64,000 nucleotides of DNA from IMG/VR virus record IMGVR_UViG_3300017949_000004, positions 28,249 to 92,248 of that record; one strand, written 5' to 3'. The DNA is from a virus. Numbering within the stretch: position 1 is the stretch's first letter; every line of letters starts with the position of its first letter. A model generated the notes under the pieces. The model was given only the letters and a program-made list of their open reading frames with translations, searched no databases and was not told the DNA's origin. Shown here one piece after another: positions 1 through 64,000 of the stretch. Made by a program: the position numbers and the translations under genes.

Positions 1-14
1 CAGAGACGACTGCT

Positions 15-656
15 CTAACTAGAAACCACCACATTGTTTTCCTCCACTAAGAATTTACTGAAGGACATTTTTAAATCGGAATCTTCATGCAATCCCATTC
101 CATGCCTTGTTGCTTGGAATAGTTTTTTAGCGTGCATATCAGATGCCCTGGGGTGCAACCCAGACTTGAAACTTTTATAATCATTATTTCCGGCATGTGT
201 TCTCATTTTAGTCCCACTAATGCCTGCTACTCCATCTGCATCTGGATCTCTCTGTCCTGCAGATACTACTTTCAAATGTTTGAAGTGATACTCACCATTA
301 GGTCCGTTGTACTTATCAGCTAGTCTTTGAAACTCTGATACTCTATCCGAACCCGCTACCATAGTTACATGCGTATGTCCTTCTTGATGCATTTTTTTAA
401 GATGTGCTAAGAAATGAGGATGTTCTCTACTACTTGCCTCAAACTTAACACCCGTATGAATGTGCTTTAAGTAATTAATTTTTTGATGTGCCTGTAAAGG
501 ATTTTTATTTTTATCAAAAGAATGGCTAACAATAACTCTGTGATCTGCGCCATGTTGCTTTGCTAACTGATGTACTTTATCAATTAGTTTGCTGTGCCCC
601 GCAGTAGGAGGATTTAACCTACCAAATGCGAACACAATATGTTTATCTTTTTGCAT
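15..656 (-). CDS. Nucleotidyltransferase (HxGH superfamily), NMN/cytidylyltransferase-like
   Basis: 213 aa. An N-terminal Rossmann-type nucleotidyltransferase signature is seen: GRLNPPTAGH at residues 12-21 (TAGH replaces HxGH) and ISGTKMR near residue 146, matching the ISSTxxR motif that closes the active site. Members of this superfamily transfer NMP from an NTP to a phosphorylated small molecule (nicotinamide mononucleotide, glycerol-3-phosphate, phosphopantetheine); the substrate cannot be read from sequence. The last 40 residues are an extension rich in His, Lys and Asp. AAGG lies 8 nt before the ATG, which follows directly the stop of the 82-aa gene upstream. It forms an operon with that gene and the ligase-like gene at 906-2084, so nucleic-acid end repair or cofactor salvage is possible (inference). 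Confidence 0.75.
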   Translation of the reverse strand: MQKDKHIVFAFGRLNPPTAGHSKLIDKVHQLAKQHGADHRVIVSHSFDKNKNPLQAHQKINYLKHIHTGVKFEASSREHPHFLAHLKKMHQEGHTHVTMVAGSDRVSEFQRLADKYNGPNGEYHFKHLKVVSAGQRDPDADGVAGISGTKMRTHAGNNDYKSFKSGLHPRASDMHAKKLFQATRHGMGLHEDSDLKMSFSKFLVEENNVVVSS

Positions 657-905
657 CTAAAATACCTTTACTAAATTGTAACCCACAGGAGCGACTGTTT
701 TAATTTCATGTTTTTGTCCCTGTGTGTCTGTAAACTTAAAATGTGTAGGGGTAATTTTTGTTAGCTTTTTGACACGATATGTCTTTGGCGAACTTGTCTC
801 TAACCTACTACCATCAGGCAATACTTTTGTATCACCTATATGAAAAATGGTTAACTCCCATTCTTCTTTAATTAATTTTAACCACCAGTGCTTTAACTTC
901 GTCAT
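657..905 (-). CDS. Conserved-looking small protein, unknown function
   Basis: 82 aa, not recognised. The sequence is mixed alpha/beta with a Trp-rich start (MTKLKHWWLKLIKEEW) and a basic C-terminal half predicted to form beta strands. No signal peptide, membrane segment or metal motif is seen. AGGTAAGTAA precedes its ATG and overlaps the stop of the upstream ligase-like gene, so the two are translated together. The position between a ligase-like protein and a nucleotidyltransferase suggests a partner role, but that is only inference. Confidence 0.7.
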   Translation of the reverse strand: MTKLKHWWLKLIKEEWELTIFHIGDTKVLPDGSRLETSSPKTYRVKKLTKITPTHFKFTDTQGQKHEIKTVAPVGYNLVKVF

Positions 906-2084
906 TTACTTACCTTTTTTTAATTCGTCTCCTCTAGCAAAGTTGGCAGCACTAAACTCATGTCGTGCTACAAACTTAGAAGGGCGTCCATTTCTGTGTA
1001 CAACATAACCTTCTGGTTTTGTGGGCAACCCACCAATTTCATGTCCAACCTCTGAATGGGATGCTAAGGCATTTGTTAATACGTTTTTGGCATTTTGTAA
1101 ATGCTTGTGCATTTGTAGAACGCTAGTAATATGTTCTTTGCTTTTACTAGCATGTGCAATGGCATTATCTCGGGTTGCTGTGTGTCTTGCCTTAGCAGCA
1201 GGCGATTTAACTCCTGCTATCTTTTTATCATGATGTGCTGTATAATGTTTTATGAAATCATCATGATTGGGTTCACTACCATCGCGAACAGTTTGATTGA
1301 TATACGTCTTAATGTGTTCTGCATGCTTGCCAACGTGTGCGTGTGCTTCTTTTTTGGTTTTCTTAAACACTTCTGTGGCTGCTGCCATATGTTTTTTGTA
1401 CTCTGACTGCTGTTCCTGTGTATAAGCAACTTTGCTTAAATCGTGTTGAACACTTAGATTGTGTACATCAGGGTGATCATTAAGTTCAATGTCTGCACCA
1501 TGAACAGCTTTCATATCTGCAAAGTTTTTGCCTTCGTATTTTGTATGTACTGCAATACCTATTTGAGAGTTCATAGCCTTTTGTGCATGTTCCGAGCTAG
1601 AATCGTGGTGGTAGGTAATTGTGTTCGGTGTGTAATGTACACGAGTGCCATCGTGTCGAACATCACCTTTTGTGTGCATAATGTCTGCTTGATAAACACC
1701 CTCACCTGAGTGAACTTTAGGTAAGTGTGCTAGTGCAGCCTTTAATTTTTGTGTTAACCCTGGGGAATGGCCGTGGTTCTTATCGATGTCCTCAGGTGTA
1801 TAATTAATTTTAGGTTTCTTGTTGAACACAGATTTAGATCCTACAAAAAATTTACCTGTGTCGGGATGCTTACCAAAAACGACTGATGGACTACCATCAT
1901 ACTTCACAGTAATTTTGGTGTCATTTTGTCCGCCTAGCAACTTGTTATGTACATCGTTCAAATTGTGGAAGGCGTGGGCAAACCCTTGTTCGCCTCCGTG
2001 TATGACGTGATCCTCTACATGCTCCAAGTGCTTGAGCTTGTCTTCTTCTGTCTGTTCTGTAATGTGTTTCTTGAATGAGAGCAT
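906..2084 (-). CDS. ATP-dependent ligase-like (nucleotidyltransferase-fold) protein, His-rich; DUF6267-like
   Basis: About 392 aa from ATG 2084; an in-frame ATG at 2105 lacks a ribosome site and lies almost at the transcription start of the early promoter, so 2084 is preferred (GGA 8 nt upstream). Motif I of covalent nucleotidyltransferases is seen as KYDG at residues 61-64 (Lys61 would be adenylated), and C-terminal EGYV followed by KFVAR resembles motifs IV and V. Similar proteins in marine T4-like phages are known as a domain of unknown function (DUF6267). It could seal RNA or DNA nicks or adenylylate another substrate. The protein is strikingly rich in histidine across its whole length. 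Both an early and a late promoter lie upstream. Confidence 0.7.
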   Translation of the reverse strand: MLSFKKHITEQTEEDKLKHLEHVEDHVIHGGEQGFAHAFHNLNDVHNKLLGGQNDTKITVKYDGSPSVVFGKHPDTGKFFVGSKSVFNKKPKINYTPEDIDKNHGHSPGLTQKLKAALAHLPKVHSGEGVYQADIMHTKGDVRHDGTRVHYTPNTITYHHDSSSEHAQKAMNSQIGIAVHTKYEGKNFADMKAVHGADIELNDHPDVHNLSVQHDLSKVAYTQEQQSEYKKHMAAATEVFKKTKKEAHAHVGKHAEHIKTYINQTVRDGSEPNHDDFIKHYTAHHDKKIAGVKSPAAKARHTATRDNAIAHASKSKEHITSVLQMHKHLQNAKNVLTNALASHSEVGHEIGGLPTKPEGYVVHRNGRPSKFVARHEFSAANFARGDELKKGK

Positions 2085-2116
2085 TTCTTTAGTCCGTTTC
2101 TTCATTTTATACCATT

Positions 2117-2145
2117 ATTATAGCACAAAATGAGCCTTTTGTCAA
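2117..2145 (-). promoter_or_regulatory. Early (sigma-70) promoter for 2084-15 operon
   Basis: On the minus strand TTGACA (2145-2140), 17-nt spacer, TATAAT (2122-2117): a perfect consensus, preceded by the ATGC seen at other early promoters here. The start point would fall near 2110. Confidence 0.9.
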
Positions 2146-2181
2146 GCATTATTTTGACTTATTTCCCCTATGGGAATCAAG

Positions 2182-2189
2182 TATTTATA
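2182..2189 (-). promoter_or_regulatory. T4-type late promoter TATAAATA
   Basis: Minus-strand TATAAATA just downstream of the terminator hairpin at 2207-2224 and upstream of the early promoter, giving the ligase-like operon early and late transcription. Confidence 0.75.
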
Positions 2190-2206
2190 AGATCTAAAGA
2201 AAGATA

Positions 2207-2224
2207 AGGGCTCTTTCGAGCCCT
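2207..2224 (-). terminator. Rho-independent-type terminator after the lipoprotein gene
   Basis: Perfect 7-bp stem AGGGCTC/GAGCCCT with a 4-nt loop, followed on the minus strand by a T-rich stretch (TATCTTTCTTT). It lies 14 nt after the lipoprotein stop codon. Confidence 0.85.
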
Positions 2225-2237
2225 AGTTGGTTAGGAA

Positions 2238-3203
2238 TTAGTTACAAACAATAGTGCCTGTGCCATCATCCTGACAAGTAATTGGAGTTGCTAGATCTGC
2301 GCTAATTTGATTAATCGTTGCCTGTAAGCTGGCAATGATTGTAGCGTAGTTAGACTGTCCCGACAAGTTAGTTGCATTAGCGTCACCCAACGTGGTAGTT
2401 AGAGTAGCAGCATTGGTAGTTTGAATGCTATCCAACAAAGTATTGTACCCTGTTGAAATATCAACCATGCCAGTCATGCCGGCTGTACCAAGTGCCTCCA
2501 TTCCATCCATACCCCATTTACTAACATCTACAATTCCAGTCATACCTGCAGTTGAAATGTTTTGTGAAGTTTGGAATCCGGTTGTTGCAACACTGTCAAC
2601 AGTGGCAAAACCTAAGCCTGCAACGTTGGTGGTGGCGTCAAAGCCAGCACCTGCAATACTATCAGCAGTGCCAAGTCCCGCAATACCTAAGTCAACTGTT
2701 TGTTGTCCTGCGGTATTAAGAGCAGTAAATCCTGCAATCGCAAGATCAGCACTAGCTGTAGAAGCAGTAGACCATTGTGATCCTAGACCAACAACCATGT
2801 CCTGCTGTCCCAATTGAATAGCTTGATTCGAAGCAAAACTTGCCATTTGAATTTCCTTGCTATTATTAGATTGAGCTTTAGCTAAGTCCGTTTGCAACCA
2901 GATGCTACCTAATGTAGTGGCTCCAGGTACTAAGACGCTGGCCCACTTTAAGGCATCTGACTCAACATATTGGGGAACTACAGACCTGTCTTGAGTAAGC
3001 GCAATAGCCATAACCGCGGCTGATGCTGCCCCTTGATCTCCACTACTTGCTATTTTTGATAACGCCTCATATTTAGCGGCGCTTGCTAAAGCATTAGCTT
3101 CTGCTGTTTTCCTGATAGCCTCGTAATACTCGGTACCCGTGGAAGCACAGCCCACCATGCCTAACAAGCCAGTCGCCATTAAGGCAATAGCTAGTTTTTT
3201 CAT
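2238..3203 (-). CDS. Exported lipoprotein with Ala/Gly-rich repeats
   Basis: 321 aa from ATG 3203, chosen over an upstream in-frame ATG (3242) because GGGAGAG precedes it and a signal peptide starts there. MKK, a hydrophobic core and the lipobox MVGC (Cys19-20 region) predict a lipid-anchored periplasmic protein. Residues about 150-270 hold imperfect repeats built on AGL/AGF and TAGMTG units with Thr, Val and Asp between them, then a Thr/Asn-rich tail ending CQDDGTGTIVCN, where two Cys may pair. Function is not recognised; candidates are a superinfection-exclusion lipoprotein, a spanin-like lysis protein or a virion component. It is monocistronic: late promoter at 3254-3261 and terminator at 2207-2224, so it is made late. 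Confidence 0.8.
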   Translation of the reverse strand: MKKLAIALMATGLLGMVGCASTGTEYYEAIRKTAEANALASAAKYEALSKIASSGDQGAASAAVMAIALTQDRSVVPQYVESDALKWASVLVPGATTLGSIWLQTDLAKAQSNNSKEIQMASFASNQAIQLGQQDMVVGLGSQWSTASTASADLAIAGFTALNTAGQQTVDLGIAGLGTADSIAGAGFDATTNVAGLGFATVDSVATTGFQTSQNISTAGMTGIVDVSKWGMDGMEALGTAGMTGMVDISTGYNTLLDSIQTTNAATLTTTLGDANATNLSGQSNYATIIASLQATINQISADLATPITCQDDGTGTIVCN

Positions 3204-3253
3204 AAGTCTCTCCCTGATATATATATCAAGCACACTATACATGTGTGCTTTAT

Positions 3254-3261
3254 TATTTATA
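3254..3261 (-). promoter_or_regulatory. T4-type late promoter TATAAATA (lipoprotein gene)
   Basis: Minus-strand TATAAATA, about 50 nt before the lipoprotein ATG and overlapping the stop codon of the glycosyltransferase gene. Confidence 0.8.
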
Positions 3262-4033
3262 ACAATCTAACAAAAGGAAAGTTTATTTTGTTAGAAACTG
3301 TACCCCTTAACTGTTCCAAATTTGGAACAGGTTTAGAGTATTTAATTAGCATATTTTCGTTATCATACTCTAATATGCCCTCTACACCCACATCAACAAC
3401 AGCTTTTCTACCACCTCGGTGTAGTCCTAAGGTAATACCAACATTGTTTCTTGTAGAAACCTGTTCTAAACGTTGATGAAATTCTCTATCTCCTGTATGA
3501 TATCCCGTAAAGGACTCATCATAACCACCGGCTTCCCAATAGGTATCTCGATGTACAATAAATGTATTCAAATGTCCTGGGAATTGAAAAAATTGTTTCT
3601 TAGCATAACTATACATATTGAAGAAGTATGCTCTGCCTTTAGAATAAGTTATTCTTCTTAACTGCCCAACATCACCTGGATTTAATGTCATGTCCATATC
3701 TAAAAAAGCAATAACATCTGTTGGTGCGTACTTGGCTGCTAAATTTCTACAACCATGAGAATTAAATCCTAGATCTCTTGTTACTCTCCAAAGCTGTATA
3801 TCAACACCGTATGGAAAATAAACATCTTTAAGTATATCATGTGCTGGATATTTTACAGAATAATCATCTGTAATAAAAATTTCTACTCCAGGAGGATAAT
3901 CCTCCCAGAGACTTATTTGTTTTTCTAGTAACTCAGGTTCTTCAAAGTAAGAATAGGCTATAGTTAGCCTAGGTGGCATCTTATCTTTGTTCTCAAATTT
4001 CCCCTGAGATTCCAGCCATGTCTTCTCGAACAT
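3257..4033 (-). CDS. Glycosyltransferase family 2-like (GT-A fold)
   Basis: 258 aa from 4033, or 240 aa from an ATG at 3979 that would avoid the 41-nt overlap with the previous gene. TIAYSYFEE, VEIFITDDYS and AFLDMDM mark a GT-A nucleotide-sugar binding domain with the DxD metal motif; GYHTGDREFHQRL resembles the acceptor-side acidic motif of family 2. Such enzymes move a sugar from a UDP/GDP/CMP donor to an acceptor. It is one of several glycosyltransferases in the window, and the acceptor (phage DNA, virion protein or host glycan) cannot be told. Confidence 0.8.
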   Translation of the reverse strand: MFEKTWLESQGKFENKDKMPPRLTIAYSYFEEPELLEKQISLWEDYPPGVEIFITDDYSVKYPAHDILKDVYFPYGVDIQLWRVTRDLGFNSHGCRNLAAKYAPTDVIAFLDMDMTLNPGDVGQLRRITYSKGRAYFFNMYSYAKKQFFQFPGHLNTFIVHRDTYWEAGGYDESFTGYHTGDREFHQRLEQVSTRNNVGITLGLHRGGRKAVVDVGVEGILEYDNENMLIKYSKPVPNLEQLRGTVSNKINFPFVRLL

Positions 4034-4340
4034 CTAACTTTGTTAAGTCCTCTGTGGGGAAATCAATAGTTCCGCCATTTTGTAATTGAAAGTTTTCGCC
4101 ATGTGTTAGATTGTTATTGTCAAACAAATCAAATCCAACATAGGTTTCAACAATCCCCATTTGAATCTTACCTTCAAGGATGTGCATGAACTTAGTTACT
4201 GCCTCGCCCACGTCTGCCCAAGTGGGCTCCTCTTCAAACCTAGCAATAATATATTCGTTACCACCAACAACACGCCACATCGGAATATCCGACGTGCCAA
4301 TGTTATTCCATAACTTAGTGCATGCTACTAGCTTTAGCAT
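3993..4340 (-). CDS. Unknown protein
   Basis: 115 aa, not recognised. Hydrophilic and globular-looking, with several Trp and an acidic central part (FEEEPTWADVGEAVTKF). Its start overlaps the end of the 62-aa gene upstream, and its 3' end overlaps the glycosyltransferase gene by 41 nt if the longer start of that gene is used. No transmembrane or metal motifs. Confidence 0.6.
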   Translation of the reverse strand: MLKLVACTKLWNNIGTSDIPMWRVVGGNEYIIARFEEEPTWADVGEAVTKFMHILEGKIQMGIVETYVGFDLFDNNNLTHGENFQLQNGGTIDFPTEDLTKLDVREDMAGISGEI

Positions 4341-4503
4341 TATAAAACTCCGGATGTTTTTTAATTTCTTCTAAGTTCACATTGTACTGAGTTGCTAGTT
4401 TTGATGCCGTATCTTTCCAATAGGCTCTAAAACTAGGATCTAAAGCCCTCTTACTAGCCATAATACAATTAGCTATTTTTCTTTGTACTGTTTCTTTGCT
4501 CAT
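4315..4503 (-). CDS. Small helical protein, unknown
   Basis: 62 aa from ATG 4503, which has AGGTG upstream; an in-frame ATG at 4527 lacks one. The protein is basic and probably all-helical (KIANCIMASKRALDPSFRAY). It overlaps by a few codons both the preceding TTG-start gene and the following 115-aa gene, which is typical of translational coupling in this phage. Confidence 0.6.
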   Translation of the reverse strand: MSKETVQRKIANCIMASKRALDPSFRAYWKDTASKLATQYNVNLEEIKKHPEFYNAKASSMH

Positions 4504-4648
4504 TTTTTTCACCTTTTCCAATTTCATTTAATCGATCGGCACATTTCCTCAATGTTTGAGATATTGTGCCATTTACATTACCAAATTCAATTTCAACTTT
4601 GCGAGCTATATTATGTAGTTCCGTTACATGCTCGGTAAACCTATGCAA
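4469..4648 (-). CDS. Possible small protein with TTG start
   Basis: 59 aa read from a TTG at 4648 with AGAGGG six to seven nt upstream. The product looks like a real helical protein (LHNIARKVEIEFGNVN, then a Leu/Arg/Cys-containing helix) and fills the space between two other small genes, overlapping the end of the upstream one and the start of the 62-aa gene downstream. There is no ATG in frame, so the call rests on the ribosome site and fit to the operon. Confidence 0.45.
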   Translation of the reverse strand: MHRFTEHVTELHNIARKVEIEFGNVNGTISQTLRKCADRLNEIGKGEKNEQRNSTKKNS

Positions 4649-4811
4649 AGTTTACCCTCTTCTTCAAAGTCTCAATTTGAGCTTGCCTATTTTCTTCCCA
4701 AGTCTTTTCGGAACGCTCTTGTCCCTTTTTGTTTTTCTTTGGGAAAAACTTTGCGCTCTCTAATCTTTCAAGAGCTCCTAACCTTCTTTCTCTAACCTTA
4801 TACTGCTTCAT
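4641..4811 (-). CDS. Small basic protein, unknown
   Basis: 56 aa, starting at ATG 4811 inside the last codons of the cytidylyltransferase gene (14-nt overlap). Very rich in Lys, Arg and Glu (about half of residues charged), probably one long helix; no known family. Continues the chain of overlapping small genes down to 3993. Confidence 0.55.
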   Translation of the reverse strand: MKQYKVRERRLGALERLESAKFFPKKNKKGQERSEKTWEENRQAQIETLKKRVNFA

Positions 4812-5235
4812 CTGCTACCCTCTTTCTTAAACTTGTGCTACTAAAGGAATGCTTTCTAGAATTATAAACCATTTCTATAGGAAGTTCTTTTCCTGTAAAC
4901 TCTTTGTCTCTATACTCCTCACCTATAATTCTAACATCAATAGGTAAAGTCAAAAGCAAATCAATTAAATCTCGTTCTGTATTATATATGACAATTTCGT
5001 CGATATATTTTACAGCTGCCAATTGAATTTGCCTTTCTACAATAGATTGTACTGGACGATTTTTCTCTGGACGATCTAACGTGGGATCGTTTTGTAGTCC
5101 AACAATCAAGTAATCACAATTTCGTTTAGCTTCTTCAAGCATTGTGATGTGTCCTGCATGCAACAAATCAAATGTGCTACAGGTAAACCCTATACGTTGG
5201 CTTTTTTTAAAAGCCTCAGAGTAATTTAATTTCAT
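4798..5235 (-). CDS. Cytidylyltransferase (glycerol-3-phosphate/sugar-phosphate type)
   Basis: 145 aa, full length for the TagD/RfaE-C family. STFDLLHAGH at residues 20-29 carries the HxGH catalytic motif and SSTSLRKRV near the C-terminus matches the ISTTxL/R motif; RPVQSIVERQ matches the RTxGISTT-preceding region of cytidylyltransferases. These enzymes form CDP-glycerol or an NDP-sugar. It overlaps the ends of both neighbours by about 14-20 nt. With the nearby glycosyltransferases it suggests phage-made activated polyol or heptose for glycan decoration (inference). Confidence 0.85.
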   Translation of the reverse strand: MKLNYSEAFKKSQRIGFTCSTFDLLHAGHITMLEEAKRNCDYLIVGLQNDPTLDRPEKNRPVQSIVERQIQLAAVKYIDEIVIYNTERDLIDLLLTLPIDVRIIGEEYRDKEFTGKELPIEMVYNSRKHSFSSTSLRKRVADEAV

Positions 5236-5773
5236 CTTTGTCTCTCAACATTTCATCTGCCCAGCTGAAGATTGTTTCATCAATAAAATCATACCACCCA
5301 TCATCTTCAAAAGAGTCATATTCTTTTAGCGGGGTGCCTACTTCTTCTGCTCTTTTTCTAAAGAACCAATCACCATCGGCTTCTTCATAATCTTCTTCAC
5401 CGTTAGCAAATACCCATGTACCTATAAAGTTATAAAACTCGTCGGTGTAATTCATACGAAGTTTAACGTCTGCATCTAACATGCTTAGTTCTTTAGCTAA
5501 TTGTCTCATGAAAGCTACCGGCGGGCCCCATGCTGAAACAACATAAGCATAGTCATCACCTTGATAATCATCTAGGTTTGCCCACTTTGGACCAACGTAC
5601 TCTTCCATGTATTCCCGCGAAGCCCATTCACCATCCCATTCAGGAAGGATAGAAGAAAATTCTAATCCGCACTCATTCAAATCCGTTACCGATTGAAAGG
5701 CTTCAATAAATTTTTTCCTTGCACTTTTGTTGCTAGAGACTAGCGAAATATCATTGTAGACGTTGTTTGCCAT
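5216..5773 (-). CDS. Acidic unknown protein, possibly YubB/DUF1281-like
   Basis: 185 aa, strongly acidic, rich in Trp, Tyr and Asp. The central SAWGPPVAFM and the C-terminal Asp/Trp-rich part recall the ferredoxin-like YubB (DUF1281) proteins of plasmids and phages, whose function is unknown; I hold this link weakly. The high net negative charge would also fit a DNA mimic (antirestriction), but that is speculation. GGAG lies 7 nt before the ATG, and an early promoter stands just upstream, so it is an early gene. Confidence 0.65.
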   Translation of the reverse strand: MANNVYNDISLVSSNKSARKKFIEAFQSVTDLNECGLEFSSILPEWDGEWASREYMEEYVGPKWANLDDYQGDDYAYVVSAWGPPVAFMRQLAKELSMLDADVKLRMNYTDEFYNFIGTWVFANGEEDYEEADGDWFFRKRAEEVGTPLKEYDSFEDDGWYDFIDETIFSWADEMLRDKDEIKLL

Positions 5774-5799
5774 AGGTACACTCCATTAGATTAAAAAAC

Positions 5800-5828
5800 A
5801 TTATAACACCATAAAAAAATAAAATCAA
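5800..5828 (-). promoter_or_regulatory. Early (sigma-70) promoter for 5773-3257 operon
   Basis: Minus strand TTGATT (5828-5823), 17 nt, TATAAT (5805-5800). The -35 is weaker than in the other early promoters. Confidence 0.7.
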
Positions 5829-5843
5829 CTACAAGATGACCAT

Positions 5844-6587
5844 TTATGTTTTAATAAAATTGATAACGGGACGAATAAAGATATCCTTCTCGTAATCTTT
5901 TGGGTCATCGTGGTGCTTAGCATGATTGCCGTCGCCCATTGTCATTATATTGACAAAAGTTGAATCTATAGGTTTGCCGTTGTCATGTGCATTGATCAAA
6001 GACATCTGTCCTAGTATAGTGTAAGAAGTTGGAAAAAGCCAACCATATACTAAACCATTAAAACCAAATAACATATAACAAGATAGTGCATAAAATAAAA
6101 TAATAAAATAAATGTACTTGTGAATGGCTGTATGCCAACTGTCTTTAGCTAGTCTACCTGCAGGCAATGAAAGAGCTGGCTGTGCTTTATAATTGTGAAA
6201 TAGAAAGAACATAGATTTCCAACCTAAATAGCTAGGGCTATGAATATCATATTCTGTATCAGAGTGTTTGTGGTGATGGTAATGGCTTGCAGCCCATCTC
6301 AATGGACTAATCCACGTACCAAGTATAGCTAGTATAGATAGGATCTTTTCATTTGTTCGTGTCGTTTTAAATGCTCTGTGTGCAAAGTACCTATGATTGC
6401 CTATTGTAAAACCAACACTACAAAAAAGATATGTTATGAGAACAGAAGTTGCTACTCCTGCAATGTTATGATCGTGCGTGAATAAAAGATAAAAGGAATA
6501 CGGAACAATGACAAACTGTGCAAAGGTAAGTGCAGCATTATGCCATCCTACCATATGCTTCCAATTTAATTTAGACTTTGTTTGCAT
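5844..6587 (-). CDS. Membrane fatty-acid (acyl) desaturase
   Basis: 247 aa with four or more hydrophobic segments. All three histidine boxes of delta-9 type membrane desaturases are present in order: HRYFAH (65-70), HYHHH (102-106, HxxHH) and HAKHH (222-226, HxxHH), which bind the di-iron centre. The enzyme introduces a double bond into an acyl chain in the membrane using O2 and electrons from a ferredoxin or cytochrome b5-like partner, not found in this window. It would alter host membrane fluidity or lipid precursors during infection. It overlaps the N-acyltransferase-like gene by 17 nt, so both may act on acyl substrates. Confidence 0.9.
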   Translation of the reverse strand: MQTKSKLNWKHMVGWHNAALTFAQFVIVPYSFYLLFTHDHNIAGVATSVLITYLFCSVGFTIGNHRYFAHRAFKTTRTNEKILSILAILGTWISPLRWAASHYHHHKHSDTEYDIHSPSYLGWKSMFFLFHNYKAQPALSLPAGRLAKDSWHTAIHKYIYFIILFYALSCYMLFGFNGLVYGWLFPTSYTILGQMSLINAHDNGKPIDSTFVNIMTMGDGNHAKHHDDPKDYEKDIFIRPVINFIKT

Positions 6588-7200
6588 TCAAATATTCCAA
6601 AAGTTCTGCTTCATGTTTACCGCCATATAAAACGTGCTGTGGCGTATAATTAATATTTATTAGATCTGGATGAGGACGCATAGGCACTACTTTCCTACCC
6701 CTGTGCCATACATATTGATCAAAATAATCGGGGGTTACATTATTTAATCTCATATACTTGAGAAATATTTTGTAATTGTACTTATTAAAGGCCATAATAT
6801 AACCTTTGTACTCTTTTATGTATAACTCCCAAAATTTTGAGGTACAATATTGTAGGAAATCATAGTTATGCCTATTCCTATATTTGGGCATTGTGTAACC
6901 ACGTGTTCCAAAAATCATATACTCTGTATCATGTAATCTGCAAGAGCCTTGTCCTGCTACTATTCGATCACCATCTTTACAGACAATATATACCCCACCC
7001 TTGTCCTGATCAAATGTCTTATCAACTATAACTTTGTATAGAAAAGACGCCTGGTTGTTGTGCCAACCTTTTGTTTCAAATGCTAGACTACCTTCCAGCC
7101 CATCTGACCTAGCATCATCGCAAAATTGTTTTATGATATCAATATCAGTCTTACTGTCTATTGTATCAAATAACCTGGAGCTCTTGTCTTTCAAAATCAA
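6571..7200 (-). CDS. Possible GNAT-like acyltransferase
   Basis: 209 aa. The order of strands and a central RGYTMPKYRNRH segment resemble the acyl-CoA binding loop region of GNAT N-acyltransferases, though the R/Q-x-x-G-x-G/A motif is not clear. The gene overlaps a glycosyltransferase upstream and the desaturase downstream, which suggests a shared pathway. If it is not a GNAT protein, I have no other assignment. Confidence 0.5.
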   Translation of the reverse strand: MILKDKSSRLFDTIDSKTDIDIIKQFCDDARSDGLEGSLAFETKGWHNNQASFLYKVIVDKTFDQDKGGVYIVCKDGDRIVAGQGSCRLHDTEYMIFGTRGYTMPKYRNRHNYDFLQYCTSKFWELYIKEYKGYIMAFNKYNYKIFLKYMRLNNVTPDYFDQYVWHRGRKVVPMRPHPDLININYTPQHVLYGGKHEAELLEYLNANKV

Positions 7201-7942
7201 ATTTGCTCTTAACCTTACTGATAGTTGCTATAATTGCTCTAGTATCTTGAAAGAACTTCATCAAAGAACCTCTAGCACAATCATACATATAGATTTCCTT
7301 TTCTGTAAGGCAGTATTTAATGTTGCCATTACAATGCTCTCTATACAAATCGACATTAGCTATGATGTCCTCAGAACCAAATAATTGATCTGTATATTCA
7401 AAACAACCTGCACCTTTTTTAGACAATGCAAGTATTCTGTTAAAAGGAATAATTTGTTTCAAGGTTTGTTGAAGCTCATAAAAAGCGACTAAGTTTCTTC
7501 GACTACCTTCTACATACCCTGCATCAAAAAACTCTCCGTTGTCTAAAGCATTCTCCAATGTTGTTGGTTTACCATCTAAGAACATTGGATTGTGTTTTAG
7601 TCCAATTACATCTGGTTGATGTTTGTGCAATAGGAGCATCAATTTCTGAATACCCCCTTCGAAGAAATAATCATCTGCATCTATAGGTATAAGCCAGTCA
7701 TGAGGTGAGTCTGTAGAGAACCAATCTAAAACTGTCTGTTTACCTCTGCCAGGTGTGCCATTAGATACAGTAGTAAAATAATGTGCGTTATGCTTTCTAG
7801 CCACAAGTCTTGCCTGTGTAGGATAACCTTCGTCTTGTGTATTACAAATAACGACTTTATCAATGTCCTCAGGAACAGAGGCAAGGCATCTATCTAGTTT
7901 CTCAGCGTCCCACGATGTAAGGGCTGCTACTACTGCTCGCAT
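7166..7942 (-). CDS. Glycosyltransferase (GT-A, family 2-like)
   Basis: 258 aa. The N-terminus reads like family 2 (VVAALTSWDAEKLDRCLASV), with the metal-binding PIDADDYF near residue 90 as DxD. A later GSEDIIANVDLYREH fits the acidic base region. Overlaps the 66-aa gene upstream by 13 nt and the acyltransferase-like gene downstream by 35 nt. Confidence 0.8.
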   Translation of the reverse strand: MRAVVAALTSWDAEKLDRCLASVPEDIDKVVICNTQDEGYPTQARLVARKHNAHYFTTVSNGTPGRGKQTVLDWFSTDSPHDWLIPIDADDYFFEGGIQKLMLLLHKHQPDVIGLKHNPMFLDGKPTTLENALDNGEFFDAGYVEGSRRNLVAFYELQQTLKQIIPFNRILALSKKGAGCFEYTDQLFGSEDIIANVDLYREHCNGNIKYCLTEKEIYMYDCARGSLMKFFQDTRAIIATISKVKSKFDFERQELQVI

Positions 7943-8127
7943 AAACGTAATGCCTCAAGCATATCGTTCCAATGTGCCACCTGCTCTAGTTCTTTTTCTA
8001 CAGCTTCGGCAAAGTCCGTATGCTCTGGAATTGCTCTAGGATTTTCTAAAAGAATTTGCACATTGAGTTTATGTTTATCAATTTGTGCAGTGAAATGTTT
8101 TTGTAAAACTTCGGTTGGTGTTACCAT
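7930..8127 (-). CDS. Small acidic helical protein, unknown
   Basis: 65 aa from ATG 8127 (GGAG six nt upstream; the GGAG itself contains another in-frame ATG at 8139). Predicted helical with Leu/Glu heptads; may be coiled coil. It follows the tRNA gene by 20 nt and is probably cotranscribed with it from the late promoter at 8233-8240. Confidence 0.65.
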   Translation of the reverse strand: MVTPTEVLQKHFTAQIDKHKLNVQILLENPRAIPEHTDFAEAVEKELEQVAHWNDMLEALRLCEQ

Positions 8128-8147
8128 AATATTCTCCATTAAATAAG

Positions 8148-8223
8148 TGGTGCCGGATGCAAGAATCGAACTCGCGACCTTCTCATTACAAGTGAGCTGC
8201 TCTACCTGCTGAGCTAATCCGGC
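8148..8223 (-). tRNA. tRNA-Thr (anticodon TGT), CCA encoded
   Basis: 76-nt cloverleaf: acceptor stem GCCGGAT/ATCCGGC, D-arm GCTC/GAGC, anticodon loop CTTGTAA giving TGT, T-arm with TTCGATT, and genomic CCA. The anticodon stem has one G-A mismatch at its base. TGT reads ACA and other ACN codons, fitting an AT-rich phage translating in a host with different codon use. Confidence 0.95.
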
Positions 8224-8232
8224 GGCTCTCGA

Positions 8233-8240
8233 TATTTATA
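8233..8240 (-). promoter_or_regulatory. T4-type late promoter directly before tRNA-Thr
   Basis: Minus-strand TATAAATA; with T4 spacing the start would be near 8227, four nt before the mature tRNA 5' end. This implies late tRNA synthesis with almost no 5' leader. Confidence 0.7.
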
Positions 8241-8302
8241 CACTCAACAAAAGTGGGCCTTTTGTAAGTCTTGCCCAGGACTTTCTCATTACAAAGAAAT
8301 GC

Positions 8303-8563
8303 TTACTTAAATAAAGTAGCACCTGCTACAGAATAAGCTGCAGCGATCATTGCTCGGCTTGGGGTACCGAGGCGATAGACAGTTTTACCTGTCTTGCTCA
8401 CGTTGGTGTAAACAGGAAAACCTGCTTCTCGAAGTTCTGCAATTCGAGCACCTACTGAACGAACTCCAAACATTCTTTCAGCCTGAGCCTCAGAAAGACT
8501 CTGCCCTGAAGACAAGAAGTTAAGGATCTTCTTGGTTTGGTTTGTAGATACAGTCTTAGTCAT
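8303..8563 (-). CDS. Winged-helix/HTH DNA-binding protein
   Basis: 86 aa. Residues about 8-75 fit a winged helix: KKILNFLSSGQSLSEAQAERMF as helix 1-2, VRSVGARIAELREAGF as recognition helix, and VYTNVSKTGKTVYRLG as the beta wing. Such small phage proteins often act as early transcriptional regulators. It follows the 106-aa gene by 12 nt and shares its early promoter. Confidence 0.75.
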   Translation of the reverse strand: MTKTVSTNQTKKILNFLSSGQSLSEAQAERMFGVRSVGARIAELREAGFPVYTNVSKTGKTVYRLGTPSRAMIAAAYSVAGATLFK

Positions 8564-8575
8564 AATATACTCCTA

Positions 8576-8896
8576 TTAGTTAGACGTTTCATTTACTACA
8601 GTTGTCGAACCAGAAACTGCTGGGGCAGTATTAACTACCTTTACAGTTTTAGGAACGTTACGATGAATGACTTTCAAAAGAGCATCCTTAGTTTGAGCGC
8701 TGCCAATATCGGCATTGTCCAAAAGATACTTAGCTGCATCTTTTTTAGTCATTGCTGAAGGTAACTCGAGAAAAAAGTGTTCCGAGTTATCTTTCAGTTT
8801 CTTAATACGGGAAACCATGTCGTTGCCAAAACGTGCCTTAGTAACACCGTTTGACGTAACAGAATAACCCGCAAATTTAAAAGTTTGATTAGACAT
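8576..8896 (-). CDS. Unknown early protein
   Basis: 106 aa, not recognised. N-terminal beta-like FKFAGYSVTSNGVTKARFG, a central helical part with KKDAAKYLLDN, and a Thr/Val/Ser-rich disordered tail. First gene after the early promoter at 8927-8955, co-transcribed with the winged-helix gene. Confidence 0.7.
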   Translation of the reverse strand: MSNQTFKFAGYSVTSNGVTKARFGNDMVSRIKKLKDNSEHFFLELPSAMTKKDAAKYLLDNADIGSAQTKDALLKVIHRNVPKTVKVVNTAPAVSGSTTVVNETSN

Positions 8897-8926
8897 AATG
8901 TATTTCTCCTAACAATTTACCCTACT

Positions 8927-8955
8927 ATTATAGCACCACTAATTGAGAAAGTCAA
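8927..8955 (-). promoter_or_regulatory. Early (sigma-70) promoter for 8896-8303
   Basis: Minus strand TTGACT (8955-8950), 17 nt, TATAAT (8932-8927), with TGC before both boxes. Confidence 0.9.
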
Positions 8956-8981
8956 GCAAAAGATGACCAAAATGATCAATT

Positions 8982-9467
8982 CTATGCTGCCTCCAGTTCT
9001 TTTTGTAGTTGCTCGCCAGTGAACCACCCTTTGGCAGTTTTGAATTCACACTTATAATCTGAGCGTTCGCTCTGTGAGAGAGGAATCCATGACTCACTCT
9101 TAGCGAGAATTTCACGGCGCATGTAACCATGCTCGTCATTGTTGGTAAAACGCTGGCAAATCCAACGATCCATTTTCCAGACAAACTCGGTTACAGTATC
9201 CCAATCCTCGCATTCACGAGCATCGTCCTCAACGATCTCCCAACCTAGGATATACTCCTCGGAAGCCTCGTTACGGTACTCAATGAGATCCGTCAGAGTA
9301 GGAATGCCCTCCTGAGCAATCTTGTTGATCTGAGCAGTGCTCAAATTACGAACAACATAGGTGTCGCCACCCTTGAACTTCCAATACTGAGGGCACTCGC
9401 CCTTACCGTCCCAATCATGGGCACCGTAATTTTCTTTGTATTGGGTCCAAATAACTAACTTCGACAT
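8982..9467 (-). CDS. Unknown Trp-rich early protein
   Basis: 161 aa from ATG 9467 (GAGGAAG upstream), not the more distal in-frame ATG at 9527 which lies inside the promoter. Acidic with many Trp and Tyr; starts MSKLVIWTQYKENYGAHDW, a segment I associate with conserved phage proteins of unknown function. Base composition here is clearly more GC-rich than neighbours (codons such as CTC, GAG, ACC), hinting at a separate origin. Confidence 0.7.
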   Translation of the reverse strand: MSKLVIWTQYKENYGAHDWDGKGECPQYWKFKGGDTYVVRNLSTAQINKIAQEGIPTLTDLIEYRNEASEEYILGWEIVEDDARECEDWDTVTEFVWKMDRWICQRFTNNDEHGYMRREILAKSESWIPLSQSERSDYKCEFKTAKGWFTGEQLQKELEAA

Positions 9468-9494
9468 AACCACTTCCTCACTTTGTATACCACT

Positions 9495-9523
9495 ATTATA
9501 GAGCCTTTTATACCATTTGTCAA
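9495..9523 (-). promoter_or_regulatory. Early (sigma-70) promoter with A-tract UP-like element
   Basis: Minus strand TTGACA (9523-9518), 17 nt, TATAAT (9500-9495). Upstream minus-strand A-tracts (about 9530-9560) resemble an UP element. Confidence 0.9.
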
Positions 9524-9615
9524 GCATTTTTTCACATTTTTTTGAATTTTTTTTTCGTTATATAAATCAATGACTTACATTTCGCTCTGAGATCCCCTGT
9601 AAACGCCTCTCTTGA

Positions 9616-9649
9616 GGGGGTATATCTGGGTATTAGTGGGGTATTAGGG
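9616..9649 (+). other. Predicted G-quadruplex motif in intergenic region
   Basis: Plus strand G-runs at 9616-9620, 9628-9630, 9638-9641 and 9647-9649 with loops of 7, 7 and 5 nt, satisfying the G3+N1-7 pattern. It lies in the 195-nt gap (9468-9661) between the sulfotransferase-like gene and the 161-aa gene; the rest of that gap holds the early promoter and T-rich sequence. Confidence 0.6.
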
Positions 9650-9661
9650 TACCCTCAGGCC

Positions 9662-10261
9662 CTAAGACAGACGGTCAATCTTTTGGGATATGCCGAATCC
9701 GTTAGCTACGGATTGGATAGTTTCGTCAAATATGTTGAAATCCTTATTAGTTTTCAATAGGTTATACTCCGTGTTCACGTCATATAGATCCTCATACCAT
9801 GTGATCTCTTTATCGTTGAAATAGCAGTAATCTAGTATAGATGCATAGCTATTGGCTAGGACTTTAGATGAGTTCATAACGAACTGCTTAAAATCGATAA
9901 ACTCTGCGAACTGACTTCTCAGTATATAGTCATAGGATGAATAGAAAACGTTCTTCCAATTACGCCTAACCAAATAGTAATCTGCAAAGGGCAAAAGTTG
10001 AGTAGATGTTTCTGCATTGGCTAGGACTATTCTGTTCTTATGATCTGCCCAACCCTTCATAAATTGCTCTGTTGTCCACTCTGGCTGTACAGGTGCCTCA
10101 TGCGTTTCTTTTTTAATCTGAGTAATAGATACAAAGAATACATCTGGATACTCTTGTATGTGCGTAGAATGAAGCTCACCAAAAAAAGGTAAGCCTGTCT
10201 CCTCAGATTTATCTAAACAAAATTTTGTGCCTCCTGATCGAGGCATTGCTAAAACTATCAC
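9662..10261 (-). CDS. Sulfotransferase-like P-loop protein
   Basis: 199 aa; GTG start overlapping the upstream stop (GTGA). MPRSGGTKF at residues 6-14 resembles the PAPS 5'-phosphosulfate loop of sulfotransferases, and YYLVRRNWKNVFYSSYDYI matches the RxPxxxxxS region that contacts the 3' phosphate. Typical members are 250-300 aa, so it is short. It would transfer sulfate from PAPS to a sugar or protein. The APS-kinase-like gene at 15092-15532 makes a PAPS link plausible (inference). Confidence 0.65.
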   Translation of the reverse strand: MIVLAMPRSGGTKFCLDKSEETGLPFFGELHSTHIQEYPDVFFVSITQIKKETHEAPVQPEWTTEQFMKGWADHKNRIVLANAETSTQLLPFADYYLVRRNWKNVFYSSYDYILRSQFAEFIDFKQFVMNSSKVLANSYASILDYCYFNDKEITWYEDLYDVNTEYNLLKTNKDFNIFDETIQSVANGFGISQKIDRLS

Positions 10262-11595
10262 TGTTTAGGCTCGTTACTGTAATTTGCCTCTCGTAATTGT
10301 AGAACTTGATCTTTAACAAAGTCCTCGGGATCGTGTGAAATCCAATAAGGTCTCCAATCAATTAATGTATCCTTTAACCAAGGAACATCCTGAAAATCTT
10401 GCTGTTGATCTAAGTTTTGTTGTATTAATACGTTTCTATTGAATAGAGCAATCTTATTACAATTTGACATAACTTCAGCATATTGTTCAGGGTTTGTTTT
10501 TTTCATTGCCTTCAATCTTCCCATTTCCATACAAATTGCATGTCGGCGGAGATTGTCGTCTTCTATACTATCATATGTTTCGTCTATGTATGGATGAAAT
10601 GTTTTAAAGCCCATGTCAAGCCATTCTTTCATAAAGTATGGTGTTGAATATGCTATAACAGGTTTGGCACAAAGTATTGCTTTATAGGTCTTTTCTGTTA
10701 AGAATGCTGGGCTAAAATCTTGTATTGATAAATCGCCGTTCTGATATTGTAAGTAATCTCCATAAAAGTTTTTAAAGGGAAGATAGTGAGACTCTATTAA
10801 AATATGTATGTCAGTTTTTAAAATTGCATTTACAATTACATCATTCCACTTATCCAATTTTTGTCTTGGATCGGAGGTTGGATCAACTTCGTAAGGGGTG
10901 TTCCTTATCCAATTTGCTATTCCAGGTCTTACTTCACCCTTAAGAATTTCTGTTGCATCCTTTATCATCTCTTCTGTAGTATAGATTTTAACACGTTCTA
11001 AATACTCAGCCTGTGGCCCTTTATCCGCATCAGTCATAAAGTATGGATTCATTCTGTGAAATGAAAAAATCATATCACTTAAAAAATCTTTTCTGTAAAA
11101 ATCTAGGTATAGTGCCAATCTTTCTGGGTGATAGTTTCTACTGAAACAAGAAAATTGTGCTTTGCTAGGCTGTATTAACTTTTCTTCAGGCACCCAAGGA
11201 ACTCTTAATTGAAGAGCACCATAAAGATAGATATGAGGTTCGCCGTAATCCTTCCAGCATTTCAAAACAAATTTTCTAAAGAGTTCGTCCTTAACAATCC
11301 AGTGAACTTTTTCTACAGGTATTTTTTGTCTCTTTAGCTGGTTTCTAATAGCAACCAAATCTCTTTTATTAAAATAATCATCTGGAAAGTATATTAATAT
11401 CTTTGTACCGAATGTATCTCTTAAATGATCCCAATGCTCTTGAGACATCAAGTCTTCAAATCTAACACCACGAACTGCGGCATCTAGTCTATCGTAAAAA
11501 TAGATTGCATTTGGATCACTTAGAGCAGTATCCATTTTATAGATATGTTGATTGAGGAATCCATCACCTCGTTTGGCCGCACTGTAAAATCTCAT
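10258..11595 (-). CDS. Large glycosyltransferase-like protein
   Basis: 445 aa. The C-terminal half has FLTEKTYKAILCAKPVIAYS and a following Tyr/Phe/Asp-rich stretch, which is the donor-binding signature of GT10/exostosin-like GT-B transferases found in many marine phages. The N-terminal half is not recognised. It is in an operon of ATGA-type overlaps with the sulfotransferase-like gene and lies 2 nt from the oxygenase gene. Confidence 0.6.
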   Translation of the reverse strand: MRFYSAAKRGDGFLNQHIYKMDTALSDPNAIYFYDRLDAAVRGVRFEDLMSQEHWDHLRDTFGTKILIYFPDDYFNKRDLVAIRNQLKRQKIPVEKVHWIVKDELFRKFVLKCWKDYGEPHIYLYGALQLRVPWVPEEKLIQPSKAQFSCFSRNYHPERLALYLDFYRKDFLSDMIFSFHRMNPYFMTDADKGPQAEYLERVKIYTTEEMIKDATEILKGEVRPGIANWIRNTPYEVDPTSDPRQKLDKWNDVIVNAILKTDIHILIESHYLPFKNFYGDYLQYQNGDLSIQDFSPAFLTEKTYKAILCAKPVIAYSTPYFMKEWLDMGFKTFHPYIDETYDSIEDDNLRRHAICMEMGRLKAMKKTNPEQYAEVMSNCNKIALFNRNVLIQQNLDQQQDFQDVPWLKDTLIDWRPYWISHDPEDFVKDQVLQLREANYSNEPKQ

Positions 11596-11597
11596 TA

Positions 11598-12329
11598 TTA
11601 TTTCCTTGTTGGTAAATCAAAGGGCTCATCTGTTTCTTTATCATACCAATACAAACTTCTATGAGGCCTATCCCCATCTTTATAGTCTGCATCACTATAA
11701 TAGAAAAATAATCTAAAAGTTGTCCGGTGTACATCTTCAGGACATTTTAGTGGTTTAGGATAACCATGAAATCCTCTCTTATGGTAATCCCATATTACTA
11801 CACTGTTAAATTCACACGGAAAGTCCTTTATCATATTTTCTTTTTTATGATCCCAGAACTCTAGGGCACCCTTCCATTCAGGGTCCCAGTCGGGTGTTAA
11901 GTATACGATTAAGGAAAGTGCTCTGTGTAATTTTAATCTGTCGTTCCAGTTAAAATCTGTATGAACTTTTAAACTGTCGCCATTCCAAGATTTAGAATAT
12001 CCTGCTCCTACTAGATAAGGATCAGAAATTAAATCATCTCTTCCTACTAATTTGCACAACCATTCCATGCCCAAAGCGCCATGTAATCCTTCAATAAATT
12101 CTCTAGCGACTGGCATGTGTTCTGTTTTTATACACTCCTGCATCCGACTACCATTTCTCTCAAAGGTAGACCAGTGATGATCAGGTATTGTGTTCGACTC
12201 CTCAAACATTCTGCGTGCTAGATTTTCTGGCAGAAAGTTTTTTAGTCTTACATGTGGTACCGGAGTCTGTGTACTATACTCATCATGTAGTTCAAAGGCA
12301 TTGTGCGTTGCCGTAATGTAATCTATCAA
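11598..12329 (-). CDS. 2-oxoglutarate/Fe(II)-dependent oxygenase (prolyl hydroxylase-like)
   Basis: 243 aa, starting at TTG 12329 with AAGG upstream. The iron ligands can be placed: His123-x-Asp125 in KVHTDFNW and His188 in RGFHGYP, with an Arg near 202-206 for 2-oxoglutarate. Family members hydroxylate protein side chains, nucleic acid bases or small molecules. It sits among sugar enzymes; the substrate is unknown. One of three members of this superfamily in the window. Confidence 0.85.
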   Translation of the reverse strand: MIDYITATHNAFELHDEYSTQTPVPHVRLKNFLPENLARRMFEESNTIPDHHWSTFERNGSRMQECIKTEHMPVAREFIEGLHGALGMEWLCKLVGRDDLISDPYLVGAGYSKSWNGDSLKVHTDFNWNDRLKLHRALSLIVYLTPDWDPEWKGALEFWDHKKENMIKDFPCEFNSVVIWDYHKRGFHGYPKPLKCPEDVHRTTFRLFFYYSDADYKDGDRPHRSLYWYDKETDEPFDLPTRK

Positions 12330-12332
12330 TTC

Positions 12333-12659
12333 TTATTTACCTTTAAATGCTTGAGCTCCAAAAAATGCTGCAACAATACCTGCTACTGCTACAAAATATG
12401 TTGGTGCCATATCTCCTAATGTAGCTTGAGCTTGTTCTAGTCCTGCTAAACTAGCAACGACCACAGCAAAAGGATAGAGTAACATACCCCAAAGTGCAAA
12501 CCAAGCCATACTACGTTGACTGTCTCGCATTGCATCCTGGTCTTCAAGTTCTTTTCTCTTAAATTCCATGTACATTGCTTTTTCTTCATCATCTACTTTA
12601 CCGTCACCATTGGTGTCTGCAGGGTGGAACTCTTTAGCCTTTACTTCTTCTTCTGCCAT
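12333..12659 (-). CDS. Two-TM protein with an EF-hand loop; holin candidate
   Basis: 108 aa from ATG 12659 (AAGGAGA upstream). Residues 15-26 (DTNGDGKVDDEE) are a textbook 12-residue EF-hand calcium loop with ligands at positions 1, 3, 5, 7, 9 and 12. Two membrane helices follow (about 51-73 and 85-104) and the tail is short and basic, the layout of class II holins. A late promoter lies 32 nt upstream. A calcium-responsive holin is an attractive but unproven reading; it could also be a membrane-anchored host-modifying protein. Confidence 0.7.
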   Translation of the reverse strand: MAEEEVKAKEFHPADTNGDGKVDDEEKAMYMEFKRKELEDQDAMRDSQRSMAWFALWGMLLYPFAVVVASLAGLEQAQATLGDMAPTYFVAVAGIVAAFFGAQAFKGK

Positions 12660-12690
12660 AATAGTTCTCCTTACTAAAGTAATCAAGAAC

Positions 12691-12698
12691 TATTTATA
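12691..12698 (-). promoter_or_regulatory. T4-type late promoter before EF-hand membrane protein
   Basis: Minus-strand TATAAATA, located in the last codons of the 248-aa gene and 32 nt before the ATG at 12659. Confidence 0.8.
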
Positions 12699-13440
12699 AC
12701 TTTTTTTCCCTTATGTTTTTAAATACTTTTAACAGCTCTTCTTTGTCTATTTCTGTTTTTAGTGTAGCAATTTTTATTTCACCTAACGCCATCCTAGGGT
12801 CGTGAAAATTATAAGGCAATTTGTCTGGCATCTTTTGATAGAAAGCCTTATAGTGTTCCTTTAAATGTTCCGCGTCCTCTTCCGTAATAGGATCGTCTAA
12901 ATGTACTTCAAAGTCTGTGCTTGTCCAATATTGAGGAACAAGAAGAGATTGGTCTATATTAAAATTACCTGTTGCCACTATTTGTTCAAATGATCTTCCT
13001 TCAAGGTGAGGATAGGATAAAAACATATCTCCAAAGTTTCTTTGTAAAGTAAATTTAAAGTAATCCTCGTCTCGTAATCTAAATCTTTTTGAACCACCTT
13101 TAAACCCCCAATGCAATGGTTGCTCAAAGTCTGCCTTCTCATACAATATTAAATAGTCTCTTAAATCTAGATAAGATTGTCTCTGTGCTGTTGTGGATTC
13201 TCCTATCCATGTTTCCAAATACTGAAACATCAATGTAGGATTTGAGAAATTAAAGTGTGCTGTTTCTGGGATTAAAAGTTCTTCACATAAGGATCGAATT
13301 TTTTCTAAATAAAACTCTCGATCCTTGTCAAGGAAAAAGTATTCCTTCATATACTGAAGATTGTCTCTGATTGCTACAGCATGTTTTGTAGTCCAGGGAT
13401 CAACTGTTTCCCATTCTATTCCGTAAAAATTTAAAATCAA
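12694..13440 (-). CDS. Unknown protein
   Basis: 248 aa, not recognised. Soluble, rich in Phe, Tyr and Leu, with a LHWGFKGGSKRFRLRDEDYF segment that could bind phosphate, and a Lys-rich C-terminal helix. Its start overlaps the end of the gp41 helicase gene by 4 nt, so it is expressed with the replication genes. Confidence 0.65.
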   Translation of the reverse strand: MILNFYGIEWETVDPWTTKHAVAIRDNLQYMKEYFFLDKDREFYLEKIRSLCEELLIPETAHFNFSNPTLMFQYLETWIGESTTAQRQSYLDLRDYLILYEKADFEQPLHWGFKGGSKRFRLRDEDYFKFTLQRNFGDMFLSYPHLEGRSFEQIVATGNFNIDQSLLVPQYWTSTDFEVHLDDPITEEDAEHLKEHYKAFYQKMPDKLPYNFHDPRMALGEIKIATLKTEIDKEELLKVFKNIREKKL

Positions 13441-14810
13441 AACTTAATGCCCTCAAACCTGCTACCAAATTTAGAATTATCAAATACAGGGCCATCATCT
13501 TTACCTGTGTCCTGAAGATCTGCTGTAGGATTTTCTAAATCAAACAATTTCATTCTTGCCCTATCAACGCCTATCATAAATCTTTTGTTTCTAGTAGGAT
13601 CAGAATATCTATTCTTTAATTGTTTAACCATCATCTGTCCTAACTTTTCTATCTCCTCTGTACTTATAAGAGCAAACATTAAATCTGCTGTAGCAGGCAA
13701 GCCAAAGGACTCAGAAGTATCTGTTAGTTCTACATCACTGCTGTTGTAACCGCCCCTTGTAGTTTGTGTAGCGCTAACAATAGGAACATCATATTCTACA
13801 GCAAGTCCTCTTAGCTCTTCTGCTATAGACTTAATAATAGTATATGAGTTAGCAGACGATCCTGCTCTGAACCTACTAGAAGAACAGATATTAAGATAGT
13901 CAATAAAAATAATGTCCGGAGAAAAGTTTCTTTTAAGTTTAAGTTCATTCAATAACGCTTTAAAGTGTCCTGCATGTGCCGATGCTGTTGGATATTCTTT
14001 AATAATTAGCCTACCCTGTATTTTGCTATTTATTTTAGATATCCTATCGTCAAACATAGACTTGCTTAAGTCTTTCAAATCATGTATAGGCAAATTAAAC
14101 AAGTTTGCATCTATACGTTCTGCAATCCTTTCCTCTGCCATCTCAAGAGTAATGTATAAAACATTTTTACCTTGAGATATACAAGCAGCCGCCATATGAC
14201 ACATAAACAAAGACTTACCTACACCCGTGCCTGCCAATGCAATATTTAATGTTTTGTTAGCAAGGCCTCCCTCTGTTATCTTGTTAAACATTTCCAAGTC
14301 AAAGGGTAGCTTTTCTTCTAGTCTATGATAAAATTCAAAACGTTGATCAGCATTTTCGATATAATCATGTCCTACGTTGTTATCAAAACCAACCTGTAAT
14401 GCTTCTGATAACATTCCTGGAAGAGCATCAGGACCTCTTTGTTTATCCTTACCATCTATAACTTGAATGCTTTCCATAATAGCATTATAGATTGCTTTGT
14501 CTTTACAATACCTTTCAGTTTCATCGAGAAGCCACGCCTCGTCTGTCTCTATCTGGGCAATTTCATCTACCCATTCTTGTACAGCGGGCAAGTCAGATTC
14601 AGATATACTTCTATCTTCATCTACAGAAATTCTTAATGCTTGTTTTGTGGGTGGGTCGTTGTACTTCTCAGAATACTCTACAATTTTTCTTAGAATTATT
14701 TTATGTTCACCCGAAAAATACTCTGCCTTTAAGAAAGGAATTACTTTTCGAAAGTAATTATCATTCGTTAGCAGGTTATTTAAAATTGCATCTTCAATTC
14801 TTGTCTTCAA
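13437..14810 (-). CDS. 41: Replicative DNA helicase, gp41
   Basis: 457 aa, close to T4 gp41 (475 aa). A TTG at 14810 is the start: GGAG sits 9 nt upstream and no suitable ATG exists. The DnaB-type RecA domain has Walker A GTGVGKS (194-200), Walker B IIFIDYLNI, and an arginine-rich C-terminal strand (NKRFMIGVDRARMK). The hexamer unwinds DNA 5'-3' on the lagging strand with primase gp61 (not in window). Confidence 0.95.
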   Translation of the reverse strand: MKTRIEDAILNNLLTNDNYFRKVIPFLKAEYFSGEHKIILRKIVEYSEKYNDPPTKQALRISVDEDRSISESDLPAVQEWVDEIAQIETDEAWLLDETERYCKDKAIYNAIMESIQVIDGKDKQRGPDALPGMLSEALQVGFDNNVGHDYIENADQRFEFYHRLEEKLPFDLEMFNKITEGGLANKTLNIALAGTGVGKSLFMCHMAAACISQGKNVLYITLEMAEERIAERIDANLFNLPIHDLKDLSKSMFDDRISKINSKIQGRLIIKEYPTASAHAGHFKALLNELKLKRNFSPDIIFIDYLNICSSSRFRAGSSANSYTIIKSIAEELRGLAVEYDVPIVSATQTTRGGYNSSDVELTDTSESFGLPATADLMFALISTEEIEKLGQMMVKQLKNRYSDPTRNKRFMIGVDRARMKLFDLENPTADLQDTGKDDGPVFDNSKFGSRFEGIKF

Positions 14811-14816
14811 TTAATT

Positions 14817-15197
14817 TTACTCCATAGGGTGGGTGTCTGCAATTTGTTGCAGTCCTTTACGGATATTAGTAGCAGAGATTTCCTCTATCTTGTCTTCTAA
14901 TTTTTCCTGTTCAATTTTATAACCAACGTCCCTACCATAGGTAATATGTGTTATGTTAGGAACATTCATTATAACATAATGTTCTGAAGAATAAAAGCCT
15001 TCTTTTGCCAAAGCTGTTGTAATCTGTACTGAGCGTTCGTTAAAGTCATAGGGATTACCTTCTGTTCCATCAGAAGCCCTAAGTAAAATTACTACTTGAC
15101 CAGTCTTGGAAATTGCTCTTTTAAATAGCTCTGTATGCCCTTTGTGCCAGGGCTGAAACCTTCCAAGGAGTTGAGTAGTTGGTTTTGTCCAATCCAT
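14817..15197 (-). CDS. Nucleotidyltransferase, C-terminal half of a split kinase-nucleotidyltransferase
   Basis: 126 aa. GRFQPWHKGH (12-21) contains HxGH, THITYGRDVGY resembles the GRD motif that ATP sulfurylases share, and ISATNIRK closes the fold. In many bacteria and phages this domain is the C-terminal half of a single protein whose N-terminal half is APS-kinase-like. Here the two halves are in different frames and overlap by 106 nt. AAGGA lies 7 nt before this ATG, so it can be made alone. Whether the product is an ATP-sulfurylase-like or NMN-type enzyme is not decided. Confidence 0.75.
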   Translation of the reverse strand: MDWTKPTTQLLGRFQPWHKGHTELFKRAISKTGQVVILLRASDGTEGNPYDFNERSVQITTALAKEGFYSSEHYVIMNVPNITHITYGRDVGYKIEQEKLEDKIEEISATNIRKGLQQIADTHPME

Positions 15198-15532
15198 GTT
15201 TTAATCCTTAAATTGTATTTTTGTGGAGACTCAAAAATCTTATTAGTGTCTGCAAATCTTCCTGCTTTAATTGTGTCCATCCATATTATATAGTCTGCAT
15301 CTACAATATCTCTCATTTTTTTGAGTGGACAAACAAAATCAAATATACCAAAGTCGTAAAAAGACATACGATAAGCCTGCCTTAGTCTCCCCTCTTCCGT
15401 AAAATCCCAATCATCGTGCTTCTCTCTTAGTGTATCTGCATTGTAATATGGAACAAGAAAATGATATGCTAGTTCTTTTGCTAATGTAGTTTTGCCACTA
15501 CCAGGAAGTCCCATGATTAAAATTTTATTCAA
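15092..15532 (-). CDS. APS-kinase-like P-loop kinase, frame-split from the next gene
   Basis: 146 aa from TTG 15532 (GAGG eight nt upstream); the first ATG falls inside the P-loop strand. GLPGSGKT (8-15) is Walker A, NADTLREKHDDWDF matches the CysC substrate loop, and KAGRFADTN precedes the lid end. APS kinase phosphorylates adenylylsulfate to PAPS. After about residue 110 the product reads through the nucleotidyltransferase sequence in the wrong frame and ends in an unrelated tail, as expected if a fused ancestor suffered an indel. The kinase core (P-loop to lid) is intact. Confidence 0.75.
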   Translation of the reverse strand: MNKILIMGLPGSGKTTLAKELAYHFLVPYYNADTLREKHDDWDFTEEGRLRQAYRMSFYDFGIFDFVCPLKKMRDIVDADYIIWMDTIKAGRFADTNKIFESPQKYNLRIKTWIGQNQLLNSLEGFSPGTKGIQSYLKEQFPRLVK

Positions 15533-16171
15533 TTAGTTTACCTCAATATCATATACGAAAATCGTTTTATCAAAATACATTTCCATTATGAAATTAATTA
15601 CATTATACATTGAATCGTATGGCATTGCTATATCCTTGGTGACCGGATTTGTAGCTGATACACCAGAATGAATAGCACCAAGCCTTACGTTTGAAATCCT
15701 TTTATCCTTAACGTACTCATAATGAGATTTTTTGGATTTTATATATTCTGCCATGACATCAAAATTTAAAATTTCACTATAGAAGTCTGCATCAGGTGGG
15801 CGATACATTTTTGCTTCTTCACCATACTCCTCCCACCAAACAACATGGCTTCCTATAGTTATCAATAAAGGTTTAACATTATCACGCTGAGGAACTGCAT
15901 TAGATAAATTATGTGTAGGATAATGCCTCTCATAAACTTCTTTAATCATTAGTTCCTGTGAGTTATCTAAGGAAGAATGATTGTATGCCAAGTTTATAAA
16001 AACATCACATGAATTTGTAGCATCGGTAATAAAAAGACGATCCTCTGGTTTTGAAATATCATAACCGTTTGACCTGCTATATCTTTCTACTTCGTGTCCT
16101 GCTTGTTTTAGTTGCTCAAAAAGTTTAACACCGAAACCCTTGTTACCACCTGTCATTACAATTTTATACAT
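15533..16171 (-). CDS. NAD(P)-dependent short-chain dehydrogenase/epimerase-like
   Basis: 212 aa. TGGNKGFG at residues 7-14 is the Rossmann dinucleotide motif (TGxxxGxG). DVFINLAYNH fits the NxAG-like strand and ITIGSHVVWW the serine strand; the catalytic YxxxK is probably YIKSKKSHYEYVK. Enzymes of this type modify nucleotide sugars. It is shorter than classical epimerases (300 aa or more) and overlaps the radical-SAM gene by 8 nt. Confidence 0.7.
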   Translation of the reverse strand: MYKIVMTGGNKGFGVKLFEQLKQAGHEVERYSRSNGYDISKPEDRLFITDATNSCDVFINLAYNHSSLDNSQELMIKEVYERHYPTHNLSNAVPQRDNVKPLLITIGSHVVWWEEYGEEAKMYRPPDADFYSEILNFDVMAEYIKSKKSHYEYVKDKRISNVRLGAIHSGVSATNPVTKDIAMPYDSMYNVINFIMEMYFDKTIFVYDIEVN

Positions 16172-17036
16172 GTAATATATCTCTCACGTCTATTCTATTT
16201 AATTGTTCATGAGGATAATCCTCACCGTCATTAAAGGCATAGCATGTTTTACATGCTTGTAAATGACTTATAGGACCATATAAAAACTTTTCTAATTTTT
16301 CTTTGCTGTCTTTTTCGTGTAGGTTAACTCTATCTAAGCCATAGTCATATGGATTGTCTAAGCCTTCCTGTATGTAAAGTTTTTCTTTTACAAAAGATAA
16401 CGGACATCTATAAAAATTTCCTTGGTGAAATCCCCAGGTACTATCCTTCATCCAACATCTTCTGAATGCTATTTCAGTTAGCATATCATTTCTTTGAGGA
16501 GTGTTTCTATACAGCTCTTTAAAGTTTCCAGATAGAATATTCACAGTTGAATTTTTACTATGTATGTCTTTTTGAACAGCCTTGAGATTGTCTACAACAT
16601 TAGGATTGGTAATTTCATGGCACATCAAATGAGGATACTGAGCTAGTTTATTTTCTATTAGCCTGTAAATTTTATCATAGTTAATGTTTACATTTTTATA
16701 AACACTAATGTTTAAAATATCAAGTGCTTCCCAGAACTCATCTGTCATCTTTACAAGGTTTATGCCGTTACTAATTATATTAGTCTTATAACAAAAGCCC
16801 TGCTCCTTAGGGTACTTTAAAAAGTCTACAATTCTAGGATGTAGTGTTGGCTCTCCTCCACCTATTCGTATAAGATCAATGTGGAACCATTGTTTTAGTA
16901 CATCAATATCTTTTTTATAGTCCTTAAAATTTAAAAACGTATTCTTTTTAAAGTAGGGACTTGCCATGCTACAGCGAGCACATTTAAGATTACAGTCTAA
17001 TACAGGCCAAACTTCAAAGTATGTTTTCGTCCACAT
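16164..17036 (-). CDS. Radical SAM enzyme
   Basis: 290 aa. Cys15-x3-Cys19-x2-Cys22 binds the 4Fe-4S cluster, and RIGGGEPTLHP is the SAM-contacting GGE motif. Cys near the C-terminus (CWMKD, CPLS, CKTCYAF) could hold a second cluster (SPASM/twitch type). Reaction unknown. Flanked by a dehydrogenase-like gene and UvsX; with the sugar enzymes around it, modification of a sugar or peptide is possible. Confidence 0.85.
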   Translation of the reverse strand: MWTKTYFEVWPVLDCNLKCARCSMASPYFKKNTFLNFKDYKKDIDVLKQWFHIDLIRIGGGEPTLHPRIVDFLKYPKEQGFCYKTNIISNGINLVKMTDEFWEALDILNISVYKNVNINYDKIYRLIENKLAQYPHLMCHEITNPNVVDNLKAVQKDIHSKNSTVNILSGNFKELYRNTPQRNDMLTEIAFRRCWMKDSTWGFHQGNFYRCPLSFVKEKLYIQEGLDNPYDYGLDRVNLHEKDSKEKLEKFLYGPISHLQACKTCYAFNDGEDYPHEQLNRIDVRDILHV

Positions 17037-17202
17037 ATTCTCGTCTTACTTCTTCTACACAATTCTCACATATATAAAGCTCTCCGCCTTCTCCATGAAA
17101 GCAAAGAGCCCTATCGCCTTCCCAGATAGTTATTTGACATCTATCACAAGATCCCTCAGGCTTCTTCGTAGGCTTTTTCAATGTCTTCTTCAGAAACTTC
17201 AT
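17014..17202 (-). CDS. Small zinc-ribbon protein
   Basis: 62 aa from ATG 17202 (an in-frame ATG at 17247 lies deeper inside uvsX). Two CxxC pairs, CDRC and CENC, spaced about 24 residues, form a probable zinc ribbon after a Lys-rich N-terminus. It overlaps the 3' end of uvsX by 47 nt and the start of the radical-SAM gene by 23 nt. Function unknown; DNA or RNA binding is plausible. Confidence 0.6.
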   Translation of the reverse strand: MKFLKKTLKKPTKKPEGSCDRCQITIWEGDRALCFHGEGGELYICENCVEEVRREYVDENIL

Positions 17203-18229
17203 CTTTAATAATGCCGTCGCTTGAGGATATAAGATATCTATTCTCAATCCATTTTACAAATGTTTCGTCTTTTAATACAGGCAACCAAAACTCTTTAGTG
17301 TATGTATCCTTGGCACGAACTTTAGGATCAATTGCTTCACCTGTTTCCATGTCTACTCTTTGATACCAACCATTACTAGGTTTAATAACATGTCCAGAAG
17401 ACATTGCCATATCCAAAAGTCCGGACCATTTGCTAATACCACCTTCAAAAGTTACTTCAATTGGAATTTTAGACTTCTCTCTAACAAAGCGAGACTTTTC
17501 AACATTAATAATAAAATTATAGCCTACTAGATCAGCACCTTGTTTTTCCTGCTGTCTACCAATGATGTAGATATTGTCTGCAGAATAATAAATGCCTGTT
17601 CCACCAGAAACAATGTCTTTAGGAAACAATCCAATCTCTTTGTATGTGTGATTAACAACCACTGCAGGAATATCCTTTAGTGTTAGGTGAGGTGTAATCA
17701 TTCTAAACAACGACTTCATTTGTTTAGCCCTTGTCATATCAGCTACACTCTTACCATCTAAGGCATCTTCTACTTCTTTTTTACTAGCTAAGTTTCCTAC
17801 GGAGTCAACAAGAATGATAACATGATCACCTCGTTCTAATCCATTTAACTGAGACATGATATCGTGTTTAAGCTGTTCAATATCTGTAATAGGTGTATGA
17901 ACAACACGATCAGTATCAATACCAAAGGTGTGAAAGTATGACTGAGGTGAACCAAACTCTGAATCGTAAAACAGAACAATGGCATCCTCATACTTATCTA
18001 GATAGGATTTAGCCAACAACAAACTAAATGCTGTCTTAAAGTGTTTAGAAGGACCTGCAAAAACTGTCAAGCCAGGTGTAAGTCCTCCATTTAGTTTTCC
18101 ACTCAACGCAACGTTAAGTGCTGGAACAGACGTTTGTATTAAATCCTTTGTATTAAAAAATTTAGAATTAGATAATATTTCTGATTCTTTAATCGTGCTG
18201 TTCTTTTTTAATTTATCAAGTAAACTCAT
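17156..18229 (-). CDS. uvsX: RecA-like recombinase UvsX
   Basis: 357 aa versus 391 in T4. GPSKHFKT (59-66) is the variant Walker A of T4 UvsX, and VIILVDSVGNL the Walker B strand; GGTGIYYSADNIYIIGR corresponds to DNA-binding loop 2. Forms presynaptic filaments for strand exchange with UvsY (46849-47289). AAGGAG precedes the ATG. Confidence 0.95.
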   Translation of the reverse strand: MSLLDKLKKNSTIKESEILSNSKFFNTKDLIQTSVPALNVALSGKLNGGLTPGLTVFAGPSKHFKTAFSLLLAKSYLDKYEDAIVLFYDSEFGSPQSYFHTFGIDTDRVVHTPITDIEQLKHDIMSQLNGLERGDHVIILVDSVGNLASKKEVEDALDGKSVADMTRAKQMKSLFRMITPHLTLKDIPAVVVNHTYKEIGLFPKDIVSGGTGIYYSADNIYIIGRQQEKQGADLVGYNFIINVEKSRFVREKSKIPIEVTFEGGISKWSGLLDMAMSSGHVIKPSNGWYQRVDMETGEAIDPKVRAKDTYTKEFWLPVLKDETFVKWIENRYLISSSDGIIKDEVSEEDIEKAYEEA

Positions 18230-18238
18230 AATATCTCC

Positions 18239-19009
18239 TTACCATTCCATACCAGACAAGAGTTTATCTAATTGCCTGACACGTCTAATTGTATTTTGTT
18301 TTAAAGCCTCTAACATATGATTGTGATATGTTGTATTATTACATAGGTTAGCCATATGTGTCAAGTCTTTTGGTAAACATTTTCCCCCAAAACCTAAACC
18401 ACCGTCGGGCCCTGGGCATTTCCAATGTGATCCTCCAATTGATACATCTCGGGATAACATCTTTTCTATACTCTCATAGTCCATACCTTGTTCTTCACAA
18501 ATGTCATAAAAGTCATTTGCTAATGCTACTCGCATAGCTAGGGCTGTGTTCCTAGCCAACTTAAACATCATAGCTTCTTTACCACTAACAATATGTATGT
18601 CCTTCAACATAAAAAAGTCTTGTAGGTATTCACCCAAAACTTTATTAGAAGTAACTATGGGAAGTTCTTTGCTAACTACATCTTCTCTCCAATGTTTCTC
18701 CCTGAGAAACTCTGGCATAAAATCCGCATCTGGGAATAAACTAACTTGATCGGGACCTATTGTACTTCTAATAATAATTTGTCCTTTACCTTTCCATTCC
18801 TCATACACTTTTTCTAAAAGAGTAGTGTCTAAATGCTTACCATTATCTGGAGTAGGTACACAAAGAAAAACAAAATCGTATTTCTTTTCTTTACCTTCCT
18901 CATAACCCAACAAAGGATCATGTTTAGATACCTGAGCATCTGTAAACTCTAACATGTACTCTGTTGCTTTTCCAACAAAGCCATAACCCACAATTAATGT
19001 TTTTATCAT
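18239..19009 (-). CDS. UDP-glucose/GDP-mannose dehydrogenase-like
   Basis: 256 aa, short for the family (about 400 aa). GYGFVG (8-13) binds NAD, CVPTP follows the second strand, and GGKCLPKD near residue 210 contains the catalytic Cys. Oxidises a nucleotide sugar C6 alcohol to the acid; the C-terminal UDP-binding domain is missing, so the true substrate is uncertain. The start overlaps the gp43 stop (ATGA), so a sugar gene is coupled to the DNA polymerase. Confidence 0.85.
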   Translation of the reverse strand: MIKTLIVGYGFVGKATEYMLEFTDAQVSKHDPLLGYEEGKEKKYDFVFLCVPTPDNGKHLDTTLLEKVYEEWKGKGQIIIRSTIGPDQVSLFPDADFMPEFLREKHWREDVVSKELPIVTSNKVLGEYLQDFFMLKDIHIVSGKEAMMFKLARNTALAMRVALANDFYDICEEQGMDYESIEKMLSRDVSIGGSHWKCPGPDGGLGFGGKCLPKDLTHMANLCNNTTYHNHMLEALKQNTIRRVRQLDKLLSGMEW

Positions 19010-21507
19010 GAAAATAAATCCTCCAATGTAGCAACAGGTTCAGTTGTCCAACCCATGCTTTTAACAATAGTATCCATAGGTTCTAAAAATGCCTTTTGGA
19101 ACATTGTATCATAGTCAACGTACTTGTGCAAGTCAAACTCCTCGGGGAGCTTTGTAACAAATGCAACCGTATTTTCTTTTATAAGGTTAGGCTCATACAA
19201 ATATAAAAATTTAATCTTATCGCCTTCCTGAATTTGTTCATACTTATGAGAAAGATTATTTTTTTCTAGATAAAAGTTGTAGAGCAAACTACCCCTAACG
19301 TGCATAGGAGTTCCTTTGTTATAGATGTGTGAGGAACTTCTATACTTTGCCATGTTATTACACCCACGTGGAAAAGCTATTTCCTCAGGGCTCATACTTT
19401 TAAACTTAGACTTTGTGCTTTCAATAAACTTATGTAGTGTGTCCTGATCTGAGGTTAAGCAGAGTCTAACGGCTTCTCGTAAACTATCTCGAACAGGAGC
19501 AGGTGTAGAAGAACGAACAATTTCCAAACCCATAACTTTTAAGTCTGGAGTAGAATAACGAACACCTTCATTATCCCACACGTTCATAGCATAACGTTTC
19601 TTTGCTATCCAAATGGCCTTATCTGCGATTGCCTCACGTTTAAAGAATATTTTTTGTTCAAAGGCGTTTGTGTATTTAGCAAGTTTACTCATTGCCTTAT
19701 CAATACAGGGCTCAATCTGCTCTGTACCTATTTGATCTAGGATGTCAACAATCTTATCCTTAGGCTTGTCTTTGTAAAAAGTCTCAACAAGGTTCTTGAG
19801 AGTAATGTAGCATGAGTCTGTGTCGGAGTAAAAGCTATATACTACCTCATTATTAGTCCCACAAACCCTGTTGAGAAAAAGGTTTAGTGCTTGTGCTGTG
19901 TCCTGAATAATATATTGTCCGGACAATGTAATACCTTCTGCAATCCTATCATCATAGTATCTAAAGTATTCATTAGCCATCGCACCATAAAGAGAGTTAA
20001 GTTGAATCTTACGAGCCATCTGAAAATTGTTGTACTTAGCAATCTCGTTTTTGTATACGTCTGCTTTTGTTTCCTCATACTTACGCTTGGATTCCAACAT
20101 CAACTTCTTATATTTCTGACGATCATCAAAAAACTTTTGTACAATCTCTGGGAAATATCCTTGCTTTTCCCGAGTAAAACAATAACCATTAGCTGCCATT
20201 GCGTAGTTCTTATCCCGAAGTTGGGATAAGTCATAACCTTTTGTAAGTAAGTCTTTAATTTGCACATCAAATGTATAACCAGGAACCAGTGTTTCTGGAG
20301 ACATGTTATACTGCATAATGATTGAGGGATACAGTGAAGTCGCATCGAAAGAAGCAACCCATTCATATTCACCGGGTACAGGCTCTTGTACATAAGCACC
20401 TGCAATATTTCTTGAGGGACGATCGGGCTTCAAGTGTATCACAACATCTTGATCGATCAAATGATTGTACAACAAACAGTCCCAAGTCCTAACAGATGAA
20501 AATACATCTGCATAATTGCACTTGCCGTCGTATGCCATTGTTAGACAAAGTTCAATTAACTTCATCTTGTCCTCAAGTTTATCTACAAGGACAGTATCAA
20601 TGATGTTATACTCTACAAACCTGTTCCAGTCATTCTCATAAAACTCTCTGAAAGTATCAAACCCACTTTCAAGTTTCTTTTGTCCTAGTTCTACATCTGC
20701 AATGTAATCTAGTTTGTAGGATTCTCGGGTAATGTATGTAAACTTCTTATACAAGTCTAGGTAATCTAACTGAGCAACGCCTGTCATCTCATACTTAACT
20801 TGTTCCCTACCACCTATCGTTAGATTTTTTCTAGCAACTAAGCCAAAGGGACTGAAACGTTTTTTATCCTCGTCACCTAAGATACGTTCTACCCTAGCAA
20901 TAAGATAAGGCAAGTCAAACAGTTCTGTATTCCAACCTGTTATAACGTCAGGTGTATTAGCATTCCACCAATCTAAGAAGTTTTGTAATAGAATTCGTTC
21001 GTCAGAACAGGGGCGATAGTCTATGTTGTAGTCCTTAGTAGCCTCGCCCGGAGTAAAGTTACCTAGTCCAAATGTTGTTATCTTTTTTGTGTTGTTGTTT
21101 TGTAAGGTTATGAGAAGAACTTTCTCAATAGGATTGTTTACATCTGGGAACCCATTCTCTGCTGTTGTTTCTATATCAATAGAATAGATGTCGATGTGTT
21201 TAGGATCCCAGGCAATCTCGCCGGGATATTTTTCTGTGATATATTGGTAACCCCATTGTGTTTGTCCGAAGATAGGAAAGTTAGAAACTTCCTTGTATCT
21301 ATCTACAAACTCTGATGCTTCTTTGTTTGTCTCGAACTTTACAGGAGCAAGTGTTTCACCGAACATGCTCTTGTATTTAGAGTGCTTATCTGTTTTTACA
21401 TAAAGGGTGGGCTTAAAGTCGTGTCGAGAAGTAAAACGTTTACCATCTCGAACACCTCGAACTAGTATCTTGTTGCCATAGTGCTTGGCAAACGTATAAA
21501 AATTCAT
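19006..21507 (-). CDS. 43: DNA polymerase gp43 (family B)
   Basis: 833 aa (T4 899). Exonuclease motif DIETT (Asp111, Glu113); polymerase motif A DATSLYP (388-394), motif B KIQLNSLYG (500-508), motif C YSDTDS (560-565). The proofreading and polymerase residues are intact. Own early promoter at 21534-21562; GGAG before the ATG. Works with clamp 45, loader 44/62 and helicase 41. Confidence 0.98.
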   Translation of the reverse strand: MNFYTFAKHYGNKILVRGVRDGKRFTSRHDFKPTLYVKTDKHSKYKSMFGETLAPVKFETNKEASEFVDRYKEVSNFPIFGQTQWGYQYITEKYPGEIAWDPKHIDIYSIDIETTAENGFPDVNNPIEKVLLITLQNNNTKKITTFGLGNFTPGEATKDYNIDYRPCSDERILLQNFLDWWNANTPDVITGWNTELFDLPYLIARVERILGDEDKKRFSPFGLVARKNLTIGGREQVKYEMTGVAQLDYLDLYKKFTYITRESYKLDYIADVELGQKKLESGFDTFREFYENDWNRFVEYNIIDTVLVDKLEDKMKLIELCLTMAYDGKCNYADVFSSVRTWDCLLYNHLIDQDVVIHLKPDRPSRNIAGAYVQEPVPGEYEWVASFDATSLYPSIIMQYNMSPETLVPGYTFDVQIKDLLTKGYDLSQLRDKNYAMAANGYCFTREKQGYFPEIVQKFFDDRQKYKKLMLESKRKYEETKADVYKNEIAKYNNFQMARKIQLNSLYGAMANEYFRYYDDRIAEGITLSGQYIIQDTAQALNLFLNRVCGTNNEVVYSFYSDTDSCYITLKNLVETFYKDKPKDKIVDILDQIGTEQIEPCIDKAMSKLAKYTNAFEQKIFFKREAIADKAIWIAKKRYAMNVWDNEGVRYSTPDLKVMGLEIVRSSTPAPVRDSLREAVRLCLTSDQDTLHKFIESTKSKFKSMSPEEIAFPRGCNNMAKYRSSSHIYNKGTPMHVRGSLLYNFYLEKNNLSHKYEQIQEGDKIKFLYLYEPNLIKENTVAFVTKLPEEFDLHKYVDYDTMFQKAFLEPMDTIVKSMGWTTEPVATLEDLFS

Positions 21508-21533
21508 AATAACTCCAACACAAATAAGTCATA

Positions 21534-21562
21534 ATTATAGTATCGTTGGAGGATAATGTCAA
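21534..21562 (-). promoter_or_regulatory. Early (sigma-70) promoter for gene 43
   Basis: Minus strand TTGACA (21562-21557), 17 nt, TATAAT (21539-21534), consensus at both boxes. Confidence 0.9.
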
Positions 21563-21565
21563 GTA

Positions 21566-21976
21566 TTAGATGACCACTTTCTTTCTATTGAGTAAGTGGG
21601 CTTCTTCTATATCCTCTTTGGATTGACCAAAATAAGCAACACCCAAGTGTTCTCGAATCATTATATCTTTTACGCTTTGGTCTCTATCTTCCTTGGCATC
21701 GTACACGATAAACTCTCCAAGGATACGACCAAATTTCCCTGTGGCGTCTTTGTGAGTCCGTAAAGTTGATTCTTTCCCAAGGGCCGTTTTAAGAAATGCC
21801 TTCGCCATAAGTCCGTATTGCTTTTCAACCTTATCTCTTGTCCGGCTTTCAGGAGTGTCAATTCCATATAATCGCACTCGTTGGTTACGATACCATATTC
21901 CGAAACCGAGATCAATGTCGACATCCACGGTGTCACCATCTACTACCCTTACGATTTTACATTTATACTCGTACAT
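21566..21976 (-). CDS. Staphylococcal-nuclease-like endonuclease
   Basis: 136 aa, the usual SNase domain length. VVDGDTVDV and RLYGIDTPESR hold the calcium ligands and first Arg; GKFGRILGEF carries the second Arg and Glu region. No signal peptide, so it acts in the cytoplasm, perhaps on host DNA. Its 3' end lies in front of the gene 43 promoter. Confidence 0.9.
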   Translation of the reverse strand: MYEYKCKIVRVVDGDTVDVDIDLGFGIWYRNQRVRLYGIDTPESRTRDKVEKQYGLMAKAFLKTALGKESTLRTHKDATGKFGRILGEFIVYDAKEDRDQSVKDIMIREHLGVAYFGQSKEDIEEAHLLNRKKVVI

Positions 21977-21977
21977 A

Positions 21978-22310
21978 TCAACCTTTTAAAGTTTGCTTAG
22001 TAACAATATTATTGTCCGGAACAAGAAGTCCTGAACCAAATCGTCTATTGTATTCATTTAGCAAAGATGTCTCAGGTTGATAAATTGAAACGATGTGTGC
22101 TGGCATAATAGGTACTTTATGCTCTTTAGCAAAAGGAGCATAGGGAGCAAGGCCAATGCCAAACTCATTGGGATTATCCTGTTTAGGAACCATCATTATT
22201 AAACAAGGTTTATTGGCTAGAACAAATTCCCTGCCTTCAACTTGTATCTCTTCGATATCTCCAATGATGTCCTCACCAGATGATAATTTTATAATTTGGA
22301 CATTGGCCAT
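21978..22310 (-). CDS. Small Sm/beta-barrel-like phage protein
   Basis: 110 aa. The N-terminus IIKLSSGEDIIGDIEEI, followed by a loop and PCLIMMVP, resembles an Sm-type barrel strand order. The protein at 44959-45384 starts in a similar way (VVRLLGGQNIIGYT), so the two are probably distant paralogues. Function unknown; RNA binding is a guess. AAGGA precedes the ATG, and it stands between hsp20 and the nuclease. Confidence 0.6.
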   Translation of the reverse strand: MANVQIIKLSSGEDIIGDIEEIQVEGREFVLANKPCLIMMVPKQDNPNEFGIGLAPYAPFAKEHKVPIMPAHIVSIYQPETSLLNEYNRRFGSGLLVPDNNIVTKQTLKG

Positions 22311-22320
22311 GCTTTATTCC

Positions 22321-22761
22321 TTATTTAACTTTGATTGTTGTTGCTTTCTTTTCTTCTGGAACTTCTCTAATCAGAGTGATTAAAAGCATTCCATCTACAA
22401 ACTCTGCATCTTCTACTTTAACATGTTCTGCTAATGCAAATGTTCTTGTGAAGTTACGAGCTCCAATACCCTTGTGATAAAATTCTCTTTTATCTTCGCC
22501 TCGGTCTTGTACACCTTGAACAACGAGTTTATTACCTTCGGGTACTAGGTTGATGTTAAATTCATCTTTTGTGAAACCTGCTGCTGCAATTTCAATAATG
22601 AATTTTTCATCTTCAACCTTTACAATATTGTAGGGTGGATAATTGTTTGCAATCTCTGAAACATTCACAAGATTGTCTAACATTCTATCAAAACCTACAG
22701 TGAAAGGTTTTACATCATTTAAAAAATCAGCCATGTTGGCTGTAGTATATCTTCTTACCAT
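22321..22761 (-). CDS. Small heat-shock protein Hsp20 (IbpA-like)
   Basis: 146 aa. Alpha-crystallin domain from about residue 40: YNIVKVEDEKFIIEIAAAGF, then the FYHKGIGARNFTRTFALA strand block and a C-terminal TTIKVK tail like the I-x-I/V motif. Holds misfolded proteins, and marine T4-like phages often carry one, probably to aid capsid or scaffold folding. GGAGGA precedes the ATG. A late promoter and a 5' hairpin lie upstream. Confidence 0.95.
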   Translation of the reverse strand: MVRRYTTANMADFLNDVKPFTVGFDRMLDNLVNVSEIANNYPPYNIVKVEDEKFIIEIAAAGFTKDEFNINLVPEGNKLVVQGVQDRGEDKREFYHKGIGARNFTRTFALAEHVKVEDAEFVDGMLLITLIREVPEEKKATTIKVK

Positions 22762-22798
22762 TTTAGTTTCCTCCTATATTTAGCAAGGTTAGTTATAC

Positions 22799-22817
22799 GA
22801 GACCCTTTCGGCGTCTC
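22799..22817 (-). other. Stem-loop at the 5' end of the late hsp20 transcript
   Basis: Minus strand GAGACGCC-GAAA-GGGTCTC with a single bulged G and a GNRA loop. It is not followed by a T-run. With T4 spacing, transcription from TATAAATA at 22823-22830 would start at about 22817, so the mRNA would begin with this hairpin. Confidence 0.6.
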
Positions 22818-22822
22818 AATTT

Positions 22823-22830
22823 TATTTATA
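22823..22830 (-). promoter_or_regulatory. T4-type late promoter for hsp20
   Basis: Minus-strand TATAAATA, 62 nt before the hsp20 ATG and 6 nt past the stop of the oxygenase gene. Confidence 0.8.
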
Positions 22831-22835
22831 AAAGT

Positions 22836-23420
22836 TTAAGGGTTTTGATTAAATTCACCTTCCCTAAACCACAAATTAACAGCCCACTTTTCTCCTAGTC
22901 CTACAGGCTCTCCGCCATGTAAAGCAAATGGGTGTTCAATGTTTGTTCCGGGATAACATGTATGAAAAATTATTAAGCGACCCTGAACTGCATCTACTCT
23001 TCTAGACAGTTTAGGAAAAATTGTTCCTCCCCCAGAAGTAGGAGTATTCAAATACATTAATGCAGTTAGAACTCTTTGTCCTCCCGACTTAATAAGTTCT
23101 GGATTTTTTACAAGATCAAAAGTATCATGATGTGGTTTGTATTCTTGTGTTTTATCATATCGAATAACTTGAGGCGGCTCACTCTGAGCAGGATGTATTC
23201 CTACTTTGGATGCTACCTTTTCCATAAACGTTTTGACAAAGGAATCAGTATGAGATAGCCAATGTTGATAGCTAGTCCTTGCATCTGTTATTGGATTGTC
23301 TTTGTCAAAAACTTTTGAACGTTCTAAATGATCTCGACTCATTTCTATTATAGTTTCGCATTCGTAACTCGTTAGAAAATTGTCCTCATAATATATAAGC
23401 GGCGTCAAATTTAGGATCAT
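22836..23420 (-). CDS. Prolyl-4-hydroxylase-type 2OG-Fe(II) oxygenase
   Basis: 194 aa. Iron ligands His97-x-Asp99 (PHHDTFD) and His168 (ALHGGEP), 2OG-binding Lys178 (EKWAVNLWF): the full P4H set. The substrate is probably a protein prolyl or similar side chain. Inserted in the replisome operon between regA and the hsp20 promoter. Confidence 0.92.
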   Translation of the reverse strand: MILNLTPLIYYEDNFLTSYECETIIEMSRDHLERSKVFDKDNPITDARTSYQHWLSHTDSFVKTFMEKVASKVGIHPAQSEPPQVIRYDKTQEYKPHHDTFDLVKNPELIKSGGQRVLTALMYLNTPTSGGGTIFPKLSRRVDAVQGRLIIFHTCYPGTNIEHPFALHGGEPVGLGEKWAVNLWFREGEFNQNP

Positions 23421-23426
23421 ATTATG

Positions 23427-23849
23427 TTATCGTTTTTTACCTATGTTGTACTTTGGAATTAAATCCCATTGATCTTTTTCTTTAAAAGCAATTATTTTAA
23501 TCTGACTTAGAGGGGCTAAATTTTCTTCCTCTAATTCAATTAAAAGTTTTACAAGTCCCCAATCTTGTAGAAGTTTACCTATTGTGTTCCTTCTTTGCAA
23601 ATCGTTCTCTGTAAAATCTGCCGCTTTGCCGTCTAAAGCAAACAGTTCTTTAAAATGCGTAATAAAGTATCTTCCCTTCTTGTGTAAAATATGACAAGAC
23701 TGAAAAAGAACATTATCCTTTTTAGAAGCAATGCCTATTCTAGACAATGTTTCCCTGACTTTTAAGAAGTCATCAGGACTGTTGAGTTCTATCTCTAAAG
23801 GAAAATAACCTGGAAAATTAATATCAAAGAAATCTTCTTTGTTGTTCAT
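23427..23849 (-). CDS. regA: RegA translational repressor
   Basis: 140 aa (T4 122). DDFLKVRETLSRIGIASKKD and LFQSCHILHKKGRYFITHFKE align directly with T4 RegA, as does KYNIGKKR at the end. Binds the start sites of early mRNAs, including genes 44 and 45 in T4. An extension of about 15 residues lies at the N-terminus. AAGG precedes the ATG. Confidence 0.97.
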   Translation of the reverse strand: MNNKEDFFDINFPGYFPLEIELNSPDDFLKVRETLSRIGIASKKDNVLFQSCHILHKKGRYFITHFKELFALDGKAADFTENDLQRRNTIGKLLQDWGLVKLLIELEEENLAPLSQIKIIAFKEKDQWDLIPKYNIGKKR

Positions 23850-23897
23850 CTCATTTACCTTATAACTAATCCATAATTACTCTATGGAATTCTTAGT

Positions 23898-23905
23898 TAT
23901 TTATA
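23898..23905 (-). promoter_or_regulatory. T4-type late promoter before regA
   Basis: Minus-strand TATAAATA overlapping the last codons of gene 62, about 49 nt before the regA ATG. Confidence 0.65.
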
Positions 23906-24359
23906 ATTTTCCACCTTTAGATGATTTTAGGTATTCCTTGATCTCCTCAATGTTCTCTGGAGTTAAAATTCTTAAGGCTTCTTTTGCCTTATTGAAACTG
24001 TAACCAAAATACTTTTGTACTGCTTCAAGATTTTCTTCTTCACTTTTCAACCATTTGTTGTAGCGTTTCTTTTTGCGAACAACAGCACAAAGAAAATCAT
24101 ACTGCATCTTTTTATCTAAATGAGATCTAGAATTCATTTCATTGCCAGCAATAACTGTATCAGCACCATACCCCATAGCACGATTAACTATAAAAGGATT
24201 GTATTGATTCTCTGTCCAATCATCTACAATCAAATTTTCTTTGGTGTAGTTTATGCTATTGGCAAAATCAAAAGGGGAGATCTTCGCAAGTTTTTCTACG
24301 AAATCTTCTTCATTGATTTCACTTACTGCTGGACCAAAGCCTTCTAAAATACTTTCCAT
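23901..24359 (-). CDS. 62: Clamp-loader small subunit gp62
   Basis: 152 aa (T4 187) starting at ATG 24359, which overlaps the stop of a 47-aa gene as TGATG; AGAGG precedes it. No ATPase motifs, as expected. Placed between gp44 and RegA as in T4. Assembles as 44(4):62(1) to load clamp 45. Confidence 0.85.
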   Translation of the reverse strand: MESILEGFGPAVSEINEEDFVEKLAKISPFDFANSINYTKENLIVDDWTENQYNPFIVNRAMGYGADTVIAGNEMNSRSHLDKKMQYDFLCAVVRKKKRYNKWLKSEEENLEAVQKYFGYSFNKAKEALRILTPENIEEIKEYLKSSKGGKL

Positions 24360-24502
24360 CAACGACCTCTGATCTGATAGGAAGATGCTAAAAGTTCTGC
24401 ATTCTTCATCATAAAGTCTGCCTCATAATAAGAACCAAACCCTACTAATAATAATAAAACAATAAATGCAAATACTAATACTGCTCTTTTCATTCTGTTC
24501 AT
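24359..24502 (-). CDS. 47-aa single-membrane-span micro-protein
   Basis: Starts MNRMKRAVLVFAFIVLLLL: two or three positive residues and then a strong hydrophobic helix (about residues 7-22), then a soluble tail with SYYEADFMM. The start overlaps the previous 36-aa gene as ATGA and the stop overlaps gene 62 as TGATG. A second ATG at 24493 is possible. Such tight coupling on both sides makes it likely to be translated. Confidence 0.7.
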   Translation of the reverse strand: MNRMKRAVLVFAFIVLLLLVGFGSYYEADFMMKNAELLASSYQIRGR

Positions 24503-24609
24503 TCTGATAAAGTCTTGTTTACTACTTTGGCAAGTCTACCACGTTTCATGAACTTGTGAAAAGCCTTTAGTTTCTTTTTTAATTGTTTTTTTATTTTCGT
24601 TTTTTTCAT
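24499..24609 (-). CDS. 36-aa highly basic micro-protein
   Basis: MKKTKIKKQLKKKLKAFHKF and a short tail; more than 14 Lys/Arg. GGAG five nt before the ATG, and ATGA overlaps with gene 44 upstream and the 47-aa gene downstream. May bind DNA or RNA, or the clamp loader. Confidence 0.7.
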   Translation of the reverse strand: MKKTKIKKQLKKKLKAFHKFMKRGRLAKVVNKTLSE

Positions 24610-25550
24610 TTAAACTCCACGTTTGCCATAATTTCAGTTAAGCAGGCAGTAAGATTAATTTCTTGATCTGCTACAAACGCTGCTTTATACTGATAGTCTG
24701 CAATAAGTAAAACAAGCTGAGGTATAGATTTAATCTCAGGCAGTAGAGTATCATAGATGTATCTAAAGATGCCTTGTGGATCTGTATCAACATTGTTGGC
24801 AACCCATTGTCGCATCTTACGCCAATCCTTTTCTTTCAAGGAAGCAATCAACTCCTTTGTGTTGATTTCTGCAAAGTTGCTGAGAATGCCTTCATCAATA
24901 ACACCTGCCGCAGAATACCTTTGTAGTTCATTAATAACACGTCGATAGTCTGGGAAGTATTTAATCAATAAATCTGCCAATACTTTTTCATGATACTTAA
25001 TGCCTTCAGAATTAAGAATGTCCTGCATTCTTTTCATAAAGGCACTTGCTAACTTAGGCTTATTACCGTTACCTGTTTTAAATTCAATAACCGTAGTCCT
25101 GGAATGTAGTGGACTAATGATACGATTTTTATAGTTACATGTAAAAATAAACCTACAGTTTTCAGAGAATGTTTCTATAAACGCACGTAGAGCAGGCTGA
25201 ACACTATCCTTGTTTAGATAGTCTGCCTCATCTATGATTACAACTTTTGTTTTTCCTTCAAAACTAATTGAACTAGCAAAGTCCTTAATTTTAGTTCTTA
25301 AGGTATCAATTTGCCTGCCTTCATCTGAACCGTTAATAATGATGTAATCACATCCTAACTGTTCACACAAGGCTCTTGCTACTGTAGTCTTACCTGTACC
25401 TGCGGTGCCACACAAAAGCAAATTAGGAACTTCTCCTTTATTGAGAAACTCCTTAAATGTTTTTTTAGTGTCCTCAGGTAGAATACAGTCATCAATATTC
25501 TGTGGGCGATACTTTTCTACCCATAGAAACTGCTCTGCTCTACTTTCCAT
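24606..25550 (-). CDS. 44: Clamp-loader ATPase gp44
   Basis: 314 aa (T4 319) from ATG 25550 (GGAG six nt upstream). RFC-type AAA+ domain: WVEKYRP near the N-terminus, Walker A GTAGTGKTT (48-56), Walker B VVIIDEADYL, SRTTVIEF with the SRC-like arginine. Loads the gp45 clamp. Separated from gp62 by two micro-genes, unlike T4. Confidence 0.97.
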   Translation of the reverse strand: MESRAEQFLWVEKYRPQNIDDCILPEDTKKTFKEFLNKGEVPNLLLCGTAGTGKTTVARALCEQLGCDYIIINGSDEGRQIDTLRTKIKDFASSISFEGKTKVVIIDEADYLNKDSVQPALRAFIETFSENCRFIFTCNYKNRIISPLHSRTTVIEFKTGNGNKPKLASAFMKRMQDILNSEGIKYHEKVLADLLIKYFPDYRRVINELQRYSAAGVIDEGILSNFAEINTKELIASLKEKDWRKMRQWVANNVDTDPQGIFRYIYDTLLPEIKSIPQLVLLIADYQYKAAFVADQEINLTACLTEIMANVEFK

Positions 25551-25578
25551 CACTTACTCCATAATATAATAAAAAAAC

Positions 25579-26133
25579 TTACTTACCAATTCGCTCTTTA
25601 ATGTCAGCGGTATCATTTAGTGTAAGTTCAATGTGCCGTCCACCTTTCAAATAAGTTAGCACAGTTTGAGGATCAGATACTTCATATGGATCCTCAGGGT
25701 GGTTTGCAGATTTACCTGGCTCTTCAAACAGCTTTTCTACTTCGCCGTTATTAACAACCATTGCATATCTCCAAGACCTAATACCAAAGCCTAAATTGTC
25801 TTTGGCGACAAGCATATTCATAGAATGTGTAAACTTAGCAGAACCATCTGGGATAAGTTTAACATTTTTAATTCCCAAGTCCTTTGCCCACGCATTCATT
25901 ACAAAAGTGTCGTTGACACTTAGGCAATATACTTCGTCAATGCCATGCGCTTTAAACTCATCATAGAGTTCGTCATAGCCAGGTAATTGATAGTTAGAAC
26001 ATGTAGGAGTAAATGCACCTGGCAGTGCAAACAATACTACACGCTTACCTTCAAATACTTCTTTAGATGTTAGTTCAGCCCATTCGCTATCTACACGAAC
26101 AGGCCAACTAAGATCAGATACTAAATTAAGCAT
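25579..26133 (-). CDS. Peroxiredoxin (Prx5/redoxin type)
   Basis: 184 aa. PGAFTPTCS (38-46) has the peroxidatic Cys45 with the conserved Pro/Thr; SWRYAMVV carries the Arg of the active site. Reduces H2O2 or organic peroxides with thiol donors, perhaps the phage glutaredoxin (34849-35079). Located inside the replisome operon between 45 and 44, with GGAG before the ATG. Confidence 0.93.
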   Translation of the reverse strand: MLNLVSDLSWPVRVDSEWAELTSKEVFEGKRVVLFALPGAFTPTCSNYQLPGYDELYDEFKAHGIDEVYCLSVNDTFVMNAWAKDLGIKNVKLIPDGSAKFTHSMNMLVAKDNLGFGIRSWRYAMVVNNGEVEKLFEEPGKSANHPEDPYEVSDPQTVLTYLKGGRHIELTLNDTADIKERIGK

Positions 26134-26136
26134 CTT

Positions 26137-26310
26137 TTATTCTCCATCACTGAAAGGATCAAAAGTTTCATTAAGAATTTTTTTAATCATAGTCAAAGCT
26201 TGATTAGGTCTAGTGAAGATAAATTCTGCACCATCATCTGAATTAGAAACTTCAAGTACCCAACCATTGGATACTTCCCTTAGGTTAAAATTTAATTTTC
26301 CTTCTTCCAT
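26137..26310 (-). CDS. Small acidic protein, unknown
   Basis: 57 aa from ATG 26310 (GGAG upstream inside the gp45 stop region); the longer 26340 start lies within gene 45. Predicted beta-hairpin plus helix; ends DPFSDGE. Between clamp and peroxiredoxin in one operon; a clamp or replisome partner is possible but not shown. Confidence 0.65.
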   Translation of the reverse strand: MEEGKLNFNLREVSNGWVLEVSNSDDGAEFIFTRPNQALTMIKKILNETFDPFSDGE

Positions 26311-26311
26311 A

Positions 26312-26974
26312 TTATTCTCCAATTTCTGAAGAGCGTTCAAGTGCCAACCAATACTTAAGATCAGATTTGCTGTTCTGTAAGAACATAAACTTCTTCTTAG
26401 AGATTGTAACCTTGTATGATCCAGGAACTACTTTTAAATTTTCAATCTGCAGTCTTGCATCAAACTCTACAGTAGCATCACCAATAACTTGCTTAAAGCT
26501 GTTACTCTTAGGCGTGCTAGGATCACCTACAGTAAGTGTTACCTTACCACCACTTGCCACGATACTTAGCATAGGTGCACCTGTAATCGCGGCTGCTTTC
26601 ATAATCATACCCAAGTTTTCTGAGGACAAGTCGAATGAGTAGAAATCATCTACATCAATAGTCTTGTCGGGAGCAGAAACAATAATGTTAGGGTCTGCAT
26701 AAAAGTATTCAAACTCACTACTACCTTTAATCACTTTAAGAGATTCATCACCAAACTCTACGTCGGTGTCCTCCATAAGTGTAAGTAAAGCAAGTAAGCT
26801 ATTAAGATCATAGATAGCGAACTCTTTATCAAAAGTTTCATCTACGACTGCTCGTGCGAAAATGTTCTTTCCTGTACTAATTGTAGAAAGAACATTTCCT
26901 TGTCGAACGAGAATGTTGGAATTTACCGTTGCGAAATTCTTAAGAACTTCGAGGGTAGTTTTACTGATTTTCAT
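26312..26974 (-). CDS. 45: Sliding clamp gp45
   Basis: 220 aa (T4 228). MKISKTTLEVLKNFATVNSN and LALERSSEIGE at the C-terminus match T4 gp45; the ring keeps gp43 on DNA and activates late transcription with gp55 and gp33. Early promoter at 27006-27034. Confidence 0.95.
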   Translation of the reverse strand: MKISKTTLEVLKNFATVNSNILVRQGNVLSTISTGKNIFARAVVDETFDKEFAIYDLNSLLALLTLMEDTDVEFGDESLKVIKGSSEFEYFYADPNIIVSAPDKTIDVDDFYSFDLSSENLGMIMKAAAITGAPMLSIVASGGKVTLTVGDPSTPKSNSFKQVIGDATVEFDARLQIENLKVVPGSYKVTISKKKFMFLQNSKSDLKYWLALERSSEIGE

Positions 26975-27005
26975 AATATAGTTTACTCCATTATTAAGTC
27001 CGTAT

Positions 27006-27034
27006 ATTATACGAACAAATTCAAATTAAGTCAA
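27006..27034 (-). promoter_or_regulatory. Early (sigma-70) promoter for gene 45 operon
   Basis: Minus strand TTGACT (27034-27029), 17 nt, TATAAT (27011-27006). Confidence 0.9.
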
Positions 27035-27051
27035 GTGTTTGGTGTACCGTT

Positions 27052-27405
27052 TTATAGATTAGATACTGCTGCTAGCATATCTGAATGTGTAACAGGCTGA
27101 CCATTAACAGTAACTTCAATAGTAATACCGTCTGCTTCAGCTCTTTCTCGCATATCAGTCATTACAGCCTGTCCATCATTTTGCAATAAAACTCTTAAAT
27201 GATTTTGCCAAGATTCCAAGTCTGGCGCTGTATGAGTGGCAATAAGCTGTAATCCTGTCTCACCAAACTGATAAGATAACTCAATATTGTTATCCACAAT
27301 GGATGCCATTCTCGCATTATCCCAATCCATTTGTTCTACAGAAGGAGACGTAAAGTCTATGTCTGTATTGGGACGGGTATATGTGTATACAACGACGTGT
27401 GCCAT
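27052..27405 (-). CDS. Unknown late protein
   Basis: 117 aa, not recognised. Begins MAHVVVYTYTRPNTDIDF with beta character, then Trp/Asn-rich and acidic helices. AGGAG before the ATG; late promoter 36 nt upstream, so a virion or late role is possible. Confidence 0.65.
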   Translation of the reverse strand: MAHVVVYTYTRPNTDIDFTSPSVEQMDWDNARMASIVDNNIELSYQFGETGLQLIATHTAPDLESWQNHLRVLLQNDGQAVMTDMRERAEADGITIEVTVNGQPVTHSDMLAAVSNL

Positions 27406-27439
27406 TTTTTATTCTCCTAGTTTAGGGTTAAGTGCCTAC

Positions 27440-27715
27440 TTATTTATAATTCCTATCATGTTCATTTAATGCTAAAAGGGCATAATGTAGGATTTTAAAT
27501 AAATCCTTTCTATTAAATCCATCCTTTTTGCCATATCGTTGTGCATACTTTAGAACATTTCCTAAAAAGAATCCCATACCGTGTCCGCAGTCCATAATGA
27601 ACTCAGAGGATTGGAATTGAGATTTGCTATAATGTTGATTGTATGTAACATCCACATACTCTTTTAACTCTTGAATGAGTTGATCTTCGTTAAATTTATA
27701 ATTGGGCTTTGGCAT
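27440..27715 (-). CDS. DUF3310-like protein
   Basis: 91 aa. GFFLGNVLKYAQRYGKKDGF and DLFKILHYALLAL match the DUF3310 (SaV-like) domain common in phages, whose role is uncertain though it has been linked to nucleotide kinases. The start overlaps the upstream oxygenase-like gene by 20 nt. Confidence 0.8.
   Translation of the reverse strand: MPKPNYKFNEDQLIQELKEYVDVTYNQHYSKSQFQSSEFIMDCGHGMGFFLGNVLKYAQRYGKKDGFNRKDLFKILHYALLALNEHDRNYK
27441..27448 (-). promoter_or_regulatory. T4-type late promoter for 27405-27052
   Basis: Minus-strand TATAAATA in the stop region of the DUF3310-like gene. Confidence 0.7.
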
Positions 27716-28232
27716 CTGTTAATCTCAAATAAGTAAATAAGATATATCTATCTTTTGTATCCTCTGGAATGCACAGCTTATGTAAAAATGTGCATGGGAA
27801 AATAGATATATCACCTCGAACGTGCGGTAAGTCTGCACCTGCTATTGGGAGCTTAATAAATCCGTCGGTACTATTTAGTGTACACAATAGCATCCAACGT
27901 CTTTTATGTGTACCATAGTTATCAAAGAAGGATTGTACTTCTACACCTTTAGGTATTTTACAAAGGTAAGGTGCTTCCCATTCTAAACTTTCATGTTCTA
28001 AATCATCATGAAGCGGTGCCTCTTCCATTAGTCCTTTGTATGAACCTAGTACAGAATTAAAATTATTATACATACCTGCCATAGGTTTTAATGCCCCTAC
28101 GTCAGTATGTATTTTTATTCCTCCGGCATCTACTGCCGTTTTTAGACCTTTTTTGGATATAGATACGAGCTCCCGACAAACATCTGCCGGGAGTGCTTTT
28201 CCGAACCTACGAATAAAGTTAGAAAGTTTCAT
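27696..28232 (-). CDS. 2OG-Fe(II) oxygenase-like protein, possibly degenerate
   Basis: 178 aa. The fold-start FGKALPADVCRELVSI and the cupin-like RGDISIFPCTFLHKLCI resemble P4H/PiuC-type oxygenases, but the HxD is unclear (HTD occurs early, at about residue 42). Either a divergent family or an inactive relative. Overlaps cobS-like gene by 14 nt. Confidence 0.5.
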   Translation of the reverse strand: MKLSNFIRRFGKALPADVCRELVSISKKGLKTAVDAGGIKIHTDVGALKPMAGMYNNFNSVLGSYKGLMEEAPLHDDLEHESLEWEAPYLCKIPKGVEVQSFFDNYGTHKRRWMLLCTLNSTDGFIKLPIAGADLPHVRGDISIFPCTFLHKLCIPEDTKDRYILFTYLRLTDAKAQL

Positions 28233-29388
28233 CGAACTCGTCTTGCTCCTGTGCTTCTATAGGCTGAGGATTAGTTGGATCAACCTTTGTATACAAATCT
28301 ACAAACGCTGCCTTTGTATCCTCATCAAACCTATTTACACAAAGTTGAACAGCCTTTAGCTTGTCTTTAAACATGGCGTATGCGTTTACAATGTGCTCAA
28401 GTCGACGGGTACTAACTAGCTCGTCTATGGCACCCTCGAAGTAAGTCTTACGAATTACCTCGGACCATGTTACAAGGTGTGTAGCAAATTCTTCATCTAT
28501 ACACTCTGCCTTAGCCATCTTGTTGAGAACAATCTTTTTCTCAACGGCTGCTGTAGGATACTCCTGCTCCACGGTGATAGCAAACCTCTCCAGGAACGCC
28601 TCGTCTAATAGTTGGGCGCTGATAAATTTGCCGTCATCTGAACCACGGCCTTTTGTATTAGCGGTTGCTACTACTGTAAACCCTGGAGCAGGAGCGACGG
28701 TCTCGCCAGTCTTCTTGTTGAAATACGCTTTACCTTCAAGGATGGCCTGGAGACACATCAACTTGTTGGATCCGCGGTCTACTTCATCAAGGATAAGAAC
28801 CGCGCCACGTTTCATGGCGGTGAGGACCGGTCCTTCTCGATAGACGACGTTACCATCAACTAGGGTATTGCCACCGATCAAATCATCTTCGTCGGTTTCA
28901 ATACTAATGTTTACACGAATCGCCTCACGTTTTAGATTCGCACATACTTGTTCTACCATCGTAGTCTTACCGTTACCGGAGAGACCTGAGATAAAAATTG
29001 GATAAAACATTGCTGACTCTAATACACGCTTAAGGTCTCGGTAGAAACCAAATGGGACAAATGTCGTGTCCTTCTGCGGTACCAAGTTCTGAATGTCTAC
29101 GGTTAGTTTTGCCTGTGTAACAACCTTAGCCTCAGGAGTAACAACCTCAAGGATTGGCTTGGCTACAGGCTTAGGTGCGCTAACAATTGGAGACATGTTA
29201 CCTTGGAACATGCCTGCTAGGTTATAAACACCTCGGCTAATTTTATAGTCGTCCTTGTTGACAATCCAACCTGGAAAAGCTAGTCCAAGTTCTTCGGCTG
29301 TCCTAAGGATGTCAATACGCTTAAAGATGCCATCGGCATTGTCTTTTTCTTTAAGAGCATTAATAAGTATTTTACGATCATTTTGCAT
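28219..29388 (-). CDS. cobS: CobS/MoxR-like AAA+ ATPase
   Basis: 389 aa from ATG 29388 (GAGGA upstream). Walker A GLSGNGKTT (135-143), Walker B AVLILDEVDRG, and a MoxR/CobS-type region with TANTKGRG and LLDEAFLERF. In bacteria CobS with CobT drives cobalt chelation in aerobic cobalamin synthesis; marine T4-like phages carry homologues whose role is unproven. The N-terminal 100 residues are not typical of chelatase and may be an adaptor. Own early promoter shared in sequence with cobT. Confidence 0.88.
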   Translation of the reverse strand: MQNDRKILINALKEKDNADGIFKRIDILRTAEELGLAFPGWIVNKDDYKISRGVYNLAGMFQGNMSPIVSAPKPVAKPILEVVTPEAKVVTQAKLTVDIQNLVPQKDTTFVPFGFYRDLKRVLESAMFYPIFISGLSGNGKTTMVEQVCANLKREAIRVNISIETDEDDLIGGNTLVDGNVVYREGPVLTAMKRGAVLILDEVDRGSNKLMCLQAILEGKAYFNKKTGETVAPAPGFTVVATANTKGRGSDDGKFISAQLLDEAFLERFAITVEQEYPTAAVEKKIVLNKMAKAECIDEEFATHLVTWSEVIRKTYFEGAIDELVSTRRLEHIVNAYAMFKDKLKAVQLCVNRFDEDTKAAFVDLYTKVDPTNPQPIEAQEQDEFDETF

Positions 29389-29431
29389 AATATAAGTCCT
29401 CACAAATATATCAATTTCTTCAGTTTATGTG

Positions 29432-29482
29432 TATATGATAGCACCTTTTACGCTAAAAGTCAAGCATTTTTTTGACTTTTTT
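29432..29482 (-). repeat. 51-bp direct repeat carrying early promoter (copy 1, before cobS)
   Basis: Identical over 51 bp to 31757-31807. It spans the -10, spacer, -35 and upstream A-tracts, so the two genes have the same promoter. Confidence 0.95.
29435..29463 (-). promoter_or_regulatory. Early (sigma-70) promoter for cobS-like gene
   Basis: Minus strand TTGACT (29463-29458), 17 nt, TATCAT (29440-29435); A-tracts just upstream. Confidence 0.85.
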
Positions 29483-29512
29483 GCATCTTTTTTGCCCAAG
29501 TATATCAACATG

Positions 29513-31723
29513 TTAGGCTACCATATCCATAAAGGTATTCAAAAACACCTTGTTCTGTACTTTATTCTTGTTGAAATTGCGGAAGCCTCGGAGAAGATCG
29601 CCCTTACTGTTGGATTTCACTTCTAGTTCTGTTTCCTCAATATTGAGCGCTGATCCACCCTTGAGGAGTATCCTGGCATCAAAGCCTATAACATCGTTTA
29701 CAACAAGCATTCCTTTGCTACGACTATCTTTCCAGAGATCCTCAAAATCTGTCCAGGTAGCTTTAGGGTTGTTCATGCGATAGTAAATATTAAACTCGTT
29801 TTCAACGCAATTCTTATTCCAATGAGTTAGGTAGAAGTTCACAACTCTAGAACCTGTGTATTGCTTGTAAATTTCTAACAAGCAAGCTGTCTGTTGAGCC
29901 CAAGTTCTAGCATAATAGTTATACTTGGAAGTAATGTGAATGCCTTTGTAGCGTGCTGTGACGTTACCTGTGTTCATATAATCTGGATATGAACCATCTT
30001 CGATTCTATATTTCAAGCTGTCTGTAGCACTGCCGTCTGTAATGAATATGCTATTCAATACCTGTACCTTATGCTTCTGCCTAAACTCTTTGGCAATTTG
30101 CATTCCTAAGATAATTGTAGAATTAAGAGGAGTGCCTGAAAAATCTAGATGTTTGGTAGCAACTTCTGACCAAATTTTCTGATCTCGGTATGCTTTGCGA
30201 TTGAGAAAACATTGCTTAAGCAACAGCATGTGTTTCATAGCCATTTTTGTTTGAGAAGCAGACCAAGTAGAATTAAATAACTCTCTTAGTTTACAGTCTG
30301 AAGTCTGTAGACATGCCTCACCAATTTCGGGGGAGTTGGCATATACGTTTTCGCCTTCAGCACCCCAAAGATCTGCTGTAGTAAATCCATATACTTCATA
30401 TGGAATGTTTACTTTACGACAGAACATAATTTGAATGAGTAGCTGATCAACGGTGCCTGCAAAGTGATTGTGCATACTACCCGACATATCTACATACATA
30501 AGCATGCCGTGATTCTTACCTTCAGGAACCATAGTGGATTGCTTAAACAAATCCTCAGATATTTTGTATGCCCACAGCTTGTTTTCGTTAAGGTCTCCTG
30601 TCTTGCTCATACGAATTTTAGACAGTACCTTTGCTTTGCGCTTCATTTCAAACTGTTGAACCATATGATTAACATGGCTGGTATTAGTTCTAAGGAACTC
30701 TTTGTACAAGTCGTTGCCATAGTCATCGTTATTCATCTTGGTGCCCTGGCGCCATCCATCTGCATAGAAATTGAATGCCTTGTGTATATCACCGTAAATT
30801 TCTTTACCTGTAATTAGATGATCTTTCCAGTTTGACATTGTAGGAACATCAAAGTAACTATGCTTTTCGCTTTCTTTCTTAACCAACTTGTCTTCGTTCT
30901 GACGAAATGCCTCATCTGTAAGTGAAGTTGGCTCGTCGGATCTGATTGCATCTCGAACATTATTAGATGCCATATTGTCCTGTGGCTCTTCCTCTTCTTC
31001 AGACGAGGATTCAGCGTCACCTGAAGTTGAACCTTCTTCCTCGGTCTCTTCTTCTTCGGACTCTTCGTCTTGTTCGCCAAAGTTTGAAGTCATTTCACCG
31101 AAATCTTCTTCGTCTATTTCTTCAAGTTCTTCGTCGCTAAAGTTTGAAGACAAGCTTTCTTTGTCTTTTTCTAGATCTTCTGTAGCCTGTCCGTATATAT
31201 CTTGAGCAAGAGCTTCTACGTCTTCCCAAGTTTCGGTTTTCAAACAACGATCTACAAGCAATTGTTCTGCATCTGTAAATTGAATGTTTAAAAAAGAGCC
31301 AACTTTAAAGTGTAGGTTAATCCGATCAATGAGGGGAAGTGTATTGGGGTCTAAATCTTTGACACCGAAAAAGTCTCGATTGAAAAGTTCTCGATATCCT
31401 TCGTAAAAAGACTTAACAAGGCCTGGATACATTGCCTTAATCTTACGTTCAATCCTAGCATCTTCAACAACATTAAGAAAAGGCTTAAGGCGCTGATCGT
31501 CTACAATAGCGTCATGCCAACCTTGTTGAGGAGTGTTGAGTGCGTGGGATACTTCGTGTCCTACAAGCAGATCGTACAAGGAAGCGTTGATGTCGCCCCA
31601 ATTAGGTAATACGATTTTACGAGTTTTGAGATCAAAAGCTGCGGTAGGGACATTACGATGTTCAATCTTAAGGTCCTCGGTCGCTAACAGCTTTGCTAAT
31701 ATTGATTTTGTTTCTATTAACAT
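29513..31723 (-). CDS. cobT: CobT/VWA-domain protein with HExxH motif
   Basis: 736 aa. HEVSH (56-60) with Glu87 downstream (VVEDARIE) suggests a zinc-peptidase-like N-terminal domain. Residues about 183-250 are extremely acidic, as in CobT. A von Willebrand A domain starts near residue 405: DMSGS (412-416) is the metal ion-dependent adhesion site. It pairs with the AAA+ CobS. Whether it is a cobalt chelatase part or a MoxR/VWA chaperone or protease is not clear; the HExxH favours a remodelling or peptidase role. Confidence 0.85.
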   Translation of the reverse strand: MLIETKSILAKLLATEDLKIEHRNVPTAAFDLKTRKIVLPNWGDINASLYDLLVGHEVSHALNTPQQGWHDAIVDDQRLKPFLNVVEDARIERKIKAMYPGLVKSFYEGYRELFNRDFFGVKDLDPNTLPLIDRINLHFKVGSFLNIQFTDAEQLLVDRCLKTETWEDVEALAQDIYGQATEDLEKDKESLSSNFSDEELEEIDEEDFGEMTSNFGEQDEESEEEETEEEGSTSGDAESSSEEEEEPQDNMASNNVRDAIRSDEPTSLTDEAFRQNEDKLVKKESEKHSYFDVPTMSNWKDHLITGKEIYGDIHKAFNFYADGWRQGTKMNNDDYGNDLYKEFLRTNTSHVNHMVQQFEMKRKAKVLSKIRMSKTGDLNENKLWAYKISEDLFKQSTMVPEGKNHGMLMYVDMSGSMHNHFAGTVDQLLIQIMFCRKVNIPYEVYGFTTADLWGAEGENVYANSPEIGEACLQTSDCKLRELFNSTWSASQTKMAMKHMLLLKQCFLNRKAYRDQKIWSEVATKHLDFSGTPLNSTIILGMQIAKEFRQKHKVQVLNSIFITDGSATDSLKYRIEDGSYPDYMNTGNVTARYKGIHITSKYNYYARTWAQQTACLLEIYKQYTGSRVVNFYLTHWNKNCVENEFNIYYRMNNPKATWTDFEDLWKDSRSKGMLVVNDVIGFDARILLKGGSALNIEETELEVKSNSKGDLLRGFRNFNKNKVQNKVFLNTFMDMVA

Positions 31724-31756
31724 ATTAAGAATGTCCTCACATTTCTATATTATGTC

Positions 31757-31807
31757 TATATGATAGCACCTTTTACGCTAAAAGTCAAGCATTTTTTTGA
31801 CTTTTTT
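31757..31807 (-). repeat. 51-bp direct repeat carrying early promoter (copy 2, before cobT)
   Basis: Exact copy of 29432-29482. Spacing to the respective ATG differs slightly. Confidence 0.95.
31760..31788 (-). promoter_or_regulatory. Early (sigma-70) promoter for cobT-like gene
   Basis: Minus strand TTGACT (31788-31783), 17 nt, TATCAT (31765-31760). Confidence 0.85.
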
Positions 31808-31827
31808 TGCCTAATAAAATCAAGCAC

Positions 31828-32187
31828 TTAGTGCTGATGATCGCAGTCTTTATGCTTTAGGGCTTCAATTGCTACCTTTCCGCACCCTTGATATCCTGCC
31901 CACTGTGAGCTACAAGGGAACGCATTGGAGTATGCCTCATAATGGCTATGGGCACGTCTTCGGTAAGTGTAATGTGTATGATGCGGATTAGGTACCACTA
32001 CAGTATGTCCATCTACAATAACTACCGTGCTAGAGTTACCATGGTGATGATGGTCTTCTCGACGTTCCAAAGCTTTTCCAATAAAAACTCCGCCGATAAC
32101 ACCGGCAATGACATCTTTAGTGTCTGCCGCTTCTGCCGGCAATGTTATTAAAGATGCTGCTAGACCTGCAATAACTAATTTTTTCAT
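31828..32187 (-). CDS. Exported His-rich glycine-zipper protein
   Basis: 119 aa. Signal peptide MKKLVIAGLAASLITLPAEA with an AEA cleavage site near residue 20. A glycine-rich VIAGVIGGVFIGKAL stretch follows, then REDHHHHGN and many His (PNPHHTHYTYRRRAHSHYE), and a Cys pair and HKDCDHQH end. Exported to the periplasm, probably binding metal ions. Adjacent to cobT and lysozyme; may bind Co, Ni or Zn, or act in lysis. Confidence 0.75.
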   Translation of the reverse strand: MKKLVIAGLAASLITLPAEAADTKDVIAGVIGGVFIGKALERREDHHHHGNSSTVVIVDGHTVVVPNPHHTHYTYRRRAHSHYEAYSNAFPCSSQWAGYQGCGKVAIEALKHKDCDHQH

Positions 32188-32211
32188 AAAAATCTCCTAA
32201 TTAGTTTGTAT

Positions 32212-32240
32212 ATAATAAATGTTTTAATACCATTTGTCAA
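32212..32240 (-). promoter_or_regulatory. Early-type (sigma-70) promoter for His-rich protein
   Basis: Minus strand TTGACA (32240-32235), 17 nt, TATTAT (32217-32212); the spacer begins like that at 9501-9517 (AATGGTAT). Confidence 0.8.
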
Positions 32241-32258
32241 TACACAAGGAGACCAAAA

Positions 32259-32705
32259 TTAAACGTTTTCCAATCTAACCATTAAGCGTTCTGCTCTATT
32301 ACTTACCTGCTTATGCCAGCGACTGTCTCTACCTTCTACTGCGGCGGTCTTCCAATCCCCTTTGACTAACGCTTCATTCATTTTTTTAAACTTGCTTAAT
32401 CTTGTTCTACCCATGTTGAACATCATATTAACTAGAATTTGTTGGACTTCGTCTGGAAAATCTCCAAAACACCCTTCGCCGTATAAAGCGTTACACTCTC
32501 CGATGGCAAGGTCCAAATCTCTATCAAATACTTCCCGGACTCTTTCCTCGTCCACTGGAGTTCCAACCTCTTTTCCGAATTCCGGGTCACCCTCAATGAT
32601 GAGGTGTCCGACTCCGAAAGTAGGATATCCGAGGTGGTCTTTGTATACTTCATATACTACTCCCTCGTCTATCTTTAACTGTTCAAATACTGCTTCTCGG
32701 TTCAT
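32259..32705 (-). CDS. e: T4-like lysozyme (endolysin, GH24)
   Basis: 148 aa (T4 164). Catalytic Glu14 (DEG), Asp23 and Thr29 (YKDHLGYPTFGVGH) match T4 E11-D20-T26; the C-terminal lobe has MFNMGRTRLSKF and SRWHKQVSNRAERL like T4. Cleaves peptidoglycan for lysis; no signal peptide, so it needs a holin (candidate at 12333-12659). AGGAG before ATG. Confidence 0.95.
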   Translation of the reverse strand: MNREAVFEQLKIDEGVVYEVYKDHLGYPTFGVGHLIIEGDPEFGKEVGTPVDEERVREVFDRDLDLAIGECNALYGEGCFGDFPDEVQQILVNMMFNMGRTRLSKFKKMNEALVKGDWKTAAVEGRDSRWHKQVSNRAERLMVRLENV

Positions 32706-33400
32706 GTACTGCTCCTTTTAAACCTGTATACTGTTAAACCACCATTCCGGTAATTTAATATATTTTTTAAATTTACAAAATTGTTCTTCTTACTAGGATG
32801 TATTTCTATAACATCAAAGTCAGAGAAATAACCTATAAATTCTTTATTGGAAAAACTTGTTTCAAACGGTGCCTCTTCTTGATCTTTTCTTAAAAGTTCT
32901 GATCTGTATTTTACGTTAATAATTTTTTTGACAATCTTTCCAAATTTATTATAAACACCTAACACCAAAGTTCCTTCCTGTGATAACATGCTTTTTATTT
33001 TTATAATAGCATCGTAATACATTGGCATATGATGTATTACTCCATTACTTATAATACAATCATATTTTTTACGTTTATCAAAATCAAAAAAGTTTTTCTT
33101 TTCATAAACTACATTTTTTAATTTGTGTTTTTTACTAAACTCTTTTGCATAATCAATTGAATCACTGAAGTCTACGCCAAGAAACTTTTTACTAGGATAT
33201 TTATATGCCAAGTAGTTTGTTATAAACCCTGTACCACAACCTATATCTAAAATATTTTCTTTATCCTGTATAGCACGTTCGTACATGGATAAAAATTTAT
33301 TGGTGTATCCATTGTTATAGTAATCAAAGTTATCTATTGTATATGGTCCAGGAAACTTTATTTTACTATAAAAGTCCTTGACCTCATTTTCAAGGTTCAT
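32702..33400 (-). CDS. SAM-dependent methyltransferase (class I)
   Basis: 232 aa. DIGCGTGF is motif I, LGVDFSD motif II, and CIISNGVIHHM motif IV region. The latter is not the DPPY of DNA N6-adenine enzymes, so a small-molecule or sugar/lipid substrate is more likely. It overlaps the lysozyme and ClpP genes by 4 nt at each end. Its AT content is visibly higher than its neighbours. Confidence 0.85.
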   Translation of the reverse strand: MNLENEVKDFYSKIKFPGPYTIDNFDYYNNGYTNKFLSMYERAIQDKENILDIGCGTGFITNYLAYKYPSKKFLGVDFSDSIDYAKEFSKKHKLKNVVYEKKNFFDFDKRKKYDCIISNGVIHHMPMYYDAIIKIKSMLSQEGTLVLGVYNKFGKIVKKIINVKYRSELLRKDQEEAPFETSFSNKEFIGYFSDFDVIEIHPSKKNNFVNLKNILNYRNGGLTVYRFKRSST

Positions 33401-33957
33401 TTTTTCTTTGTGCCACTTTTATTTCTTTTTTCCAAACGTTTAATCACTTCATTGGCATCCATCCAAAAGTCTTTTCCTTCCACAACTTGATCTATCTCAG
33501 TTTTAGTCATAAACCCTGAGTAAACGCTATGTAATAAATTATTAGCCCAAGCGTGTTCAGCAAGTGCTCTTGAAATTAATTCGTTTCCTTTACCCCAATT
33601 ACCTGCTGAATAATTATGAATTAGAAACTGAGAATGTTCTGAAACCTCGCAAACATCTGCCGTTAAAAATAAGAATGTTGCTGCTGACATGCAGGCTCCT
33701 TCTACAGAAGCAACCACGGTTCCTTTACATTCGCCTATTGCTCGCATCAACTGTATGGTTGTCATTATATCACCACCATAACAATTAATATGAAAAATTA
33801 TGTAATCGTTTTCGCCTGCTGATCTAATAGACTGATTCCATAACACATAATCTTTAGGGCTTTCTATTGTATCGTTTAGATAAAAATCTAAAACTCTACC
33901 ACCTGTTCTTTCAAAAATTCCTGCTTCTACATTTACATTGACATTAGATTCGTTCAT
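33397..33957 (-). CDS. clpP: ClpP-like serine protease
   Basis: 186 aa. Catalytic triad: Ser91 (GACMSAATF), His114 (FLIHNYS), Asp163 region (GKDFWMDANE). The fold pattern YIIFHINCYGGDI fits ClpP. Could act as a prohead or host-proteolysis factor; no Clp ATPase is seen in the window (phage CobS is AAA+ but of another type). Confidence 0.9.
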   Translation of the reverse strand: MNESNVNVNVEAGIFERTGGRVLDFYLNDTIESPKDYVLWNQSIRSAGENDYIIFHINCYGGDIMTTIQLMRAIGECKGTVVASVEGACMSAATFLFLTADVCEVSEHSQFLIHNYSAGNWGKGNELISRALAEHAWANNLLHSVYSGFMTKTEIDQVVEGKDFWMDANEVIKRLEKRNKSGTKKK

Positions 33958-34315
33958 AGTATCTAGTTACCGCCTTAATTTTTTCAATTTGTTTATCTAT
34001 AACAGCCGTTCTATTGGGCCAGTGGATATATTCCTTTTCAGGATTCTTTTGTAGATTATATAGTAACGGTAATATCAAATCCTCAACCTGCTTTAATTTA
34101 GAAGACACATCTCCTTCTAATAAAGTTCTGTGCTCGTTAATCATATCAGAATTGTCTGAGGATAAAACAAGACCTTCTAGTCTTTCTAATTTATCTAAAA
34201 TAATTTGTAATTGGCTGTCATCAATATTAGCTGTAACAGGTCCTGTAGGTTCCGTTATTGTTGTTGGAATATCATCTACAGCTGTAAAGCCAAAGTCAAA
34301 CATATCATCTGCCAT
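33944..34315 (-). CDS. Conserved phage-like protein, unknown
   Basis: 123 aa. N-terminal acidic FGFTAVDDIPTT, coiled-coil centre (DSQLQIILDKLERLE), and a C-terminal EYIHWPNRTAVIDKQIEKIK helix. I recognise this C-terminus as recurring in marine T4-like phages but know no function. Overlaps clpP by 14 nt. Confidence 0.65.
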   Translation of the reverse strand: MADDMFDFGFTAVDDIPTTITEPTGPVTANIDDSQLQIILDKLERLEGLVLSSDNSDMINEHRTLLEGDVSSKLKQVEDLILPLLYNLQKNPEKEYIHWPNRTAVIDKQIEKIKAVTRYYERI

Positions 34316-34316
34316 C

Positions 34317-34856
34317 TTAGACTCCTTTTATATTATTTATGTTCCTTTTGAAACGCTTAATTTTTTTGTCTAAGGCTTTTAATGCTCTGTCAAGTTTAAA
34401 TTTAGATACTCGCATTGTAAAATTTTTACCTAACATGTGATCGTATTCGTGTAAGGCAATTCTTCCTGCAAGTGATTTGAATGTTTCAAAGACTTCTTTA
34501 CCTTCAGTGTCTGTATATCTAAAGGTTGCTTCAGTTGGCCTGTTTACATGTAACCACAATCCAGGAAAGGACAAACACCCCTCTTTTTCTATAGATGTTT
34601 CATCACTTACAGATACTAGCAAAGGATTAAATAGAATACGATTAAAGCCTTCCGCTTGAGGAATATTAATAGTAAAGACTGCCATATCTAATCCTACTTG
34701 GTTAGCTGAGAGTCCTGCACCATTGAGCTCTTGTGTTCTCTCTAAAAGAACCTTTGCTACTTCTTTAGCATCGTGTTCCTCATAATTGAAAGGACTAGGA
34801 GTCTTTCTTAATAGCTCATGTCCAAAAGGCAGTAATTGTAATTCTTCTTTATTCAT
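34317..34856 (-). CDS. def: Peptide deformylase
   Basis: 179 aa. All three motifs are intact: GAGLSANQ (47-54), EGCLS (92-96) and HEYDH (136-140), giving metal ligands Cys94, His136 and His140. Removes the formyl group from nascent proteins, probably raising phage protein output. It overlaps the glutaredoxin gene by 8 nt. Its length is close to bacterial enzymes. Confidence 0.95.
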   Translation of the reverse strand: MNKEELQLLPFGHELLRKTPSPFNYEEHDAKEVAKVLLERTQELNGAGLSANQVGLDMAVFTINIPQAEGFNRILFNPLLVSVSDETSIEKEGCLSFPGLWLHVNRPTEATFRYTDTEGKEVFETFKSLAGRIALHEYDHMLGKNFTMRVSKFKLDRALKALDKKIKRFKRNINNIKGV

Positions 34857-35079
34857 CTAAAAATTCTCTAAACTCTTTATAGCCTCCGATATGCTTTTCA
34901 TCTTCTCCAACACAGATTTGCGGAAAGGTTCTAGCATCTGGAAACTTTTCAGAGAACTCTTCCATTGTATAGTCAGCATCTAATAAAAGATACTCTGTGT
35001 CAAACCCTTTCATGTTGCTTGTCATCTTTGCCTGATCACAAAATGTGCAACGCAATTTACCATAAATTTTAACTTTCAT
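34849..35079 (-). CDS. grx: Glutaredoxin
   Basis: 76 aa. CTFC at residues 11-14 in VKIYGKLRCTFC is the redox site (CPYC variant); RTFPQICV has the cis-Pro and EDEKHIGGYKEF the GSH-binding GG. It reduces ribonucleotide reductase or disulphides; a possible partner of the phage peroxiredoxin. Confidence 0.93.
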   Translation of the reverse strand: MKVKIYGKLRCTFCDQAKMTSNMKGFDTEYLLLDADYTMEEFSEKFPDARTFPQICVGEDEKHIGGYKEFREFLDE

Positions 35080-35087
35080 ATAATACC

Positions 35088-36758
35088 TTATACCATAACA
35101 GAATAATTTTGTTTTTTCTCAAATCTAATTACACTTCTAAACTTGTCAAACAACTGATCACCTTTATGACTTATGACAAAGACATGTGTGTCTTCGCCTA
35201 TTGTATTTAATAACTGCATGACATAATCTGTTCCATTTATATCTAGAGAGCTATCAAAAACCTCATCCAATAAAAGTAGATTCGTACTAGCACTATTTTT
35301 CATCTTTGCTATTGTTCGCCAAGTAAATACAAGTGCTAAGTCAATACGTTGTTTTTCACCTTCACTAAATGAAGCGTAACTAAATTTATCTCGATGTCTG
35401 GACTTAATAGTTTCTTTAAATGTTTCATCTAAATCAAACTGTACGAAAAAGTCCATTGCTGCTAAGTATTTATTAACTAATTTATTAATAACAGGTAAAT
35501 ATTGTCTAATAATCTTAGTTTTAATACCAGAATCCTTTAACAAAGAACTTGCTATATCGTGATAATGTTTATCTTCATTCAAAGAACTTTTTTCATTTGA
35601 CTTTCCTACAACATTTTTAGCAAGTTCTTTTAACTTCTTTTTCTCGTCATCAATGTCTGCAACCTGAGTGGTTACTTCATTCTTTTCAATAGTCAGACGC
35701 TGTATTGTTCTTTGGTCTGCAATAATAGAGTTTTGTGTATCTTGTATCTTACTTTCAATATCACACCACTCCTCATACAATTTATCAAGTTCCTCTAACT
35801 TAACATCTAAATCTGTTAGAGCATTTTCAAATTCTTCTACAGACTTTATTTTTTCATCTGTAATTTTTTGCTTGTGTTCATGTGGAATACCTTGTTTACA
35901 AGTAGGACACTCCTCATTATCAGAATAGAAATTTAATTCTGTTTTTGCTTCTGAGAGTTTTCTTGTAATTTGTTTTCTGTATTCATTAAACTTTGAGGCT
36001 CTTTTTGTAACATCACCCAATGAAGTCTTCTGCTCTGTGAGATTTTCAACCTGTTCTGTAAGTGCATTAATTGTCTCTTGCGTTGCATCTATATCCTCTT
36101 GTATTTTGCTAACACGATTCTTTTTATTTGTCTCTAAAGTATCTATATATTTCTTCTGTAGTGTTGCCTTCTCTTTAGCAATCTCAATCTCACCTTCTAG
36201 AAAACGTAGCTTCTCTTTTAAGCTATCCATTTTTTGTTTCAACACTTTATTCATTGTTGTAAAAATTTGGATATCTAATATATCCTCAATAATTTCTCTT
36301 CTAGCACCTAAATGTAATTGCATAAAAGGTGTGAACGAAGCACTACCCAAGACACTTATCTGTGTAAAAGATTTGTAATTTAGTTTTAAGATGCCTTCTT
36401 CTAGATACTTTTGATAGTCCCTAACGTTGGCGTCCTGATTTACTCTTTCACCATTAACTTCTATTTCAAAAATACTGGGAGATGCTCCTCGCCTAACTAG
36501 GTATTTGTTCTTGCCTATCTCAAACTCAACTTCCACCATAAGTTTTTTCTTATTAATAGAATTGATGAGCTGTGGTTTGGATATATTTCTAAAGGGCTTG
36601 TTAAACAATGCGTAAGTTAGAGCATCTAGAAGTGTAGACTTACCACTTCCGTTGTCACCCACAATTAATGTATTAGGACTTCTATCTAAAAGGATTTCTG
36701 TAAAAGAATTTCCTGTAGATAGAAAGTTTTTCCAGCGTACCTTCTTAAAATAAATCAC
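35088..36758 (-). CDS. 46: Recombination nuclease subunit gp46 (Rad50-like)
   Basis: 556 aa (T4 560). Walker A GDNGSGKST (34-42), coiled-coil arms, zinc-hook CPTC (284-287), signature FSEGEKQRIDLAL and Walker B LLLDEVFDSS. ATPase partner of gp47 for end resection and host DNA breakdown. Confidence 0.97.
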   Translation of the reverse strand: MIYFKKVRWKNFLSTGNSFTEILLDRSPNTLIVGDNGSGKSTLLDALTYALFNKPFRNISKPQLINSINKKKLMVEVEFEIGKNKYLVRRGASPSIFEIEVNGERVNQDANVRDYQKYLEEGILKLNYKSFTQISVLGSASFTPFMQLHLGARREIIEDILDIQIFTTMNKVLKQKMDSLKEKLRFLEGEIEIAKEKATLQKKYIDTLETNKKNRVSKIQEDIDATQETINALTEQVENLTEQKTSLGDVTKRASKFNEYRKQITRKLSEAKTELNFYSDNEECPTCKQGIPHEHKQKITDEKIKSVEEFENALTDLDVKLEELDKLYEEWCDIESKIQDTQNSIIADQRTIQRLTIEKNEVTTQVADIDDEKKKLKELAKNVVGKSNEKSSLNEDKHYHDIASSLLKDSGIKTKIIRQYLPVINKLVNKYLAAMDFFVQFDLDETFKETIKSRHRDKFSYASFSEGEKQRIDLALVFTWRTIAKMKNSASTNLLLLDEVFDSSLDINGTDYVMQLLNTIGEDTHVFVISHKGDQLFDKFRSVIRFEKKQNYSVMV

Positions 36759-37810
36759 TCGAAATCTTGTGCCTCAATGTATAAAGTCTGTAAAAGATTT
36801 TTTAATCTTTCTTTGTCTGCATCTGTTGACACCGTATCTACATATTCTTTTAGCAATGTCATCGTGTCTTCTAAGTTGATATCTTCGCCTATAGCCTCGT
36901 CCTCAAACTCAGAAAAGTCTTCAATAATTTTTAACTCTATTGGATTTTGTTGATATAGATTATCTATAAAAGAATCAAATTTAGCAAAGTCTGTTTTCTT
37001 AGTAACAATTACCTTTAAACAGCTGCCACTAAAAACATTATAATCACAACTGTCAGAAACGCAAGAGTCTCCACTATCGTCATAGTATAATTTATGGAAC
37101 ATCCTAAACGGGTTATTAACATATTCAAGCTCTGCTTTATGCGTGTCAAATATGGCAAATCCTCTTGGGTCTTCGTAGTCCGACCACGTGATCTCGTAAG
37201 GGTTGCCCATGTATGTGATATTACCTCTGCTATGCCTATGATGAAAATGCCCACTAACCACAAGCTCAAAATTATGAAAGCTAGAAGGGTCCATACCATG
37301 AGGATTAGGCATGCCAGGAAGCATGTCATAACCTGCGAACTCAAAATGCCCGAAGCAAGTCCTCGCGCGCGTGTTTTTAATCTGTTCCATTGATTGTTCA
37401 TAGTTTTCCCCGCATATCCAAGGCATCATTAAAACTAGATGCCCATCTAAGTCAACTACCTCAGGTTCCTGGTGTATGATTATGTTATCATACTCTTGTA
37501 ATAACAAGTTAGGAGAGTTGACATCGTTTGTGTTTTTATAATAAGTGTCGTGATTGCCAGGAATCATATGAATATCAATACCTAAGTCCCTGGCTTTGTC
37601 AAAGAAATATTCCTTACAAGACTTTAGTGTATTGTAATTTATATATTTTCGTCTGTCGAACGTGTCTCCCAGATCGAAAATAGTTTTAATGCCATGTTCT
37701 TCTAAATAGGGGAAAAAAGTTTTTTCATAAAACTTTCTAAAGTAGGCATCAAACTGTATATTATCGCTTCTTGCACCAAAGTGCAAGTCCGTAATTAGAG
37801 CAACCTTCAT
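36755..37810 (-). CDS. 47: Recombination nuclease subunit gp47 (Mre11-like)
   Basis: 351 aa (T4 339). Metallophosphoesterase motifs: DLHFG, GDTFDRR, GNHD, and GHFHHR. Overlaps gene 46 (ATGA). The start overlaps the queD stop by one base. Confidence 0.97.
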   Translation of the reverse strand: MKVALITDLHFGARSDNIQFDAYFRKFYEKTFFPYLEEHGIKTIFDLGDTFDRRKYINYNTLKSCKEYFFDKARDLGIDIHMIPGNHDTYYKNTNDVNSPNLLLQEYDNIIIHQEPEVVDLDGHLVLMMPWICGENYEQSMEQIKNTRARTCFGHFEFAGYDMLPGMPNPHGMDPSSFHNFELVVSGHFHHRHSRGNITYMGNPYEITWSDYEDPRGFAIFDTHKAELEYVNNPFRMFHKLYYDDSGDSCVSDSCDYNVFSGSCLKVIVTKKTDFAKFDSFIDNLYQQNPIELKIIEDFSEFEDEAIGEDINLEDTMTLLKEYVDTVSTDADKERLKNLLQTLYIEAQDFE

Positions 37811-38265
37811 TAATCAATCTCATATATCGCCGAGTTGGCTCCGTGCTCACTAACTTCACAAGATACACAATAGCATCTACCATTAGTTATATCTTTTACT
37901 AATCCATCTGCATACCAAAATGCTTGTTCTGCAAACTTTTCACACCCAACACCTGGTAAGACATTTACTACTGCAAGTCCTTTGTCTTGTAATGACATCA
38001 ATTCTTTTATTTCTGGATCGTCTTTGTCTACAACAAGAGTATGATCAAAATTATTTTTTAGCCATTCCTTTAAAGGCTTTAACCCACCAAAGTCTACTGC
38101 CCAGTTCTTATCATCAAGTGCATGTGTTCCAAACTTAAATTTAAAAGATAGTGCGTAACCATGCAACAAAGAACAATGACTGTGTGTAGCATTGGGTTGT
38201 CTGAAGACACAGGAAAGTCCTTCATTGTGTCCGTATGTTTTTGTTGACAAATGTCTATGTTGCAT
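37810..38265 (-). CDS. queD: 6-carboxytetrahydropterin synthase-like QueD
   Basis: 151 aa. Cys31 in CSLLHGYAL aligns with the catalytic Cys of CxxxHGH, DHTLVVDKDDP with the catalytic Asp-His, and VSCEVSEHGANSAIYE with the substrate-binding Glu. Two features are unusual: the third zinc ligand of HGH is Tyr37, and extra His lie at 28 and 30. It turns dihydroneopterin triphosphate into 6-carboxytetrahydropterin in 7-deazaguanine synthesis. GGAG before the ATG. Confidence 0.88.
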   Translation of the reverse strand: MQHRHLSTKTYGHNEGLSCVFRQPNATHSHCSLLHGYALSFKFKFGTHALDDKNWAVDFGGLKPLKEWLKNNFDHTLVVDKDDPEIKELMSLQDKGLAVVNVLPGVGCEKFAEQAFWYADGLVKDITNGRCYCVSCEVSEHGANSAIYEID

Positions 38266-39340
38266 TTATTGCTCCTAAATTTTTATATATGTTGTTTGCT
38301 GAGAAATATTCCTCAGAAAGGTGTTGTTTAGTAGTTTCAATTGCCGTTTGTACTTCTTCACTATCAAAGTTTTCAATCAACCATTGTAACTTTTCCTTCA
38401 TAGGAGTTTTATATTCTACTAAAAAGTTTTTAGCATTCGTTGTCCATTCTGAAGGATATTTAAAAATATCTGGATACATTTCAGTATAACTTAGTCTATC
38501 GGGAACCAAAGGTATTCCACCTGCGTGCAATATTTCATAACAGCTTATACCCAATGTTTCCTGTAAGTTTGCTGAGAAAACAACCTTGGACCTTGCCAAC
38601 AATTTGTGATAAGCATCCTTAGTTAAGTTTTTATCTTGGCATGTAATAAATTCATATTCACTTTCCCAAGACAGTGCATTAAAAATATCTACTTGCTTTT
38701 CGGGTGCTAACCTGTGAGGAAAAAGAACAATGTTTTCTTTTTGTTCTGCAGGCTGAATTTGCTCTGAGACATATTCCATAGGCCAACCAGCTCTAGTAAC
38801 TTTACCACTCGGCATGTATCTAATTCTACCCGTTCTTTCATCTACATCTAATAAGTTTTCAAAGAACATCCTAATGTGAAAGTCTGTAGCAAAGTAATTG
38901 AAATCGATTGCCTCAAATAAAGACTTTTCAAAGTTTCTTACCCAACGAGCATCGCCTATAAGTCTGCCTAAAAAGTCTGCGGGGTCATAACTACCAGCAT
39001 GCCAAAGTGCATGTATTTTAATTGGAACATTCAACAGTTCCGACATATATTTTAGATTAATAATACCTGGATGCCAAGCATCAGCAAAAACAAAATGATC
39101 GCCAGGATTAATTTCGTTGTTAGAGAATAATTTAGAAAACTTTTCTACCTGTACAGATTTATATACATTAGTTCCAGAAAAGTTTAAGAATGCACCAGGT
39201 GTTGTACATGCCGCAATGTGTTCAGGACCATCAATTACTGTAACTTCAAGTCCCTGTTCTTTTATCATTTTAGGAAAGTGTTCTTTCCACTGAGAAGTAT
39301 ATCTACTCTCTACACTTTCTAAATCAATTAAATAAATCAT
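38255..39340 (-). CDS. GT-B glycosyltransferase (GT4-like)
   Basis: 361 aa. LFPHRLAPEKQVDIF is the donor-domain start of GT4 enzymes and QETLGISCYEILHAGGIPLV is the E-x7-E motif. The N-terminal acceptor domain is not specific. Lies between queD and the T-fold-like gene, so glycosylation of a modified base is conceivable, but there is no direct sign. Confidence 0.8.
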   Translation of the reverse strand: MIYLIDLESVESRYTSQWKEHFPKMIKEQGLEVTVIDGPEHIAACTTPGAFLNFSGTNVYKSVQVEKFSKLFSNNEINPGDHFVFADAWHPGIINLKYMSELLNVPIKIHALWHAGSYDPADFLGRLIGDARWVRNFEKSLFEAIDFNYFATDFHIRMFFENLLDVDERTGRIRYMPSGKVTRAGWPMEYVSEQIQPAEQKENIVLFPHRLAPEKQVDIFNALSWESEYEFITCQDKNLTKDAYHKLLARSKVVFSANLQETLGISCYEILHAGGIPLVPDRLSYTEMYPDIFKYPSEWTTNAKNFLVEYKTPMKEKLQWLIENFDSEEVQTAIETTKQHLSEEYFSANNIYKNLGAINAT

Positions 39341-39686
39341 TTGTTACAATGCCGCCGTTCTCATTATCTTCGTAAACTTCTACTTTAATTCCACGCTTAG
39401 GGTAATTAATTTCAATGTAGTCTAACAAGTCCTCTGCTAACATTTCACAAGACTTGTAATCAATATCCATAGCACCTTCTTCAAATAAATTTTCGAGCTC
39501 ACGTTTAAATAAAATAAATTCAACATCACGGTCATCGTGATGTACTTCTAATGTTACATAGAAATGAAACATGTGGCGATGGGGGTATTGCAAAAACTCT
39601 ACCCCTTTAAGTTTTTTTGCTGCTGGGTATTTGTGTATACCCTCTTTTTGAAAACTTACTTTAATATGTCTTTTAGCTACAGGCAT
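39324..39686 (-). CDS. T-fold-like protein (second QueD-like family)
   Basis: 120 aa from ATG 39686 (GGAG 8 nt upstream). Pattern HRHMFHFYVTLEV, FILFKRELENLF, SCEMLAEDLLDYI and VEVYEDNENGGIV follows the strand/helix order of the tunnelling fold of QueD/FolE-type enzymes: metal-like His, substrate helix, terminal Glu. The catalytic Cys of QueD is not in place. A distant pterin-binding relative is likely; function not known. Confidence 0.6.
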   Translation of the reverse strand: MPVAKRHIKVSFQKEGIHKYPAAKKLKGVEFLQYPHRHMFHFYVTLEVHHDDRDVEFILFKRELENLFEEGAMDIDYKSCEMLAEDLLDYIEINYPKRGIKVEVYEDNENGGIVTNDLFN

Positions 39687-40218
39687 GAAACCACTCCGGT
39701 GTTTGTCTATTAGTCCACACAGCAAACCTAGTTTTGTACTTGTTATAATACTGACGATATGCCGTTACAACATCAGAATGTTTAACGTCGTCTGGCATAG
39801 CCTGTGGTACCTCAGTGCCAGGAATATTAGGAATATTCTCAGGCGGTGTGCTTAGTATATGCTCTAATTTAGTCTGTGTCAAGTGCGTTCTGCCATATCT
39901 GAATGTGTATTCTTTACACAATTCTAACCAAGCATTATAGAGCTCGTTATAGTTTTCTACAGATTCTCGTACCCACTTTGCCGTTGGATGATTGATGTGC
40001 GATGCCTTATATAAAATATCTTCTAGTTCAGCATCTTTCATACGCCAACGCTTAATGCGTCGATTGTTAGCAGTTTTGTCAATATACAACTCACCGTCTA
40101 ATACACGATGTGCAGTACACATAAGTTGACAATACTCTGTAGGCATCTTAACAGCATGCTTGTCTAAATGATATCTAGCTGCATGCGTAAGATTGTTTGA
40201 CAGTTTAAAATAATTCAT
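39673..40218 (-). CDS. Conserved protein with HLDKHxVKM motif, unknown
   Basis: 181 aa. ARYHLDKHAVKMPTEYCQLM, HPTAKWVRESVENYNELY and QAMPDDVKHSDVVTAYRQYY are strongly patterned blocks I have seen in phage and bacterial proteins of unknown function. Several His, Asp and Glu would suit a hydrolase or nucleic acid enzyme. Overlaps the T-fold-like gene by 14 nt. Confidence 0.6.
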   Translation of the reverse strand: MNYFKLSNNLTHAARYHLDKHAVKMPTEYCQLMCTAHRVLDGELYIDKTANNRRIKRWRMKDAELEDILYKASHINHPTAKWVRESVENYNELYNAWLELCKEYTFRYGRTHLTQTKLEHILSTPPENIPNIPGTEVPQAMPDDVKHSDVVTAYRQYYNKYKTRFAVWTNRQTPEWFHACS

Positions 40219-40445
40219 GACATTAAGTTATTAAATAGTTCCTCAAACTCTGAGTTCAAAGTAGTTTCTTCAGAAAAGTTTCCTTTGTGATATGCTCTAG
40301 CAATTCTACGTAAAAGTCTACGATCAATGCCTTCCTCATCGTGAATCTTTTTAATAATTTCTCTAACAAGTTCACGCTCTGATTCTGATCTAGTCATAGA
40401 GTTAGAGATTTCTACGATAGCGTTTCTAATTTTTTGTGCATCCAT
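40215..40445 (-). CDS. DsbA-like dsDNA-binding protein (T4 DsbA family), tentative
   Basis: 76 aa. RELVREIIKKIHDEEGIDRRLLRRIARAYHKG is similar in order to T4 DsbA (a late-promoter double-strand DNA-binding protein), including an acidic C-terminus. Overlaps both the DpdA-like gene and the unknown protein by 1-4 nt. Confidence 0.5.
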   Translation of the reverse strand: MDAQKIRNAIVEISNSMTRSESERELVREIIKKIHDEEGIDRRLLRRIARAYHKGNFSEETTLNSEFEELFNNLMS

Positions 40446-41707
40446 TATGTAAATAACTCCTCAAGTGATAGTGGTGCTTCTTCCCTAACAGGTGCAGATT
40501 TCATACTGCCACCTAGATAAGGATTGTTGTACCAATAGTTAAACGCATCCGGATCTTTAATATCATATAAATTTCTGTATGCGTGTTCTAGTTTTAACTT
40601 ACGAGCAAATTTTAACAGTTCGTCAGAATTTGTCAAGATCTTTTCTACGTGTTTGGTAAAATTGTGTATGCTCATTAGAATAAAAGCAGTTCTAATCTTT
40701 AACCATGTATTTAAATCGCTGTTTTCTTCTAACCATGTTGTACTGTTGGTGTTCATAATTTTGTGAAAATCTTTAACAGAAACGCCTAAATCAATCACTT
40801 TATTGACGTCATCGTACATTTCTAGGTAGTAATTTGAGAATTTTCTATTAAACTTAACTGTGGCCTCATTCATATAATAAAGGCCTGTTTCTACTGCTCT
40901 GGAGTGCGTTGTGCTATCATATGATATAACAACGTCCTTATATAAACCGTTTTGTAAAAATATAATATAAGGAAGCAACCTACGTAAAGCACCCACACCT
41001 AGAATGTGAATGTGTAGTTTGCCGTTTTCATCTCTAATTGGAACTTGACTAGCAATAAATGCTCGTTGTATATCTTCTAAATTGCCTGTACCCAAGGCAG
41101 CAGCACCCATGGCGATACCGCCTAGTTTGTTATGTTTCTCTTGTGGTACTTCTTCAAGAATGTAATTTGCCCACTCCATATAGGTATCATAACAATTACC
41201 TTGTAAAATTACAAATGGTTTACATTTACTGTTAAACTTGTCAAAGATCTCAAATTGTCGTTTGATATTTTTTCCCGTATCTCTTGCACATTTCTCATGT
41301 GCCTCACGGTTGAAAAACCTCCCTTTAACATCATTCCTATCAGAACGATCACCAACCAATGTAACAGGTATCTCGTCAAAACACATTCCGACATCAGCCC
41401 ATTGTGCCTGATTCTCATAGACTTTATCTTTTAATTCGGGTGTTATTGTTTTACCTTGAGTTACTACCTGCAAGCCACCGGAGTCTGCATGGATAGACTT
41501 AATGTTGTCTTTATAGACTTTGAATCTTTCACCAAAACTTGATTCTGTATAAGCATTATACAGCATTGAAAACTCATGGGAGTTATGATCTTGTACGGTT
41601 TGGGAAAGTAGTTCGTTTACAATTCCTACATTAATATCATCACCTGCAATCTTAGGATTGCTAAGTCTCATATAGGAAGTTCCGGATACTACATACTCTA
41701 ATTTCAT
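40445..41707 (-). CDS. dpdA: TGT-like DNA guanine transglycosylase (DpdA family)
   Basis: 420 aa. TGT-fold hallmarks: HADSGGLQ (73-80; Asp75 matches the general-base Asp of TGT), KLGGIAMG (194-201) for base recognition, ILGVGALRRL, and SYDSTTHSR with Asp264 at the nucleophile place. The zinc CxCxxC site of tRNA TGT is missing, which is typical of phage DpdA rather than tRNA enzymes. It would swap guanine in phage DNA for a 7-deazaguanine. Located with folE, queD and queE. Confidence 0.85.
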   Translation of the reverse strand: MKLEYVVSGTSYMRLSNPKIAGDDINVGIVNELLSQTVQDHNSHEFSMLYNAYTESSFGERFKVYKDNIKSIHADSGGLQVVTQGKTITPELKDKVYENQAQWADVGMCFDEIPVTLVGDRSDRNDVKGRFFNREAHEKCARDTGKNIKRQFEIFDKFNSKCKPFVILQGNCYDTYMEWANYILEEVPQEKHNKLGGIAMGAAALGTGNLEDIQRAFIASQVPIRDENGKLHIHILGVGALRRLLPYIIFLQNGLYKDVVISYDSTTHSRAVETGLYYMNEATVKFNRKFSNYYLEMYDDVNKVIDLGVSVKDFHKIMNTNSTTWLEENSDLNTWLKIRTAFILMSIHNFTKHVEKILTNSDELLKFARKLKLEHAYRNLYDIKDPDAFNYWYNNPYLGGSMKSAPVREEAPLSLEELFT

Positions 41708-42243
41708 GATCTCAATATATCTAATAATAATTTAGTTTCTGCAACGGCATCGTGCAGTGCGTTATGGTTAACACCTGTTTTTTCAAGACGGCGACCAAGA
41801 ACATTTGCCATAGTCCTCAAGCAGTAAATGTCCCAGAACATCCACGGATATTTATTAGTTGGAGGACGTTGACTGTTCCAACCTGTGGCTGTATATGCTG
41901 ACTCTAAAATAACAACGTCAAAGTTAGCACCAAATCCCCAAATAGGAATAGACGTGTCGCCATAAAATAAAGCAAATTTATCCAAAGCCTCATCTAATGG
42001 CACAGGGTTTTCTTGCCACATCTTTCTGGCTTGAGGTGTCTGCTCTTTCCACCACTCTATTGTATGTGGGTCTACATGTAATCCATAGTCTTTGCAAGAT
42101 CCTGGATCTACATTAATAAAAAATTCTTCTGTAATTCCGTCTTGTATTGTAAATGCAACAGCACCGATGCTAACAATACATGCGTTAGGTTGTGTACTTA
42201 GCGTCTCTAAGTCTACAACAATTTGTCTTTTAGAAACGTCCAC
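41704..42243 (-). CDS. dexA: DEDDh 3'-5' exonuclease (DexA/DnaQ-like)
   Basis: 179 aa. DLETL (motif I), NFDVVIL (motif II) and NALHDAVAE (motif III, His-Asp) are the DEDDh residues. T4 DexA degrades single-stranded DNA ends (227 aa in T4; here shorter). Overlaps dpdA by 4 nt and folE by 14 nt. Confidence 0.88.
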   Translation of the reverse strand: MDVSKRQIVVDLETLSTQPNACIVSIGAVAFTIQDGITEEFFINVDPGSCKDYGLHVDPHTIEWWKEQTPQARKMWQENPVPLDEALDKFALFYGDTSIPIWGFGANFDVVILESAYTATGWNSQRPPTNKYPWMFWDIYCLRTMANVLGRRLEKTGVNHNALHDAVAETKLLLDILRS

Positions 42244-42925
42244 TACCCAATTCCTGTAATTCTATATTGTGCATAAATTCATTTTTAAGAGCAGAGTCTG
42301 TGCGTAACAAACCTTTTAGAACTGTGGTTTGTGTAGAACTATTAGAAGATCTAATGCCTCTATTTTCACAACAACCATGTCGTGCTCTAATATAAACACC
42401 TACTGCTTTAGACTCAGTTAGCCTTTCAATTTCTTTAGCAATCATTTCGGTAAGTTCTTCTTGTAGGTGTCCGCGAGATGCTAAGTGTTGTGCTACTCTC
42501 GTATATTTAGATAATCCAATAACCTTTTGTCCAGGCATACAAGCAATGTAACAAACACCTTGAACGGGTTGATGATGGTGAGAACACATGCTTTTAATGT
42601 CTGATCTAATTACAATTAATTGTTCGTAATTATCTTCATTAGGAAAGGAAGTAACCGCAGGGGGCTTTTCGTATCTACCACCCATAATTTCTAGTACATA
42701 CATTTTTGCTAGACGCCTAGCGGTGTCCCTACTGTTAGGATCATTTTCAGTATCAATAACTAGAGACTCTAGAACACCTTGAAACTTTCCTTCTAGTTCG
42801 TTAATTAGTTGATCGTGCTCCCAGCTCTCAATATGTTGTGAGATGTTATCACACGCAAAGAAACGAACACCTCTTTTCTTAAGGCGTTCTGCGATTTCCT
42901 GACTTACAGGCTTTCTATTTTCCAT
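42230..42925 (-). CDS. folE: GTP cyclohydrolase I, FolE
   Basis: 231 aa (E. coli 222). Zinc ligands Cys114, His117 and Cys185 (MCSHHHQPV, HGCCENRG); VIGLSKYTRVAQHLASRGHLQEELT matches the family core. Makes dihydroneopterin triphosphate, the first step to 7-deazaguanines. A strong early promoter lies inside the upstream gene. Confidence 0.95.
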   Translation of the reverse strand: MENRKPVSQEIAERLKKRGVRFFACDNISQHIESWEHDQLINELEGKFQGVLESLVIDTENDPNSRDTARRLAKMYVLEIMGGRYEKPPAVTSFPNEDNYEQLIVIRSDIKSMCSHHHQPVQGVCYIACMPGQKVIGLSKYTRVAQHLASRGHLQEELTEMIAKEIERLTESKAVGVYIRARHGCCENRGIRSSNSSTQTTVLKGLLRTDSALKNEFMHNIELQELGSGRF

Positions 42926-43355
42926 TATTTAAATTCTCCCACGGAAATACTATCCAATTTGCGTTATTATATAACGTCATTCCCTCAATGTCAAGTGCTA
43001 TATCTGACCGTTTGTTAAAAATGGTACCGTATTTAGCAAGCTTGGTTTGTGATTTCATTTCAGTTATTGTTTTACCTGTATCTAAAATGTCATCAAATAT
43101 CAATGTGTCTGGTTCATCATTCCTTAATAAGGTACCCAGATCCCGTTGAGATCCGTCCCTTGTTTGCCATATGAATGGTTCGAATGGCACATTTAGGAAG
43201 TGTGAGAGCATTACCCCCGGGACTAATCCTCCTCTTGATACCCCTAAGATTTTGTTTACGGGAAAGTCTAAGTTTTTGCATATTGACTCCATTATTAATT
43301 CTAAATCCGACCACTGCACAAATAATTGTTTTTTACTATCATCTATCTGCATCAC
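42915..43355 (-). CDS. Phosphoribosyltransferase
   Basis: 146 aa. LIFDDILDTGKT is the PRPP-binding signature of type I enzymes; KILGVSRGGLVPGVML the hood/strand before it. Base specificity is not read (guanine/xanthine-type like Gpt is plausible by length). Position between queE and folE suggests a purine or deazapurine salvage step. Confidence 0.88.
   Translation of the reverse strand: MMQIDDSKKQLFVQWSDLELIMESICKNLDFPVNKILGVSRGGLVPGVMLSHFLNVPFEPFIWQTRDGSQRDLGTLLRNDEPDTLIFDDILDTGKTITEMKSQTKLAKYGTIFNKRSDIALDIEGMTLYNNANWIVFPWENLNNGK
42966..42994 (-). promoter_or_regulatory. Early (sigma-70) promoter inside the phosphoribosyltransferase gene, for folE
   Basis: Minus strand TTGACA (42994-42989), 17 nt, TATAAT (42971-42966): perfect consensus within coding sequence, about 41 nt before the folE ATG. 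Confidence 0.85.
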
Positions 43356-44239
43356 GTACCTATTTGGTTGCCAAACACATAAGCATGATTACGAGTAGCA
43401 ACCTTGTATCCTCGTTTCATAGCTTCGACACAAATGTCTGCTACTTCTTCTTGTTCTTCTTTTGTAGCACCCACAGGCATAATCCAAATATCTGGCATAG
43501 TCATTTCTGCAAAAGAACAATACTCTTGAACTTGCCGTACATATTCTTCTAGTTCAAACCAACTTTCTTCTGATCCGTTACAAACAAATTTAAGACAACC
43601 AGTGCTAACAGTATTAAAAAGGTAAGACATAAAGTTGTCTACATCTACCCTGTCTATTTCGCCTGCGGTATGTAAAGTCTTTGGACTAATAGCCCAATGC
43701 CAACGAATGCCCATTTCAGCTAAGAATATGTTTATATAATCTTGTAAATCTTTGCTTAGTTTTTTTGTGCCGTTTGTTTCTACTGTAATGATCTTAGGAA
43801 CATTTCCTCGAATAAGAAACTCATTAACAATGGCTTTCATTTGCCTTTGTTGTAGCATAGGCTCACCACCAGTAAAGGCAAGCATATTTTCTTGTTTTGT
43901 TATAGGATGTGTAAACTTACCGTAAGGTAAAAGTTCTTCTAATTTATTACAAGCTTCTTCTGGGTTTGTATCTTGTGCGAGATGTTTATACTTCATAGAC
44001 CAAGAATAGGAAGAGTCGCAACCATACTCCCACACAGGAAGGTCTTCTACACGCTTAACATCTATTAAGTCATAATCTTTATAGGGAAGTTTCCATGTGC
44101 TTGGATCTGAGGGAGTAGCTTGTCCAAAACCATTACACTCTAAGTTACAACCAAAAAATCTAATCCAAACAGTTGGAGTTCCTGCGAGCTCTGCCTCACC
44201 TTGGAACGAATAGAACATTTCTGAATAACGAACTTTCAT
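43352..44239 (-). CDS. queE: 7-carboxy-7-deazaguanine synthase QueE (radical SAM)
   Basis: 295 aa. FQGEAELAGTPTVWIRFFGC fits QueE; cluster Cys31 and Cys35 (CNLEC) but the third Cys is displaced to Cys74 (EYGCDSSYSW) by a 38-residue insertion, a variant known from marine phage and other QueE. FTGGEPML binds SAM. Converts 6-carboxytetrahydropterin to CDG. Confidence 0.93.
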   Translation of the reverse strand: MKVRYSEMFYSFQGEAELAGTPTVWIRFFGCNLECNGFGQATPSDPSTWKLPYKDYDLIDVKRVEDLPVWEYGCDSSYSWSMKYKHLAQDTNPEEACNKLEELLPYGKFTHPITKQENMLAFTGGEPMLQQRQMKAIVNEFLIRGNVPKIITVETNGTKKLSKDLQDYINIFLAEMGIRWHWAISPKTLHTAGEIDRVDVDNFMSYLFNTVSTGCLKFVCNGSEESWFELEEYVRQVQEYCSFAEMTMPDIWIMPVGATKEEQEEVADICVEAMKRGYKVATRNHAYVFGNQIGT

Positions 44240-44264
44240 GATATACCTGTGTTAAATAAAACGA

Positions 44265-44293
44265 ATTATATTATTATTTAGAAGAAATGTCAA
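44265..44293 (-). promoter_or_regulatory. Early (sigma-70) promoter for queE
   Basis: Minus strand TTGACA (44293-44288), 17 nt, TATAAT (44270-44265). The -35 box lies in the last codons of gene 55. Confidence 0.9.
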
Positions 44294-44861
44294 GCTCTTC
44301 TGTGTTTGAATCTGACCTTTTATCTAAATACTTTGGTCTTCGTTTAATAACCTTTTTCTTGGACTGTTCTTCTTTATGCTTGGCTTCTTCTCTAGCATTG
44401 TTGTCCAATTGTTCTTGCATCCACTTTAGATATTCATTTGTTTGCGGGTCGTTGTCACCAACCTCATCCATTAAACTTTGTATATCTATACTCTGAAGAT
44501 ACTTAATCTTTTTGTTAATCATGTCTTTCTCTTTCTGTATTCTGCGCAAGAAAGCATAATAGGTTATTTGTGTGAAGTATGCGAATGGGTTTTTAGATTT
44601 TTCTGGATCAAAGTTATCAATATATGTTAAACAGTTTTCAATGCCGTCCAACACCATTTCATCTCTAAAAGTATAATTGATAAAATTAGATTTCATAGAT
44701 AAGTGATTTGCAATCTTAATAAAGCACTCACCTAAATAGTCCGTTACAGGTGGTTTGTCCCGCCCTTCTTCCTGGGCAGCTAAAACACTCTTCTTATACT
44801 CTGATATTTTTTGATAGAACTCTTTGTTGTCAACATAGTGAGCTCTTACGTTTTCTTTCAT
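44274..44861 (-). CDS. 55: Late-transcription sigma factor gp55
   Basis: 195 aa (T4 185) from ATG 44861 (GGAGACC upstream); earlier in-frame ATGs at 44894/44873 lack a ribosome site. KSNFINYTFRDEMVLDGIE and NPFAYFTQITYYAFLRRI match sigma region 2; the basic Lys-rich tail precedes the clamp-binding end. Directs RNA polymerase to TATAAATA with gp33 and gp45. Confidence 0.93.
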   Translation of the reverse strand: MKENVRAHYVDNKEFYQKISEYKKSVLAAQEEGRDKPPVTDYLGECFIKIANHLSMKSNFINYTFRDEMVLDGIENCLTYIDNFDPEKSKNPFAYFTQITYYAFLRRIQKEKDMINKKIKYLQSIDIQSLMDEVGDNDPQTNEYLKWMQEQLDNNAREEAKHKEEQSKKKVIKRRPKYLDKRSDSNTEELDISSK

Positions 44862-44887
44862 TTTGGTCTCCATTATAAAAATTTTTC

Positions 44888-44916
44888 TTGACAAGCGTAA
44901 CGCTTAGTCGTATAAT
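44888..44916 (+). promoter_or_regulatory. Perfect sigma-70 promoter on the plus strand, against all genes
   Basis: TTGACA (44888-44893), 17 nt, TATAAT (44911-44916). No plausible plus-strand gene lies downstream; the first ATG is followed by a stop. A 13-nt inverted repeat AAGCG-TAA-CGCTT (44893-44905) lies in the spacer. Confidence 0.8.
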
Positions 44917-44930
44917 TCGCTATGTAGCGA
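44917..44930. other. Inverted repeat at the start point of the plus promoter
   Basis: TCGCTA-TG-TAGCGA, right after the -10 box; operator-like or a 5' hairpin of the plus-strand RNA. With the AAGCG..CGCTT repeat it makes two palindromes in 38 bp of the 97-bp gap 44862-44958. Confidence 0.7.
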
Positions 44931-44958
44931 CAAAAGGATAATACACTTTAGTAATTAT

Positions 44959-45384
44959 TTAATGTACTGTCTTTTTAACATTGTTCATAGCATCAATCAT
45001 TTTATTTAATGCTTCCTCTTCCTCAGCGGAAACATAATCATCTTCAAATATTCCTTCATCTTCAACAAATGATCCTGTATACTCTACACTCTGTTTGTAT
45101 ACGGTGTCAACCAATTGTTTATATGAACGGTAAAACCTTTCTGATAAGGGATATGTTGTTATAACATTTATATCGTCAAAAGTTACTTGAATAGAATCCG
45201 TCATAGTCAAATAAGGTCTAATATGATTTATTTCTCCCAACCCTCTAGGGCCCGGTGCTGGCATTGACAAATACTCCAAAGGATACAAAACTGTAATTCC
45301 TTCTTGGGTTCTGTCTGTATAGCCTATAATATTTTGTCCACCTAACAGGCGAACAACTAATATTTGGCTTTCCTCATTTAACAT
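44959..45384 (-). CDS. Sm-like phage protein, unknown
   Basis: 141 aa. ILVVRLLGGQNIIGYTDRTQ starts as in the 110-aa protein at 21978-22310; C-terminus is acidic and helical. Starts within the last codons of uvsW. Function unknown. Confidence 0.65.
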   Translation of the reverse strand: MLNEESQILVVRLLGGQNIIGYTDRTQEGITVLYPLEYLSMPAPGPRGLGEINHIRPYLTMTDSIQVTFDDINVITTYPLSERFYRSYKQLVDTVYKQSVEYTGSFVEDEGIFEDDYVSAEEEEALNKMIDAMNNVKKTVH

Positions 45385-46852
45385 CTATCTTTACCAACTT
45401 ATAGTTAAACTTTTCTTCATTATATATTTTGATCCTTTCTATCATATGTAGAAGTGTATAATTCTTCTTAGACTTCCAGGATAAGTCGTCTCCTATATCA
45501 AACAGATTACAAGAAACTTTATTATCACCCTTTCTCAAACCCCTTCCTATTGACTGTAAGTTCCTAATTCTAGACTTACTAGGAGAAGCAAAAACAATAT
45601 TATGTAAGTTCCTTATATTTATACCCGTTGAAAATGTGCCGTATGATGCGATGATAATTGCATCTGATTCTTTTTCTGTAATAGAACGAATCTGTTCTCT
45701 AGTTTCTGTATCTGTACCACCGAATACAAAAAAGACCTTCCTGCCATCATTTACCTTTTCTTTGATCATCTCATAAAGGACTTTACCATGCTTCTCTACA
45801 TATTGAAAAAGTACAAGGGTATTTCCTTTTTGTGTTATAGATAAGTTTCTAATAATTACATTACGACTATGATTTGTAACAAGCCAATCCATCTCTTCTT
45901 GATAGTTCATTTTTTTAACTAACTGACGATCAGAATCTTTATACTCTAAAATCATTCCTATAATTTTTAAATCGGCAACCTGGTTTTCATCCATAAGTTT
46001 TTTAGTGGTTGTAACCTTGTATACAGATCCGAAGATGCCTTCTAAAACCAACTTATGTGTTTTAGTGCCATCCAAAGTTCCAGTAGTTCCTATTCTATAA
46101 GGAGTATTAGAGCATTTGTCAAGGATTGTAGTTAATGATTTTGCTTTAAACTGATGTGCTTCGTCGCCATAGACAACATCAAACTTTTCAAACCAGGACT
46201 TTGGAAACTTATAGATTGATTGCCAGGTTGAAATTGTGATAGGAAACTCGTTGGACTTTTCTTTGCCACCGTAAATCCTATGACAGTTTTCAGAGACCTT
46301 CCAATCAACTGCTGTAGCATAGTCTTGAAAGTCTCCGTACATCTGTTCTACCAACGAAGTGGTTGGTACTATGATTAATTGTTTTCTTCCTAGCTGTTGA
46401 TGATAACGAACCAGGGAATATATAATGAGAGACTTGCCTGAAGCAGTGGGAGACAATAGGAGACTCCTACCTCTATTAATTGCTTCTGTGATTCCGTCAA
46501 CTTGATAGTCTCTAACTTCAATATCTTTTCCATTGCTTTGTAGTTTTAACTCCTTTGTAAAGGTTTCAACGTAAGTCTTTGATACGGGATCGCCAATATC
46601 TTTGACATCTAAATTTAAATCGTACTCCAGTGTGTTGGCAAACTCTTGCAAATACGGCAAAAGCCCAACATATAATTCTTTTCTGTATATGTTAAATAAT
46701 CTAGCTTTACCGTCCCACATACGATTACGGTAAAGAGGCATAAAACGAGCACCTGGAACATCAAACGTAAAATAGTCGTTGAGTTCTTGAGCGATACCTG
46801 GATCAGTATCGACTAATAAATGTACTTCGTTTTTCTTTGTGACTTTGATCAT
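45374..46852 (-). CDS. uvsW: Recombination/repair helicase UvsW
   Basis: 492 aa (T4 502). SF2 helicase: Walker A SPTASGKS near residue 135, VVYGDEAHQF (DEAH), GTTGTLDG motif III, QSIGRGLRKG motif VI. Rewinds or migrates branched DNA and unwinds R-loops at origins; T4 uses it for the switch to recombination-dependent replication. Confidence 0.96.
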   Translation of the reverse strand: MIKVTKKNEVHLLVDTDPGIAQELNDYFTFDVPGARFMPLYRNRMWDGKARLFNIYRKELYVGLLPYLQEFANTLEYDLNLDVKDIGDPVSKTYVETFTKELKLQSNGKDIEVRDYQVDGITEAINRGRSLLLSPTASGKSLIIYSLVRYHQQLGRKQLIIVPTTSLVEQMYGDFQDYATAVDWKVSENCHRIYGGKEKSNEFPITISTWQSIYKFPKSWFEKFDVVYGDEAHQFKAKSLTTILDKCSNTPYRIGTTGTLDGTKTHKLVLEGIFGSVYKVTTTKKLMDENQVADLKIIGMILEYKDSDRQLVKKMNYQEEMDWLVTNHSRNVIIRNLSITQKGNTLVLFQYVEKHGKVLYEMIKEKVNDGRKVFFVFGGTDTETREQIRSITEKESDAIIIASYGTFSTGINIRNLHNIVFASPSKSRIRNLQSIGRGLRKGDNKVSCNLFDIGDDLSWKSKKNYTLLHMIERIKIYNEEKFNYKLVKIDVK

Positions 46853-47289
46853 AACAAACCGTTCGTGAACTTAGTCCACTCTACTGCATTCTTGATATCC
46901 CATGTACGACTGTTCAGGGATCTCATGACAGTTTCAACAAATTGGAAACATGTTTTAGCATACTCTAACCTGTCTGCAAGTTTTATAATATCTGCATCGC
47001 TATCTAAAAACTCTTGCATTTCATTTTTAAGTGGCTGGTTTCCCAAATACTGATCCCAACCAAGAGCCTCTAACTCTTCTCTACTGAGTTCACCTCTGTA
47101 GTATTTCCACTTTGTCCTACGTAAAGCAAGCATCTGAGATTCATACTTACGAACCATAAGTCTATAGTTAGACAAATGATTTAAATATTTAGAATGTAAC
47201 TCTGCTGTACGAACTGACTCTGAGCCTAAATTAAGCTCATCTATTTTACAATCCTGTTGCCACATATTCTGTATTTCATCAAGTCGCAT
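46849..47289 (-). CDS. uvsY: Recombination mediator UvsY
   Basis: 146 aa (T4 137). MRLDEIQNMWQQDCKID, HSKYLNHLSNYRLMVRKYE and KWKYYRGELS fit T4 UvsY; the C-terminal helix forms the oligomer. Loads UvsX on gp32-coated ssDNA. AGGAG before ATG. Confidence 0.93.
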   Translation of the reverse strand: MRLDEIQNMWQQDCKIDELNLGSESVRTAELHSKYLNHLSNYRLMVRKYESQMLALRRTKWKYYRGELSREELEALGWDQYLGNQPLKNEMQEFLDSDADIIKLADRLEYAKTCFQFVETVMRSLNSRTWDIKNAVEWTKFTNGLL

Positions 47290-47318
47290 AATATACTCCT
47301 AGGTGCTATATATAAGAC

Positions 47319-47346
47319 ATTATACACGAAACGGTAAAGATGTCAA
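47319..47346 (-). promoter_or_regulatory. Early-type (sigma-70) promoter for uvsY-uvsW
   Basis: Minus strand TTGACA (47346-47341), 16 nt, TATAAT (47324-47319). Confidence 0.8.
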
Positions 47347-47362
47347 CGGTTAAGAATACCGT

Positions 47363-47947
47363 TTATATTTCTGCACTGATAATGTATTGTCTATACCTAA
47401 ATGTAGCTAGTCCTTGGAAATACTCTGTATTACCTGAGGATATATCAAAGTCTAACCCACTTAAAGCAATAGGGAAAGCATCTTCAAATATAATTCTAGC
47501 GATTGGGTTATTATTAGAGTCCAAAACGAATAATGTGGCATCGCTTTTTTCTCCTAAATTGCCCTGTCTATGTTGCTTAAGATCAGGGAACCTGTAAGCC
47601 TGTTTTTGGGCATACTCTTTATACTCATCATGGTCTTCTGGGAAACCCAAACCCCTAAGCCAATTATAGAGTTCAGTATAGTTTAAAAGGTTCTCCTGTA
47701 TTAGGAACCTAATTTGTAGCTCGCCAAACTGTAACTTATCGCCCGGTTCAGCATAGTCCACTAAGGGTGTTGCTACAATAGGAGTACCCATTGAAACATC
47801 CGGTATGTTTGCAGACTGACAAAAGAAAGACACGTTTGGAATATTGTGAACTAAAAACTTAAATCCGTTTGGCCTTAAATAATCTAACTCACTTGGATTG
47901 CTAGCTTCAAAACTTGCCTCTGTTATGTTTATCAGTTTGTCTACCAC
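47363..47947 (-). CDS. Tail-tube-like virion protein
   Basis: 194 aa, GTG start (47947) overlapping the stop of the 53-aa gene, with AAGG upstream. SIPNVSFF-like FLVHNIPNVSFFCQSANIPDVS and the Trp/Leu tail resemble the gp19/gp54 tube fold family, so a tube initiator or tail-terminator protein is likely. Confidence 0.65.
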   Translation of the reverse strand: MVDKLINITEASFEASNPSELDYLRPNGFKFLVHNIPNVSFFCQSANIPDVSMGTPIVATPLVDYAEPGDKLQFGELQIRFLIQENLLNYTELYNWLRGLGFPEDHDEYKEYAQKQAYRFPDLKQHRQGNLGEKSDATLFVLDSNNNPIARIIFEDAFPIALSGLDFDISSGNTEYFQGLATFRYRQYIISAEI

Positions 47948-48108
47948 TACCTACCTTGCCCTCTATACTTTTTATATGAACGTTTTTTATGCTTGTTCAT
48001 ATGAGACATTGAGCACTTTACGCTCCTGCCTCTGCCACCTACACCTTGCGAGGTAGCTTTTTTAACGTGGTTAATCACTGCTTTACCACTGTTCCATTGT
48101 TTAGCCAT
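47947..48108 (-). CDS. 53-aa very basic protein after gp23
   Basis: MAKQWNSGKAVINHVKKATS start, GGRGRSVKCS middle, and an end rich in Lys/Arg/Tyr/Gly. 20 or so basic residues. Has GGAG before ATG and a late promoter at 48132-48139. Similar small basic proteins sit at this spot in marine T4-like phages; probably a nucleic acid-binding structural part, not recognised by name. Confidence 0.75.
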   Translation of the reverse strand: MAKQWNSGKAVINHVKKATSQGVGGRGRSVKCSMSHMNKHKKRSYKKYRGQGR

Positions 48109-48131
48109 AATATTACTCCTTTAACTAACGT

Positions 48132-48139
48132 TATTTATA
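48132..48139 (-). promoter_or_regulatory. T4-type late promoter before 53-aa gene
   Basis: Minus-strand TATAAATA directly after the gp23 terminator. Confidence 0.85.
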
Positions 48140-48143
48140 AAAC

Positions 48144-48169
48144 AAAAAAAGAGGGGCTAATGCCCCCCT
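48144..48169 (-). terminator. Rho-independent terminator after gene 23
   Basis: Minus strand GGGGC-ATTA-GCCCC stem (48153-48166) followed by a run of seven T. The run leads into the next late promoter. A second small palindrome TTCCC/GGGAA lies at about 48179-48192, between this and the gene 23 stop. Confidence 0.92.
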
Positions 48170-48205
48170 TCAAAAATGTTCCCTAGGGGAATCTTTTTAT
48201 TTTTA

Positions 48206-49471
48206 TTACATAAGGTTTGTAACCTTAACTGATCTGTAGTATTGGTTTCTATCTGCAGTAAAGTTATCTGCGTCTGTAGAACCATCGGATGCCAATACAA
48301 ACGGGTTAGCGATCATTCCATATCGAGTTTTGAAACCGATTTTAGGCTGGAATGTGCTAGGATCAATTGCTCTGACCATCTGTAAAGGAACATACGGACA
48401 GTAGAAAAGACCTGCGTCATAAGGGCTAGTTCCTTTGTAACCTACAACATAGAACTGGCTAGCAGCGCCTGTGTTTGCAGAATAAGGATCAATGTATACT
48501 CTGTAGCGACCGTTTAATACACCAGCGAAAGTGTTACCTGTGTCATCAACGTTTAAGTTAGTTGAAAGTGCTGGAGCGTAGTCAAGTACACCTGCCATTG
48601 CCATTGCAGAAGCTACGTCTGCGGAACAGATAATAAAGTTACCTTTTCCTCTACGTGTGTCTTGTGCAATTACGTTAGCGTCTCTTTCGATGTTGAACAA
48701 TAAGCCCTTGAATCTTTCAACTGACCAACGTCCATTTGCATCAACGTCTAAGTCAAAAGTACCAGGGGTTGCTGTAGAAGCAGAACCTGTTTTAGCTACT
48801 TTGTAAATAGTTCTAATAACTTCTCTGTTGATTTCAGCTAAGATCTCTTGAGAGAGGATGTTAGAAAGTTCTGATTCTGCATCAAGACCATGAATAGCTT
48901 TAAGGTCCTGTGCAAGTTCAACAGTGTATTCTGCTTTCAGTGCTCTGGACTTAGCTGTAACGGTTGTCTTCTCGATCGAGAAAGCCATTTCGTTAAGTGT
49001 TGTAGAGTCACCAAAACCTTCTGCTGTAGAAGTAGAAACACCATTACCTGTTGTGTAAGTACCATCAACAGGGTTGGAGCCGGCATGTGTGCCTGCGCCA
49101 GAGAAGTCTGTATCGGCTTCGTTGAACAGGGCTTCTGTGCCTGTCTGAGAAGAGTAGTGAGACTTCATGGCAAAGATTAAGCCTGTAGGTCCAGTCATTG
49201 GCTGAACACCACAAACATCATAAGCCATAAGATTAGGCAATGCACGTCTAACTAAGCTGATCAAAATAGGATCATAGTTATCAATGCTTGAACCTGTTTG
49301 GTTTGCGTGTGTTGCTTCGAAAAGAGCAGCCTTTTCTTCACGAAGAGCTTTCTCTTGGTTTTCGAGAACAACTGTGGTTACTGCCTTTTTGTAGCTATCT
49401 TTGATCTCAGAAAGATCAGGATGAGCTAAAACTGGCTCCCACTTTTTTTGTAGTTCTTCTGTTAGAAACAT
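48206..49471 (-). CDS. 23: Major capsid protein gp23
   Basis: 421 aa. LPNLMAYDVCGVQPMTGPTG and FKTRYGMIANPFV are classic gp23 motifs; N-terminal 60-70 residues are the delta domain removed by gp21 in T4. Short relative to T4 (521 aa), as in marine T4-like phages. Confidence 0.98.
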   Translation of the reverse strand: MFLTEELQKKWEPVLAHPDLSEIKDSYKKAVTTVVLENQEKALREEKAALFEATHANQTGSSIDNYDPILISLVRRALPNLMAYDVCGVQPMTGPTGLIFAMKSHYSSQTGTEALFNEADTDFSGAGTHAGSNPVDGTYTTGNGVSTSTAEGFGDSTTLNEMAFSIEKTTVTAKSRALKAEYTVELAQDLKAIHGLDAESELSNILSQEILAEINREVIRTIYKVAKTGSASTATPGTFDLDVDANGRWSVERFKGLLFNIERDANVIAQDTRRGKGNFIICSADVASAMAMAGVLDYAPALSTNLNVDDTGNTFAGVLNGRYRVYIDPYSANTGAASQFYVVGYKGTSPYDAGLFYCPYVPLQMVRAIDPSTFQPKIGFKTRYGMIANPFVLASDGSTDADNFTADRNQYYRSVKVTNLM

Positions 49472-49511
49472 TTAAATTTCTCCTTGTTTTTACAGTTACT
49501 ATTATATAACT

Positions 49512-49519
49512 TATTTATT
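49512..49519 (-). promoter_or_regulatory. T4-type late promoter for gene 23
   Basis: Minus-strand TATAAATA, 41 nt before the gp23 ATG. Confidence 0.9.
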
Positions 49520-49539
49520 TATAATAAATTACTTTTTGA

Positions 49540-50724
49540 TTAAAACTTTTGCGACTTAGAAATAGCTGCTGTGTATCTAGACATTACACTATTTTCAACT
49601 AAAGCTTCAGCCTCAACAGTATCCTCTAACTTCTCAGAATCAACTGACTGCTCTTTGGGGAAATAATTTTCCTTAACTACAGTAAGTTTCTGTCTGTAAA
49701 GCTCTTCGCTACCATAAGAAATATCTTCTACTAACGATGCAAATTTCTCTGCCTCTGTAGAAGCTAAGTCTTCAGCTACTTCAGCGAAAACTCTTTCTTT
49801 CTTAAGTTGGTTAGCTTCGTTACTAAGTTCAACGTTGCTCTCGGTTTGCTCGTTTAAACGAGATTCCAATTCGTCGATCTTTTGCTGCATCTCACCAAGA
49901 ACATCATATTTTTCTTCTGGAAGTTCAATGTAGTGCTCTGTGAACACCTGTTGCATGCTCTTAATAAAGGACTCAGTAACTTCTGTTCTGATTCCACTCT
50001 CAAGTGCAAGCTCATTTTCCTTCATCCAGTTCTCAGTAACATAAGAGAGGTATTTGTCGATGCTCTCAACTAATCCTTCTTTAGCTGCTTCAAATTCTGT
50101 GTTAAACTGTTCAGTAAGTTCGGCTTCAATAGCCTCGACTTCTGATGTGACACGTGCTGTTAAAACTGCCTCAAAAATGTTTGCGGCCTTAACTTTGAAC
50201 TCTTCGCTGAGATGTTCTTCGTCTGCGAACAAGGCTTCTAGGTCAGCCTCGAAAAGTGCTTCGGCTTCTTCATCAGTGTCTTCTTCTACAAGTTCTTCAG
50301 CTTCGGCTTCAACTTCCTCAACTTCATCTTCTTGCAAAACTTCTTCTTCTGCTTCTGCTTCAACAACTTCGTCTTCAACAATAACTTCTTCTTCTGACTC
50401 TTCAACTTCTTCTTGGTGAACGTTACCAGCAGATGTAGACTGAGCTACAACTTTTCTGGGGTCTTCCTTATCGTCGAAGTTAGGTGCCTTACCAGCGCCT
50501 TGTCCTGCTGGAAGAGTATTGTCTTTAGAAGACTTAGCAGATGCTGCCTTTCCTACCTCTGATGTTAATCCGCCTTCTGCATTGCCAGTACCACTAAGGT
50601 CTTGCATTTCAGGATTTGGATTAGAATCGCCTTGGGTAGGGTTAGTAGCATCACCTTGCTGCTTATCTAAAGGACGGTTTGCGGCGCCCTCCATAAGTTC
50701 TCTAATTTTGGATTCTACTCCCAT
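49540..50724 (-). CDS. 22: Prohead scaffold/core protein gp22
   Basis: 394 aa (T4 269). Disordered Gly/Asn/Pro-rich N-terminus, then Glu-dominated low-complexity (about 100-165), then helices and a Leu-rich C-terminal region, the order of phage core proteins that are cut out by gp21. Longer by about 125 residues due to the acidic tract. Confidence 0.88.
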   Translation of the reverse strand: MGVESKIRELMEGAANRPLDKQQGDATNPTQGDSNPNPEMQDLSGTGNAEGGLTSEVGKAASAKSSKDNTLPAGQGAGKAPNFDDKEDPRKVVAQSTSAGNVHQEEVEESEEEVIVEDEVVEAEAEEEVLQEDEVEEVEAEAEELVEEDTDEEAEALFEADLEALFADEEHLSEEFKVKAANIFEAVLTARVTSEVEAIEAELTEQFNTEFEAAKEGLVESIDKYLSYVTENWMKENELALESGIRTEVTESFIKSMQQVFTEHYIELPEEKYDVLGEMQQKIDELESRLNEQTESNVELSNEANQLKKERVFAEVAEDLASTEAEKFASLVEDISYGSEELYRQKLTVVKENYFPKEQSVDSEKLEDTVEAEALVENSVMSRYTAAISKSQKF

Positions 50725-50766
50725 TGTTTTCTCCCTTTTACGGTTGTTTAGTTTACTTCTAAATTA

Positions 50767-50774
50767 TATTTATA
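50767..50774 (-). promoter_or_regulatory. T4-type late promoter for gene 22
   Basis: Minus-strand TATAAATA, 43 nt before the gp22 ATG; overlapping variants TATAAATATAAT run alongside. Confidence 0.8.
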
Positions 50775-50779
50775 TTTAT

Positions 50780-51442
50780 TTAAATTTTGGACAATTTATT
50801 CAAGAAACTTTCAAAAACTTTTAACTTTGTTGCCTCAAGTTCTCTTGACTGAGCCTTTTTAATGGCTTCCTGTGCTAAATAAGCGTCTTGTTCTTTCCAA
50901 ACACCATTAACAAAAGCCCACTCTTTATTCTCCATAATACCACGTACAAAGGCGTCTGGTGCTGAGGGGTCAGCTACAATGTCTGCTGCTGTTGCTAACA
51001 TAAAATCGTCCTGGACTTCGTTAACACCATCCTTGGTCTCTTTAAGAGTACCTAACCCTCTTGAGCTAACACCAAGGTTAGCACCTTCGTCTATAAGTTC
51101 CTTGACGATTCTACCCATAGGCGTGTCAAGAATCTTTGCCTTTCCAATAAAATTGTCTCCGTCCTCTTTTAGACCGACAATCATATGTGAAACTCTATCT
51201 AAATTAATTGTAGGACCATCAGGGTGACCAAGTTCGCCGTAGGCACGTTTTTTGTCGATGTTCTCTTTAGTGTAACGTGCAACCTCTTTCTCCATGATCT
51301 CTCTAGGATACATACGTCCATTTCTGTTTGTAATGTTAGACTGTAAGAAAGGCCCTTCAATAAAGTAAGACTTCTTACCTGTCTCTTCATTTAACTCAGA
51401 AAGGTATTTAATTTCTTCTGTTACTTCTGTAATAAGTTTCAT
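50780..51442 (-). CDS. 21: Prohead protease gp21
   Basis: 220 aa (T4 212). YFIEGPFLQSNITNRNGRMY, GELGHPDGPTINLDRVSHMI (catalytic His in GHP) and GVSSRGLGTL (catalytic Ser) match T4 gp21. Cleaves the core and capsid during prohead maturation. Confidence 0.95.
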   Translation of the reverse strand: MKLITEVTEEIKYLSELNEETGKKSYFIEGPFLQSNITNRNGRMYPREIMEKEVARYTKENIDKKRAYGELGHPDGPTINLDRVSHMIVGLKEDGDNFIGKAKILDTPMGRIVKELIDEGANLGVSSRGLGTLKETKDGVNEVQDDFMLATAADIVADPSAPDAFVRGIMENKEWAFVNGVWKEQDAYLAQEAIKKAQSRELEATKLKVFESFLNKLSKI

Positions 51443-51443
51443 G

Positions 51444-51833
51444 TTATCCTAAACTCCCTAAAGCACCTTGATGCTGTTGTGATCCATAACCTGCGGATTT
51501 GTTAAGTTCGAGAATGAGAACTGCATCACCATTAGAAATATTAATGTCAATGTCTGATGTGTTTTCTGTGTTCTCAACGAAACCATACCAATCGGTAAAC
51601 CCTACACCGTGCAAGTGTGCAATAGTTGTGCCGTTTCTAGCAATTGTAATTGCAGAGTTTTTATCGCAGTACCAGTGTATCTTTGTAATGTTTACTTCTG
51701 GTGTGCCTACCGTTTCGGATGCCTTTTTGATATCAACATCCAAGTCGATTGTCCCTGTGTCCCCGCCAGTTCCGCTGACTCTGACGACGGCTTGGACTTG
51801 TGTCAACTTTAAATTAGAACTAGCGAATGCCAT
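51444..51833 (-). CDS. Probable structural protein, unknown
   Basis: 129 aa. Starts AFASSNLKLTQVQAVVRVSG, rich in beta strands and Thr/Asp; ends in a Gly-rich tail. Lies between protease and core genes. A Hoc/Soc-like or head decoration role is possible but unsupported. Confidence 0.6.
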   Translation of the reverse strand: MAFASSNLKLTQVQAVVRVSGTGGDTGTIDLDVDIKKASETVGTPEVNITKIHWYCDKNSAITIARNGTTIAHLHGVGFTDWYGFVENTENTSDIDINISNGDAVLILELNKSAGYGSQQHQGALGSLG

Positions 51834-51855
51834 CTATGTGTCTCCCGGTTATTAA

Positions 51856-52155
51856 TTACTTCTTCTTATGATTACCGTGAGAGCCTTCTTCCAAAACTTC
51901 TACATCTGGATCGTCTATCTCTACGGTTTCTACTCCATGCTCAAACATTACTTTGTACCAAGAAACATGCCCCAAGTCATCTGGTTGTGCATGTTCCCCT
52001 AAAATAGGTGTACCCTCTTTCCACTCTTTGTGGAAAATTTTGCTTGCGCACATGTGTTGATCGCCTGGCAAAGAACCTTTCTCTACGCCATCAACAGGTG
52101 CCTCAGCGATGTCATCTACTTCAACACCATTTCTAAAATCTTTAAACGTCTTCAT
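51856..52155 (-). CDS. Small acidic protein in head gene cluster
   Basis: 99 aa, rich in Asp, Glu and His; start overlaps the end of the next core-like gene. Not recognised; T4 has small core proteins gp67/gp68 at this place. Confidence 0.55.
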   Translation of the reverse strand: MKTFKDFRNGVEVDDIAEAPVDGVEKGSLPGDQHMCASKIFHKEWKEGTPILGEHAQPDDLGHVSWYKVMFEHGVETVEIDDPDVEVLEEGSHGNHKKK

Positions 52156-52420
52156 CGTCGTCTCCTGTTTGTTGGTCTAGATCCACAGTTTCAGGTTCTG
52201 CGGCTGGGTCCACTTCATGTATGTGTTCCTCGCCGTCTGCCAAACCCATTGCTTGCAAATCTGGATTTTTAAATACGGATGAAGCTAATTCTGCCTTAAA
52301 ATCATTGATAGCATTATTAGCTCTATCCTGCATAATTGAATTAAACTTGTCCTGGACCTCACTAGCTTTTCCACTAGCAATGCTGTCCATCATATCTTTA
52401 ATCGCCTGTTGTTGGTCCAT
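52142..52420 (-). CDS. Prohead core-like protein (gp67/68 place)
   Basis: 92 aa. MDQQQAIKDMMDSIASGKAS starts a helical domain; C-terminal Asp/Glu-rich end. Overlaps the portal gene by 23 nt. By order and helical plus acidic character it fits gp67/gp68, but no residue signature is unique. Confidence 0.6.
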   Translation of the reverse strand: MDQQQAIKDMMDSIASGKASEVQDKFNSIMQDRANNAINDFKAELASSVFKNPDLQAMGLADGEEHIHEVDPAAEPETVDLDQQTGDDDEDV

Positions 52421-53915
52421 TATCTTCTCCTTCTTGATCTGGATTAAGAGGCTGTTCTAACATCATCTCTCTTTCCATTTCTTCAATCTCTTCATCTGTT
52501 AGCATTAAAATATTTTTTTGTACATACTTTTTGCTGTACAATGTGCCTATATAACTAGACACCCCGTTTAAAACTTCTACCCTGCTTCTTAAAATTTCTT
52601 GATTTTTTGACTCTGTATAATAAGCGTCAGAAGCAAATTCGTATATAATGTCATCTCTGATAGATTTCCAATCTTCTTCTGTAATTACTTTCTTTAAAAC
52701 TAATTGTGTCTTAAGCAAGTCATCAAAGATGATAGCAAATTTATTTCTTAACTTAGCAACGAACTTTGTAAATTTTAATTCGTCTCTATTAATTTCTGCA
52801 GCTCTGCCAAAGTTTAAACCTGCTTGCTGCTGTAGGCGAGAAACCGGAACATTTAAAGACTGATACAATTTCTTTTGAAAGTATTCAACGTCCTCAATCT
52901 GCCCCAAGTTTTGTCCGGCGGGGAGTGTGTCTATATTTGTGCCGTTGCTACCTTCTCTACGTGGAAGCCAAAAATCTTCCAACATAGACATAAACTTCTT
53001 ATCGTCTCTAATCTCGCCAGTGGATGCATCGTATACTAACTTATTACGATAACGATCCATAATGTCTTTTAGATATTGTTCTGCCTTTTGCGCTGGCAAG
53101 TTACCAACATCTACATAAAATATCCTTCGTTCTGGCGCCCTTGTAATACGATAAATTACAACAGCGTTTTCCATCATTCTAAGTTGATTAGCGGGCCTTA
53201 TTGCCTTATGTAAGTAAGATAAAGCAATTCCTTTATCTTGATCTACTAATCCACTTGGCGCGTATGTTATCGCGTCTTTAGTAATCTTTAAGGCCTGATC
53301 GTTAGCTGTGGCCTTATATTGTCCTGGCTTATTAGCAATGCCTTTGTCATTAAAAATAAAGAACTCTTCTACACTCTTAACAAACTGTATACCATCTGCG
53401 TTCTTTTCTTTTTTAACTTCTCGGACCTTTGTAATTTTTCTAGGGTCAATATATCTAATGTCCCTAATACCTTGCCGAGGCTTTTCCATGTCGATAACTT
53501 TGTGGAAGTACATTCTTCCATCAATGTACCAACGTCTAAAGTAATCCTGTGCTCTATTTTTAAAATCTAAAATATCTGTTATATTTTCAAACTCTGCTAG
53601 AATTTGTTTTTTAACAGAAGCACTTAATTGTACCTTATCCAAATTTAAAGTAATTGGATCTTCATCTTCTAAATTACTTAGACTATCATTGACAATATCC
53701 TCAATGGCAGCATCCACGTCAGCCATTAAGGATATGTCTCTATACCTTTTAATAAGCTCGGCTTCATTATTAGCAACCCCTTCTATATCTAGATAGGTGC
53801 CGTAATAGCCACCGGCTCTAATGCTCTCTACTGAGCCCTCGTCGGAAGGAGCCACAAAGGATTTCTCACTTTGTGGCATCTTCTCTCGAGTTATGTTAAA
53901 CCCAAAAATCTTCAT
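52398..53915 (-). CDS. 20: Portal protein gp20
   Basis: 505 aa (T4 524). MKIFGFNITREK, EDPITLNLD, YIDPRKI and GLNFGRAAEINRDELKFTKF, which is a strongly conserved portal block. Forms the dodecameric packaging vertex. Confidence 0.97.
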   Translation of the reverse strand: MKIFGFNITREKMPQSEKSFVAPSDEGSVESIRAGGYYGTYLDIEGVANNEAELIKRYRDISLMADVDAAIEDIVNDSLSNLEDEDPITLNLDKVQLSASVKKQILAEFENITDILDFKNRAQDYFRRWYIDGRMYFHKVIDMEKPRQGIRDIRYIDPRKITKVREVKKEKNADGIQFVKSVEEFFIFNDKGIANKPGQYKATANDQALKITKDAITYAPSGLVDQDKGIALSYLHKAIRPANQLRMMENAVVIYRITRAPERRIFYVDVGNLPAQKAEQYLKDIMDRYRNKLVYDASTGEIRDDKKFMSMLEDFWLPRREGSNGTNIDTLPAGQNLGQIEDVEYFQKKLYQSLNVPVSRLQQQAGLNFGRAAEINRDELKFTKFVAKLRNKFAIIFDDLLKTQLVLKKVITEEDWKSIRDDIIYEFASDAYYTESKNQEILRSRVEVLNGVSSYIGTLYSKKYVQKNILMLTDEEIEEMEREMMLEQPLNPDQEGEDNGPTTGD

Positions 53916-53940
53916 ATTATATTAAACTCTTACGGTCGCC

Positions 53941-54456
53941 TTAAACGACGTCGTAATTCTGGTACTGGAATGTAACTGTAAACTCTTCGATAATATCGTT
54001 CTGTGCATACTGGAGTGCAATTTCTGACATTTGAATCGGAAATGCACTTCTTAATGTATATGTGCCGCCTGGCAATACATCGTCGTTACGGTCCAAGTGC
54101 TGAACTACGATATCGGCTTGGTAATCTGATGGATTTAGAGTACCTTCGTTATCTTCTTTGCCGTTCATCCCTTCCATCCAGAGTTCGAAAGCTTGTCTTA
54201 AAGACTGGCTTGTGTCGTTTACAATAGTAATTGTCCACGGATCGAAAATTCTTTCGCCTGCCAATTTTACTTCACGACCTCTGTACTGTATAATAGCTGG
54301 GTTAACAGTTGAAGCAGGAAGTGCTGCACCTGTAACCAATAAGCTATATGACGGATCAACGCCTGGAACATAACTAGGGAAGCCTAATAACACCCTAAAC
54401 TGATTAGGACGTGCTCCACCTGCGCCAAGTCGGGCTTTAAATTCTGAAATATTCAT
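53941..54456 (-). CDS. 19: Tail tube protein gp19
   Basis: 171 aa (T4 163). RPNQFRVLLGFPSYV and FTVTFQYQNYDVV end match T4 gp19. Late promoter 22 nt upstream of its ATG. Confidence 0.96.
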   Translation of the reverse strand: MNISEFKARLGAGGARPNQFRVLLGFPSYVPGVDPSYSLLVTGAALPASTVNPAIIQYRGREVKLAGERIFDPWTITIVNDTSQSLRQAFELWMEGMNGKEDNEGTLNPSDYQADIVVQHLDRNDDVLPGGTYTLRSAFPIQMSEIALQYAQNDIIEEFTVTFQYQNYDVV

Positions 54457-54477
54457 TAATGTCTCCTATTTACTTTT

Positions 54478-54485
54478 TATTTATA
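54478..54485 (-). promoter_or_regulatory. T4-type late promoter for gene 19
   Basis: Minus-strand TATAAATA. The 3' end lies 22 nt before the ATG, overlapping the region after the gp18 stop. Confidence 0.88.
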
Positions 54486-54489
54486 ACCC

Positions 54490-56184
54490 TTAAGCGCCAA
54501 CTTCCTCAAAAGAAACTCCTGTTCTTGTTGCGATGAAGTTAAGTTGAATAAAGTTAATAGACTTCGCAGGCTTCAAGTAAATGTCTGCAACAAACTCTTG
54601 TCTGTCAATTACTTCTTGAGTATTGTTGTTTTCATTACATACCACTTTAAAGTCATATAAACCTTTTCTGCCTTGAACGTCTCTCAAGAAAGGCTCTACT
54701 AAGCTAGTGAACTGTGCTCTTGTGAAAGCATCGTTAAATTCAAATAGCTGGAACTTAGCTGCTGTAGCTATTGCTTTTTCTAATACAATAAACAATCTTC
54801 TAACGTTGATTCTGTCGAAAGCGGAAGGCTTGTCTAACATAGTTCTGTCACCAAATAACAGGATGCCAGAGCCAGGGAAACCAACAATCGGGTTAACGCC
54901 TGCTTTGTAAATTGTATCTCTGTCTGTTTTCTTAGGTGAGTAAGCTAGTTTAACAGCATTCTTAATTTGACCTCTGTTGTAACCTGCTGGCGAATACCAA
55001 GGATCTGCTACTGTGTCAGTAATAACACAAAGTCCTGCGGTGTCACCGTTACAAGGAACAGTTCTATAAATGTCGTTGTATCTGTCGTACATTACTTTCC
55101 ATCCACTGTCCATAACGGAGTAAGATGTTGTAGTGTAAGAATTTCTATCAGAAACAATGTCTGCTGCCTCTGAACCTGCGTTGTTTACTACGCTAGATCT
55201 CTGAGGTGAAACAAATGTTAAACAGTCTTTTCTTACTGTAGAAACATTGTCCTGAATCCACTTACCTACTGTAATGCTATGTCCTGCGGCCATGATCAAG
55301 GAAACGTCTACCTGCTCATCATTAGCAAATAGTTCGTAACCATTCTGAAGATCTCCGTCGCTAGGAGCTGCATCTGCGCCTGCTTGTAAAGAAGCATCTG
55401 CTACAGATGGTGCAATGTCCGTATCGTCCAAGACCTGGAACGTTGTTCCTGCCATGGTAGAACCCCAGTTAGATGCAGAAGCATCTTTCTTGGCTGGGTG
55501 ATCCATCCAGTGAATCCACTCACTTTCACGATTAAGAACATTTTTATAATAGTTAGTTTCGCCCACAGAGTTTGTAGCGTCTACTGCTTTAGACAATCCT
55601 GCAAATTTTTCTAGGATTGTGCCTGCGACTCCTGTAATAGCTCCGTCTTCGTCAATGACGATAACGTGCATCTCATCTTGAGAACCGCCTGCTGCTGTAG
55701 CAGAAGCTGTGGTACCTGGAGTGTAATCGAAGTTACCTGCATAAGTCCACGTGCTAAAAGTTGCGCTGTCTGCGAAGGATACCTTAATGCTATTGCCTAA
55801 GGTTCCTGGGAATTTTGCTGCCCACATACCAACAGAATTATTTCCGCCGGCGTGGTTAAAAGCGTAATCATCAGCGTTCGATACAAGTACGCCTGCTCCA
55901 GATGCTGTAGCATTTAAAGCAGTGCTTCCAACTTTACGCACAACCTGAAGGTTGTTGCCATAAGCAAGGAAAGAAGCAGCTGTAAACCATACATCTGCTA
56001 CGTCATTGTCAGGAACACCAAAGTATTTTCTTAAATTATTTTCTGAATCTATAGTGCGAATCTCGCCAACTGGACCCCACTTGAAATAACCACAGATGCC
56101 GCCAGATGTGGTAGCGACCGCAGGTACTACAGTAGTTAAATCCTTTTCTGTAACGAGTACGCCTGGTGATAGCTGAAAAGCCAT
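54490..56184 (-). CDS. 18: Tail sheath protein gp18
   Basis: 564 aa (T4 659). LSPGVLVTEKDLT, a variable outer domain in the centre, and C-terminal VNPIVGFPGSGILLFGDRTM plus INVRRLFIVLE are sheath signatures. Contracts for DNA injection. Confidence 0.97.
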   Translation of the reverse strand: MAFQLSPGVLVTEKDLTTVVPAVATTSGGICGYFKWGPVGEIRTIDSENNLRKYFGVPDNDVADVWFTAASFLAYGNNLQVVRKVGSTALNATASGAGVLVSNADDYAFNHAGGNNSVGMWAAKFPGTLGNSIKVSFADSATFSTWTYAGNFDYTPGTTASATAAGGSQDEMHVIVIDEDGAITGVAGTILEKFAGLSKAVDATNSVGETNYYKNVLNRESEWIHWMDHPAKKDASASNWGSTMAGTTFQVLDDTDIAPSVADASLQAGADAAPSDGDLQNGYELFANDEQVDVSLIMAAGHSITVGKWIQDNVSTVRKDCLTFVSPQRSSVVNNAGSEAADIVSDRNSYTTTSYSVMDSGWKVMYDRYNDIYRTVPCNGDTAGLCVITDTVADPWYSPAGYNRGQIKNAVKLAYSPKKTDRDTIYKAGVNPIVGFPGSGILLFGDRTMLDKPSAFDRINVRRLFIVLEKAIATAAKFQLFEFNDAFTRAQFTSLVEPFLRDVQGRKGLYDFKVVCNENNNTQEVIDRQEFVADIYLKPAKSINFIQLNFIATRTGVSFEEVGA

Positions 56185-56234
56185 GTTTTTCTCCTCGGTT
56201 TATTATGAATGACACAAGTTTTGTTTCATTCAAT

Positions 56235-56242
56235 TATTTATA
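56235..56242 (-). promoter_or_regulatory. T4-type late promoter for gene 18
   Basis: Minus-strand TATAAATA, 51 nt before the gp18 ATG. Confidence 0.9.
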
Positions 56243-56246
56243 AAAA

Positions 56247-57893
56247 TTAAAATTTAAGTCCTAATTCCTGTACTTTTTTTGCGTATTCTTCGTCCAACAA
56301 CCAGTAGTCTCCGCCAATAACTTCTCCTTCTGGCTCATCATTTGACTTACGCATAACAAATGGCGTAAGATTTTGCTGAATACTTTTCATTTGCTGGTTA
56401 TATAATCCCTCTCTAGTGTTTACATCTGTTAATTCCTTAAAAAAAGGATTAGCAGATAACCAACCAAATAATACCATACACATTACACAATCATCGTGAT
56501 ATCCTTCATCTGCCTGATAAGTATTACCTTTTTCAACAAACGTTGACATCTCATGTATAATGTCTGCGTCAAAACATAGAAGTTTTTGCTCTTCCATTAA
56601 AGATTTAAAAGCAAAACACCCCTGTCTCTTTACTTGTTTAGAAGTAGTTACTCCTAATTTAGTAGTTCTTCCAAAACCAGGAGACACAAACTGTCGTCCT
56701 TTCTCGGTTACTGTACTAAAAATATTATCGTATTCTATTTCCTCATGTAATATTTGTACGACTTGTTGGCCTATGTCGTTTGTTTCTACTAAGACATAAG
56801 CATTATTATAATCTTTTCCCACCTTAGATACCACTTCTGGGTATAACATAGGTGCGATCTTGTTATCTCTATACTTTGCTACAACCTTATAGGGCATTTC
56901 TGTTATATCAAAAACAACAAAGGCGGAATAATCTCCACCTATACCCCTAGCAGTGTCTACCGTTATAGCATAGAACCTATTTTCTTTAGGCTCTTCATAT
57001 ATATCCAAACCATTATTTTGAAAAACAGGATCAATTGAACTTAAATTAGCAATAGTTCTAGCATTAATAAGTGTATTAGATGACCCTAAAAATTCACATA
57101 AAACCTCTTGGTTGAATTTTAGCTCGCCAAGAAGTTTAAATTGTTCTTCTGCCCACTTCTCGTCTCTTCCTGGAATCTCGCTATAGTGAATAAAATGATT
57201 TACAAACCCATTAGCATTCTTTTCTGATTCGTTCCAAAACTTCCAGAAGTGGTTGTAACCCAATGGAGTAGATGTGAGAAGAATTTTTGTTGTCTCACCA
57301 GCAGAAATAGTAGGATAAACAGAAGCAAAAAACTCGTCTGCAACATTGTTTGGAATAATTGCCGCCTCATCAATGTATAGCCAGTTTACAGATTTACCTC
57401 GAATACCTGAGGTTGTTGTTGCTGCTGTAAAAACTTTACAATTATTTTCTAACTCAACGTCACCCTTGTTCCATGTCTTTACACCTTGCTGCATCCATAT
57501 TGGTAAATTCTCATACATAATTTGGTAACGAGATAATACTTCTCTAGCAGCCGCCGTCTTGTTACCCATTATAGCGACTGTTTTATCTTCCTGAAATATT
57601 GTGTACCATAAAATACAAGCTGCAGCTGTAACCGTTTTACCTTGCTGTCTGCCCTCCATTAAGATAACTTTACGATTTTTTAGAATAATATCTACTTTTG
57701 TTTTTTGACAATCGTATAATTTAAAGAGTTGTAACCCTCTATCCAATGTGATAATTTGACAGAAGTTTTCTATAAAGTAGATTGGATCTTCTTTACACTT
57801 AACATATTCTTGTAATTGTTCTTTGGTGAATTGATGTTGGTAACCGACGGCCTTTAGATTGGGATTGCCGTGGTAAGAGGTTTGATCTTCCAT
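56247..57893 (-). CDS. 17: Terminase large subunit gp17
   Basis: 548 aa (T4 610). ATPase Walker A GRQQGKT (81-87), Walker B WLYIDEAA, coupling motif LTSTP, nuclease Asp in AITVDTARGIGGDYSAF and in DDCVMCM. Packages headful DNA. Confidence 0.98.
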   Translation of the reverse strand: MEDQTSYHGNPNLKAVGYQHQFTKEQLQEYVKCKEDPIYFIENFCQIITLDRGLQLFKLYDCQKTKVDIILKNRKVILMEGRQQGKTVTAAACILWYTIFQEDKTVAIMGNKTAAAREVLSRYQIMYENLPIWMQQGVKTWNKGDVELENNCKVFTAATTTSGIRGKSVNWLYIDEAAIIPNNVADEFFASVYPTISAGETTKILLTSTPLGYNHFWKFWNESEKNANGFVNHFIHYSEIPGRDEKWAEEQFKLLGELKFNQEVLCEFLGSSNTLINARTIANLSSIDPVFQNNGLDIYEEPKENRFYAITVDTARGIGGDYSAFVVFDITEMPYKVVAKYRDNKIAPMLYPEVVSKVGKDYNNAYVLVETNDIGQQVVQILHEEIEYDNIFSTVTEKGRQFVSPGFGRTTKLGVTTSKQVKRQGCFAFKSLMEEQKLLCFDADIIHEMSTFVEKGNTYQADEGYHDDCVMCMVLFGWLSANPFFKELTDVNTREGLYNQQMKSIQQNLTPFVMRKSNDEPEGEVIGGDYWLLDEEYAKKVQELGLKF

Positions 57894-57900
57894 ACTTTAT

Positions 57901-58353
57901 TTACCCCTCAATAACTTTCGGATCTTTTTCTTCTCTACCAAGTGCCTTTAAAAGATCTTTTGTGCTTCCAACAAATAGATTATTATTTGTTACCTTTGAA
58001 GACTTTCCTGTCTCACCTTTAACTCTTTTTGCTTTGTCCTGCACGTCTAACATACCCTGTGCATTGTCTTGTAGAGTTTTAATTAACTGTCCTGCAACCT
58101 CATAAGCCCTAGGGTGATCACTATTTTTTGCGATATTAAGGATGCCCTGTATTGCCTCTTCACTATAAGTAGCTGTTCTTTTTAAAATATCTCTGGCTTC
58201 TTGAAAATCTGATTCTAACTGCTTATCATGCGTTTCAGCAGGAACAGGCAAATCCTTTTCTTCCCTAACTTTAGTTAATGTCTTATCTAAAGCAGCCGTA
58301 GGACTTGTTTTAAATTTTTTATCTAATTTCTCAAATGGATTTTCAGCCGACAT
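57901..58353 (-). CDS. 16: Terminase small subunit gp16
   Basis: 150 aa from ATG 58353 (GAGGGTGA just before); T4 164. NPFEKLDKKF, a helical centre (EARDILKRTATYSEEAIQGIL), and Asn-rich NNNLFVGSTKDL. Late promoter at 58420 inside gene 15. Confidence 0.85.
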   Translation of the reverse strand: MSAENPFEKLDKKFKTSPTAALDKTLTKVREEKDLPVPAETHDKQLESDFQEARDILKRTATYSEEAIQGILNIAKNSDHPRAYEVAGQLIKTLQDNAQGMLDVQDKAKRVKGETGKSSKVTNNNLFVGSTKDLLKALGREEKDPKVIEG

Positions 58354-59143
58354 CTTCACCCTCAAAACTTTCCAATATGTTGGTTATGTAATCATAATCA
58401 TCTGCTGGAGTTAACTCTTTATTTATAGTTCCATCAGAACCTATAGCACCAGAAACTTTTACTTGCTTTAAGGCATCTAAGTTTATATCTGTATAAAGCC
58501 TTGCAATAGACTCTTTAATAACGGTTGCTGATCCTACATAGCCAAAGAAATTAATTCTCATATTAAAATTTAAAGTCCAAATAATACTCTGTCTTTGAGA
58601 GAAATCTCCTTCATATTGGTCCTCATAATCTACGCTGTCTAATGTGATTTTAATGTCTCTTTTAATACCTAGTTCAGGAAGTTCATTAACTGTAACATTG
58701 AAATCTGGATTAAAGTATGGGAAAATTTGCTCTACAATTTGTAAAGCATCTTCTTGATTTTTAGCAAACACATATAAAGACAGCTGCATATTATATGGAG
58801 TAGAAACAAAAGACTGTCTAACTGTATTAGTGTCGTCTCCGGCACCAACTGCTCTATTTTTTTGTATGGGTGATATCTTTCTAGAAGGATCATATGTTAA
58901 AGAAGTTATTTCAAAACCCATTCTAGGAAGAATTAATTGAACATCTCTGAACTGTTCATCAGGCACAGCTCTAATTCTAGATAAAAACTTTTGTTTTGTT
59001 GAGTATGCCAAAGGAACCCTTAGCGACTGATTAACTACACCATCACTATCCTTCCTTTCAATGTTTATATTATTAAAGATGGTACCAAAAGCTATAATAG
59101 CCTTTTTTATGTGTTGGTTGTAAAATGTTTTATTCTTAAACAT
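58343..59143 (-). CDS. 15: Tail-completion/sheath terminator gp15
   Basis: 266 aa (T4 272). FYNQHIKKAIIAFGTIFNNI, VDYEDQYEGDFSQRQSIIWT and LILPRMGFEITS mirror T4 gp15 in order. Caps the tail before head joining. Overlaps 14 and 16 by a few nt. Confidence 0.92.
   Translation of the reverse strand: MFKNKTFYNQHIKKAIIAFGTIFNNINIERKDSDGVVNQSLRVPLAYSTKQKFLSRIRAVPDEQFRDVQLILPRMGFEITSLTYDPSRKISPIQKNRAVGAGDDTNTVRQSFVSTPYNMQLSLYVFAKNQEDALQIVEQIFPYFNPDFNVTVNELPELGIKRDIKITLDSVDYEDQYEGDFSQRQSIIWTLNFNMRINFFGYVGSATVIKESIARLYTDINLDALKQVKVSGAIGSDGTINKELTPADDYDYITNILESFEGEDVG
58420..58427 (-). promoter_or_regulatory. Possible internal late promoter for genes 16-17
   Basis: Minus-strand TATAAATA in the 3' part of gene 15, 67 nt before ATG 58353. 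Because it is in coding sequence it could be chance. Confidence 0.5.
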
Positions 59144-59885
59144 CTAATAGCTCTCCAAACGGATTTCTTTCAGAGAAATCTAATATACCCTCAACGGAAT
59201 TTAGATTTGCGAAATCCTCATTATCTGTATTGGCATTAGTTTTTTGTGATGAGTATTCTTCTAATATCATTGTACTAGCATCTTCCAAAGTAAACAGTCC
59301 GCCGTCCTCAAGTAAGAATTGATATCGTAACATATCTAGACTGTTTGTCTCCATGATATCATCTGCATCTGTTCCAGTATCGAGAACCTCTGAACTGTAT
59401 ACAAACAATTCACATTGCAATTTAAATACATATAGCTTGCCTGCCTGATAAAAAGGGTCCGCAAACTCCACGTACTTAATTTCAAATATAGAATTTGTCT
59501 TTGGAAAATATAAAAGATCTCCTTCGACAGGACGAGAATCTAACTGAAATTCTCCCTCTGTAGAGTGAACCATTTCTTCCCATCTACGTCTTGCCAATAT
59601 AAAGGTAGCTTGATCTCTTATCTCTATACCAAACTTACTAAACAGCTCTCCTTCTCCCTCGAAGCCGTTTACATTTTCCAAATACATTTCTAAAGGATAT
59701 GCCTGTGTAAATTGAGATAACTGATCTTCATCAAAGATAGTATCTTCATTTACAAGCGTTCTAGGCATGTAATAGATGTCGTGTCCGTATATTTTTAAGG
59801 ACTCTATGATTAGGTCTTCAATAAGACGTTGTTCAGAGGTAACTCCAATTGCATCGCCTGATTGAAAATAAAAATTTGTAGGCAT
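59136..59885 (-). CDS. 14: Neck protein gp14
   Basis: 249 aa (T4 256). IIESLKIYGHDIYYMPRTLV, LFSKFGIEIRDQATF and DPFYQAG match T4 gp14 (YYVPREYV, FFSNFGMQVQDE, DPFYQLG). Connects head and tail with gp13. Confidence 0.95.
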   Translation of the reverse strand: MPTNFYFQSGDAIGVTSEQRLIEDLIIESLKIYGHDIYYMPRTLVNEDTIFDEDQLSQFTQAYPLEMYLENVNGFEGEGELFSKFGIEIRDQATFILARRRWEEMVHSTEGEFQLDSRPVEGDLLYFPKTNSIFEIKYVEFADPFYQAGKLYVFKLQCELFVYSSEVLDTGTDADDIMETNSLDMLRYQFLLEDGGLFTLEDASTMILEEYSSQKTNANTDNEDFANLNSVEGILDFSERNPFGELLDV

Positions 59886-59886
59886 C

Positions 59887-60855
59887 TTATCCTACCATAA
59901 ACGTTGGAGGCAATTCATATCTCTTTTGCATTTCATCTTCTATAACATTTATCTCCTGAACTGCTTCTTGAAATATTTGATCTCCGTTGAGTGTAACTCC
60001 TCCTGGTAATTGTATCCCCCCAAACTTTTTCATATTTTCGCCCCACTGTCTTTTAATGAGAGCGGTGGCATATTTTTTAAGGAACATGTCATCATATACT
60101 TCGGCATAATCTGCAGGGTCTAAAATTGCGTATGCCTCAGCAACAACATAGTCACCAGGGTTGAATGTTTTATCCCAATCTGTATCTATATAAAGTTTAT
60201 TAGTTTTTCTATTCCATCTAATCTGTCTAGATGATACTAATAATTGTTCTAATGTTGTTAAGTGAGATTGCACTATTGTATAATATTGCATATCCGCACC
60301 CATTAGATTATATAGATCATTTTGTCTAAACTGATACATAATATCAAAGAGGTTGCCGTCTCTTGTGTTAGCTGTGGCTGCACCTCCAAAATTAAACAGC
60401 CTCACAATACCTGTAATGCCATTGGAAATTGGGATCCAACCCTTTTCAATATCTCCCTCTTCATAATGAGACCCCGAAGATAAAGTAGCAACGTATCCAG
60501 ATTCTGAGCCTTGAATTTGCTCACCTGCTTGAAATGTTCCAGAAACTTTTTCTACAGTTATTTCAGAACCACTTGCGGCATGTATAACAGTTGTTGCACC
60601 AGATGTATTCCCTGTAACTTTCTCTCCTTTGTTAAAGTTACTTGCCACAGGAGCCTGTAAATTTAATTTGCTTCCTGTTATCTCGTGCTGAACATAAGTT
60701 CTTTCTGTACCATCGAAATGATACTCTTGCCAATACTGCAAGGCATCGTCAATCCTATCATTGATTTGATCTTCATCAACATTGATCTCTATAACAGGAA
60801 ACCCTAGCCTCCTGAGACAGTAATCAATAAGTTCTTGCCTTGTAGATAATGCCAT
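59887..60855 (-). CDS. 13: Neck protein gp13
   Basis: 322 aa (T4 309). STRQELIDYCLRRLGFPVIE start and MFLKKYATALIKRQWGENMK match gp13. An insertion (about residues 65-140) has beta-rich Gly/Ser/Val repeats (GNTSGATTVIHAASG), perhaps an added surface domain. Confidence 0.94.
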   Translation of the reverse strand: MALSTRQELIDYCLRRLGFPVIEINVDEDQINDRIDDALQYWQEYHFDGTERTYVQHEITGSKLNLQAPVASNFNKGEKVTGNTSGATTVIHAASGSEITVEKVSGTFQAGEQIQGSESGYVATLSSGSHYEEGDIEKGWIPISNGITGIVRLFNFGGAATANTRDGNLFDIMYQFRQNDLYNLMGADMQYYTIVQSHLTTLEQLLVSSRQIRWNRKTNKLYIDTDWDKTFNPGDYVVAEAYAILDPADYAEVYDDMFLKKYATALIKRQWGENMKKFGGIQLPGGVTLNGDQIFQEAVQEINVIEDEMQKRYELPPTFMVG

Positions 60856-61166
60856 TAACTTAATGCTCCTAAATCTTCTGTTTTTTCTTGTCCTCCGGGA
60901 GTTACTTTATTATCAAAGTTAGCGACTAAACTAACTCCAAAAGCATCCGTTCCGCTAGACAAAGAGCCTAGATCTCCTGTTGGAAATACAAGACTCGGAT
61001 CTGATACAGAATAATTGCTAACTTGCACAATGTTACCATTTGAGTCTTTAACAAATATTGCTTTATCAGAGAGATTGATAGCCATTTCCCCCACTGCTAG
61101 ATCACTAGCAGTAGGAGAGGATGAAGCTGTCTCACTTCTTTTAGGTTTTATGACGACATTATTCAT
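60855..61166 (-). CDS. Small tail/fibre accessory protein
   Basis: 103 aa. VIKPKRSETASSSPTASDL and AINLSDKAIFVKDSNGNI form a small N-terminal module found again at 63139-63495. The remainder is unrelated. Start follows gene 61179-62903 by 12 nt. Virion attachment module is likely. Confidence 0.7.
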   Translation of the reverse strand: MNNVVIKPKRSETASSSPTASDLAVGEMAINLSDKAIFVKDSNGNIVQVSNYSVSDPSLVFPTGDLGSLSSGTDAFGVSLVANFDNKVTPGGQEKTEDLGALS

Positions 61167-61178
61167 ATATTTAACCTA

Positions 61179-62903
61179 TTAGTTTAATAATGTACCACTA
61201 GAATCATATATGTTGATTCTAAATCTGCTATTAGCTGCTGCTGCTGTCATCAAAACAGTATCTGAATCACTAAAGGACTCACCGCTTGTCTGAACATTAG
61301 CACCTGCTAACATGGCAAACTCTACTGTACCTGCACCAATTGTTGCAGTTAATGAAGCATTAGCACTTCCATCTATACTAACTGAACCAGATAAATCTCC
61401 GCCTAAGCTAAGAGTTCTAGCTGTTGTCCAGGCTGCTGCAGATGTTGCTGTAGCTGCATTTCCTGAGGTATCTTGGTCACCGGCTGTGTTAACTCCAGGC
61501 AAGTTGATATTAGCAGTACCATCAAATGATACTCCACCAATAGTTCTTGCAGTTTCTAAAGCAGTTGCTGTGGCAGCATTTCCTGAGGTATCTTGGTTAC
61601 CGGCTGCGTTAACACCTGGTAAGTTGATGTTAGCAGTACCATCAAAACTAACTCCACCAATAGTTCTGGCAGTTGCTAGTGCTGTTGCTGTGTCGGCATT
61701 ACCTGTAACATCACCGGTTACGTCACCTGTTAAGTTTGCTTCAACTGTTCCAGCTACAAATGTCTCTGAACCAATCGTCCACTTATCATTTGTTTCGTCC
61801 CACAAGAATGTTTTGGCAGTTGAACCGCCTCTGCTGATGCTAAGTCCAGCATCTTCTGTGGGTGAACCAGATGTAAAGTTACTGTTTAAAACAATAGTAT
61901 TGTCTGCTAAATTAATAGTCTCAGAGTTAACTGTAGTGGTTGTACCGCCTACTGTTAGGTTACCTGTAATGTTGATGTCGTCATTAACAGTTACATTACC
62001 TGTACCGTTACCACTTAATACTAGGTTAGTATCAGTAGATTTGGTTGTAATCTGATCAACTTTAATGTTGTTAGCAAATGTAATATCGTTTCCTGCACTG
62101 TTTGTAATGTTTTGTCCATCTTCAATTTGAAGTGTACCTTTAATTTGAACAGTACCTGAACCTGTAGGATCAAGTTCAATATCACCAGATCCGCTAGTTT
62201 GTACAGCAACGTTTTGGTTGGAGTCTGCAGAAATTGTAATAGTACCTGAGTTATCGGATACAACCTGTTGTCCGTTAACATATAACGAACCAGGACCTAC
62301 ATAAATATCCCTCCATTGCTTTGTAGATGAACCCAAGTCGTAAGTAACATCTGCACTAGGCACAATACTTCCGTCTAAGGTTGTTAATAAAGATTTTACT
62401 CTAGCATCTGTGTAGTAGACGTTTGTTGAACCTTCTGATAAATCATCGGTGTCAAACGCCGACATATTAACTGCGATATCATCAGCATTAACAGTAATAC
62501 CTGTTCCTGCTCCAATATTAAGTGTAACTTCTCCGGTTGTACCGCCTCCGGTTAAACCAGAGCCCGCAGCTACACTTTCAATATCACCTGCATCATTAGT
62601 AAAACTAATAACACCTGTGCTGCTATCATATGTTAAGTCTCCACTTACACTAATTGCTGATCTTGCTCTTGCTGTTGTATGGTAAAGATTACTAGAACCC
62701 TCAGAGAGATTATCTGTATCAATACCACTAGCGCCTGTCAGGTTAGAACCGTCTGCTAATGCTATCTCAAATCCCCCTTGGGTACTGCCATCATGAACTA
62801 CTAAAGTATCTTTAGAAGTGTTGACGGTTACTTCACCTTCAGAGCCTGTAAACGACGCGTGTTCTGTTGTTGTACCACGTCTTAATTGTAATATTGTTGG
62901 CAT
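61179..62903 (-). CDS. Fibre-like protein with Mtd-type N-terminal module
   Basis: 574 aa. N-terminus LQLRRGTTTEHASFTGSEGE through VVHDGSTQGG matches the major-tropism-determinant N-terminal domain, used to attach fibre to tail. Then repeats of DTDNLSEGSSNLYHT type, adhesin-like beta, and two copies of a 40-aa TARTIGGVSFDGTANINLPG repeat. Short C-terminal end. Probably a host-recognition fibre or whisker protein. Confidence 0.85.
   Translation of the reverse strand: MPTILQLRRGTTTEHASFTGSEGEVTVNTSKDTLVVHDGSTQGGFEIALADGSNLTGASGIDTDNLSEGSSNLYHTTARARSAISVSGDLTYDSSTGVISFTNDAGDIESVAAGSGLTGGGTTGEVTLNIGAGTGITVNADDIAVNMSAFDTDDLSEGSTNVYYTDARVKSLLTTLDGSIVPSADVTYDLGSSTKQWRDIYVGPGSLYVNGQQVVSDNSGTITISADSNQNVAVQTSGSGDIELDPTGSGTVQIKGTLQIEDGQNITNSAGNDITFANNIKVDQITTKSTDTNLVLSGNGTGNVTVNDDINITGNLTVGGTTTTVNSETINLADNTIVLNSNFTSGSPTEDAGLSISRGGSTAKTFLWDETNDKWTIGSETFVAGTVEANLTGDVTGDVTGNADTATALATARTIGGVSFDGTANINLPGVNAAGNQDTSGNAATATALETARTIGGVSFDGTANINLPGVNTAGDQDTSGNAATATSAAAWTTARTLSLGGDLSGSVSIDGSANASLTATIGAGTVEFAMLAGANVQTSGESFSDSDTVLMTAAAANSRFRINIYDSSGTLLN
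61441..61680 (-). repeat. Two tandem 120-bp (40-codon) repeats in the fibre gene
   Basis: Exact 120-bp period (61441-61560 and 61561-61680), about 85% identical, with a partial third copy starting at 61681. In-frame, so copy number could vary without frameshift. Confidence 0.9.
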
Positions 62904-62914
62904 TGTCTATTCTC

Positions 62915-63139
62915 CTAGTATGTTCCACCGTCAAGTGCATCAACCTGGGCCCCGGGTATTGTAGCGTTGCTAGGCAGATTATCTAAATCTGCTCTCAATA
63001 TCTCGTGTCCCCCCTGTGTGCTACCGTCATGTAGTACCAAAGTATTTTTAGTGGTATTTACAGTAACTTCAGCCTGCGACCCTGTAAAGGAGGCATGTTG
63101 TGTTGTAGTACCACGTCTTAATTTTACTCTCGCTGCCAT
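62915..63139 (-). CDS. Small Mtd-N domain protein
   Basis: 74 aa, almost only the N-terminal module (LRRGTTTQHASFTGSQ, VLHDGSTQGGHE) of the fibre gene at 61179-62903. A stand-alone paralogue. Start overlaps the stop of the upstream gene (TAATG). Confidence 0.75.
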   Translation of the reverse strand: MAARVKLRRGTTTQHASFTGSQAEVTVNTTKNTLVLHDGSTQGGHEILRADLDNLPSNATIPGAQVDALDGGTY

Positions 63140-63495
63140 TAGGTTAACCCTCCGTAATCTACTGAGTTATAACCAATAACAGAATCTGTGATCGATCCAT
63201 AATCTAAATCTGCTGTTTGAGTACAGCGAACAATTGCAGTTCCTGCGGATGTGGTTGTGTCGACGGTAAAGTTTCCGAATGTAGTATCCAAGAAAGATAT
63301 GGTACTAACATCTGCTGATGTACTTCCGTCATTGACTGCTAACCCACCCCCAATAGCTTTTATATTATCGCTAGAATCTCTAACATACAGCTTTTTATCG
63401 GCTGTGTTAATAGCAAATTCGCCGACCTCTAGATCACTTGTAGTCGGAATCGAGCTTGCTGTCTCCGATCTCTTGGGCTTGATTACTATCGCCAT
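63139..63495 (-). CDS. Tail/fibre accessory protein, paralogue of 60855-61166
   Basis: 118 aa. IKPKRSETASSIPTTSDLEV, AINTADKKLYVRDSSDNI shared with the 103-aa protein, then different beta sequence ending YGSITDSVIGYNSVDYGGLT. Overlaps the coiled-coil gene by 62 nt. Confidence 0.7.
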   Translation of the reverse strand: MAIVIKPKRSETASSIPTTSDLEVGEFAINTADKKLYVRDSSDNIKAIGGGLAVNDGSTSADVSTISFLDTTFGNFTVDTTTSAGTAIVRCTQTADLDYGSITDSVIGYNSVDYGGLT

Positions 63496-63973
63496 TTAAA
63501 TTCTCCTGTGTTTCTAAATATTGTGCTAACTGTAATTTTAATGACTCAATTTTTTTATCTGCCTGCTCTAATTCTCTGCTAAGTATAGCATTAGTATTTT
63601 CATAATGTTTTACTCTAGCTTCGTCTACAACAATCTCTGTTGGCTTTCCTTCAACCTTTGCCAAAAGATTTTTATTATCTTCTTTTAAACGCTCAACTTT
63701 TTCTAAAAGTTTCGCATTTTTTTCTTCCAAAACCCTTGTTGTATCTAGAAGACCTTCAATCTCATCTGAACCTTTTTTAGTAGAAACCTCTGTTTGTTCT
63801 TCAAAACTATTTCTAAGTTCAACAATGTAATTGTTAGCCTTTTCAAGTTCTACGCTTGCCTGTTTATACTTTGCCTCATGTAAAACAGATTCCATTGTTT
63901 TATCAGTTAACGCCTTTGATAAACTTTTAATATATTCATTAATTAAGGCATCATTTGTATTTTGTGCTTCCAT
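63434..63973 (-). CDS. Coiled-coil protein (tail/neck region)
   Basis: 179 aa from ATG 63973 (GGAG nearby; a GTG at 63979 is too close to it). Almost all helix with heptad Leu/Ile: AKLLEKVERLKEDNKNLLAKV and SLKLQLAQYLE. Fibritin (wac)-like or other elongated virion protein; no other marks. Its 3' end overlaps the next gene by 62 nt. Confidence 0.7.
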   Translation of the reverse strand: MEAQNTNDALINEYIKSLSKALTDKTMESVLHEAKYKQASVELEKANNYIVELRNSFEEQTEVSTKKGSDEIEGLLDTTRVLEEKNAKLLEKVERLKEDNKNLLAKVEGKPTEIVVDEARVKHYENTNAILSRELEQADKKIESLKLQLAQYLETQENLNGDSNQAQEIGDSKLDSDYK

Positions 63974-64000
63974 TTTCACTCCAAAATGTAGGGGGGCTAA

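Follow-up and report, generated by a model that had tools for sequence, protein, structure and literature searches.

Why should a phage hold a perfect host-type promoter that points away from the gene of its late sigma factor and into genes that are all read from the other strand? The question is raised by a stretch of 64,000 nucleotides, hereafter the window, which comes from a T4-like phage of Kyanoviridae type. Among annotated phages its best relatives are Pelagibacter phage Mosig, Methylophilales phage Melnitz and Synechococcus phages, and its gene 55 is identical to that of a 162-kb IMG/VR contig (L003/G001). Few marine viruses are as abundant as the Kyanoviridae. Because they are without the MotA and AsiA of T4 (PMC2984593), the timing of their transcription is a puzzle, and a backward promoter that almost all of them have beside the gene of the late sigma factor offers a concrete candidate for the control of that timing; where infection transcriptomes contain antisense reads at this place, these are probably signal.

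The antisense promoter and its conservation

The promoter lies in the gap upstream of gene 55, the late sigma factor gene (44274–44861, minus strand; phrog_234, E 3.6e-57), between it and a gene of 141 aa (44959–45384, minus strand), beyond which are found the helicase gene uvsW (45374–46852, minus strand; phrog_16, E 1.4e-110) and uvsY, the surrounding genes being all on the minus strand. Gene 55 likely starts at 44861, preceded by GGAG, with an in-frame ATG also at 44873; the 141-aa gene has no PHROG match, and its relatives carry the name 'methylamine utilization'. On the plus strand, at 44888–44916, all 12 of the 12 positions of the sigma70 consensus TTGACA-17-TATAAT are present (−35 box at 44888–44893, −10 box at 44911–44916), with one palindrome in the spacer (AAGCGTAACGCTT, 44893–44905, arms AAGCG and CGCTT around TAA) and another directly after the −10 box (TCGCTATGTAGCGA, 44917–44930, plus strand, arms TCGCT and AGCGA around ATGT). 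The original prediction of a consensus promoter with two palindromes in an all-minus region is exact as to sequence, coordinates and gene strands. This is the sole 12/12 promoter on the plus strand of the window, the remaining 12/12 sites being all on the minus strand, and its geometry is that of a cis-antisense promoter, placed opposite to the strand of a gene and directed into that gene, so that any transcript from it would overlap the 141-aa gene in antisense and, further along its path, uvsW.

The relatives compared were the upstream regions of gene 55 homologues collected from IMG/VR, 161 of them unique once six loci without a convincing match had been dropped. An antisense promoter with two mismatches at most is found in 159 of the 161, against 11 expected from dinucleotide shuffles, and with one mismatch at most in 121/161, against 0.6 in the shuffles; the spacer is of exactly 17 in 150/161, and the orientation is always antisense. 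Sigma70-type hexamers at 16–18 bp are kept across the relatives, the −35 box as TTGACA (148/161) or TTGACT (13/161) and the −10 box as TANNAT or TANNCT, varying in the manner usual for −10 boxes, with A2 and T6 almost fixed. Although one 12/12 site per 64 kb could arise by chance, this promoter did not, because it is conserved in 159/161 relatives; judged by comparison of sequences, the element is real, as had been claimed, and deeply conserved, and the same conservation supports the regulatory position attributed to it beside the late sigma gene, with the 141-aa gene and uvsW lying antisense to it.

On inspection, one of the dropped loci (L130) does carry the element, and in another (L213) it survives with a decayed −35 box; of the 235 loci, therefore, five divergent ones (L037–L039, L047 and L225) truly lack it. 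The element is present in cyanophage Syn2. Upstream of gene 55 in T4, nt-1, RB49 and Rhizobium RHph_I9 there is no such element, and in RB43, where the element is likewise counted as absent, that region has a single promoter-like match in antisense, which lacks the TGT stem described below. A 24-nt match in Vequintavirinae (GAP31, 4MG), where the promoter boxes are absent, was set aside.

Some variants of this region may be recorded. In the elements of the freshwater group, of Melnitz and of G018, a second TTGACA is found 10–11 bp downstream of the first (loci L077, L160–L212, L244:3001–3037 and L342:1106–1142), and it is this second box that is retained in L213 and in the gene 55 copy of Melnitz, where the usual −35 box has decayed to TTGCTT. 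Three freshwater relatives share a further antisense TTGACA-17-TATAAT-ATCTTTGTC, which precedes gene 55 by about 2 kb (L165:1948, L171:1942 and L077:1939, all on the minus strand). In the Mosig record (L327, 1890–2000, minus strand) a 36-aa 'hypothetical protein' is annotated over the element, and this is probably not a gene.

The palindrome over the start site

The standard spacing of sigma70 promoters places the predicted transcription start at 44922–44924, within the second palindrome and on a near-invariant TGT (44923–44925) that is kept at the predicted start in 158/161 relatives. In most sequences the −10 box is followed by about five bases and then by the TGT, with complementary bases on either side, and the arms covary around it in about 20 combinations, such as AACTC/GGGTT, AACTC/GAGTT, AACAG/CTGTT, AACCT/AGGTT, CAGCG/CGCTG, TCGCT/AGCGA, ACTC/GAGT and CAGG/CCTG. 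The best stem scores 3.89 on average, as compared with 2.81 ± 0.09 after the 3′ parts have been swapped between sequences; in a non-redundant set of 69 representatives (<75% identity) it is 3.80 against 2.73 ± 0.15, and none of 2000 swaps reaches 3.80. As the arms change together and remain complementary while their sequence changes, this palindrome is conserved as a paired structure.

Conservation had been expected of both palindromes, and only that of the start site bears the expectation out. Similar dyads of 5–6 bp in the spacer, with differing complementary arms, occur only in the near relatives of the window (L004, L007, L010, L036 and L042), and over all relatives the spacer palindrome scores no better than shuffled spacers (3.46 vs 3.39).

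In which molecule would the pairing take place? The RNA hairpin proposed at first, formed by the promoter's own transcript, is rejected, because the sigma70 spacing leaves the 5′ arm upstream of the start, at −6 to −2, and therefore out of the RNA. A structure in the sense messenger, that of gene 55, is disfavoured by the pairs that are not Watson-Crick, which on the plus strand are G-T in 125 cases and A-C, a wobble pair only when read on the other strand, in 51, a count in which a large cyanophage group weighs heavily. Given that most of the 5′ arm precedes the predicted start, the palindrome probably folds, in the exposed DNA of the non-template strand, into a short hairpin with a loop of 3 to 7 nt between the arms that varies even among close relatives. 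A conserved hairpin straddling the start of transcription is unusual, and could reveal a new control of promoter escape. RfaH and ops (PMC2871177) offer a precedent for a signal that is read, within the transcription bubble, from the exposed non-template strand; that system acts in elongation with a known factor, whereas the structure described here spans the start site.

The nearest promoters by type are the host-like sigma70 early promoters of S-PM2 and Syn9 (PMC2984593), which have the same host-type −35 and −10 boxes and the 17-bp spacer; by their sequence, neither these nor the element would need a phage factor. However, those promoters drive early genes in sense, whereas the element is antisense to its operon and has over its start the covarying palindrome that other promoters in the same sequences mostly lack (a TGT stem in only 6 of 296).

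Downstream sequence and further copies

Downstream of the palindrome the conserved initial transcribed stretch ends in a purine-rich run (ACAAAAGGATAA, 44931–44942, plus strand); the information content reaches background at about +18, beyond which there is no sequence conservation. As predicted, no coding region follows, since no plus-strand ORF of at least 30 aa starts in the gap and the first ATG is at once closed by a stop, as ATG-TAG inside the palindrome. The next candidate for a small protein, the ATG at 44962, begins a frame of only 15 codons, a mirror of the neighbouring gene's C-terminus read in antisense, and it is not kept in cyanophages. An intrinsic terminator within 800 nt downstream is found at 3 of 151 loci and not at the other 148, so that the transcript would run long, and an Rfam 15 scan of 44600–45600 gave sub-threshold matches only, none at the gathering threshold. 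The discrete small RNA that had been suggested thus finds no support, there being neither a conserved terminator nor anything conserved past about +18. Furthermore, relatives differ in the gene that lies on the antisense path: in some it belongs to the 141-aa family, in some it is a different gene, and in some uvsW comes first. As conservation ends near +18, no ORF or terminator follows and the antisense partner changes, selection seems to act on initiation and not on a defined RNA.

Because extra copies, both sense and antisense, occur elsewhere, the element constitutes, as far as its sequence tells, a class of promoters whose one favoured site is beside gene 55. Among the full-length contigs and phage genomes compared, a single copy is the commonest state, as in the 162-kb relative of the window; four are found in G004, three in Melnitz and two each in G005, S-PM2, S-RIM32 and S-H9-1, with looser second copies in G006, G007 and G009, the core at the start site being retained from copy to copy while the spacers change. 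Sense copies precede small early-region genes in S-PM2 (S-PM2p212, behind the baseplate lysozyme gene), S-RIM32 and Melnitz. Antisense copies elsewhere are those of G004 (234550), G006 (1292) and G018 (48505), this last at a neck-gene junction in a phage without the gene 55 copy. It may be added that on contig G004 (L240:2956–3522) a sense copy drives a gene matching phrog_447, annotated as NAD synthetase; the same gene also matches families of homing endonucleases, so that the name given by PHROG could be mistaken.

Both sigma70 early promoters and antisense RNA are already known in cyanophages. The nearest named element is the PeSL cassette of T4-type phages, a promoter with a stem-loop that is occasionally duplicated (Arbiol 2010 and Comeau 2014, as cited in PMC4503421). 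The element shares with it a strong sigma70-like promoter, but in the account given there the PeSL stem-loop is a terminator, whereas the stem of the element lies across the start, with no T run behind it, and the element differs from those cassettes as there presented in having a fixed antisense site at gene 55. The literature searched gave no description of the element, and the cyanophage records that match it have no feature annotated at the site.

Possible roles beside gene 55

Gene 55 has in many relatives a promoter of its own. Between the element and gene 55, a sigma70-type promoter on the strand of gene 55, with two mismatches at most, is present in 101 of the 161 relatives, the expectation in shuffles being about 4, and is concentrated in the cyanophage-like set (89/104). 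Its −35 box shares the antisense box (TTGTCAA) in 27 cases and begins 8–19 bp from it in 61, and with boxes that overlap or abut in this way two polymerases could not occupy both promoters.

The reading that we tentatively prefer, with a likelihood somewhat short of even, is that of a host-sigma70 early promoter that insulates gene 55 in cis and competes with the promoter of that gene. Several steps would be involved: (i) a promoter of early type, which the Kyanoviridae and their relatives conserve and which faces the 141-aa gene and uvsW in antisense, would fire while host sigma70 is in use; (ii) the polymerase at this promoter would block, or collide with, transcription arriving from the uvsW operon; (iii) in most relatives the antisense promoter would also compete, through the overlapping or abutting −35 boxes, with the early-type promoter of gene 55; (iv) and finally, gene 55 would be kept from read-through until transcription by host sigma70 declines, with the start-site hairpin, on the non-template strand while the complex is open or begins to transcribe, probably tuning promoter escape. 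We infer the firing, its time, the blocking and the part of the hairpin from the arrangement just described, and the extreme conservation suggests that the element helps to time the infection. Competition would not be the whole function, since the lineage of the window itself and most freshwater relatives are without a consensus gene-55 promoter; and against a role specific to gene 55 stand the sense copies before early genes and the copy at the neck-gene junction, neither of which such a role would explain. A stronger version, that this is an undescribed promoter class of the Kyanoviridae in which a polymerase held by the non-template hairpin would serve as a roadblock, delaying the late sigma factor until host sigma70 falls, is doubtful; if true, it would supply a missing piece of late-program timing in phages without MotA and AsiA.

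Somewhat unlikely, too, is that the start-site dyad is an operator, at which a phage regulator would bind to repress or activate this promoter and its sister copies, forming a small regulon with a recognition particular to each genome. A dyad over +1 is a classical position of a repressor, and the copies speak in the same direction, as the start-site core is kept while the spacers differ within multi-copy genomes (the four of G004, the two of G005, the three of Melnitz), and as the weakly paired sense copies of G007, G009 and Melnitz still keep the 5′ arm and the TGT. However, most genomes have one copy only, the distance of 3 to 7 nt between arms lacks the fixed spacing of half-sites and suits a hairpin better than a dimer operator, for which frequent G-T pairs on one strand would also be ill suited, and no candidate regulator gene was found.

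Less probable again would be a replication origin, in which an R-loop of the antisense transcript primes the leading strand, and the primosome loads where the displaced strand carries the hairpin. A turning point in composition marks some T4 origins, while oriA and oriC are without one. At the element, no turning point of the GC skew was seen in the eleven genomes and contigs examined, although this is not strictly required. The likeness to T4 lies in a promoter that needs no ORF, with an R-loop on the template strand that leaves the other one free, as in oriF/oriG and oriE, the last of which uses an early promoter (PMC3016281); neither ORF nor terminator follows the element, and a displaced strand would be a fitting place for a structure that is conserved on the non-template strand. 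On the other side, oriF and oriG consist of MotA promoters with a downstream unwinding element (PMC3016281), whereas here there is no skew signal, the sense copies behave as ordinary gene promoters, and the number of copies is several in some genomes and one in others.

Slightly below the origin in likelihood, and improbable, is a long antisense RNA that would form a duplex with the uvsY-uvsW-55 messenger and either protect it or direct its processing. Its precedent is CfrI of S-PM2, a defined RNA, some 225 nt long, at psbA (Millard 2010, as described in PMC2984593), and antisense transcription in Kyanoviridae has been reported, with protection from RNase E proposed (PMC10976474); the long transcript expected where there is no terminator is also in agreement with it. 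In so far as CfrI is described in that source, both cases are antisense transcription within a cyanomyovirus operon, but here the promoter is predicted from sequence, lies at gene 55, and is followed by no conserved RNA sequence or terminator. With nothing conserved past about +18 and an antisense partner that changes, an RNA of this kind would moreover leave the start-site hairpin and the sense copies unexplained. As for a chance promoter with chance palindromes in A+T-rich DNA, to which the lack of an excess of promoter-like sites in the window (33, against 31.8 in shuffles) could be credited, its probability is negligible, for it is refuted by the dinucleotide shuffles (159/161 vs 11), the near-invariant TGT and the covarying arms.

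Two other arrangements of promoters or promoter-like sites in the window may be noted. At 9031–9080 (plus strand), within a minus-strand gene, a promoter-like TTGGCA-16-TATAAT is followed directly after its −10 box by the palindrome GAGCGTTCGCTC; and at 29435–29463 and 31760–31788 (minus strand) two promoters have an identical stretch of 29 nt, TTGACTtttagcgtaaaaggtgcTATCAT, which represents a duplicated early-promoter cassette.
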